Below are positions 1 through 32,903 of a stretch of DNA of 32,903 nt, one piece after another; positions within the stretch are counted from its first letter, which is position 1; the number at the start of each line of letters is the position of its first letter. The notes beneath the pieces are model-generated. The model had not been told where the DNA came from. It did not search any database and saw only the letters and a list, made by a program, of their open reading frames with translations. The translations under genes were made by a program, and so were the position numbers. The stretch lies in the IMG/VR virus record IMGVR_UViG_3300035672_000075, positions 1 to 32,903 of that record, one strand, 5' to 3'. This DNA comes from a virus.

Positions 1-648
1 TCAAATGGTTTTTAAAATCAACTGCTGCGCCTTCTTCTTTGACATACGTTTGCCGGGGACATTTCCCCGCTTGAAATATTTCGCCAGCACACTCAGCATG
101 GGCATAAGAATCCGATACTCCGCTCGATCCTCGTCACCGTCCAGAAATCTGTCGAGCATTGGAATGATCTCCGGACGGTGCTTCTCGACGTAAGCACGGA
201 ACTCTGCGACGCGAGTCTTTATGAAAACAAGATCGCCTTCTTTTTCGCACCGATGCTTATAGTCATTGCTGGGCATGATGTCGTCAGCGATCATCGAATC
301 GCCGTTTTTGTTGGTTACGCTGTCGAGCGAGAGAGCGTTATAGTTGATCGAACGGACGTGATATTTCCTACGGTCGAGGATTTTCCCCAGCGCGAAATTG
401 AAGTTCATGCTCATGTAATTGAAAAACAGCGCTGGACTATCAGAGACAGTGAAACTCTCTGGATCATACTTTTCAACAATTTTATTTTCGACAATAAAGA
501 TCAGAATCTCTTGTGCTACGTCATCGAAGTCAGAAGCGTTGAGCTTGTAATGCGAACGAAGCCAGCGGACGTTTCCGTCCGGGTTCATTTCGACGTACTC
601 GGCGAACGTCGCCGGGGCCTTCCAGTTTTTTTCTTCGGTGAGGGGCAT
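1..648 (-). CDS. Sigma-70-like protein, copy 1
   Basis: This 215-residue protein looks like a divergent sigma-70 family factor. An acidic helix with the pattern DFDDVAQEILIFIV (about residues 41-54) matches the start of sigma region 2. It is followed by a YDP turn and a long FFNYMSMNFNFALGKILDRR helix pair (75-94), the usual position of region 2.3-2.4. The C-terminal half has the phrase RVAEFRAYVEK followed by PEIIPMLDRF. Nearly the same phrase occurs in the protein at 29962-30861, so the two are paralogues. A convincing region 4 helix-turn-helix is not visible: the last 40 residues are basic and lysine-rich. The start at 648 lies inside the upstream gene (64-base overlap), with only a weak purine-rich ribosome site. 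It is the last gene of a leftward operon. The likely role is phage transcription control. Sigma-like origin is fairly likely; activity as a true sigma factor is unproven. Confidence 0.6.
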   Translation of the reverse strand: MPLTEEKNWKAPATFAEYVEMNPDGNVRWLRSHYKLNASDFDDVAQEILIFIVENKIVEKYDPESFTVSDSPALFFNYMSMNFNFALGKILDRRKYHVRSINYNALSLDSVTNKNGDSMIADDIMPSNDYKHRCEKEGDLVFIKTRVAEFRAYVEKHRPEIIPMLDRFLDGDEDRAEYRILMPMLSVLAKYFKRGNVPGKRMSKKKAQQLILKTI

Positions 649-794
649 TGTTTCTTTGTCTGCTGTTCTAATTGCTGAAATACTTGTTCCTTTAACGCAT
701 CCCGAAGTTCCGGGGTGCAGCTTGAGTGGTCATACAGTTCGTCAATCTTCTTGAGTTCGTTGATAGCCCATGTCGCTGTTTTGGGTTTGTTCAT
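585..794 (-). CDS. Small basic AT-hook-like protein
   Basis: A 69-residue protein. The first 45 residues are predicted to be helical (ELKKIDELYDH, ALKEQVFQQLEQQ). The tail is strongly basic and contains KKKTGRPRRR (54-63), in which GRP flanked by arginines is the core of an AT-hook, a minor-groove DNA-binding motif. The start codon overlaps the stop of the upstream winged-helix gene in a TGA/ATG arrangement, so translation is probably coupled. Its 3' end overlaps the sigma-like gene by 64 bases. A small DNA-binding partner for the neighbouring regulators is plausible. The family was not recognised. Confidence 0.6.
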   Translation of the reverse strand: MNKPKTATWAINELKKIDELYDHSSCTPELRDALKEQVFQQLEQQTKKQCPSPKKKTGRPRRRSPSTSK

Positions 795-1102
795 TGCTCT
801 GACCTGTTAGGAATCAAAAAATATTCCCATGTCCCAATGGAACGACGACGTTTATCCACTGTGTGTGAGCCGAACGCTTTCTTGCGGAGATGTCGCAATT
901 GAGAACTTGCAGAGCTTTGCGGAATGCCTGTCTGCTCCTCAATTTCAGCAAGACTGACCCATGCGTTAATGTCGCGACAAAAAAGCATGAAATCGGTCAG
1001 GACTTCTAGCTGAGTGCGCAGCCGTTTGCCGTCAAGTTGAATGTCATAGTCAGGACCCAAAGTGCTGGGTCGCTGCGGGTGAGCTGGGTGAAAAGTGTCC
1101 AT
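791..1102 (-). CDS. Winged-helix phage regulator
   Basis: This 103-residue protein has a C-terminal winged helix-turn-helix. LTDFMLFC forms a first helix. WVSLAEIEEQTGIPQSSAS (52-70) is a textbook helix-turn-helix, and SQLRHLRKKAFGSHTVDKRR follows as recognition helix and wing. This arrangement (DGKRL..QLE..., LAEIEEQTG, SAQLRHLRK-type) is common in small DNA-binding proteins of phage early regions. The start at 1102 is chosen because AGAGAGG sits eight bases upstream. In-frame ATGs at 1138 and beyond would translate straight through the hairpin at 1109-1129. The gene ends in a 4-base overlap with the AT-hook-like gene. It probably acts as an early or lysogeny regulator; no CI-type repressor was found elsewhere, so it is a repressor candidate. 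Confidence 0.75.
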   Translation of the reverse strand: MDTFHPAHPQRPSTLGPDYDIQLDGKRLRTQLEVLTDFMLFCRDINAWVSLAEIEEQTGIPQSSASSQLRHLRKKAFGSHTVDKRRRSIGTWEYFLIPNRSEQ

Positions 1103-1108
1103 TGAAAA

Positions 1109-1129
1109 AACCTCTCTGTAAGAGAGGTT
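1109..1129 (-). promoter_or_regulatory. Terminator-like hairpin covering the winged-helix RBS
   Basis: On the minus strand AACCTCTCT, loop TAC, AGAGAGGTT form a perfect 9-bp stem followed by TTTT (1105-1108), then CAATG, the start of the winged-helix gene. The 3' arm contains the only good Shine-Dalgarno sequence (AGAGAGG). The same element could therefore act as an intrinsic terminator or hide the ribosome site. What is seen is the structure; the regulatory role is inferred. Confidence 0.6.
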
Positions 1130-1149
1130 CGTATTCATAAAACTAACTA

Positions 1150-1188
1150 ACAAACAAAATGGCGACCCCTCGCCAAGAAGAGTCGCCA
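1150..1188 (-). terminator. Candidate intrinsic terminator in the left operon
   Basis: On the minus strand TGGCGAC (1182-1188) pairs with GTCGCCA (1160-1166) over a 15-base loop, and the stem is followed by TTTTGTTTG. It lies between the 56-residue gene at 1251-1421 and the winged-helix gene, so it could limit transcription of the regulator. Confidence 0.5.
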
Positions 1189-1250
1189 CGTTTAGCATTG
1201 TTTTCAGGCAATGTGCTACGTGTCTAATACTCAAAAATGGTGACCGACAG

Positions 1251-1421
1251 CTAAACCTTGATCTCGACCACGTCTTTAACGTTCCCCACGCCCGCGTCGA
1301 GAATCTGCTGCGCTCGTTTGATTGCATCCCCGACGTTCCGAGCACGGACGCGCACGGTGAAGACCACCTCGTACTGTTTGTTGTCGATTCCTGTCTGAAT
1401 GCTGTCTGACATGATTCCCAT
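1251..1421 (-). CDS. Small hypothetical protein, first gene of left operon
   Basis: A 56-residue protein with a beta strand KQYEVVFTVRVRARN, a helix DAIKRAQQILDA and a final strand VKDVVEIKV. This beta-alpha-beta pattern resembles a small ferredoxin-like fold. The start at 1421 has GGGAG nine bases upstream. An upstream in-frame ATG at 1469 is possible but has no ribosome site. Two hairpins separate it from the next gene in the same direction. It is transcribed divergently from the replication gene. Function unknown. Confidence 0.6.
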   Translation of the reverse strand: MGIMSDSIQTGIDNKQYEVVFTVRVRARNVGDAIKRAQQILDAGVGNVKDVVEIKV

Positions 1422-1688
1422 ATCAATGTTCTCCCTATCTATGGGGCCGGCAGCGGCAAAACTTCGCAAACATCTAGGGAATTGATTTAGGGGATTTTTT
1501 TTTCCAGTGTTGATGGGGTTTCAGATCTTTTTTCGATACCGCAGAAAATCGGCGGACTTCAGTATTCGTTAGTGCGGGCGCGTAAAGCGTCGAGGGAGAC
1601 CGCCTTCAGTCCCGGTCTCCCTCAAATTTCTTTTCCGCACAACTGAAGCAGGCTCGCAACCTGAGTGAAAACAATTAAAGGACTGAAT
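1422..1688. other. Divergent regulatory gap with a strong hairpin
   Basis: This gene-free stretch separates the leftward regulatory operon from the rightward replication operon and must hold both promoters, although I see no clear consensus pair. It contains a run of nine T (about 1496-1504) and a perfect 11-bp stem GAGGGAGACCG (1592-1602) with CGGTCTCCCTC (1613-1623) around a 10-base loop, followed by AAATTTCTTTT. The hairpin could be a leader attenuator for the replication gene or an operator. Confidence 0.5.
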
Positions 1689-2795
1689 ATGAGCAGAAAG
1701 CTCGCGACAATCATTAAAGACTCGCGCATCCCCGGTAAGTGGAAGCGCGTGCTCGAAGCCTACGCAGCCACGGCGAACAACGATGGCACCAACATTTACA
1801 AATCAAAAACTAAACTTGGCGACCTCGCCGGGGCATCACCGGACACGATCTATCGTCAGACGCCGGACCTGCTGGCATGCGGCATCCTCACCATTGCCAA
1901 GACGCACATGTGCAAAGTCGAGAACTGCAACAAAGGCGCAACGCACTTCACCGGGAAGTGGGGGCACTACACCACAGCCTACGATTTACACATCGACCAG
2001 TTGCAAAATGCAGAAACCTACCTTTCTGCAAAACACCAAAAGGTGAGAGCCGCAAAATGCAGAAAGGTAGGTGACGCAAATTGCGGCACTACTCTGACCA
2101 TAGAACAGACTCAAGCGCCTTCGGCGGCACCCAAACAAGACTCTTCCGCTCTCACGAGCGGTAAGTCAGTTAGTCAGTTAGTCAGTCAGTGTACGGACTC
2201 GCTTCGCTCGCCGCAGGTTGAAGACCAAGAAAAAAACAACACCAGTTCGGGCTTGGGTGATGGAGCAGAACAAGATCAAAAGCAGAAACCCGATGCGGCT
2301 ACCGTTGAGGTTATGACTGAGGTTGGGATGTCGGACAAGGTTCCCAAACTACTGGGCTTGTATTACTTCAGTAGCGACCATGACAAAGAGCTTCAGATTA
2401 TTGCTGAAGCTCTGATTAACCGTAACCGCTCTCTCTTCTGGTTGGAGGACCTGGTTGCTTGGGCGAAGCAGCACCAGTTCTGGAAGAAAAGACTCCACAA
2501 TGGCAACCGTGCCGTAACCCAACTGGCGAAGTTTCTCGCTGCCGGTGATGTCAGTGAACAGTTCGATGGTCACCTCGTAGCCAATAAGTTCGATGTGTTT
2601 GATGCCACAAACATCAACAATGCTTACGTGCAGAAGCACTTGGTGCTGCCGACAACACCCATTCCCGAAGGCTCAAAGGTCGAGCAGCTTTACGCCGAGG
2701 GTAAGTGCATCGGGGTAGCAGTTACGGTTCCGACCACGGAACAGATCATGGCGAAGAACAAAGCTGGTGCCAAGCAGCAGCGGTCTGAAGTTTGA
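1689..2795 (+). CDS. Replication initiator-like protein (O-like)
   Basis: This 368-residue protein has an N-terminal winged-helix region. PGKWKRVLEAYAATANNDG is followed by SKTKLGDLAGASPDTIYRQ and TPDLLACGILTIAK, the pattern of phage replisome-organiser proteins in which a helix-turn-helix binds the origin. CKVENC could bind metal. A low-complexity linker (about 105-195) is encoded by repeat-rich DNA. The C-terminal half (LGLYYFSSDHDKELQIIAEA..., about 220-300) is helical and would contact a host helicase or loader. No helicase or primase motif is visible. The start at 1689 follows AAGGA at suitable spacing; the in-frame codon at 1665 lacks one. It is the first gene of the plus-strand early operon, and the repeats inside it suggest that the origin lies within the gene, as in lambda O. 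Confidence 0.6.
   Translation: MSRKLATIIKDSRIPGKWKRVLEAYAATANNDGTNIYKSKTKLGDLAGASPDTIYRQTPDLLACGILTIAKTHMCKVENCNKGATHFTGKWGHYTTAYDLHIDQLQNAETYLSAKHQKVRAAKCRKVGDANCGTTLTIEQTQAPSAAPKQDSSALTSGKSVSQLVSQCTDSLRSPQVEDQEKNNTSSGLGDGAEQDQKQKPDAATVEVMTEVGMSDKVPKLLGLYYFSSDHDKELQIIAEALINRNRSLFWLEDLVAWAKQHQFWKKRLHNGNRAVTQLAKFLAAGDVSEQFDGHLVANKFDVFDATNINNAYVQKHLVLPTTPIPEGSKVEQLYAEGKCIGVAVTVPTTEQIMAKNKAGAKQQRSEV
2003..2083 (+). other. Candidate replication origin repeat cluster
   Basis: Inside the linker of the replication gene GCAAAATGCAGAAA occurs twice in direct orientation (2003-2016 and 2052-2065), 49 bases apart. ACCTACCTTTCTGCA (2016-2030) and TGCAGAAAGGTAGGT (2058-2072) form a perfect 15-bp inverted repeat. 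Between them lies a small hairpin CACC-AAAA-GGTG (2034-2045), and a near-palindromic CGCAAATTGCG follows. Direct and inverted iterons inside an initiator gene are the hallmark of lambdoid-type origins; the origin role here is inferred. Confidence 0.5.
2164..2190 (+). repeat. Tandem octamer repeat
   Basis: AGTCAGTT, AGTCAGTT, AGTCAGTC and a partial AGT follow one another (period 8), encoding a VSQLVSQ stretch in the replication protein linker. It lies 90 bases past the iteron cluster and may belong to the same origin region. Confidence 0.6.
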
Positions 2796-2853
2796 TAATG
2801 TAAACATTCGCGAACTTCCCAGTACTCATTACAGACCGAGAATGGAGATAAAC

Positions 2854-3081
2854 ATGACAGCAAAAACACAGAAAAAGCAATTGACCAAAGAACAAAAAGA
2901 TTTTCAGAAAGCATTTAATAACTTTTCCCGCAGCATTGATAATTCGGCTCGACTACTCAAGAAAATGGAAAATACAGGCAATCCAGATGAGCGCGCCAAA
3001 CTGATGCCGGAGCTAAAGAAATGGGGTGCTGAATATCAAAAAGCTATTGAAGCAATGGAGCAGGCACTTGGGCATCACTAG
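2854..3081 (+). CDS. Small helical hypothetical protein
   Basis: A 75-residue, lysine- and glutamate-rich protein, almost entirely helical (KEQKDFQKAFNNFSRSIDNSA and PELKKWGAEYQKAIEAMEQ), probably a two-helix hairpin or coiled coil. GGAGA stands five bases before the ATG at 2854; the upstream in-frame ATG at 2842 lacks such a site. It is second in the plus-strand early operon. No family recognised. Confidence 0.65.
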   Translation: MTAKTQKKQLTKEQKDFQKAFNNFSRSIDNSARLLKKMENTGNPDERAKLMPELKKWGAEYQKAIEAMEQALGHH

Positions 3082-3139
3082 TGCCCAATTTTTCGACTAC
3101 TAAGTAATTAAACAGAAGAGTTCTTAAGGAAACAAGATC

Positions 3140-3355
3140 ATGAGCATTTTCAATGAAGCATCAGATTTGGCGTCCCAATTGGTTTTTGGGCGCTATTACC
3201 AAACGAATGAGCCTTGCCTGAAGCTCGACAAATTAGTCTTCCTCAAGGGCGACTCGACCGAAGTCGTCACAGCTCATTCGTCATGGGCTGAGACCGCCTC
3301 CGCCATCGAGCGACTGCTCCATGCGGACTATCGACTAGTGAGCACAAATCAATGA
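3140..3355 (+). CDS. Small hypothetical early protein
   Basis: A 71-residue protein with a good ribosome site (AAGGA nine bases before the ATG). It contains the strand-forming KLDKLVFLKG and the helix SWAETASAIERLLHADY. No signal peptide, membrane segment or known motif is seen. It overlaps the next gene by four bases (ATGA), showing translational coupling. Function unknown. Confidence 0.65.
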   Translation: MSIFNEASDLASQLVFGRYYQTNEPCLKLDKLVFLKGDSTEVVTAHSSWAETASAIERLLHADYRLVSTNQ

Positions 3356-3546
3356 GTCTGCCTGAAAGGACTCGCATGTGGTCGCAGCATACATGCGAGT
3401 GGCCCATTGATCTTGACTATAACAACATCTGCGGCGTGACCGCTCACTTCAAGCAGAACGGCTACCGCTACTGCGGTGAGCATTACGACATTCACATGGA
3501 ATTAGAGAGGGACTTAGGCGAGGAACAACTGACTCTTGTGGATTAG
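3352..3546 (+). CDS. Small Cys/His-containing early protein
   Basis: A 64-residue protein, last in the early operon, with Cys15, Cys27, Cys41 and His44 (TCEW, NICGV, YRYCGEHYD). This spacing could bind one zinc ion, but it is not a recognised finger. The start overlaps the stop of the preceding gene, and an intrinsic terminator begins at its stop codon. Function unknown. Confidence 0.6.
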   Translation: MSLPERTRMWSQHTCEWPIDLDYNNICGVTAHFKQNGYRYCGEHYDIHMELERDLGEEQLTLVD

Positions 3547-3574
3547 CCCTGATTTCGGTCAGGGCTTTACTTTT
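3545..3574 (+). terminator. Intrinsic terminator of the early operon
   Basis: AGCCCTGA (3545-3552) pairs perfectly with TCAGGGCT (3559-3566) around TTTCGG and is followed by TTACTTTTT. It starts at the stop codon of the last early gene. Confidence 0.85.
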
Positions 3575-3636
3575 TATATCAGGGATACCAAGGAGAACAA
3601 GGGAAAGCTCAAAAGGTGTGGGGACTGGTTTGAAAG

Positions 3637-3972
3637 TTACTTTTTCTTCTTTGCGATGCGGGTCTTAACTTTTGTACGGAGATGCTCAACCTTCCAAGAA
3701 TATTCGGCATACTGCTCTAATTCATCTGCCTTGAGATGGTTTGTAACGTCATGCTCTTGGGTCTCAGTTTTTATGATGCGGTACTTTTTGGGGAGACTAG
3801 CTTTAAGACTTGCAATCGCACCTTTGTAATACTCTGTGCCTTCCAACGATTTGAGCGTAATGTGCTCCTCCGACCTTTCAGGTCCTTTATTCATAAACGT
3901 CCAGCCATCGTTTTCTACGTTCATGACGAGTTTGCCGTCATCAACGCTGACATAGCGGTCTTTTGCACCCAT
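3637..3972 (-). CDS. Hypothetical protein
   Basis: A 111-residue protein starting MGAKDRYVSVDDGKLVMNVE and ending in a very basic tail (KVKTRIAKKKK). The first half is strand-rich and the second half helical and charged. The start at 3972 is preferred because GAGG lies nine bases upstream; an extension to 4041 adds a hydrophobic stretch with no ribosome site. It stands alone on the minus strand, next to a divergent small gene, as is common for accessory cargo genes. Not recognised. Confidence 0.55.
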   Translation of the reverse strand: MGAKDRYVSVDDGKLVMNVENDGWTFMNKGPERSEEHITLKSLEGTEYYKGAIASLKASLPKKYRIIKTETQEHDVTNHLKADELEQYAEYSWKVEHLRTKVKTRIAKKKK

Positions 3973-4030
3973 CAACGTAAACCTCGCGATCCATTTTATC
4001 AAAGCGACTTTCGCGAGATAATGAAGAAAT

Positions 4031-4303
4031 ATGAAATGCAAACGAGCGATGTTTTACAGGGAGCGGTATGTGCTATCACTAACAGCGGTGCTCAAGTTCC
4101 AAGCAGATGCACGGAGCCGTGTCGAAATCAGCGAGCAAGACCGCGATATTGAACTCCTCGGTGCAAATGACATCACGCATAAGGAGTTGACTCTCATTGA
4201 ACACGGCAACGCCCTCAAGAATCACGTAAGAGAGTGCAAGAGATGCGCTCGACCGCCTGACACGCTAACTGTGTTGACAAAGTCATTCCCGGAACTGTTC
4301 TGA
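4031..4303 (+). CDS. Hypothetical small protein
   Basis: A 90-residue reading frame. Its middle part (FQADARSRVEISEQDRDIEL and THKELTLIEHGNALKNHV) has the balanced composition of a real helical protein, and a CKRC pair follows. The start is uncertain: the ATG at 4031 or the one at 4049, neither with a strong ribosome site. It diverges from the gene at 3637-3972, leaving about 60 bases for two promoters. The C-terminus covers a TTGACA that could belong to a promoter for the next gene. Moderately uncertain. Confidence 0.4.
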   Translation: MKCKRAMFYRERYVLSLTAVLKFQADARSRVEISEQDRDIELLGANDITHKELTLIEHGNALKNHVRECKRCARPPDTLTVLTKSFPELF

Positions 4304-4330
4304 TTGCCAATTTTCCATTCGTGCTATCCT
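4302..4330 (+). promoter_or_regulatory. Possible promoter of the 4356 membrane gene
   Basis: TGCTATCCT (4322-4330) resembles an extended -10 element. GATTGC lies 17 bases before the hexamer, and TTGCCA lies 15 bases before it. A single gene with its own promoter is typical of a moron. Weak consensus. Confidence 0.3.
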
Positions 4331-4355
4331 GACCCGCGAAAGCTGAGGAACGAGT

Positions 4356-4871
4356 ATGAGCCAAGGAACCGCAACCGTGATAGGCATTGGTCTGACTTTT
4401 GTGGTAGCTGCTGCCAACTTTTTCTATAGTTTTACAAACAACAAGAAGACGCGATTCGTGAACACCGTGACGACCTCTAGAATCAAGTGGATTGATTCGC
4501 TCAGAGACAAGGTTGCGGCATATATTGCGGTTACGGTTCACCTTCAGAATCTGGTGATGCACATGTCAGATCGAGCAGACAATGTCCACCGAGAACGGGA
4601 TACGTTGGTGGAACAGATCATTATGCATCTCAACCCTCGCGACGAGGAGGACGGAGCCATCCAAGTCCATGTCGAGAGACTCGTGACGTTAACAGATGGT
4701 GTCCAGTATGAAGAAATGGGAAGGTCTCTCATCCTGCTTCGTGAAGCAACCCGAGCTTATCTCAAAAAGGAATGGGATAAGGTAAAACTTGAGTCAGAAA
4801 AGGGGCGATTGTCTAAGGACAACAAAAAATCGCAATCGTTGCTCACTCCCGAAAAAGCAGCACTCAAATGA
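4356..4871 (+). CDS. Membrane-anchored hypothetical protein (moron)
   Basis: A 171-residue protein with one N-terminal membrane helix (VIGIGLTFVVAAANFFYSF, residues 8-26) and a cytoplasmic helical domain. After the membrane segment comes RFVNTVTTSRIKWIDSLRDKVAAYIA, a pattern I associate with widespread small bacterial membrane proteins of unknown function in which a membrane anchor precedes an R-W-x-x-x-LR helix. The tail is basic (KVKLESEKGRLSKDNKKS). GAGGAA stands five bases before the ATG. It is convergent with the multi-pass membrane gene at 4882-5913, only ten bases between stops. The pair interrupts the early-late boundary and has no obvious virion role, so superinfection exclusion or lysogenic conversion is possible but unproven. 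Confidence 0.65.
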   Translation: MSQGTATVIGIGLTFVVAAANFFYSFTNNKKTRFVNTVTTSRIKWIDSLRDKVAAYIAVTVHLQNLVMHMSDRADNVHRERDTLVEQIIMHLNPRDEEDGAIQVHVERLVTLTDGVQYEEMGRSLILLREATRAYLKKEWDKVKLESEKGRLSKDNKKSQSLLTPEKAALK

Positions 4872-4881
4872 GTTCAAGGCT

Positions 4882-5913
4882 TCAATGGAATAACTTCGCC
4901 GCTTTTTCAAGCAAAGTCGCAAATGGCGGAGATACCACGCCAAAACATGCGATGCCGGACCCGAACATAAATTTGCGATTTAGCAGAACCTTGAATCGGG
5001 CAATCGGGTAAACGATTCGTGAGGCGATTGGCCAAAACAGCTTATGTAATAGAAAGAACAGCAGAACGCAGATGAAGGATACAGCAGCGACGCCCGTCGC
5101 GATATTTAGCCCTGTAACGTCGGCTGCATATATAGTCATTCTGTTTCTTCCAAACCCCCTGTCGAGCGAAAAAGGGATCACGACCAACACTCCGACAACT
5201 CCCAACTGCACTATAAGAGCCTTAACAAACTCGATGACAGTTGGTTTTATAAGCAATGACCGTAATGAAGCTCTGATGATTAACGCCAGAAGAATGTCGG
5301 ACAAAAGACTTGTGAAGAGAGCAGGAAATTTTGAACCATATGCGGCTCCGATAATCATGAACCGAAAAATATAGAGATTGATGTACATAAACGTTGGTGT
5401 GAAGAAATAAAATGACAAGGGCAATAAAGGCATATAGCTAAGAACAGTCGTGAGTCGCGAGGGATATTTACTAGCTAAGGCACCGAGTCCAAAGCAAACC
5501 AGCGCAAGAATAAGAGATGGGACGACAAGCGATAGTACTGTGATATCGCCAAAAGCAGAAGAATGTGTTAACACAGTCGCTGGTCGCCAAGAATAGGAAT
5601 AATAAACATTGAAGGCACGATAGCCGTAACCGGAAGCAAAAGAAAAACAGATGGAAACCCCAACCATTCTCAATGACACAAGACGTTTTCCGAGAAGTCG
5701 ATCAAGAATGCGGTTGATAAATCCCGCGACCGTGCTGACGAGTGGCAATGACTCGCCTATCTCACTGCGTTTCTTCAGAGCTTGGGATAGCTGTTCTATC
5801 CGGTTCTGTAACTTGCCCTCCTCATCCTCATAAAGAAAAAACCCAAGATATATGGCGAGAGCCCCTAGGGCTCCGACAAAGACCTTGAGAAGCAGATGAA
5901 TTATCTGTGACAT
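4882..5913 (-). CDS. Multi-pass membrane protein of unknown function
   Basis: A 343-residue protein with about eight hydrophobic segments, including LLLKVFVGALGALAIYLGFF near the start, ITVLSLVVPSLILALVCFGL, LGVVGVLVVIPFSL and VAAVSFICVLLFFLL. A short charged stretch after the first helix (EDEEGKLQNRIEQLSQAL) may be a cytoplasmic coil. No transporter, kinase or nuclease motif was recognised. The ATG at 5913 is the best start (a TTG at 5985 is possible); neither has a clear ribosome site. It is transcribed opposite to everything around it, consistent with an independently expressed cargo gene carried during lysogeny. Confidence 0.65.
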   Translation of the reverse strand: MSQIIHLLLKVFVGALGALAIYLGFFLYEDEEGKLQNRIEQLSQALKKRSEIGESLPLVSTVAGFINRILDRLLGKRLVSLRMVGVSICFSFASGYGYRAFNVYYSYSWRPATVLTHSSAFGDITVLSLVVPSLILALVCFGLGALASKYPSRLTTVLSYMPLLPLSFYFFTPTFMYINLYIFRFMIIGAAYGSKFPALFTSLLSDILLALIIRASLRSLLIKPTVIEFVKALIVQLGVVGVLVVIPFSLDRGFGRNRMTIYAADVTGLNIATGVAAVSFICVLLFFLLHKLFWPIASRIVYPIARFKVLLNRKFMFGSGIACFGVVSPPFATLLEKAAKLFH

Positions 5914-6020
5914 GAAGCGATATTGTGAGGGAAAAAACGATTTCGGTACAGAGATTTCGCGCGCCTCAAACCGATAACAGGTCAAAAACAGGATTTTCGA
6001 GCCTGCACTTTACCTGTTAT

Positions 6021-6034
6021 CCGTATCCATCAAT
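6021..6034 (+). promoter_or_regulatory. Degenerate copy of recurrent CCGTATC motif
   Basis: CCGTATCCATCAAT differs by one base from CCGTATCTATCAAT, the form found at 28982. It lies about 150 bases before the first packaging gene. Confidence 0.35.
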
Positions 6035-6134
6035 AGATCACTGCACCCGGCACCGGGTATTTGCCCAAACTGTTTTGTGGGTAAATCTTTGGGAATGCCC
6101 TCTAAAACCCTCGTAAACACTGAGGATTTAATCG

Positions 6135-6159
6135 ACCCTTGGGTAACAAACCCAAGGGT
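6135..6159 (+). promoter_or_regulatory. Perfect inverted repeat before the packaging genes
   Basis: ACCCTTGGGT (6135-6144) and ACCCAAGGGT (6150-6159) form a perfect 10-bp stem with loop AACAA, 26 bases before the DUF5681 gene. No T-run follows, so an operator or leader hairpin is more likely than a terminator. Confidence 0.5.
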
Positions 6160-6185
6160 GAGTGTAGCAATGCAATGGAAAATGA

Positions 6186-6647
6186 ATGAACGACAACGAA
6201 AATCAAAGTCTCGGTAAGCGAGCGACCCAGTTCAAGCCGGGGCGCTCGGGCAATCCGCGAGGACGACCGCAAACAAAATACATCACTGCTGCATACGAGC
6301 GCGTGCTGTCCATGGTCGTGCCTGATGAGGAATTGAGCGGACGCTTAGCCAAATACAAGGGCACGGAAATTACATACCTCGAAGTCATGGCTCTCGCACA
6401 AGCACAGATGGCAGCGTTTCCGGGTAAGAAGAATAAAGCTGCTGCTGTCGCTGCCATGAAAGAGATTACTGAACGAGTCGAGGGCAAAGTTCCATTGCAC
6501 CTCAAAGGCGACGTGACTCATACACACATCGAACTCAGCGATGAAGAACGACGCGCAAGAATACTAGCGATAGCGAACAAAGCTTCAAACGTTATCGACG
6601 TGGAATTTACTGACGTTCCTGCATTGCCGGAAAGAACAAATGAATAG
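6186..6647 (+). CDS. DUF5681-like protein, possible small terminase
   Basis: A 153-residue protein. Residues 16-29 read FKPGRSGNPRGRPQ, the signature of the DUF5681 family, whose genes often lie near phage terminases. The rest is helical (YLEVMALAQAQMAAF, AAVAAMKEITERVEG, ELSDEERRARILAIA), fitting a small DNA-binding subunit. GGA stands eight bases before the ATG. The start of the next gene overlaps its end by eight bases. It opens the packaging block 1.7 kb before the large terminase, and no other small terminase candidate is seen. The terminase role is inferred from context. Confidence 0.65.
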   Translation: MNDNENQSLGKRATQFKPGRSGNPRGRPQTKYITAAYERVLSMVVPDEELSGRLAKYKGTEITYLEVMALAQAQMAAFPGKKNKAAAVAAMKEITERVEGKVPLHLKGDVTHTHIELSDEERRARILAIANKASNVIDVEFTDVPALPERTNE

Positions 6648-6939
6648 ACCAATCAGCGTAACAGGCTTGCAGTGTGACACAACGGCTCCTACAGGCGTGC
6701 GTTATGACGGAGTGAGGGTTGAGGGTGCATTCATTGTCTTGCGCTTTCTAGACGAGCGCATACGCGAAGAACGCGCTAATGGATTCGTGACTGAATGGGT
6801 GTTGTACGTGGACAGATATTTCAGCAGTGACGGCAAAGAGGTCATGCGGGAATCAGGTGAGCTTGAACAAGCGATACGAGAAGAAAGAAAAACGCTTTGG
6901 GCTTCGATATGGGCCGGGGTGCTCAAGGTGATTGCTTAG
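6640..6939 (+). CDS. Hypothetical protein
   Basis: A 99-residue protein coupled to the preceding gene (8-base overlap, with GGAAAGA five bases upstream of the start). It contains a strand-rich middle (VRVEGAFIVLRFL, TEWVLYVDRYFSSDG) and a helical C-terminus (ELEQAIREERKTLWASIWAGVLKVIA). Not recognised. Its position between the DUF5681 gene and TerL suggests a packaging or late-regulatory role, but nothing in the sequence proves it. Confidence 0.6.
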   Translation: MNRPISVTGLQCDTTAPTGVRYDGVRVEGAFIVLRFLDERIREERANGFVTEWVLYVDRYFSSDGKEVMRESGELEQAIREERKTLWASIWAGVLKVIA

Positions 6940-7038
6940 CGTGAAGCCCGTACCCCCGGTCGAAAAAACCGGATTATTTGGGGAGGCTTGGAGCTGAGCA
7001 CCAACATCGAATTTCCAATTTTTTGAGAAATTCGCCTG

Positions 7039-7263
7039 TCACCCTTGCTGAGGCGGAACATCCGGAAATGTGCGGAGGTCACCTTGCACGTACTCGTGCT
7101 CAACGTTGCACACTTGGCACCGGATGCGGGTTGGGTTGAGGACCGTGAACGTTACCCGGTCGCCCTGACGTAATGGACGCTCATTCTCCCAAACATCACC
7201 AAGGACAATGGCGGTTCCACAATTGGCCGTTTTGCACTCAACTCCATAAGGAACATTTGGCAT
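7039..7263 (-). CDS. Small zinc-ribbon-like protein, probably leaderless
   Basis: A 74-residue protein with Cys10 and Cys15 (ECKTANC) and a second pair Cys49-x-x-Cys52 (RCQVC) around a strand-rich core (GDRVTFTVLNPTRIRC), the layout of a small zinc ribbon. It is the only minus-strand gene in the packaging block. A perfect TATAAT sits eight bases before its ATG with no room for a ribosome site, so the mRNA is probably leaderless. The same layout precedes the gene at 31317-31532. Expression independent of the late operon, perhaps in the lysogen, is likely. Function unknown. Confidence 0.65.
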   Translation of the reverse strand: MPNVPYGVECKTANCGTAIVLGDVWENERPLRQGDRVTFTVLNPTRIRCQVCNVEHEYVQGDLRTFPDVPPQQG

Positions 7264-7271
7264 AGCTGCGG

Positions 7272-7277
7272 ATTATA
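7272..7277 (-). promoter_or_regulatory. TATAAT -10 element of a leaderless gene
   Basis: The minus strand reads TATAATCCGCAGCTATG, placing the -10 box eight bases before the start codon, so transcription would begin at or near the ATG. No good -35 was found. Confidence 0.5.
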
Positions 7278-7342
7278 CGCTCCGCAAGATCACCAATGAA
7301 AAGCTTTTGCAATACGAGTATTAAGTTAGAGGAATAAAACAC

Positions 7343-7480
7343 ATGACACCAACAGACGCACTAATAGAGATTCAATCACTGCAAAGCCTAGTAAGTATGA
7401 ATGCCCTGACCCCTGAGCAGGCGCGTTCCGTCCAAGATGTAATCATTGCATCCCTTCTAAGCACCGAGAACCCTAAGTAA
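7343..7480 (+). CDS. Small hypothetical protein (45 aa)
   Basis: A short reading frame beginning MTPTDALIEIQSLQSL and ending STENPK. It is helical, with a proline-bounded turn (ALTPEQARSVQDVI). AGAGGA precedes the ATG by nine bases, a good ribosome site. The stop codon abuts the ATG at 7481. Function unknown, but the ribosome site and coupling support a real gene. Confidence 0.55.
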   Translation: MTPTDALIEIQSLQSLVSMNALTPEQARSVQDVIIASLLSTENPK

Positions 7481-7606
7481 ATGACCCTCAAGGACTGGAC
7501 TCACGCTCATACTCGAACCGCCATCGGTGCCCTGCTTGTGCTCGGCTGCTGGTGTTCCTGTTTGTGCATGAAACCCGCAACAAGGGTCAGGACATTGCGG
7601 AACTGA
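7481..7606 (+). CDS. Hydrophobic N-terminal frame, coupled or frameshifted
   Basis: This ATG frame runs 41 codons: MTLKDWTHAHTRTAIG, then the hydrophobic ALLVLGCWCSC, then a basic tail. Its first part looks like the missing N-terminus and membrane helix of the protein read from 7552 in the -1 frame. Two readings are possible: a single gene broken by a one-base deletion or joined by frameshifting, or a separate nested mini-protein with a lipobox-like LVLGC. The first seems more likely. Confidence 0.4.
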   Translation: MTLKDWTHAHTRTAIGALLVLGCWCSCLCMKPATRVRTLRN

Positions 7607-8148
7607 AAGCTTACATCGCTCAGCAAGAGACCGACCGCGCTAACCGGGACTCGGATAACAAAGCCGCTCTTGCTGCTGCCAATGTCCGGATTCAGTCGTT
7701 GGAGAATTTGAAACAGCAAGTGATTTCCCAACCTGCTACGGCTCCTCAGATCATTCACGATTACATTCCGACCTCGACCCCGATTCAGCAGACCGCGCCT
7801 GTCACACAAAGCACATTGCCTGACGCTCCGGTTGCAGTCCTGACCAAGAGGAATGAACAGGACCTGGCTGAGTTCGGGCTCACCTGTTCCCAATGCTCGA
7901 CGGAACGGGACGCTCTGAAAGCTACGGTCGCCACTCAAACGAAGGATATCCAGACTTTGACGGCTGAACGGGATAAAGCTCTTTCAACCGCTAACGGCGG
8001 TTCGATCTTCAAAAAGACTTTCACGGTCTTAAAACTTTCCGCGTGTGCGGGACTTGGCGCGGGAGCAGGCAGCACAGTTAAAAAGCCCGGTTCCGCTGCA
8101 ATAGGGGCAGCAGCCGGGGCAATCACTTGCTCCCTGATTGGACGCTAA
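7552..8148 (+). CDS. Coiled-coil protein with glycine-zipper tail
   Basis: A 198-residue frame starting at GTG with no ribosome site. Residues 1-60 form a coiled coil (NKGQDIAELKAYIAQQETD). A proline/threonine-rich linker (60-92), a CSQC pair (112-115), a second coil (ALKATVATQTKDIQTL) and a small-residue hydrophobic tail (AGLGAGAGST, SAAIGAAAGAI) follow. The missing start and membrane helix lie in the frame at 7481. The layout of membrane helix, coil and glycine zipper resembles envelope-spanning phage proteins; a spanin-like role is possible but the endolysin and holin lie elsewhere. The stop overlaps the next start (TAATG). Confidence 0.6.
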   Translation: MFLFVHETRNKGQDIAELKAYIAQQETDRANRDSDNKAALAAANVRIQSLENLKQQVISQPATAPQIIHDYIPTSTPIQQTAPVTQSTLPDAPVAVLTKRNEQDLAEFGLTCSQCSTERDALKATVATQTKDIQTLTAERDKALSTANGGSIFKKTFTVLKLSACAGLGAGAGSTVKKPGSAAIGAAAGAITCSLIGR

Positions 8149-8309
8149 TGAAAACAATTACACCAGAACAACTGACCGCTCTGATTAAGTCAACGGGCTT
8201 CAGCCTCATCCCCTTGGCTGAGGAGCTGAACCGCTTCTTTGCCGCTCCCGAGTTGTCCGAAGAAGAGTTCGCTGAGCTTTTTAGAAATCTGGATTTGAAG
8301 TTTCTGTGA
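8148..8309 (+). CDS. Small acidic hypothetical protein
   Basis: A 53-residue helical acidic protein (TPEQLTALIKS, LAEELNRFF, SEEEFAELFRNL). The ATG at 8148 overlaps the previous stop by one base, and its own stop overlaps the GTG start of the large terminase (GTGA). Tight coupling on both sides suggests a packaging accessory, but the family is unknown. Confidence 0.6.
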   Translation: MKTITPEQLTALIKSTGFSLIPLAEELNRFFAAPELSEEEFAELFRNLDLKFL

Positions 8310-9979
8310 TAGACCTCTCCACAATTGATTTATCGAAACTGACCGACGAAGAAAAGTCAGAGCTTGACCATCTCATCGAACAAGACCGTATATCGGAACT
8401 CTCGGGAGACCTGTATCAATTTTTCCTCGAAGCATGGAAAATTCTTGAGCCTAACACTCCGCTCCAACCCTCATGGCATTACAAATACATTTGCGAATGG
8501 CTCATTCTCGTTGGCACCGGGAAGTTCCGGGAACGCTTTCCTCACGCTGAGGGCTTAATCATCAATGTTCCGCCTCGCTCCGCCAAATCGACTCTGATTT
8601 CGATTATCTTTCCGGCTTGGTGCTGGATTGCGAACCCTACGCACCGTTTCATTTGCGCCTCATACGCGCTCAAGCTTGCGGAAGATCAATCCATCAAGAG
8701 ACGCGCTCTCATCCTGTCGAGTTGGTATCAGCAACGTTGGGGCAAGAAGTTTGTTCTTCGCGAGGATCAAAACACAAAAGCTGAATTTTATAACGATAAG
8801 ACCGGGCAAATGATTTGCGCCTCGGTCGGCTCGAACCTGATGGGCAAGGGCGGCAACATCCTCATCCTTGACGATCCTCTCGACCCCGAGCAAGCCGCCT
8901 CGGATGCTGAACGAAATGCCGCGAACAAATGGTTTGAAGGAACGTTCTGGTCCCGCGCTAACGATCACTCGAAAGACGTTTTCATTATCGTCATGCAACG
9001 GTTGCATGAGGACGATGTCACCGGGAATCAACTTCTCAAAAATAAAGATTGTGTGCCCGGTCAAGAGAACTGGATACATGTGAAGATTCCGCTTGAGGCT
9101 GAGGATGACACTGAGATTGTGTATCCGGTCTCGAAAGAGAAATTCATTCGTCCCAAGGGCGACATTCTCAACCCAGACCGCAACACTCCAATCGTTTTGG
9201 CTGCTCTGAAGAAAAAGCCCAAGGTCTTCGCTGGTCAGTTCCAGCAGCGTCCGGCTCCGGCTGAGGGAAACATAATCAAGCGCACTTGGATTCGTTATTG
9301 GGGAGACCCAAGCAATACAGAAAGTCCAGTATTACCGGAAAAATTCGACCGCGGACTCCAATCATGGGACTGTTCGTTCAAGGGTAATGCTAAATCTGAT
9401 TACGTGTCCGGACTGGTCGTCGGTGTCAAAGGCTCGAATCGTTTTCTCGTTGACCGTCGATACAAGCAGATGTCTTTTCCGGAGACCGTCAAAGCGATTC
9501 TGATGACTACCGAAAAACATCCATGGGCTAAGGAAATTTGTATCGAGGACAAAGCCAATGGGCCGGCAATCATCGACTCACTGAAGCAGCAGATGACCGG
9601 AGTCATTGCGATTAACCCCAGAGGCGATAAGAAAGAACGTCTCGAAAATGCCTCTCTGTCATTGGAGTCCGGCAACTGGTATTTTCCGCATCCGTCAAAG
9701 GCTCCGTGGGTCGAGGAATTTATTGAGAACCTCGTCACGTTTCCTAACGCTCGTCATGACGACGATTGCGATGCTTGGTCGCAAGCTGAGAATCGTATCG
9801 GTCAAAAGGGCGGACCATCTGCATTCCTCGAAGCGTATGACCGGATGCTCAAAAAGAAAGCCGCTCCTGTCACTGTCCTGCCTCCCGACGAAATCCCCGT
9901 TGAAGATATTCCCGCGCCCGGTGTTCAAGTTCCCATCCTCCAAGCCGACCGCAAGCTCTTAGCCGGAGAAACGCGCTAA
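8306..9979 (+). CDS. terL: Terminase large subunit
   Basis: A 557-residue DNA-packaging motor with ATPase and nuclease domains. Walker A is PPRSAKST (89-96, with alanine where glycine is common). Walker B is ILILDDP (185-191). A coupling motif VMQRLHEDD (229-237) follows. The RNase H-like nuclease shows an acidic triad in SWDCSFKG (Asp355), CIEDKANG (Glu414/Asp415) and HDDDCDA (485-487). It translocates DNA into procapsids through the portal and cuts concatemers. The GTG start at 8306 overlaps the preceding stop. The stop at 9977-9979 is followed at once by the recurrent CCCCGTATCTATC motif and then the portal gene. Confidence 0.95.
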   Translation: MIDLSTIDLSKLTDEEKSELDHLIEQDRISELSGDLYQFFLEAWKILEPNTPLQPSWHYKYICEWLILVGTGKFRERFPHAEGLIINVPPRSAKSTLISIIFPAWCWIANPTHRFICASYALKLAEDQSIKRRALILSSWYQQRWGKKFVLREDQNTKAEFYNDKTGQMICASVGSNLMGKGGNILILDDPLDPEQAASDAERNAANKWFEGTFWSRANDHSKDVFIIVMQRLHEDDVTGNQLLKNKDCVPGQENWIHVKIPLEAEDDTEIVYPVSKEKFIRPKGDILNPDRNTPIVLAALKKKPKVFAGQFQQRPAPAEGNIIKRTWIRYWGDPSNTESPVLPEKFDRGLQSWDCSFKGNAKSDYVSGLVVGVKGSNRFLVDRRYKQMSFPETVKAILMTTEKHPWAKEICIEDKANGPAIIDSLKQQMTGVIAINPRGDKKERLENASLSLESGNWYFPHPSKAPWVEEFIENLVTFPNARHDDDCDAWSQAENRIGQKGGPSAFLEAYDRMLKKKAAPVTVLPPDEIPVEDIPAPGVQVPILQADRKLLAGETR

Positions 9980-9992
9980 CCCCGTATCTATC
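9980..9992 (+). promoter_or_regulatory. Recurrent motif copy before portal
   Basis: CCCCGTATCTATC begins at the base after the terL stop and ends 31 bases before the portal ATG. The same 11-12 bases recur at 17370, 28981 and 31157. No shared -35 was found upstream of the copies. A phage-specific promoter core or processing site is inferred. Confidence 0.55.
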
Positions 9993-10023
9993 TGATGTAA
10001 CTCCATGAAACCAAGGTTCGTTA

Positions 10024-11625
10024 ATGGCTGGTAAAACCAATATCGACCCCGGCGTCGTTGCGCGTCTCGCGGGTCAATCAAATACACAATCGAACAATCC
10101 AGCCGACAACTGGTTTCCTCCTCTCGCTCCGATGAGTGTAGTCGCACCGAAGGAAAGCCCCGCTCGTGTTTTCGATTACGCGACGGGAGTAAATCTCACT
10201 ATCAATCCCCGTCCTGACGAAGCTGTCACTTATGAGCACATGCGTTTTGTTGCTGAGGAATGCACTCTCGCCAAAATGGCGATTGAAACCCGCAAAGACC
10301 AGCTCGGTAAACAGCGTTGGGACATTCGTTACAAGCCTGAAGAGGTTGAAGGCAAAACTTCCAAGCAGCGCAAGGAAATGACGGCTGCTGACCCGCGCCT
10401 GAAAGAGGTCCGCGGCTTCTTCCGTTATCCGGACAAAGAACTCCCTTGGGATGCTTGGCTCCGCAAACTCATTCATGAGGTTCTTGTCACTGATGCGCCT
10501 GCTCTTGAAATGAACAGGACGTTCGGCAAAAAGCCCAATCGTCTTTTGATCGTTGATGGAACCACGATCACGCGCAAAATCGCTTTGGACGGCACAACTC
10601 CGCAATCGCCTAACGTCGCGTATCAACAAATTATCAAAGGCGTTCCATACGCGGAATTTACGACCGATGAATTGATCTTTCGTCCGCGCAACCCTCGCGT
10701 CAACAAGCTTTATGGCTTTAGTCCGACTGAGCAAATCATTTTTCAAGCGAACATGATTATGCGTCGTGAGCTGTCCAAGCTCAATTACTACACCGAGGGC
10801 AACTTACCTCCGGCTCTCGCCTCAGTCAGCAAGGATTGGAGCGCTGACCAAATCGGTGAGTTTCAAGCCAAGTTTGACGCTATCAACCAAGGCGACCTTG
10901 GAGCGATGCGTCGTTTGCAGTTCATTCCTGAAATTTCCAATCTGTACCTCCTCAAAGAGGCGGTACTCAAAGACGACGCGGACGAATGGTTCGCGAGACT
11001 CGTCATGTATGCGTTCTCTCTGCCTCCGACCGCGCTGACAAAGCAGATGAATCGCGCAACGGCGGAACAAGCTGCTGAGTCCGCTGAAGACGAAGGGCTC
11101 GCCCCGCTTATGAACTGGGTCTCCGACCTGATGACCTATGTCATCGAGAAATTCTTCGGTTACACGGATTTGGAATTTATTTGGATTCAAGAACGCATCC
11201 TCGACCCGAAGGAACAAGCCGACACACTGAAAATTCTGGTTGACGAAGGCGTAATGAATCGCAACCAAGCCGCTGAAAAGCTTGGTCTCGACCCAATCGA
11301 GGGCGGAGATGTTTACACAGTCGCCACAAGTAACGGTCCTATTCCTCTTGAGGAAGCGGTCATGAGCACCGCTGACAAGCAAGACGCGGGAATCATACCA
11401 ACTCCGCCTAAGCCGGGAGTTCCGGTACCGAATGAAAACGTTCCTGACCCGGCACCTGATAAAGCAAGTGGTGAACCAACCGTTTCGCCTGAGAAGCCGG
11501 ACGCGAAGAAAACATTACGCAACGAAATAGCAAAGCACCTGAGTGAGATTTACGAGGACTTAAATCCCGAACTGAGAGACCCGGTCATCGCGGCAAAGCT
11601 GTTGGAACTGGAACGTAATGGCTAA
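10024..11625 (+). CDS. Portal protein
   Basis: A 533-residue protein with the marks of a portal: a conserved N-terminal region (VTYEHMRFVAEECTLAKMAI), the YGFSPTEQIIFQANMIMRRE stem region (229-248) and the FSLPPTALTKQMNRATAEQA segment typical of HK97-like portals. The C-terminal tail is proline- and charge-rich and probably disordered. It forms the dodecameric ring at the packaging vertex and docks TerL and the connectors. It overlaps the next gene by eight bases and follows a copy of the recurrent motif. Confidence 0.9.
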   Translation: MAGKTNIDPGVVARLAGQSNTQSNNPADNWFPPLAPMSVVAPKESPARVFDYATGVNLTINPRPDEAVTYEHMRFVAEECTLAKMAIETRKDQLGKQRWDIRYKPEEVEGKTSKQRKEMTAADPRLKEVRGFFRYPDKELPWDAWLRKLIHEVLVTDAPALEMNRTFGKKPNRLLIVDGTTITRKIALDGTTPQSPNVAYQQIIKGVPYAEFTTDELIFRPRNPRVNKLYGFSPTEQIIFQANMIMRRELSKLNYYTEGNLPPALASVSKDWSADQIGEFQAKFDAINQGDLGAMRRLQFIPEISNLYLLKEAVLKDDADEWFARLVMYAFSLPPTALTKQMNRATAEQAAESAEDEGLAPLMNWVSDLMTYVIEKFFGYTDLEFIWIQERILDPKEQADTLKILVDEGVMNRNQAAEKLGLDPIEGGDVYTVATSNGPIPLEEAVMSTADKQDAGIIPTPPKPGVPVPNENVPDPAPDKASGEPTVSPEKPDAKKTLRNEIAKHLSEIYEDLNPELRDPVIAAKLLELERNG

Positions 11626-12433
11626 GACCGTTTCTGTTTCAGGTTCCGCAACAACTCCGGCAAAACGAAAAGCTGAACGCGCTGTCGCAATCGCCCTCAA
11701 GAAGCAATTCAAGACGACAAAAGAGAACGTCGTCCCCAAGATGGTGAAGAAGTACAAAGCCATCATTGAAAAACACCGCAAGGGTTTGAACGACGAAGCG
11801 GATTTTGTTCTTAAACAACTTGACCTGACTGATTGGGTTGAGCTGGTCGAGACCATCTCCGGTTCTCTTAGTGACGCTGAGCAAGATGCTGCCAAGCGAG
11901 CTTTGACCTCACTCAAGGTCACCGATACGGATCTTTTTGACAAGGTTAGCGAGACAGCGGTCTCCGCTGCTGAGAACCGCGCTGCTGAACTCGTCGGCAT
12001 GAAATGGAACGGAGACAAGCTTGTCCCGAATCCTTCAGCCGACATGGCGATTACGGAGAGCACAAGGAACGGTATTCGGCAGTTAGTCGTTAAGTCGCTT
12101 ACCGATGGGCTCACCGTGGACCAGTTCGCCAATGAGCTTGAGAGTTCATATCAATTCTCCAACCTCAGAGCGGAAACGATAGCACGAACCGAGTTAGCGT
12201 CCGCTCACGTTCAAGGCACCCTCACGGCTTGGAAAAGCTCCGGGTTGGTCGAGGGCAAACGTTGGTTATTGGGCTCGGAACATCCCGGCATTGAAGACGA
12301 GTGCGACCAGAACGAGGCGGATGGGGTCATCGACCTTGATGACGTTTTTTCATCCGGCGATGACGGTCCTCCCGCGCACCCGAATTGTGTTTGTGCGGTC
12401 GTATCGAGTTTGAAAGTGGCAAAGGAAGAGTAA
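11618..12433 (+). CDS. Mu gpF-like head morphogenesis protein
   Basis: A 271-residue minor head protein. The C-terminal domain contains AETIARTELASAHVQGTLTAWKSSG (186-210), then a KRWLLG strand, CDQNEADG and HPNCVCAVV, the signature of phage Mu F-like (SPP1 gp7) proteins. The N-terminal half is a charged helical arm. Such proteins sit inside the procapsid near the portal and help DNA delivery or assembly. It overlaps the portal and protease genes at either end, as expected for a translationally coupled head operon. Confidence 0.85.
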   Translation: MAKTVSVSGSATTPAKRKAERAVAIALKKQFKTTKENVVPKMVKKYKAIIEKHRKGLNDEADFVLKQLDLTDWVELVETISGSLSDAEQDAAKRALTSLKVTDTDLFDKVSETAVSAAENRAAELVGMKWNGDKLVPNPSADMAITESTRNGIRQLVVKSLTDGLTVDQFANELESSYQFSNLRAETIARTELASAHVQGTLTAWKSSGLVEGKRWLLGSEHPGIEDECDQNEADGVIDLDDVFSSGDDGPPAHPNCVCAVVSSLKVAKEE

Positions 12434-13761
12434 TGGCAAATATTTTAGACAAACTATTTTTACCGATTCGGAAGATTGATACAAAAAACCGAATCGTTTA
12501 TGGCGTTTTGGCCGCTGAGGTTCCAGACCGTACGAATGAAATTCTCGACTATGACGGCTCAAAGAAGGCTATCGAAGCATGGCGAGACACCGCAATCAAG
12601 AACACTGGCGGCAAGTCACAAGGCAATCTCCGTGTCATGCACACTGACAAAGTCGCTGGAAAGTTCACCGACATCACGTTCGATGACAATTCCAAAGAGG
12701 TCCTATGCGCTGCCAAAGTGGTTGACGATGCCGAATGGAAACTCGTTGAAGAGGGAGCGTACACCGGATTTTCGGTTGGTGCTCGTGTTGGCAAGCGCGA
12801 AAAAGACGCGACGAATCCCAAGCTAACCCGCTGGACTATCGGAACGATGGTCGAAGGAAGTCTCGTCGATCTTCCATGTATTCCGACTGCAACGTTCGAT
12901 GTGATGAAGGGTGACACCCTTGTTGAAGCGCGGCAATTCAAGATTCACCCGCTCGATAAACAATCTTCGTATCTATCGTCAGTGACACACGACTTCAAAA
13001 CAGTTTTCAAAACGGTTTTTCCGTCTCTGGACAAGATTGGCTCCGCTGACCGCTCCATTGGAGTGCTCAGAACGATTGCTCAATCAGCCGGAATAAAGAA
13101 ATCGCTATGGGATGCAAGCGACCTATGTTGCGTGCTCATGACTGTAAACCGAATCCGTTTGAACTTAACGGCTGAGGCACAGGTCGAGGGCGATGGCTCG
13201 CCGATCCCCGAGGAACTCCGTAGCTGGTTGGACTCTGGCGCAAAGCTTCTGCAAGACCTGATTAGCGAGGAAGCCGCTGAGCTTACTCAAGACGCTCCTG
13301 TAGTCCCGGTTGTTGAAGTGGATATTTCCACTTACTCCGACACAAAGATTGATGCAAAGAAAAACGACACCAACGAGGTAAAGAAAATGGTTGATGAAAC
13401 AGTAAAGGTCGAAGAGACCAAAAAGAATGAACAGTCCGAAACGAAAGTCGAACAAACGGACGTAAACAAATCGTTGGATGTGGCTACCAAAAAGTTTGAT
13501 GAGGCTGTTAGCACACTGGGAAAGAAGGCTGAAGAGCAGGACATCGCTATCAAAAGTCTTACCGAACTGGTTCAGACCGTGGTTGAGGTACTCAAGGTTA
13601 CTCCAATGCCGACAAAGAGCTTTTCACCGCAAGCGGTTGCAGTGAGCAAGGCTCAAGACGGAGTGGATGCCACTAAGAACACCGAGACACCGAACGACGC
13701 ACGAAGCGCGTTCAAAGCGGCCCTTGCTCCTGAGAATGCAAAGTCGATTTTTCCTCGATAA
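12433..13761 (+). CDS. XkdF-like prohead protease with fused scaffold
   Basis: This 442-residue protein has an N-terminal protease-like domain. RIVYGVLAAEVPDRTNEILDY, then a His in NLRVMHTDKVAGK and GFSVGARV (about 113-120) are the marks of XkdF-type prohead proteases, with His and Ser as likely catalytic residues. From about residue 300 it becomes a charged coiled coil (DETVKVEETKKNEQ, FDEAVSTLGKKAEEQDIAIK), typical of a scaffolding region, and ends in a short conserved tail. A protease-scaffold fusion would shape the procapsid and then digest itself. AAGGAAGAG precedes the ATG, which overlaps the previous stop. Confidence 0.85.
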   Translation: MANILDKLFLPIRKIDTKNRIVYGVLAAEVPDRTNEILDYDGSKKAIEAWRDTAIKNTGGKSQGNLRVMHTDKVAGKFTDITFDDNSKEVLCAAKVVDDAEWKLVEEGAYTGFSVGARVGKREKDATNPKLTRWTIGTMVEGSLVDLPCIPTATFDVMKGDTLVEARQFKIHPLDKQSSYLSSVTHDFKTVFKTVFPSLDKIGSADRSIGVLRTIAQSAGIKKSLWDASDLCCVLMTVNRIRLNLTAEAQVEGDGSPIPEELRSWLDSGAKLLQDLISEEAAELTQDAPVVPVVEVDISTYSDTKIDAKKNDTNEVKKMVDETVKVEETKKNEQSETKVEQTDVNKSLDVATKKFDEAVSTLGKKAEEQDIAIKSLTELVQTVVEVLKVTPMPTKSFSPQAVAVSKAQDGVDATKNTETPNDARSAFKAALAPENAKSIFPR

Positions 13762-13841
13762 GCATTTCCAGATTCGCGAGTACGCAACGCGGCTCAACAC
13801 TAGCAGTAACAAAACACAAATCTCATTAAAGGCTTTTATAT

Positions 13842-15311
13842 ATGTCTAATATCACCGAACAAACCGAGTACATGCGCAAAGCGATGGAACTCGTTCAGAA
13901 GGCTTCATGGACTCAGAATACGGGCTTGGTTGAATTCAACCTTGAGCGTCCTGCAAAGTTCTTGGTTCCCGTTCTGACTCCACTTCGTAACAAGATTGCC
14001 CGTGTCAAGACCACAGGCGGAACACAAGCGAACTGGAAAGCAATCACTTCTCTCGATACGTCGAATTTTGAAGCAGTCGTAAGCGAAGGCAACCGTGGTG
14101 CTGAAATTACGCCTCAGGTCACTAACTACGCTGCAAGCTTTGTCGGCATCGGTCTTGATTCCAGTTTCACTTTTGAAGCTGAGTACGCTGCTGAGGGCTT
14201 TGACGATGTCCGGGCTCGTAACAGCGAACAACTGCTCAAGCAGACAATGATTAAGGAAGAGTCTTACATCCTTGGTGGTCTCGGAACTTTTGGTCTAGGT
14301 ACGACACCAACCCCAGTTGCGGCTCTTGCCGGAACTTCACTGGTACCCGGTGCTTTGACTGACGCTACGGCTTACACTCTCTATTGCGTAGCTCTTTCCC
14401 TAGCCGGACTGAGCCGCTCGACAATTGCAGGTGGACTGCCCGGTCAACTAACGAAGAATAATGCTGACGGCTCCGTTGACACCATCGGTGGTGGAAACGC
14501 GAAAGTCTCTGCTGTTTCCAATACCGTAACAACCTCGTCCGCTGGTCATAACCTGACTGTCACCGGAACTGTAACCGCTGTTCCCGGTGCTGCTGGATAT
14601 GCTTGGTACATTGGCACGTCAGCCTCAACCGCTGCACTTGCGCAGATCACCACAACCAACACGGTGACAATTGCTGCTGTTCCAGCCGGAACGCAGAAGG
14701 CAAACGATGCAAAGCTTGGCACGGATTTCTCTGCTAACGCTCTTGTGTTTGACGGCTTACTGTCTCAGGCTGCAAAGTCTGGAAGCAATGCCTATCTGAA
14801 GTCCCTTGACGGTGCAACTCTCACCAGTGATGGCGCGGGCGGAATCGTTGAGATAGACGCGGCTCTCAAAGCTCAGTGGGACCAGAACCGTTTGTCTCCA
14901 ACTGTGATTTATGTCTCCTCGCAAGAGGCGCAAAACATCAACAAGAAAATCATCGCTAATGGCGGAGCCCCGCTGTTCCGCTTTAACGAAAATGGTGGTG
15001 GTGTAACCCTCACTGCTGGTTCTGTTGTTGGAAGTTATCTGAACAAGTTCTCAATGGGAGCTGGTCAGGTTATTCCGATTCAGCTTCACCCGAACGTACC
15101 AGCCGGAACAATCCTGATGGTGACGGAAGAATTGCCTTACCCAGTTAGCAACGTGGACAACGTTATTCAGATGAAGCTCCGCAAGGATTACTTCATGCAG
15201 GAATGGCCCGTTGTTTCCCGTAAGCGCGGATTCGGTGTGTACTTCGATGGTGTGTTACAGCACTATGCTCCGTTCTCCATGTGTGTAATCTCCAACATAG
15301 CCAACGGCTAA
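13842..15311 (+). CDS. Major capsid protein with inserted Ig-like domain
   Basis: This 489-residue protein follows the protease-scaffold and is the major capsid protein, probably of the HK97 fold. The N-terminal arm (1-60), a helix near QLLKQTMIKEESYILGG (130-146) and a C-terminal end rich in strands (FMQEWPVVSRKRGFGVYFDG) are shell-like. Residues about 155-290 are an insert of small, Thr/Val-rich residues: TVTTSSAGHNLTVTGTV and AAGYAWYIGTS look like an Ig- or FN3-type sandwich that would project from the shell. AAAGG nine bases before the ATG supports the start. It would form hexamers and pentamers of the head. Confidence 0.85.
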   Translation: MSNITEQTEYMRKAMELVQKASWTQNTGLVEFNLERPAKFLVPVLTPLRNKIARVKTTGGTQANWKAITSLDTSNFEAVVSEGNRGAEITPQVTNYAASFVGIGLDSSFTFEAEYAAEGFDDVRARNSEQLLKQTMIKEESYILGGLGTFGLGTTPTPVAALAGTSLVPGALTDATAYTLYCVALSLAGLSRSTIAGGLPGQLTKNNADGSVDTIGGGNAKVSAVSNTVTTSSAGHNLTVTGTVTAVPGAAGYAWYIGTSASTAALAQITTTNTVTIAAVPAGTQKANDAKLGTDFSANALVFDGLLSQAAKSGSNAYLKSLDGATLTSDGAGGIVEIDAALKAQWDQNRLSPTVIYVSSQEAQNINKKIIANGGAPLFRFNENGGGVTLTAGSVVGSYLNKFSMGAGQVIPIQLHPNVPAGTILMVTEELPYPVSNVDNVIQMKLRKDYFMQEWPVVSRKRGFGVYFDGVLQHYAPFSMCVISNIANG

Positions 15312-15543
15312 ATCAACAAATGGGGCTCTCGAAACTGGGAGCCCCAAAAACTTTGAGTATTAAATCCTCGACATGTTGGACATCGGCATGTCAGCTAGGG
15401 CTTGTAATGCTATCCGCAACATAACCCCGCCTGACATTCCTTCATTTTCCGCATCTCGGAACGGAATCAATTCATGACTTCATTTACACCAAATCTCAAT
15501 TTGGGCAAACCCGATCACGATTGCGAATGTGGGTTCTTAAGAT
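15312..15543 (+). other. Post-capsid gap with hairpin and tiny frames
   Basis: TGGGGCTC (15321-15328) pairs with GAGCCCCA (15339-15346), but A-rich rather than T-rich sequence follows, so it may stabilise capsid mRNA rather than terminate it. GACATG and CATGTC form a second small hairpin near 15370-15393. Two coupled tiny frames (15373-15477 and 15474-15584, the latter with GGAA before its ATG and a CEC triplet) are possible mini-genes but weakly supported. Confidence 0.45.
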
Positions 15544-16437
15544 ATGGCAACGCTAACATCAGCAACTTTAATTCCGCTCAATGACGGCAACATAACCGTC
15601 ACAGGGCTCGCCCTGAGTGGTGTGCCGACAGCCGGGGCAACCGTCACCGCTACTCTTTTAGACGAGAGAGGCGCGATTGTTTCCGCGCTCGAAAATGTTT
15701 CGATGCTCGACGTTCAAGGAACCCCCGGAAACTATTCCGCCTTTATTGCCGGAACGTTCACAGCGGCTTCCGGCTTCTACCTGCTCAAGATCATCGCGAA
15801 CAAGAATGGGGCTTTGTTCTTCACTGAGCAGCCAGTCACCGTTCCGTTCTTCTCGACAACGTCACCGATGCCCGTTGGAGCATTCGCCACGGTTGCAGCT
15901 TTAAAGCAGTTTGCAGGCAAAAAGCCCGAGGACCGGACGATGGATGATTTGTTTTTCCGGCTCATCAATCGCTTTGGTGCTTACGCTCTCAATCAGTGCA
16001 ATCGAAAATCATTCTTGGAAGCTGATTACAGCGAGAAGTTCAACGGCAACGGCGGGACAAGATTGTCGCCCAAGTATGCCTTTGCGACATCTCCAATTGC
16101 AGCGATTGCGTCCCTGACCGTGAATGGGAAAGCAATTCCGGCTTGCCCTGATGACGTGCGACCCGGTTACGCCTTTGACAGCTTCACCATATACCTCAGG
16201 GGTTACAACTTGAGCCGGGGAGTTCAGAACATTTCTCTTACGTACTCTGCTGGTCTTGACACGATCCCGGTCGAGCTTGAGCAAGCGTGTATTGATGCTT
16301 GTATTTTCTGGCTGAACAAACGGGATTATCTCGGAAAGAGTTCCGTCAACGTTGCAGGCGAAACCGTCGCATTCGATAAAGCAGATTTGCCAGAGACCGC
16401 CTCAATGGTTCTCAAACAGTTCACGAGGCGGAAATAA
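15544..16437 (+). CDS. Head-tail connector with N-terminal Ig-like domain
   Basis: A 297-residue fusion. Residues 1-105 are strand-rich (GNITVTGLALSGVPTAGATV, GFYLLKIIANKNGALFF), like an Ig or BppU-type module. From about 110, the helical pattern FATVAALKQFAGKK, LFFRLINRFGAYALNQCNRKSF, then VELEQACIDACIFWLNKRDY and a basic end matches gp6-like head-tail connectors that form a ring below the portal. The start at 15544 has no strong ribosome site. The next gene begins right after its stop. The connector role is likely; the Ig module is an unusual addition. Confidence 0.75.
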   Translation: MATLTSATLIPLNDGNITVTGLALSGVPTAGATVTATLLDERGAIVSALENVSMLDVQGTPGNYSAFIAGTFTAASGFYLLKIIANKNGALFFTEQPVTVPFFSTTSPMPVGAFATVAALKQFAGKKPEDRTMDDLFFRLINRFGAYALNQCNRKSFLEADYSEKFNGNGGTRLSPKYAFATSPIAAIASLTVNGKAIPACPDDVRPGYAFDSFTIYLRGYNLSRGVQNISLTYSAGLDTIPVELEQACIDACIFWLNKRDYLGKSSVNVAGETVAFDKADLPETASMVLKQFTRRK

Positions 16438-16914
16438 TTGGCTTTAGCGCTCACATTCAATGGTACGGACGCGCGGGTTATTTCTTGGCTGAAGAGTTGC
16501 TATTCAGAGCTTGCCGCTGTTCTCCGGATTTCAATGCTTAGGGAGATGATCGAGGTTCGAGATGTAGTCGTCGGGGAGAAGCTCTCCGGTCAGGTGCTCA
16601 AGAACAAGACGGGCACTTTAAGACGCTCCCAACATGAATCGGTAACTAGTGACGACAATTCAATTCGGGGAGCGGTTTCGACCGACCCGTCAGCATCGGC
16701 TTATGGGTATGCCCACGAATACGGCGGAACATTCGATGTCAAAGCTCATCTCCGCAAGAGTTCTCACAATATGCAAACTTGGGTTCGGGAACACAGTATT
16801 ACGTTTCCAGAACGGTCGTTTCTGAGGAGCACTCTCAATGAGATGGCTCCGAACATCGTTGAAGGTTTACAGAATGCCGTCAATGAGTGGGTCGAGAAAA
16901 AGAATCAGGAGTAA
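16438..16914 (+). CDS. HK97 gp10-like head-tail completion protein
   Basis: A 158-residue protein beginning with TTG immediately after the connector stop; GAGG nine bases upstream supports it. The segment GYAHEYGGTF (about 89-98) and the close FPERSFLRSTL are the usual landmarks of the HK97 gp10-like family, which binds below the connector and joins tail to head. It is followed by the tail-terminator-like gene after a two-base gap. Confidence 0.75.
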   Translation: MALALTFNGTDARVISWLKSCYSELAAVLRISMLREMIEVRDVVVGEKLSGQVLKNKTGTLRRSQHESVTSDDNSIRGAVSTDPSASAYGYAHEYGGTFDVKAHLRKSSHNMQTWVREHSITFPERSFLRSTLNEMAPNIVEGLQNAVNEWVEKKNQE

Positions 16915-16916
16915 TC

Positions 16917-17348
16917 ATGGATTTTGCACGAGAAGACATTTACAACGCCTTATTAAATTTATTGAAGGGACTCACTGGTATTCAGAACACAGCTCGCCAG
17001 TTCATTACTTGGGACCAGCTACAGCCCGAGGAATTGCCGTATTTGATGCAAATTGAGAACAAGGAAATCGCTGAGGTCAACGGACGCGGCATCCCGGTTA
17101 AGTGGTGCCTGAACGTTGAGGCTCTCGTCGTGGTTCAGTCCGCGAAAGGTGAGTCTCCATATCCGATAATCAATCCTCTAATTGATGTCATCGAAAAAGC
17201 CATTTTTAAAGACCCGAATTTCGGTCCAGAAACCCTCGGAGGCATGGTGTCCCAAGTGAGGATCAAAGGCACAGTCGAAAAGGGTCAAGATAAGCTCGGT
17301 ACTCGCGGTTGGTTCATCGTTCCGATTGAAATCGTCCTCCCCGCCTAA
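16917..17348 (+). CDS. Tail terminator-like protein
   Basis: A 143-residue protein with a helix AREDIYNALLNLLKGLTG, strands VKWCLNVEALVVVQ and GMVSQVRIKGTVE, and an end GWFIVPIEIVLP. The order (after gp10-like, before tail tube) and size fit the tail terminator (lambda gpU-like) ring that caps the tube and joins it to the head. AGGAG lies five bases before the ATG at 16917. Assigned mostly by position. Confidence 0.6.
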   Translation: MDFAREDIYNALLNLLKGLTGIQNTARQFITWDQLQPEELPYLMQIENKEIAEVNGRGIPVKWCLNVEALVVVQSAKGESPYPIINPLIDVIEKAIFKDPNFGPETLGGMVSQVRIKGTVEKGQDKLGTRGWFIVPIEIVLPA

Positions 17349-17369
17349 ATCACCTGTCCTCCGTCCTAT

Positions 17370-17382
17370 CCCCGTATCTATC
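17370..17382 (+). promoter_or_regulatory. Recurrent motif copy before tail tube
   Basis: CCCCGTATCTATC, identical to the portal copy, begins 22 bases past the tail-terminator stop and lies 86 bases before the tube ATG. Confidence 0.55.
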
Positions 17383-17410
17383 AGTGTCAGCACATTCATT
17401 TTCTGACACT
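17383..17410 (+). promoter_or_regulatory. Hairpin next to the recurrent motif
   Basis: AGTGTCAG (17383-17390) and CTGACACT (17403-17410) form a perfect 8-bp stem that begins exactly where the motif ends; TATTTATT follows. It could be a weak terminator or a leader structure for the tube transcript. Confidence 0.45.
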
Positions 17411-17467
17411 TATTTATTCGTCCCTGTAAGGGTTAGTCATCTTGCGTGACGGGAAGGCTTTTAATAT

Positions 17468-18211
17468 ATGGCAGTTAATTTTGGTACGGGGACTCTTATC
17501 GCTACCCCGAGCGCGGGTGACCTCAACCCGAATCCGACCCCGATAAAGTTCGGAATTCTGCAAGATGTCAGCATTGATTTTTCAGGTGACATCAAAGAAC
17601 TGTTTGGTCAGTATCAATTTGCCGTGGACTCAGCTCGCGGAAAGATCAAGATTTCATGGAAAGCTAAAGCCGCCAATCTGATTGGTAAGCAGGTTAACGA
17701 CCTGTTGTTTTCTGAAACCTCGGTTACACCCATGGTGAACGTTGCGGTTGACGAGGTTGCTGGTGCAATTCCCGGTACACCCTTCAACATCACTGTCGTC
17801 AATTCCAGCGCATTTGTTTCTGATGCCGGAGTTTATTTCGTTTCGACTGGTCTCCCACTAACAAAAGTTGCGTCTGCTCCGACTGCTGGTCAGTATTCGG
17901 TTGCTGCTGGTGTTTACACCTTCAACACCGCTGACACTGGCAAGAACGTATTGATTTCGTATCAGTACACCGCTGCATCAGGTGGAAACGGTTTCATTAT
18001 CAATAACCATGCGATGGGCTTTGGTCCGATTTTCCAAATTATCTTTACCAGCACATACAAGGGCAAGCAGTTCAATTGTCAGCTCAACGCTTGCCGTGCA
18101 AGCAAACTGGCAATCGCGACGAAGATGGACGACTACACCATTCCCGAGTTTGATGGCAGCGCGTTTGCTGATGCCTCGAACGTTATCGGAAAACTTTGGT
18201 TTTCTGAGTAA
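17468..18211 (+). CDS. Major tail tube protein
   Basis: A 247-residue protein in the tube position, before the G/T chaperones. The first part (FGTGTLIATPS..., VSIDFSGDIKELFGQYQFAVDSARGK) and the last (FQIIFTSTYKGKQFNCQLNACRASKL) are typical of siphophage tube subunits. Between them, at about 128-175, lies a strand-rich module (TKVASAPTAGQYSV, GVYTFNTADTGKNVLISYQY) that recurs in the tail-tip protein. GGGAAGG precedes the ATG. Hexameric rings stack around the tape measure to form the tube. Confidence 0.8.
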   Translation: MAVNFGTGTLIATPSAGDLNPNPTPIKFGILQDVSIDFSGDIKELFGQYQFAVDSARGKIKISWKAKAANLIGKQVNDLLFSETSVTPMVNVAVDEVAGAIPGTPFNITVVNSSAFVSDAGVYFVSTGLPLTKVASAPTAGQYSVAAGVYTFNTADTGKNVLISYQYTAASGGNGFIINNHAMGFGPIFQIIFTSTYKGKQFNCQLNACRASKLAIATKMDDYTIPEFDGSAFADASNVIGKLWFSE

Positions 18212-18294
18212 TACCGCACACCTTTAAAGAGGGTCATCCCAAATGACCCTCAACCTTTTAAAAATCTCAAATCTTTCGGAGGAAAGACAAACAC

Positions 18295-18696
18295 ATGCAC
18301 GATACAACTACGCTCGTTTTTGACGAGTGCATCTCTGACAGCGAACTCGCTTCTGAAACAAAAGCAATCGGACAAATCAAATCAGTACCTAACCCGCCTA
18401 TTGACGGTGCTCACGTAATTTTGTGCGGAATCCCCGCAGTCGTTCCCGCTCTTAAAGCACTTCACCTGAAAAAGTTTGCCTCAACTATTGAACGCATTCG
18501 CAAAGAGGGCGAGACGATGCCTCAAGCCGAATTGATGGACATCACAATTCCCGTCATTCATGCCGCGATGTCTCGCAACTATCCGTCTCTCACAGTCGGT
18601 GACGTTCTTCATCTCGTGGACATTGGCGTTTTCAATGACGTAATTCTCGGAATCTTGGGACGTAGCGGATACAGGACAGCAAAGCCGGGGGAATAA
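18295..18696 (+). CDS. Tail assembly chaperone G
   Basis: A 133-residue helical protein between tail tube and tape measure, the standard place for the lambda gpG-type chaperone that coats the tape measure during tail assembly. GGAGGAAAG stands before the ATG. It ends at 18696 just after a run of five G, and a long open frame in the -1 register continues to 18977, so a GT fusion is produced by ribosomal slippage. Confidence 0.8.
   Translation: MHDTTTLVFDECISDSELASETKAIGQIKSVPNPPIDGAHVILCGIPAVVPALKALHLKKFASTIERIRKEGETMPQAELMDITIPVIHAAMSRNYPSLTVGDVLHLVDIGVFNDVILGILGRSGYRTAKPGE
18687..18693 (+). promoter_or_regulatory. -1 frameshift slippery site GGGGGAA
   Basis: Codons CCG GGG GAA TAA close the G frame. 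On GGG the ribosome can move back one base with full pairing and then read GGA ATA ACA onward. The site lies at the last codons of G, as in lambda-type G/GT pairs, though it is not the canonical GGGAAAG. Confidence 0.7.
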
Positions 18697-18977
18697 CAAC
18701 CGGAGAGGAACATGCCCCGAATTGGGATTGGATATACGCCCATCTCACAGCCTCAGCCGGACTAACCCCAAGGGAAATTGACGAACTGGAATACGAAGAC
18801 ATCGGACGCCAGTTCGAGTATTACCGGAACGACCCGCCGACTCACATCCTCGTACAAGGCTTCATGAAGAGCTTGGGTGTCATCAAGGACAGCCCCAAAG
18901 CCTCTGACTCGCCCTCCGGCAAAGCCGAAATCACAGACGAGGAATTCAAGGAACTCTCCGGAATGTTCTCGACCTAA
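18690..18977 (+). CDS. T domain of the GT chaperone (frameshift product)
   Basis: This frame has no suitable start of its own and is read only by slippage from G, giving a GT protein of about 227 residues. It contains EHAPNWDWIYAHLTASAGL and TPREIDELEYEDIGRQFEYY, and ends EEFKELSGMFST. In lambda the T part bridges the chaperone-coated tape measure to tube subunits. It stops three bases before the tape measure start. Confidence 0.75.
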   Translation, partial: GITTGEEHAPNWDWIYAHLTASAGLTPREIDELEYEDIGRQFEYYRNDPPTHILVQGFMKSLGVIKDSPKASDSPSGKAEITDEEFKELSGMFST

Positions 18978-18980
18978 TCT

Positions 18981-21497
18981 ATGGCAGATAACGAATTACA
19001 GATAGTCACAACCCTCGACCCCTCCGGCATTAGGACCGGGGCTGAGGCTTCGTCCGATGCGGTAAAGAAATCAACGTCCGAAATGAAAGAAGGCTTTGCC
19101 GAAACTGGCAATGCCTCTCAAGAAGCAGCGGACAAGATGAATTACTCCATGACTGAGGCTCGTCACTCAATCATGGAATTAGGTGCGGAGACCGGGGTTC
19201 GTATGCCTCGCGCTGTCGCTAGTTTTGTCGCCTCAATTGCGCCCGTTGGGTCACTGCTTGCAGCAGCCTTTCCCGTCATTGCCGTTGTCGCTCTTATTGA
19301 TGTCTTCAGTAAAGCCGTGGACAAAATCAAAGAGTTCAGCCAATCGACTGAAAAAGAAGCCGCTGCTTGGGTTGCGGTCGATAGAGCTTTCCTCGACAGC
19401 AGCGACCATATACAGCAAGGCATAGCTGAACAACAGAGACGAATCATCGAGTACACGCAAGGTCCACTTGCGGCTCTTGAATACGCGATGAAGCACCTCT
19501 CTTCAGTTGCGGTTCAAGTCTTTAAGGACATCAATGCCGCTTTAGACGGCTCCGTAAAAGGATTCGAGGAAAACGCGCATTTCTGGAACGACTATGGAGT
19601 TCGCGCTGATGATCTTAAAAAGTTCAAGAATGAGTTAGAAGCGGTTCGGACTGAGGCGGAAAAGAAATACTCCGGTGATGACGCGAAGATCAGGGACGCG
19701 AAGATACTGGATGCCGTCAACGCTGCGACCCTTGAAAAGATCAAAGCAATAAACAGAGAGAAAGAGCAAAGTCATCTCTCGGTTCCCGGTGATATGCATT
19801 CCCGTTCGGTGCCGAACTGGGACCCGGCAATCCTCGACAAGGAAATCGAAGGCGTTACCAAGCTCAACGAACTCGTCAAACAGGGCCAGGACCAGCTCGG
19901 TAAGAACAAGAAAGCTGATGAAGATCAGGATTCCGCTAAAAAGCTCGACGAGAAAAAGCAATTCGATGAGCAGGTCATCAATGATGACAAAGCTCTCGCT
20001 CTCAAGAAAGCTGAGCTTCAAAAGCAAACCGCTGAGGAATTATTCCAGCGCGGCCAGATCACGAATGAGCAATTGCTCTCTTCTGAGAAGACATTCAATG
20101 ATGCCAAGTACAACGCTGAACGGGATGCATTAGAGCGAGAAAAGACCCTCGTCAATAATCAGCAAGGCGTTGACCCCCAAGTCAAAAAGACAAAGATTGA
20201 GGCACTGAACTCTCAGCTCAAACAGCTCGACGTTCAATACCAAGCCGACAAACAGAAAATCGAACAAGAGGGTTTTACTCGTTCCGTTCAGGACATTGTC
20301 AAGGCGGAGCAAGAGCAAGCCGCTGCAACCAAGGGCGGGACTCAGGCACGTATCCAGATTATCGAAGCGGCTCAGGCACAGCTCCGCGCTATGGGTGCTC
20401 AGGGTACCCAAGCATACAAGAACCTCGAAAAGGAAAAGACTGCTGCTGTTACTGAGGAAGCAGCAAAGCGGAAAAAGATTCAGGAAGAGACAGCTAAAGA
20501 AATTGCCAAGGATGAGCTTGTCACCGCTAAATCGACGCACGACCAAGACCAATCGCGGATCAATCAGGACAAGACCGCGCTCGAATCGAAATATTCTCAA
20601 GGCTTAGTATCCGCTCGGTCCTATTACAACCAACTCAACTCTCTCGCTCAACAGAAAAAGACCTCCGACGACGTTTACGCTGAGGCGGAATACAACGCTC
20701 AAAAAAAGGTCTTGGACAAGCAGGAAGCCGACGCACAAGGCGACGTGGACAAGCTCGCTCTGGTCTATGCACAGAAGAAGACTCTTGACGACCAGTACAC
20801 AGCAAAGAAGCTTGCCAATGAAAACACATACGAGCAAACGGTTCTCGCCAATCGCAAAAAAGAAATAGCGGACTGGAAAAAACATCTCGACCAGATGAAC
20901 CAAGAGTTCGAGACGACCATGAACGGAATGATTGACGGCTCGAAGACTTTTGGTCAGTCGATGGACGACATGTTCACGAAGATGGTCGAGAACTTCGCGG
21001 ACAAGCTCGTGAAGATGTTCCTGCAATGGGCTGAGAACCTAATCATGATGTCGGTCTTAAAAGAGACGACCGACAAATCAGATCACGCAAAGTCAGTAGT
21101 CATAGACGCGAAGGATGCCGCTGCAAAGGCATGGGCATCAGGCATGAAAGCTCCATGGCCCCTGAACATGGTTCTCGCTCCGACTCTTGCAGCAGCAGCA
21201 TTCACGGGCACGATGGCATTCGCTGAAAAAGGTGCTCTCGTCCCCGATGACATGTTGATGAATGTCCACAAGGACGAAATGGTGCTCCCCGCAAAGATTT
21301 CAACTCCTCTTCAAAGTGCTCTTGCTGGTGGTGGATTCGGCGGCAATGGCGGGAATTCCTTTTACGGCTCACCCATAACGATACAGGCGATTGATGGACC
21401 TTCCGTTCAGCAGATGTTGGACACCCACGGTCAGCGGTTCGCGGATCACTCCGTTAAGAGTCTGGAACGCGCCTATAAGAACGGACGGTTTAACTAA
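18981..21497 (+). CDS. Tail tape measure protein
   Basis: An 838-residue protein. It has a hydrophobic region near residues 78-110 (AVASFVASIAPVGSLLAAAF) and long coiled coils to about 640 (many lysine-, glutamine- and glutamate-rich heptads). A helix-rich segment typical of C-terminal tape measure domains follows (GMIDGSKTFGQSMDDMFTKM), then a glycine-rich end with a conserved DDMLMNVHKDEMVLPA. At about 0.15 nm per residue the tail would be near 125 nm. It fills the tube, sets tail length and helps DNA cross the envelope. The start follows the GT stop by three bases. Confidence 0.9.
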   Translation: MADNELQIVTTLDPSGIRTGAEASSDAVKKSTSEMKEGFAETGNASQEAADKMNYSMTEARHSIMELGAETGVRMPRAVASFVASIAPVGSLLAAAFPVIAVVALIDVFSKAVDKIKEFSQSTEKEAAAWVAVDRAFLDSSDHIQQGIAEQQRRIIEYTQGPLAALEYAMKHLSSVAVQVFKDINAALDGSVKGFEENAHFWNDYGVRADDLKKFKNELEAVRTEAEKKYSGDDAKIRDAKILDAVNAATLEKIKAINREKEQSHLSVPGDMHSRSVPNWDPAILDKEIEGVTKLNELVKQGQDQLGKNKKADEDQDSAKKLDEKKQFDEQVINDDKALALKKAELQKQTAEELFQRGQITNEQLLSSEKTFNDAKYNAERDALEREKTLVNNQQGVDPQVKKTKIEALNSQLKQLDVQYQADKQKIEQEGFTRSVQDIVKAEQEQAAATKGGTQARIQIIEAAQAQLRAMGAQGTQAYKNLEKEKTAAVTEEAAKRKKIQEETAKEIAKDELVTAKSTHDQDQSRINQDKTALESKYSQGLVSARSYYNQLNSLAQQKKTSDDVYAEAEYNAQKKVLDKQEADAQGDVDKLALVYAQKKTLDDQYTAKKLANENTYEQTVLANRKKEIADWKKHLDQMNQEFETTMNGMIDGSKTFGQSMDDMFTKMVENFADKLVKMFLQWAENLIMMSVLKETTDKSDHAKSVVIDAKDAAAKAWASGMKAPWPLNMVLAPTLAAAAFTGTMAFAEKGALVPDDMLMNVHKDEMVLPAKISTPLQSALAGGGFGGNGGNSFYGSPITIQAIDGPSVQQMLDTHGQRFADHSVKSLERAYKNGRFN

Positions 21498-22360
21498 TGG
21501 GCAATTCAATATTTCCAACCTTTCCGGGACTGACATGGGATGTAACAAAATCTCCCATCTTCAACGTTCAGACTCAGACGAGTGTTGACCTCAAGTCCGA
21601 GGTTCGGACTCTTCTCTCTGCAAACGTTCAATACAAGTTCCTTTGTAACTTTGAGTTTCTGAGACAGGACTCGGCTCGTTCTCTCGCTGAGATGGACACG
21701 CTTGAGGGTTTCTTCAAAGCACGGTTCGGAAACTTCGATTCCTTCCTCCTTAATCTCTCGACATTCACTCAAGCTCCGGCTGATTCGTCCGTGACAGGAG
21801 CACCAGCGGGAACGGGAGACGGAGCAACAACCACATTTCAGCTCCAAAAGTCTGTTGGTGGATTCACTGAGAACATCGACGCGGTCTCAAGCTCGGGCTT
21901 CAATCTTTACTGCAACGGCATACTCCGGAACCCGGCTCAATGCACTCTGAACGCGAATAACGGAACGGTCACCTTCAATGCGGTTGCAGCGACAATCACG
22001 AGTGTAAGTCTGACTAGCAACGTTGTTACCGTCACTTGCTCTAATACTTTGTCGGTTGGGCAACAGATCACCTTTGCCGGACTGACCACGGCAACATTCC
22101 TGAATGGGCAAACAGTCACGATTGCGAGTGCCTCGGGAACCCAGTTCACCGCCAATTTCACTCACGCGAATGCGACCTCTCATTCCGACACCGGAACCGC
22201 AACGGGCATAGCTGCCCCGGCTAACGGGGTTGTGGTGACGTTCGACGCTGCAACTTTTTATTACCGCGTCCGGTTCGAGCTGAACACCTACGACTTTGAT
22301 CTTTTCCAGTATCGGCTTTGGAGCCTGAATTCGCTGACGATGCTCACTGTCACCAGTTAA
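21497..22360 (+). CDS. DUF2460-like distal tail protein
   Basis: A 287-residue protein beginning with FPTFPGLTWDVTKSPIFN, then QYKFLCNFEFLRQD and LEGFFKARFGNFDSFLL, the DUF2460 signature seen in gene transfer agent and siphophage distal tail proteins. Residues about 160-240 (SVSLTSNVVTVTCSNTLSVG, QITFAGLTTATFLNGQTVTI) form an inserted strand-rich module, and the family end YYRVRFELNTYDFDLFQYRLW follows. It links the tube to the tip complex. The start overlaps the tape measure stop by one base. Confidence 0.8.
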   Translation: MGNSIFPTFPGLTWDVTKSPIFNVQTQTSVDLKSEVRTLLSANVQYKFLCNFEFLRQDSARSLAEMDTLEGFFKARFGNFDSFLLNLSTFTQAPADSSVTGAPAGTGDGATTTFQLQKSVGGFTENIDAVSSSGFNLYCNGILRNPAQCTLNANNGTVTFNAVAATITSVSLTSNVVTVTCSNTLSVGQQITFAGLTTATFLNGQTVTIASASGTQFTANFTHANATSHSDTGTATGIAAPANGVVVTFDAATFYYRVRFELNTYDFDLFQYRLWSLNSLTMLTVTS

Positions 22361-22396
22361 ACAATTTAACAACTTCCAAACCCAGTATCAGACAAC

Positions 22397-23257
22397 ATGA
22401 AGACCGCAAGCAGCACACTAATAGCAAACCTAAAAAATAACTCTCAGTTCTATCGAGCGGACCTTTATACGATCACGCTGACGGACGGGACTGTTATCAC
22501 GTTCACGACCTACAACAAGCCGATTACGACACCCGATGCCCGGACGTTCAACCCAACGACCATCGGATTGAAGCGCACTCGGATGAGCGACAAGGTCGGA
22601 CTTGAGGTCACAACCCTCCAATTCACGATTACGGCTCGGGACCAAGACACGATTGAAGGAATTCCAGTTATGGAGTTCTTAGCGGGAGGCGGCTTCACAG
22701 GAGCACTGATTAAGTTGGAGACGGCGGTCATGCTGACCAACGTCGATGCATCAGCCGGAGTTGTAATCGAGGGAATCTGGGAGATATCCGGAGCGGACGC
22801 GATTGGGCGATCTTCAGCGAAATTCACAGCTAACGCTCTGACCAATCGCCTAAAGCAACTCATTCCCAAGCCAATCATGGGACCGTCCTGTCAGTGGGTT
22901 TTATATAGCCCCGGATGCGGACTCGACCAAAGTGCTTTTGCGGTTAGTGGAACGGTGAGAAGCGGAACCACGGCAAACAAACTGGTCTCAGGATTTTCCA
23001 ATCCTGATGGATATTTCACACTCGGAAAACTTCAGTTTACCTCGGGTGCTGGTGCGGGGAGATGGTTCTCCATTCGCATATATGCCACGGGGAACATTTA
23101 TCCCATCAAGAGTCTTGGTTTCACTCCTGCTCCCGGCGATACCTTCACCGCGTACCCCGGATGTGACAAGACCGTTTCAACCTGCAAGAACACATTCAAC
23201 AACCTCATCAACATCAATGCATACCCGAATGTTCCGGTGCCGGAGGCTGCAACGTAA
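22397..23257 (+). CDS. DUF2163/BR0599-like tail hub protein
   Basis: A 286-residue protein with the GTA gp13-like layout: an N-terminal half with strand patterns (FYRADLYTITLTDGTVITFT) and a C-terminal BR0599 domain. Four cysteines (Cys165, Cys174, Cys256, Cys263, in PSCQWVLYSPGCG and PGCDKTVSTC) match the positions that hold an iron-sulfur cluster in the related lambda gpL. It belongs to the tail hub between the distal tail protein and the tip, and is followed by the NlpC/P60 gene with a one-base overlap. Confidence 0.8.
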   Translation: MKTASSTLIANLKNNSQFYRADLYTITLTDGTVITFTTYNKPITTPDARTFNPTTIGLKRTRMSDKVGLEVTTLQFTITARDQDTIEGIPVMEFLAGGGFTGALIKLETAVMLTNVDASAGVVIEGIWEISGADAIGRSSAKFTANALTNRLKQLIPKPIMGPSCQWVLYSPGCGLDQSAFAVSGTVRSGTTANKLVSGFSNPDGYFTLGKLQFTSGAGAGRWFSIRIYATGNIYPIKSLGFTPAPGDTFTAYPGCDKTVSTCKNTFNNLININAYPNVPVPEAAT

Positions 23258-23718
23258 TGGTCCCAGCGGAACAAATATTGGAACAGCGTAAAGCCGTCAT
23301 TGCTGAGGCTCATACGTGGATTGGCACCCCTTATGCCCACATGGGCAGCCTCAAAGGCGTTGGTGTTGATTGCGCGATGATCTTGCGCGAAGTGTACGGG
23401 AAAGTTCTTTCGTGGATGAAGGACATCCACATCGCCTATTACCCGCCTGATTGGCACCTGCACCAAGCCGACGAACGTTATCTCAACATGGTCCGGCAAT
23501 ATGCGGACGAGGTTGAGGAGCCGGAGCCGGGTGACATTGTCGTCGTTAAGTTCGGACGAGCATACGCACACGGAGCAATCGTCGTTGATTACCCGACCGT
23601 CATTCATGCTTACGCGAATGCGCGGCTAGTGGTGCTTGAAGACTTCAAAGCAAACAAAGAAATTGATACCCGGAAAAAGTTGTTCTTTTCTCCGTGGAAG
23701 AAATTCGGAGAAAAGTAA
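23257..23718 (+). CDS. NlpC/P60 tail-tip peptidase
   Basis: A 153-residue cysteine peptidase. TWIGTPYAHMG and GVDCAMIL place the catalytic Cys at 39. The His is in YAHGAIVVDY (about 105), with a further polar residue at VIHAY. The family cuts the peptide stems of peptidoglycan. In GTA and lambda-like tails it stands in this position (gp14/gpK) and either aids tail assembly or opens the wall at infection. It overlaps the previous stop by one base, and the tip gene starts three bases after its stop. Confidence 0.85.
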   Translation: MVPAEQILEQRKAVIAEAHTWIGTPYAHMGSLKGVGVDCAMILREVYGKVLSWMKDIHIAYYPPDWHLHQADERYLNMVRQYADEVEEPEPGDIVVVKFGRAYAHGAIVVDYPTVIHAYANARLVVLEDFKANKEIDTRKKLFFSPWKKFGEK

Positions 23719-23720
23719 CA

Positions 23721-26700
23721 GTGGGAATTTTCAACAAGAGTGGCGGAAAGAACGTCACACAATCTCAGCAACAGCAAATCTTAGGTGCGATAAGAGTTCA
23801 GAAAGCAGCATGGGGCGGAGTCATGCCCGTTGGATGGGGACAAGGCAGGCTCCCCGGAATCATCATTGATTACACGGATTTCAAACCTGTTCCGCACACT
23901 TCGACCACGAGCACCGGAGGCAAGGGCGGAGGGCACCAGACACAGACATCCACCACATACACATATTCAGCCGCCGTTGTCATCGGTCTTTGCTGGGGAC
24001 CCATTCAAGGCATCAAGCAAATTTGGCCAAGCAGTGGGACTCTTCCGGTCGGACAAAACAGCGAGACGTTCTCAATTCCGAGCGGAGGTGGAAGCTTTAC
24101 GATTACGCCTCCCGATGGTGGAACTTTCACAGCCGATGACGGTGTTTATTGTGCGACCGCATATTCCCAAACCATTGATGATTTCGGCTCTGATGGAAGT
24201 GACACGTTAACCGGGACTCAAAACATCCCATTCGCAAAAGTGACAGGAACTCCCGCCACTGGTCAATACAAGTTGTCCGGCTCGACTTATACGTTTGCCG
24301 CTGCTGACATTGGAAAAGTCGCAACCATCAATTATTCGTACAGCGTCCCGACCACAAACAGCACCACGGGAAACCCGTTGAGCATTCAGGGGCTCACGAT
24401 CCTCACCGGAGCCAAGGGGCAAGGTGTCTGGTCTTACATGACCAGTGCTCACCCCGGCACGACTCACGCGATTGGATACACGCTTACAGCCGGAGTCGCT
24501 ACTCCAAACATGGATTTGGGAACGGATGCCACTCCTCCCAACGATACATATGAAGTTCAGTTCGGGACTCAGTTCGGCGGAGGCATCGTCGATGCGAATC
24601 CGCGAGACATCGTTAATGATGCGATAACCAATCCATTTTGGGGAACAACATTCCCGTCAGCGAATCTCGGGGACCTGACCGCATTTAGCAATTATTGCGT
24701 TGCTAATGGGATTTTTCTGTCTCCAATCATCGACACTCAGACAGCCTGCAATGATTTCATTACCCAAATTTCAACTCTTACCAATACAGGCGTTTTCTGG
24801 TCCGAGGGCAAACTCAAGTTCGTTCCTTATGGTGACCAATCGACGGTCGGCAACGGTGCGACATTCATCGCGAACACGACACCAATTTATGACCTCACGC
24901 TAAGAGATTTCCTCAATACCCAAAACGACCCGGTCACCATTGCGATAACCGAGGTCGATGAGCAATACAACGTTACAGGACTAGAGGTTCTCGACCGGAG
25001 CAACGGATATAACCCAACCGTCGTTCAGGACATGGATGATTCGGCGGTCGAAGTCAATGGACAGATTCCGGCAAGCGTTCTCTCTGCTCATGAGATTTGT
25101 TCTCAGGCGATAGGCAGAACGGTTGCGATGGCTATCAATCGACGGACCTGCAACATCGTTCGCCAATTCACATTTACGCTCGGTCTCAAATATCTCTTGC
25201 TTGAGCCCATGGACCTCGTCACCTTGACCGTCGATGGTCGAAACGATCTTCAGAGGCTCCCGGTCAGGATCATCCAAAAAGATGAGGACGAGAGCGGCAA
25301 TCTGATATTCACGGCGGAAGAGTTTCCATTCGGTTCCGCAACAACGACTCTCTATCCGACTCAGACGACGACCAGCTTTACCCACAACACCACGGCGGAC
25401 CCGGGTCTCGTAAATACCCCAATCATCTTTGAGGCGAATGACCGATTCGCTCAATTCGCGGGAAACACTCTGGTCATTGGTGTCAGCGGTTCAGACCCGA
25501 ATTATGGCGGATGCCAAGCATGGGTGAGTCAGGATGGAACATCATTCAAACAGATCGACAATGGGAGACTGTACGGCTCATCAAGGCAAGGAACGTTGTC
25601 AGCATCCTTGGCAAGTTCACCAGACCCGGACACCACTCACACACTATCTGTTGACCTCTCTGAGAGCCTCGGAATCTTAACGAGCGGCTCCGTAGCGGAC
25701 GCGGACAATTTCGTCACCCTCTGTTTTGTCGATGGAGAATTGCTCTCTTACGAGACGGCAACTCCGACAGGGTCTTTCCAATACAATTTAGGAACAAGAC
25801 TCCGGAGAGGCGTTTACAACAGCGTCATCGGAACTCATGCCATAGGGTCTAACTTCCTTCGTCTTGATAATGCTGTTCTGCAATTTCAATACGACCCAAC
25901 ATGGGCCGGCAAGACAATCTTTTTCAAATTCACCGCGTTTAACTCATACGGGAACATGGAGCAGAGCCTCTCTGAGGTGACTGCATACTCGTTCACCATT
26001 CCGGGAGCTGCTAAAGGCGCGGTCGATGCTTCAACGGGTGTATTCATCGCGTCTCAATACAGCGCGGGAATCACGGTTGATAATTCGAGCTTCGAGGCGT
26101 CGGTTGTAATCCCTCCTCCCGGCTGGAAAAACGTCAGCTCAACTCTGAGTTATGACACTTCAACTCAGCAATCCGGAACGAGGAGCCTCGTCGTCTCGAA
26201 CAACGGAGGAGGTAACGGAGCGGTCAGCGCCCGTACCTACAAAGTTGTTCCCGGCGAACAATACAAAATTGACGGCTATGCAAAGCGGGTATCCGGCACA
26301 GGCACTGCCGTGATAGCGATTGCAATGTTCGACAGCTCAAACACATTCTTGAGTTCAATCAGCGGAAGTACCACAAGCTCAAGCTGGACACGGATCACGA
26401 CATCGGGAACTGTCCCAACGAATGCAGCCTCAGCACAAATTCAATTAGTCATCACGGGCTCGGGAGCGAATGTCTCCGAGTTCGACAATATTCTCGCTTT
26501 GCGCGTTTCTTCAGCGGATGACGAAATCTCTGACGGAACGACCAAGTATGTCCCGCGCTCTGGTATCACCACAGGAACAGATGCGAGCGTTTACAACCCA
26601 AGTTTCGAGACCTTCCCGGATACTGCATCCGTTGCTGAGGGTTGGACTGCAAACTTTGACACGACCGGAACCGGAACGAGCTTTTCCAGAGGGACCGGGT

Positions 26701-28490
26701 TTGTCGGTAATTATTCCCAAACGATCACTAACAACGGGGCAAGCGGAGGCACGAGCATTGCATCGCGTCCATTCTCGGTTAAGCCGAATGCCCGTTACAC
26801 GTTTGGAGTAAGAGCGAAATCGAGCGCGGCTAATCCGGGCTCCATGTATTTCCGCGCTCTATGGTTCGCCAATGATTCTGATTTCTCAAACAGTGCGAAT
26901 ATTGGTCTCAACGACATCGTCTCCGCTGGTGGACCGACCGCGTCGAACACATGGCAGTTGTTCGGTAACGCGCCTCAACAAGTCGATTTGTCAGCAGCAT
27001 TCAACACCATCGCTATGTATTCCGATGGTCATAGCTTTACGACCGGACATGGAATCATTTCCATAAATGACTTTGGATTTTCAGCGACCTTGATGGGTTC
27101 GCAATTCACGTTTAACAACGCGCTGTTTCAACTCGGAACAGCCGACGCTAATAACGGGGTCATCTGTGGTGGACAAACGATTACATTGCCATCCGGCAAC
27201 TTTGCAACTTTCCGGATGATAGGGTCTGCAATCAGCAGCGCATCCGGTCAGTTGTCTCAAAGTTTTCAAGTAAATTACACGGACGGCACTCACGACACAT
27301 TCACACAGTCTTTCTCCGATTGGACTATAAGGGCCAGCTTTTCGGGCGAGACCGTCGCATACACCATGCCGTACCTCAATGGGACAGGCGGGAGTCATTC
27401 CAGCTTTAACGTTTTTATAAACGAATACGAATTCACTTTAAATGCTGCAAAATCGGTCAGCAGCATCGTGCTTCCGAGTAATGGGCTGGTAGTTCTATTG
27501 GCGATGACGCTGGTGCCAAGTGGAAGCGGAATCGTCGCTCCTGCAAAAGCCAAGTTTGCACGGATCATTCTGTACAACTGGGTAGGCACCTCATCCACAA
27601 TTTCTTTCGACACAGTTACCGCACAATTGGCATCGCTCAACCCGGCTGACGGAGTGGTAACAGCCAACGGCACATTATCTCCATCAGTATTAGCCGGGAG
27701 CTTTTCGTTCACTCATGACACCTCTTCATATACATGGAGTTGGTCAGGGCTCGTCATTGCCCGTTCTGATGGAACCTCACGCGGCATTTCGGACGGGAGT
27801 CAGGCGAATACGAGTCTGACATCCGGCACCACATACCTCGGTTATCCCTTTTGGGACGACACCGCGAACACTCTCGGATGGGTGAGCGGAGGACACGGAG
27901 CACAAGGGTTCTCGTTCCTAACGACCGAGCGGTCGAACATGCTCTCTCAGCTTCAAAACCTCTTTCAGAGAATTTCTCTCAGCTCTGGTCCGCTTACCGC
28001 ATCGACGACGACCTCAGGAAGTGGCAGCGGAGGCGGAGGGTTCGGAGGTTCCGGGAGTTGCGTCCGTCACACCATGCTCGTCGAGGAGCGCACTAAAGGA
28101 ATCATCCCGGCGTGGAGTTTGGAAGTTGGCGACTGGATTCGCACCAATGAGGGCGGCGGCTGGACGAAGGTCGTATATGTCCAGCAGATGCCTCAGGACG
28201 TTTTCATTCGCGTAACCGTGAATGGGAAGAGCGTCGAGGTTACCCCGAATCACCCCTTCACCGCTATGGACGAGGACTGCAAGCCGATTGACATGATGTA
28301 CGCTGCAAAGCTGTCTTGCCTGACTCAGCTATACGTTCGAGGCGGAGCGGACTTTGTTGAGGGCATACAGGTCATTAGAGACCCGAACGGGTACAAGATG
28401 AAAATCGCGTGTGAAAACATTCACACATTCTTTTCAGGCGAAGAGGAGCCTTACATCCTCACACACAACCTTCTTGTAGAAGGGACATAA
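23721..28490 (+). CDS. Tail tip/fibre protein with C-terminal Hint domain
   Basis: A 1589-residue protein starting at GTG (GGAG ten bases upstream; a GTG at 23694 is an alternative). Residues 1-450 resemble the GTA gp15/gpJ-type hub: GAIRVQKAAWGGVMPVGWG, a glycine-rich loop and SAAVVIGLCWGPIQGIKQIW. Residues about 165-215 repeat the module seen in the tail tube. At about 786-930 and 957-1120 are two jelly-roll-like, possibly sugar-binding modules (VDNSSFEAS, VYNPSFETF), followed by a third strand-rich module to about 1290. A shaft-like part (DGVVTANGTLSPSVLAG) leads to a glycine/serine linker at 1432-1446 and then a Hint domain from Cys1447. It should recognise the host surface. The Hint end is rare and is described separately. 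Confidence 0.85.
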   Translation: MGIFNKSGGKNVTQSQQQQILGAIRVQKAAWGGVMPVGWGQGRLPGIIIDYTDFKPVPHTSTTSTGGKGGGHQTQTSTTYTYSAAVVIGLCWGPIQGIKQIWPSSGTLPVGQNSETFSIPSGGGSFTITPPDGGTFTADDGVYCATAYSQTIDDFGSDGSDTLTGTQNIPFAKVTGTPATGQYKLSGSTYTFAAADIGKVATINYSYSVPTTNSTTGNPLSIQGLTILTGAKGQGVWSYMTSAHPGTTHAIGYTLTAGVATPNMDLGTDATPPNDTYEVQFGTQFGGGIVDANPRDIVNDAITNPFWGTTFPSANLGDLTAFSNYCVANGIFLSPIIDTQTACNDFITQISTLTNTGVFWSEGKLKFVPYGDQSTVGNGATFIANTTPIYDLTLRDFLNTQNDPVTIAITEVDEQYNVTGLEVLDRSNGYNPTVVQDMDDSAVEVNGQIPASVLSAHEICSQAIGRTVAMAINRRTCNIVRQFTFTLGLKYLLLEPMDLVTLTVDGRNDLQRLPVRIIQKDEDESGNLIFTAEEFPFGSATTTLYPTQTTTSFTHNTTADPGLVNTPIIFEANDRFAQFAGNTLVIGVSGSDPNYGGCQAWVSQDGTSFKQIDNGRLYGSSRQGTLSASLASSPDPDTTHTLSVDLSESLGILTSGSVADADNFVTLCFVDGELLSYETATPTGSFQYNLGTRLRRGVYNSVIGTHAIGSNFLRLDNAVLQFQYDPTWAGKTIFFKFTAFNSYGNMEQSLSEVTAYSFTIPGAAKGAVDASTGVFIASQYSAGITVDNSSFEASVVIPPPGWKNVSSTLSYDTSTQQSGTRSLVVSNNGGGNGAVSARTYKVVPGEQYKIDGYAKRVSGTGTAVIAIAMFDSSNTFLSSISGSTTSSSWTRITTSGTVPTNAASAQIQLVITGSGANVSEFDNILALRVSSADDEISDGTTKYVPRSGITTGTDASVYNPSFETFPDTASVAEGWTANFDTTGTGTSFSRGTGFVGNYSQTITNNGASGGTSIASRPFSVKPNARYTFGVRAKSSAANPGSMYFRALWFANDSDFSNSANIGLNDIVSAGGPTASNTWQLFGNAPQQVDLSAAFNTIAMYSDGHSFTTGHGIISINDFGFSATLMGSQFTFNNALFQLGTADANNGVICGGQTITLPSGNFATFRMIGSAISSASGQLSQSFQVNYTDGTHDTFTQSFSDWTIRASFSGETVAYTMPYLNGTGGSHSSFNVFINEYEFTLNAAKSVSSIVLPSNGLVVLLAMTLVPSGSGIVAPAKAKFARIILYNWVGTSSTISFDTVTAQLASLNPADGVVTANGTLSPSVLAGSFSFTHDTSSYTWSWSGLVIARSDGTSRGISDGSQANTSLTSGTTYLGYPFWDDTANTLGWVSGGHGAQGFSFLTTERSNMLSQLQNLFQRISLSSGPLTASTTTSGSGSGGGGFGGSGSCVRHTMLVEERTKGIIPAWSLEVGDWIRTNEGGGWTKVVYVQQMPQDVFIRVTVNGKSVEVTPNHPFTAMDEDCKPIDMMYAAKLSCLTQLYVRGGADFVEGIQVIRDPNGYKMKIACENIHTFFSGEEEPYILTHNLLVEGT
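28059..28487 (+). other. Hint (intein-like) domain of the tail-tip protein
   Basis: The last 143 residues show all Hint landmarks. Block A: Cys1447 in GSCVRHTMLVEE. SLEVGDWIRT follows. Block B: VTPNHPF with Thr1508 and His1511. Block F: YKMKIACENIHTFF. Block G: ILTHN with His1582 and Asn1583. Only LLVEGT follows Asn1583, with Leu rather than Cys/Ser/Thr, so normal splicing is not expected. This resembles bacterial intein-like (type B) or hedgehog-type domains, which cleave or ligate at the N-terminal Cys. Confidence 0.85.
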
Positions 28491-28493
28491 AAC

Positions 28494-28961
28494 ATGGTCA
28501 AGACATATCACACAATTGATTTTGGGGAGTGGAAATTACTCACTAAATATTTCCATCCAATTCACGGAAGCCATTGGATGGCTATTCCGGACGCAAAGCT
28601 CAGCGAAGAGGATTGGCACGACATCTTTTTTAACAACAGAGACGACGGTGTCCATCACGTCCCAGACAGTGACAACCGAATTTTTATCTCGACTCACTTC
28701 ATGGACGAGAGTTCAGAAGAGACATTCAGCGAGTTGGCTACGACCAAGGTCTCATTGCCTCACCCGATATTTCAAGGAACCGACCTCATTTGCACCCAAC
28801 ATGTAAACGAGCTGTATCCAATCTTTTGCAGTAGCGCGGCTTTGTATGACGAATTTGCAACAGATGAGGCAAAAATAGCCGCTGCTAGTCTATGTAATGT
28901 TCGCGATATCGTTACCCGGATTACCCAGTACCGTCCCGCGTTCCGCTTGAGCGTCTTCTAA
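28494..28961 (+). CDS. Unknown protein paired with the Hint tail-tip gene
   Basis: A 155-residue acidic protein three bases after the tip gene. No known motif was found, but it is rich in His, Trp and Asp/Glu in the first half (GSHWMAIPDAKLSEEDWHD, DDGVHHVPDSDNR) and has a helical end (DEAKIAAASLCNVRDIVTRI). Genes in this position are often tip chaperones or accessory receptor-binding proteins. A role in folding or modifying the Hint-bearing tip is possible. It is followed by a copy of the recurrent motif. Confidence 0.65.
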   Translation: MVKTYHTIDFGEWKLLTKYFHPIHGSHWMAIPDAKLSEEDWHDIFFNNRDDGVHHVPDSDNRIFISTHFMDESSEETFSELATTKVSLPHPIFQGTDLICTQHVNELYPIFCSSAALYDEFATDEAKIAAASLCNVRDIVTRITQYRPAFRLSVF

Positions 28962-28977
28962 GCCAGATCGAAGGGCG

Positions 28978-29020
28978 TTTCCCGTATCTATCAATGTGCT
29001 CTTTATCTTCATACGGGAAA
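28978..29020 (+). promoter_or_regulatory. Recurrent motif copy inside an inverted repeat
   Basis: CCCGTATCTATC (28981-28992) lies 20 bases past the preceding stop and 38 bases before the 29031 gene. Here its first part belongs to a perfect 10-bp inverted repeat, TTTCCCGTAT (28978-28987) with ATACGGGAAA (29011-29020). Confidence 0.55.
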
Positions 29021-29030
29021 ATTCTGTCAA

Positions 29031-29348
29031 ATGATTCTGCTCGAACCATCAGGCTTTATAAACTTCATACCCCCTGCTTTTCTTCCTTGGCTCTTGACCA
29101 TTACCGGAACGTCCTTAGCCGGTATCTCTGGCTGGGTCCTTAAACGGTACATATCAGCCGGAGCCCAAAAATGGGATTCATTGTGTGAGGGCATCAATGC
29201 CTTAAATGCCAAGGTCGAGCTACAGAACACGAATCACTTGGAACACATTGAGAAAGCCACAGGAAAAACTGTTGAGATTTTAGAAGAGATGAGAACCGAC
29301 CAAGCCGAATTGCTTGGGTACTTGAAGGGCATGAACGACGCGAAGTAA
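29031..29348 (+). CDS. Membrane-anchored coiled-coil protein of the lysis block
   Basis: A 105-residue protein with an N-terminal hydrophobic segment (FLPWLLTITGTSLAGISGWVL, about 17-37) and a coiled-coil tail (HLEHIEKATGKTVEILEEMR). It precedes the endolysin by 15 bases. The layout fits an accessory holin, a spanin-like protein or an antiholin; no lipobox is present. The start lacks a strong ribosome site, although GGGA occurs in the upstream inverted repeat. Confidence 0.65.
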   Translation: MILLEPSGFINFIPPAFLPWLLTITGTSLAGISGWVLKRYISAGAQKWDSLCEGINALNAKVELQNTNHLEHIEKATGKTVEILEEMRTDQAELLGYLKGMNDAK

Positions 29349-29363
29349 AGCACGGAGGAACAA

Positions 29364-29852
29364 ATGGACATTGAACAAATAGAACTTCTCAAACAATGGG
29401 AATCAGAAGCCAACGACGCGGGACACCCGTTTCCGGAGGCTGCTGCCTGTGAAGCCGCGCTCGAATCGGCATACGGCAAGAGTTATTTAGCTATACACGG
29501 ATTGAATCTATTCGGAATGAAACAGCACAAAGAGCATCTGTTTGAGACGCTTACTCTGCCAACTCGTGAGGCGACTGGCAAGAATGATTTGTTAGGCAAT
29601 CCGATCTTTGAGACGATTGAAGCCCCGTTCATCAAATACCCGACGCTAAAAGATTGCTTTGCAGATCGTTTGGCGACACTCAAGCGCTTACAGGACGAGC
29701 CGGATTTCACTCGGTACAAGATTGCTCTGAATGCAACGACACCCGAGGACTTCATTGTCAATGTGAGCAAGAAATGGTCAACCGACCCGAACCGGGGAGC
29801 CAAGGTGCTTTCGATCTTGAAGCAGTTTCAGGAAGCAACTGTGACCGCATGA
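29364..29852 (+). CDS. Glucosaminidase-type endolysin (GH73-like)
   Basis: A 162-residue enzyme. ACEAALESAYGKSYLAIHGLNLFGMK (28-53) is the GH73/FlgJ pattern, with Glu34 the probable catalytic acid. It should cut the glycan backbone of peptidoglycan and release virions. No signal peptide is present, so it needs the holin encoded next to it. GGAGGA six bases before the ATG is the strongest ribosome site in this block. Its stop overlaps the holin start (ATGA). Confidence 0.8.
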   Translation: MDIEQIELLKQWESEANDAGHPFPEAAACEAALESAYGKSYLAIHGLNLFGMKQHKEHLFETLTLPTREATGKNDLLGNPIFETIEAPFIKYPTLKDCFADRLATLKRLQDEPDFTRYKIALNATTPEDFIVNVSKKWSTDPNRGAKVLSILKQFQEATVTA

Positions 29853-30055
29853 ATTTTCTAGGCAAAGTCTTTAACTGGCTTCAGGGCAGAACCACGGGAT
29901 TCCTGATTGGGTTCTTCTCAATCGGAAACGTGCTGCAATGGCTACACAGACTTGATGCGACTTACATAAGTTTTATGGTTGCATTCATGTCTTGTGTGCT
30001 CGGGCACTCGATAAAAGAGGATTTCTTTTCTAAGAACGATGACGCTACCCCATAA
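29849..30055 (+). CDS. Holin-like small membrane protein
   Basis: A 68-residue protein with two hydrophobic segments (TTGFLIGFFSIGNVLQWL and TYISFMVAFMSCVLGHSI) and charged ends, the size and layout of a class II holin. It starts in a 4-base overlap with the endolysin. A transcription terminator begins 30 bases past its stop. Its last 94 bases lie antisense to the C-terminus of the sigma-like gene at 29962-30861. Confidence 0.7.
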   Translation: MNFLGKVFNWLQGRTTGFLIGFFSIGNVLQWLHRLDATYISFMVAFMSCVLGHSIKEDFFSKNDDATP

Positions 30056-30861
30056 TTGCTTTCTCCCACTCCTCCGGGGAGACCGGGCAGGGCGCGACAA
30101 ACCTGTCGAGGCTCTGCCCTTTGCTTTTTGTGGCGATTCCTTCTCTTAGGAGCAGACAATCCCTTTTCAAAGCACTCGTACAGAACCTTGAGCCGGGAGC
30201 GGACGGACCTGAACTGATAGACCGTCAGACTGAGCTTGCTTGCCGTTTCCTTGATTGTGTCGGTATCGGAAATGAAGTCAACGACCGGGAGGAGTTCCGG
30301 TTCATTTTTCTCGACGTAAGCTCTGAATTCTCCGACCCTAACCATCATATAAATATCCTGATTCGTCCGTCCTTGGTCACAGATGGGGTCTCTCTGTTCC
30401 TCTTCAGCGTGAGCGGGAATCTGGTCGAATGACAGATTAGGCGAGTTCCTTAGAACATCACGAATCGCATCCTTGCGATTCTTATGAAGATGTTCCACGA
30501 AGTGATTTTTTAGGCAGGTATTAACGTAATAGAAGAAGCTCTTGGAGTTGGCTCCTCCGAGCCGGGTTGGGTCAAAACAGGAGATGACATCCACAAACCC
30601 ATTTTTTCTTTTCAACGACCGCTCCGGAAGGATCATCAGATGGAGCGTAAGGTCAGACACCCAATCTTGAACGTCAGCCGTGTTCCTACGGTAACTGTTT
30701 TGGATGTGCTTATGCACCCAAGACGTGACGTAATTTGGGAACCGCTCATAGAACTCGTTGAAATTCTTGGGAACGACAAAGCCGTCTTTGCGTGATACGT
30801 AATGACCCGATGAATCAATTATGAAAGCTGAATTAAGTTTTGGTTTTTGACTTCTTTGCAT
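29962..30861 (-). CDS. Sigma-70-like protein, copy 2
   Basis: A 299-residue protein, read from the ATG at 30861 (GTG at 30912 is an alternative; residue numbers here count from the GTG). Region 2-like: FYERFPNYVTSWVHKHIQN, then TADVQDWVSDLTLHLMIL (78-95), an FDP turn and FFYYVNTCLKNHFVEHLHKN (126-145). Region 4-like: IKETASKLSLTVYQFRSVRS (220-239), a plausible helix-turn-helix. RVGEFRAYVEK with PELLPVVDFI is nearly shared with the protein at 1-648. The last 50 residues, which cover the late terminator and the antisense holin end, look unstructured. As the more complete of the two, it is the better candidate for a working phage sigma factor. Confidence 0.65.
   Translation of the reverse strand: MQRSQKPKLNSAFIIDSSGHYVSRKDGFVVPKNFNEFYERFPNYVTSWVHKHIQNSYRRNTADVQDWVSDLTLHLMILPERSLKRKNGFVDVISCFDPTRLGGANSKSFFYYVNTCLKNHFVEHLHKNRKDAIRDVLRNSPNLSFDQIPAHAEEEQRDPICDQGRTNQDIYMMVRVGEFRAYVEKNEPELLPVVDFISDTDTIKETASKLSLTVYQFRSVRSRLKVLYECFEKGLSAPKRRNRHKKQRAEPRQVCRALPGLPGGVGESNYGVASSFLEKKSSFIECPSTQDMNATIKLM
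30085..30128 (+). terminator. Intrinsic terminator of the late operon
   Basis: GGGCAG (30085-30090) pairs with CTGCCC (30114-30119), an inner stem CGACA/TGTCG (30095-30099, 30104-30108) closes on AACC, and TTTGCTTTTT follows. It lies 30 bases after the holin and inside the opposite-strand sigma-like frame. Confidence 0.8.
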
Positions 30862-31039
30862 TCTTCTTTTTGCAGATATGCGCCTCGTCTCTTGGCTGTA
30901 AGCAACGCTCACAGCGTGTGCCGATCTTGATTTCCCACTCCTGTTCCGAGTTAGTTTTTGGCATCGGGAAATACATTGGTCCGGGTTTGAGATACTGAGT
31001 CACTTTCTTTGCTCCTCTACCTATGGATTGAAAGTTCAT
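30833..31039 (-). CDS. Small zinc-finger-like protein
   Basis: A 68-residue basic protein. RCERCLQPRDEAHICKKK (42-59) gives Cys43-x2-Cys46 and His54-x-Cys56, a short CCHC-type zinc site. The tail is lysine-rich (KKKNAKKSKTKT). It overlaps the start of the sigma-like gene by about 29 bases or more, so the two are co-expressed. The start (31039 or the internal ATG of MYFPMPK) is uncertain. It could be a DNA-binding partner of the sigma-like protein. Confidence 0.55.
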   Translation of the reverse strand: MNFQSIGRGAKKVTQYLKPGPMYFPMPKTNSEQEWEIKIGTRCERCLQPRDEAHICKKKNAKKSKTKT

Positions 31040-31274
31040 TTATTTCAGACTTTCGGACTCAGTCCACACGGCTTGTCCATTCCGTCTTTCATCCTTGCTA
31101 ATACCTAAAAAGTCAGAATATTCATTGATTACCGCCTCCCCCTCAGGAAACCGAACCCCGTATCTATTGGTGCGGGGTCATTTCGTATGGACGTGGACGG
31201 GACTGAGATTTTTGTCGAAGAAGATGACAATGCAGCCGTCGAGCTGAAGTTCACAAATTGCAGTAGAAAAGGAA
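31040..31274. other. Gene-free gap with a motif copy; possible small RNA
   Basis: No convincing gene is present. The gap holds a copy of the recurrent motif (31157-31167) on the plus strand, a CCCC/GGGG pairing around it and, at its right edge, a strong terminator hairpin. The distance from motif to terminator (about 130 bases) would suit a short untranslated RNA. It must also hold the promoter of the leftward sigma-like pair. Confidence 0.4.
31157..31179 (+). promoter_or_regulatory. Recurrent motif copy in the right-hand gap
   Basis: CCCCGTATCTATTGGTGCGGGGT shares the first 12 bases with the other copies. ACCCC (from 31156) and GGGGT (31175-31179) can pair around it. No gene follows on this strand. 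Confidence 0.5.
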
Positions 31275-31301
31275 AAAGCCCATCCGCTCGGGATGGGCTT
31301 T
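31275..31301 (-). terminator. Terminator after the DUF4177-like gene
   Basis: AAAGCCCATCC (31275-31285) and GGATGGGCTTT (31291-31301) form a perfect 11-bp stem with a 5-base loop. On the minus strand TTTTT follows, so it ends the leftward integration operon; it may work in both directions. Confidence 0.85.
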
Positions 31302-31316
31302 CGCGTATAAATCGGT

Positions 31317-31532
31317 TTACATTTGAAACGGCTGTTGATTGAAATCGGAGCCCGTTCCGGATAGAGATTTTTTGAAGATATAACTTACGTCACTCGGACC
31401 GTGTACAGGAATGTACGCTACGGTCACCAACTCCCATCCCTCCTTACCTAATTCGTTGAGCCGTTGTTCTTGAGATTTTCCTTCTTTAGTCCACGCGGAT
31501 TCGAGTTCAAATTTGTATTCCCAAGTCGTCAT
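31317..31532 (-). CDS. DUF4177-like small protein, probably leaderless
   Basis: A 71-residue protein with TTWEYKFELES at the start and RLNELGKEGWELVTVAYIP (24-42), the signature of DUF4177 proteins (WEYK..., LN.LG.EGWELV), small antiparallel-sheet proteins of unknown role common in phages. TATAAT lies eight bases before the ATG with no room for a ribosome site, so the mRNA is probably leaderless. The gene lies 22 bases after the integrase stop and ends at a strong terminator. Confidence 0.75.
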   Translation of the reverse strand: MTTWEYKFELESAWTKEGKSQEQRLNELGKEGWELVTVAYIPVHGPSDVSYIFKKSLSGTGSDFNQQPFQM

Positions 31533-31540
31533 AGAGCCGG

Positions 31541-31568
31541 ATTATAAATCGCGCTCACTGAGAAGCAA
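31541..31568 (-). promoter_or_regulatory. TTGCTT-16-TATAAT promoter of the DUF4177-like gene
   Basis: On the minus strand TTGCTT (31563-31568), a 16-base spacer and TATAAT (31541-31546) form a good promoter, with the ATG eight bases past the -10. The -35 lies in the 3' end of the integrase gene. Confidence 0.6.
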
Positions 31569-32721
31569 CAAGGGACATTCCTGCGCTGCTCAGCAGAATA
31601 ACGCTATCCTCGTGCATCTCTAGTTGCTTTGCAGCTCTATGGAGAGCCCGAGTCGAAATATGCGTGTAATGGCGAATCATAGCCGCTGACATATGCCCGA
31701 CTTGACTCATCATTACTTCGATGGGGAGACCCGCCTCGGCTGCTCTCGTGATGTACGTGTGTCTCAAATTGTGGAATCGGTGATTGAGTTTCAATGCCTC
31801 GCAAAGAGTTTCCCACTCACCATTCCATGAAGCTTGCGGGTGAGTTGGGTCGTAACCCGTCCTCCCGTGCAATGGGTCCGTTTCCTTGGTGTGTTTATCG
31901 AGCAGAGTCGGCAATAGGAAGTGAGTCGGTTCAGTTGCTCCCAAGCGCTTGGCACGGCTCATGAGCTTACGGAGTGCCCATACCGCGAGAGTGTCCAGCA
32001 CAACCCGTCTGTTTCCTTTTTTCGTTTTCGTGGCTGTTGTTTTCTTCCCGTCTATGTCGACAAACCGAGGAATGAGAATTTCTTTCTTGTCCAAATCAAT
32101 TGCTTTGAGTTGCAGCTTTTTTATCTCTCCGCCTCGCATGCCAGTTGCGAGAGCGAGGACGGCGGCATAAGGGGCAACAGCATTCTCGTCAGAAACCCGA
32201 GCGTATTGAACGAGCCTCTGTTGTTCCTCAGGGGTGAATGGAACAATGTCCTCGTTCTCTTCAAGCCTTAGCTTTTTGTACGTCACTTGCAGATTTGCCG
32301 CTTTTAACATGGCGGAAAGGACCGTCGTCTCGTTATTGATGGTCTTGTGTGAGGCTTCATCCTCAAGCCGCCTATCTTGGTAACGAGTGAAAGCCGTGGT
32401 GAGGTTTTTTAACTTGGTCTCCGGCTTGAGGTTTGCGACCAGATTCGCGCAAATACTTACCTCGGAGGCATAACTCCCCGGTTGGAGCCGGAGCTTACGG
32501 CTGGTCTTCCAAGCTTCGACCGCCTGTTTCAGAGTCCAATTGCCCCGCTCATTTGGGAGTTTATTTTGCTTGAGGTCAGAGAGGAACTGAGCTTTCTTGT
32601 CCTTGGCTTCCTTGTAATCACTGGTGCCCGTCGCATGGTCTTTCCAATCTCCATCCTCGGTCTTGTACTTGAAATACCAGCGGGGTCCCCGTTTATAAAG
32701 TCCATCAGTTCTCTTTGGCAT
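31555..32721 (-). CDS. int: Tyrosine-recombinase integrase
   Basis: A 388-residue site-specific recombinase for prophage integration and excision. An N-terminal arm-binding part (RWYFKYKTEDGDWKDHATG) and a core-binding helical domain (about 62-150) precede the catalytic domain. There, Arg196 (TGMRGGEI), Lys near 235 (TKTKKGNRR), His317-x-x-Arg320 (HNLRHTY), His343 (VGHMS) and the nucleophile Tyr352 (RHYTHIS) are all present, so it should be active. AAGGA stands seven bases before the ATG. The excisionase gene lies 11 bases upstream. No att site could be identified inside the window. Confidence 0.95.
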   Translation of the reverse strand: MPKRTDGLYKRGPRWYFKYKTEDGDWKDHATGTSDYKEAKDKKAQFLSDLKQNKLPNERGNWTLKQAVEAWKTSRKLRLQPGSYASEVSICANLVANLKPETKLKNLTTAFTRYQDRRLEDEASHKTINNETTVLSAMLKAANLQVTYKKLRLEENEDIVPFTPEEQQRLVQYARVSDENAVAPYAAVLALATGMRGGEIKKLQLKAIDLDKKEILIPRFVDIDGKKTTATKTKKGNRRVVLDTLAVWALRKLMSRAKRLGATEPTHFLLPTLLDKHTKETDPLHGRTGYDPTHPQASWNGEWETLCEALKLNHRFHNLRHTYITRAAEAGLPIEVMMSQVGHMSAAMIRHYTHISTRALHRAAKQLEMHEDSVILLSSAGMSLVASQ

Positions 32722-32732
32722 GACATTTTCCT

Positions 32733-32903
32733 TTATCTGGTGTGTTCCGAAATGAATCGTTCGACATCGCTGAGGCGGTATCGGAGGACGGAGCCATAAA
32801 GGAAATGGGCGGGGGCCTTGCCGGACTTACGCCAACGGCGGATAGTGGCGAGGCTGATTGCGAGGAGTTTTGCGGTCTGACGCTCGGTGAGTAACTGTTC
32901 CAT
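32733..32903 (-). CDS. xis: Excisionase-like MerR-type HTH protein
   Basis: A 56-residue protein starting at the last bases of the window. LLTERQTAKLLAISLATIRR (4-23) is the helix-turn-helix, followed by WRKSGKAP and a wing FLYGSVLRYRLSDVERFI, the standard AlpA/excisionase DNA-binding fold. It lies just before the integrase in the same direction, so it should steer the integrase toward excision. The call rests on fold and position. Confidence 0.85.
   Translation of the reverse strand: MEQLLTERQTAKLLAISLATIRRWRKSGKAPAHFLYGSVLRYRLSDVERFISEHTR

Follow-up and report, generated by a model that had tools for sequence, protein, structure and literature searches.

Why does the tail-tip protein of a phage end in an intein-like Hint domain, and what could such a domain do with so few residues behind it? 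The question is raised by the window, by which we mean the whole stretch of 32,903 nucleotides analyzed here, the 32.9-kb record of a soil-type phage whose genes include those for terminase, portal, Mu F-like, tail, and integrase proteins. The tyrosine integrase gene (31555–32721, minus strand) makes a temperate lifestyle probable. The initial annotation had placed a Hint domain at the end of the tip gene, and its anatomy and coordinates proved right, the Hint proper occupying 28059–28469. The relevant features are as follows.

23257–23718, plus strand: NlpC/P60 tail peptidase gene (PF00877, E = 5.4e-5), immediately upstream of the tip gene
23694–28490, plus strand: tail-tip gene, 1598 aa from GTG 23694 (Phage-tail_3, Rcc01698_C, phrog_1101 tail protein)
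24732–25244, plus strand: Phage-tail_3 (PF13550) domain, GTA/J-like core (E = 9.5e-21)
25584–25856, plus strand: Rcc01698_C domain, the gene transfer agent tip C-terminal domain (E = 1.8e-9)
26082–26447, plus strand: CBM_4_9 carbohydrate-binding-like domain (E = 2.1e-10), the best of two CBM_4_9-like stretches
27690–28013, plus strand: WSWSGL...YPFWDD domain before the linker, common to other Hint-tailed proteins (alignment A3 and pattern search)
28014–28058, plus strand: Gly/Ser linker SGSGSGGGGFGGSGS in the tip translation, the N-side flank of the Hint
28059–28469, plus strand: Hint domain, type A BIL-like by alignment A4, profile, and predicted fold (Cys1, TPNH, F block CENIHTFF, THN)
28470–28487, plus strand: C-side flank LLVEGT, six residues past the terminal Asn (five in most relatives)
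28494–28961, plus strand: small downstream gene, 155 aa, a divergent member of the partner family described below

The tip is GTA/lambda-J-like, with a Phage-tail_3 and Rcc01698_C core encoded behind an NlpC/P60 gene. Along the protein, the core is followed by the two CBM_4_9-like stretches, the WSWSGL domain, the linker, the Hint, and LLVEGT, and the C-terminus reads ...GSGSGGGGFGGSGS-CVRHTMLV...VTPNHPF...CENIHTFF...YILTHN-LLVEGT. An alternative GTG start at 23721 gives 1589 aa, the length used in the initial annotation; the first residue of the Hint and its terminal Asn are Cys1447 and Asn1583 in that numbering and Cys1456 and Asn1592 from the upstream GTG 23694. Cys1 is encoded at 28059–28061, the block B His at 28251–28253, and the terminal THN at 28461–28469 (Asn, 28467–28469), with six codons between the Asn and the stop codon at 28488–28490. 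The residues for self-cleavage, namely Cys1, the TPNH His, and the His-Asn end, are present, as had been claimed.

Curated models detected the domain below their cut-offs: Pfam Vint gave 17.6 bits (cut-off 27; E = 0.0036), Pfam Hint 15.6 bits (cut-off 29.7; E = 0.012), and TIGR01445 20.1 bits (cut-off 24.5; E = 9e-4). Since these models saw the Hint only weakly, relatives were sought. They were reached with a DNA pattern based on the WSWSGL...DG motif immediately before the linker, which found five contigs with the same Hint ending and one without a Hint (L119); two contigs, L117 and L120, carry an identical protein. The A3 profile built from the pattern matches added more viral contigs and 13 contigs of Acidobacteriota metagenome-assembled genomes (MAGs), and the resulting alignment A4 comprises 22 Hint domains over 149 positions. 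Single-sequence scans with the Hint or the tip core found no relatives, the VTPNHPF pattern returned only ordinary inteins and chance matches from the viral contigs, and the isolated phages in the collection searched included none with this Hint-ending family. Among tblastn matches of the Hint query at E = 10, the one in a Synechococcus phage translated into a CHAP-like region and no Hint, and those in plasmids were creatininases; both were rejected.

A leave-one-out Hint profile of 21 relatives, from which the window sequence was excluded, matched the window Hint at E = 7e-33, with the runner-up among the 411 window ORFs at 0.48, and a profile from the Acidobacteriota clade alone matched it at 1.6e-24. 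The match is well above chance, and the scores of the curated models are a sensitivity limit of those models. An AlphaFold2 model on A4 (pLDDT 90.7, pTM 0.85) had 53 PDB matches at E ≤ 0.001, and those listed were all inteins, BILs, or hedgehog. The top fold match was the Clostridium thermocellum BIL 2lwy (TM 0.77/0.82, E = 1.6e-8), followed by the Tetrahymena BIL2 and then the gp41-1 intein, with hedgehog 1at0 lower. The A4 family profile likewise placed 2lwy first among PDB sequences (E = 2.8e-9), and the alignment starts close to the N-terminus and reaches the His-Asn in each. Viral proteins with a matching fold, under the names Hint or fibronectin III, are already entered in BFVD. The ORF, the profile, and the predicted fold agree on a complete Hint behind a Gly/Ser linker at the end of the tip; the observation in the initial annotation is confirmed, and the interpretation attached to it is partly supported.

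That interpretation had likened the domain to type B BILs. Type A BILs have a His-Asn end and no nucleophile at the +1 position, form an N-side thioester, and are cleaved on the C-side by Asn cyclisation; they can ligate their flanks through the freed amine, with cleavage products dominating (PMC4031507). The reviews disagree on this point, as type A cleaves and cannot ligate according to PMC7765530. Type B BILs lack intein block G (PMC4031507). Judged by its residues, the window Hint fits type A on every feature tested: it has the His-Asn end, Cys1 and the block B His are invariant (22/22), and the +1 residue is Leu, with Cys, Ser, or Thr at +1 in none of the 22 members of A4 (Ser occurs in one relative, L212). 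Because the terminal His-Asn, and with it block G, is present and conserved, we regard the domain as type A-like and reject the type B assignment. The other classes were rejected as well: a class 1 intein by the Leu at +1; a class 3 intein by the invariant Cys1 and by an F-block Cys that, in the alignment read by eye, is not at F:4; and a hedgehog-type domain by the lack of a sterol-recognition region, only six residues following the Hint.

Comparison with known systems places the family more closely. It has in common with 2lwy the Hint fold, Cys1, a TxxH-like His, the final His-Asn, and the absence of both a +1 nucleophile and a homing endonuclease. It differs in being C-terminal on a phage tail tip, behind a conserved Gly/Ser linker and with five or six residues after it, whereas known BILs are located in variable regions of other bacterial proteins (PMC7765530). 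With phage inteins (gp41-1, terminase, helicase, RNR), among which that of gp41-1 ranks second in the PDB matches (E = 1.5e-7), it shares the fold and blocks A, B, F, and G; unlike them, it lacks a +1 Cys, Ser, or Thr (22/22 aligned), has a C-flank of five or six residues, and ends a non-conserved tail protein instead of interrupting the active site of an enzyme. Hedgehog 1at0 shares the Hint fold, cleavage before a Cys, and a C-terminal position in a protein that is secreted or exposed, but the window Hint lacks the sterol-recognition region and keeps the His-Asn for C-side cleavage. The Tetrahymena BUBL BIL2 (6y75, 6tmm), the second fold match, is also a BIL behind a protein ending in Gly; it is eukaryotic, and its upstream domain is a different, ubiquitin-like one. 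Peptidase S74-type chaperone domains of tail spikes and fibres are likewise C-terminal, self-cleaving, and removed during maturation, but they have an unrelated fold, use Ser-Lys protease chemistry, and are needed for trimer folding.

Ten of the 149 positions of A4 are invariant (n = 22): G3, G5, Cys7, G20, W41, His71, A88, L91, His142, and Asn143, where Cys7 is Cys1 of the Hint, His71 the His of TxxH, and His142-Asn143 the terminal His-Asn. For the 18 members of the Acidobacteriota clade, synonymous and non-synonymous differences were compared pair by pair. Three five-codon windows had no amino-acid change in any pair in spite of many synonymous changes in each: GGGSG in the linker, VTPHH in block B, and LTHNY, comprising block G and the +1 residue. 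The non-synonymous to synonymous ratios, which serve as a ranking and carry no test statistic because pair counts are not independent events, were 0.06 for the linker, the most constrained stretch among the relatives, 0.20 for the clade tail YTFSS, 0.80 for the Hint, and 0.81 for the preceding domain. In the tail, the +1 Tyr, +3 Phe, and +5 Ser are identical in all pairs; its ratio is low, yet not the lowest, as 17 of the 131 Hint windows are equally constrained. The remark that only six residues follow the Hint was correct as a count, but this end is not meaningless, since the five residues of the main clade are conserved (0.20 versus 0.80). These patterns indicate that both junctions and the residues predicted to act on them are kept while the remaining domain drifts. 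The conservation has exceptions: the F-block His is missing in L122 and L125, and the Thr of TxxH in L117.

The Hint ending occurs on at least four kinds of carriers: GTA-like tips of 1278–1598 aa (the window, L117, and L125); a stand-alone protein of roughly 335 aa, encoded downstream of a 794-aa virion structural protein (L122 and L139); and proteins of 775 aa (L131) and, on a 117-kb contig, 470 aa (L212). These carriers are unlike one another, and the ending recurs on unrelated tail proteins. The flank after the Asn is five or six residues long in nearly all of them and begins with Leu, Tyr, Val, or Pro (Ser in L212), as in LLVEGT (window), YTFSS (clade), PMQGT (L117), VVPTS (L125), and LPPGK (L131). 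Three contigs with relatives of the preceding domain, L119, L129, and L130, have no Hint anywhere in their whole records, and their proteins have the Gly-rich ends GGGGGGGGRGGFV, GGGFGGKGRFA, and GAFGTGGRLV, respectively. Among 80 viral relatives of the tip core, 70 are complete tips, and none of these has a C-terminal Hint.

The Hint-ending relatives are mostly Acidobacteriota phages and MAG prophages, including those of Terriglobia and Acidiferrales MAGs. A sample of the phylum (396 genomes) contained the close family in one genome; within the order to which that genome belongs, 17 of 95 carried it. The earlier description of the arrangement as rare thus holds for the 70 complete tips nearest by core but not for Acidobacteriota phages, in which it recurs. 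As an Acidobacteriota genome also encodes a relative of the window terminase at 44% identity, the window phage likely has an acidobacterial host.

Several odd Hints were also observed. In a syntenic Acidobacteriota prophage (L260:14817–16649), the tip ORF is broken by one in-frame stop, and the frame past the stop closes with Gly-rich sequence and then a divergent Hint, in which Cys1 and the His of block B are retained but the end is SN-LKAEG, with SN for HN. L189 has a weaker or different C-terminal Hint. On the minus strand of L159 (1465–2550), a C-terminal Hint with the end HN-TKQPEILV lies on what appears by eye to be a DUF2163/Gp84-type baseplate hub protein. An 813-aa frame in an Acidobacteriota MAG (L190:90–2528) has three tandem Hint-like stretches, and a 956-aa phage protein (L207:4090–6957, minus strand; L209:4319–7186) has two near-identical tandem Hints, each ending in VVSHNKSIPEPPP.

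We propose that the type A BIL-like Hint at the end of the tip is probably active and removes itself during tip maturation, a reading based on the sequences and the predicted model. Cys1, assisted by the TPNH His, would attack the peptide bond behind the Gly/Ser linker to form a thioester. The terminal Asn, assisted by the neighboring His, would cyclise and release the six-residue tail. Hydrolysis of the thioester would then leave a tip with a Gly-rich end, like that seen in the Hint-less relatives, or the amine of the released tail would attack the thioester and splice the linker to the tail. Because these relatives stop at a Gly tail, we suggest that the Gly-rich end is the working state. 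The predicted fold and profile match, residue conservation, selection acting on both junctions, recurrence of the ending on unrelated tail proteins, and the Gly tails without a Hint support the proposal, and from them we infer that the reaction occurs, what its main product is, and that the virion benefits. Points against self-removal are the sub-cut-off scores of the curated models, the lost F-block His and TxxH Thr, the SN end of L260, the broken copies described below, and a Magnetospirillum BIL with Tyr at +1, the +1 residue of our main clade, which spliced only after the Tyr was changed to Cys (PMC4031507).

Alternatively, splicing could be the productive outcome. The domain would then be a mini-intein or BIL inserted five or six residues before the end, and its excision would restore a Gly tail with a short conserved end. 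The initial annotation had stated that splicing cannot be the purpose, which goes too far, as ligation of the flanks is possible in type A BILs even when the +1 residue is not a nucleophile (PMC4031507). The nearly uniform length of the flank and its conservation in the clade would suit splicing, the Ser at +1 in L212 would permit its standard form, and the Hint-less tips likewise end in a Gly tail and a few residues. Nevertheless, cleavage is expected over splicing because the +1 nucleophile is missing (0/22), and type A BILs mostly cleave (PMC4031507). There is also no resemblance between the tails of proteins with a Hint and those without one, and the constraint on the tail is matched in 17 of the 131 Hint windows. 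We therefore consider productive splicing unlikely.

The thioester at the Gly-rich end might instead be passed on to a second molecule, at an amine or hydroxyl, as in the transfer of hedgehog to cholesterol; a virion protein, the small downstream protein, and a host surface group were considered as acceptors. In favor of transfer, the fold is that of hedgehog 1at0 and of the Tetrahymena BIL2 domain, constraint is strongest at the Gly-rich donor end, and a small partner gene accompanies the Hint-tailed tips. This gene, of about 85–160 aa, adjoins the Hint gene downstream in most loci (in L121, it is located far from the Hint gene), and its members include 28494–28961 in the window, L117:6006–6347, L122:6844–7233, L131:7409–7708, L119:572–913, L129:6420–6674, and L212:1457–1738. 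The family has the motifs YYLTT..W at the N-terminus, NSHW, DEG.H, LPHPL, and HPLLRHRVF at the C-terminus. The window member matched the partner profile at E = 4e-5 (next, 0.5) among the 411 window ORFs and at E = 0.0032 among 32,777 ORFs, and hhalign gave 0.0018 against the partner family (0.7 for a control gene). The profile matched all distinct main-family Hint loci with enough flank and none of the 80 tip-core relatives, and partner and strong Hint matches fell in the identical 17 of 95 genomes of the order. We read this co-occurrence as linkage, with no sign of interaction, because both genes are in one prophage type. An obligate Hint-partner pair was considered and dropped: the next-best partner matches among the 32,777 ORFs directly follow the Hint-less tips of L119 and L129, and the Hint ends of L189 and L260 are accompanied by other small genes. 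As partner without Hint and Hint without partner both occur, an action of the partner on the Hint is likewise no longer claimed; since the partner follows tips with or without a Hint, we associate it with the Gly-tailed tip. Invariance in the partner is limited to Met1 and one His, with no Cys among the invariant positions, and its confident model (pLDDT 94) had no significant match in the PDB. The window tip has no acceptor-recognition region like that of hedgehog, with only six residues after the Hint, and transfer does not require the conserved terminal His-Asn. Transfer thus seems quite doubtful.

Two further observations concern neighboring genes. In L195, a 10-kb fragment without any Hint, a partner gene (3065–3490) lies beside an apparent terminase large subunit gene. 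A second downstream gene (L121:6838–7263, L122:7233–7661, L129, and others) resembles a GNAT-type acetyltransferase by eye (MHIREFVPADLE...) and clusters across 15 loci, one of them Hint-less; Pfam gave no match on the one copy tested.

The domain could also be the decaying remnant of a selfish intein that brings the phage no benefit. Phages often carry inteins, the domain retains no homing endonuclease, and two MAG copies are disrupted, the first through an in-frame TAG (L137:2580–2584, G469) and the second through frame shifts (L188/L191/L192, G484), so some copies may be decaying. We judge this origin improbable, as the catalytic positions and both junctions are strongly constrained while other parts of the domain diverge, the terminal position is identical on unrelated carriers, and 17 of 95 genomes of one order carry the ending. 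That an unreactive Hint stays on the tip as a stable end domain or folding aid would agree with its small stable fold and its place as the last domain of a tail protein that is exposed but is very improbable, as it leaves the constraint on exactly Cys1, TxxH, and His-Asn unexplained.

Self-removal is thus the reading with which we proceed. Hint chemistry and the Hint family are already known. A literature search, covering the primary BIL work via reviews, found no paper joining a Hint or BIL with a phage tail tip; what is new relative to that literature is a BIL ending on phage tail tips, a recurrent feature of acidobacterial phages with a conserved active site. Most study of BIL domains has concerned bacterial proteins that are secreted, and their purpose has yet to be settled. 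The recurring tip BIL and its natural Hint-less relatives make this purpose testable at the C-terminus of a virion protein. The recurring Gly linker and Hint ending suggests that a host-contacting tip may trim or re-join its own end at maturation. If the domain is active, intein-type self-processing would join the known maturation routes of phage receptor-contacting proteins, and if transfer were true, a part of the phage tail would be covalently conjugated by intein chemistry.
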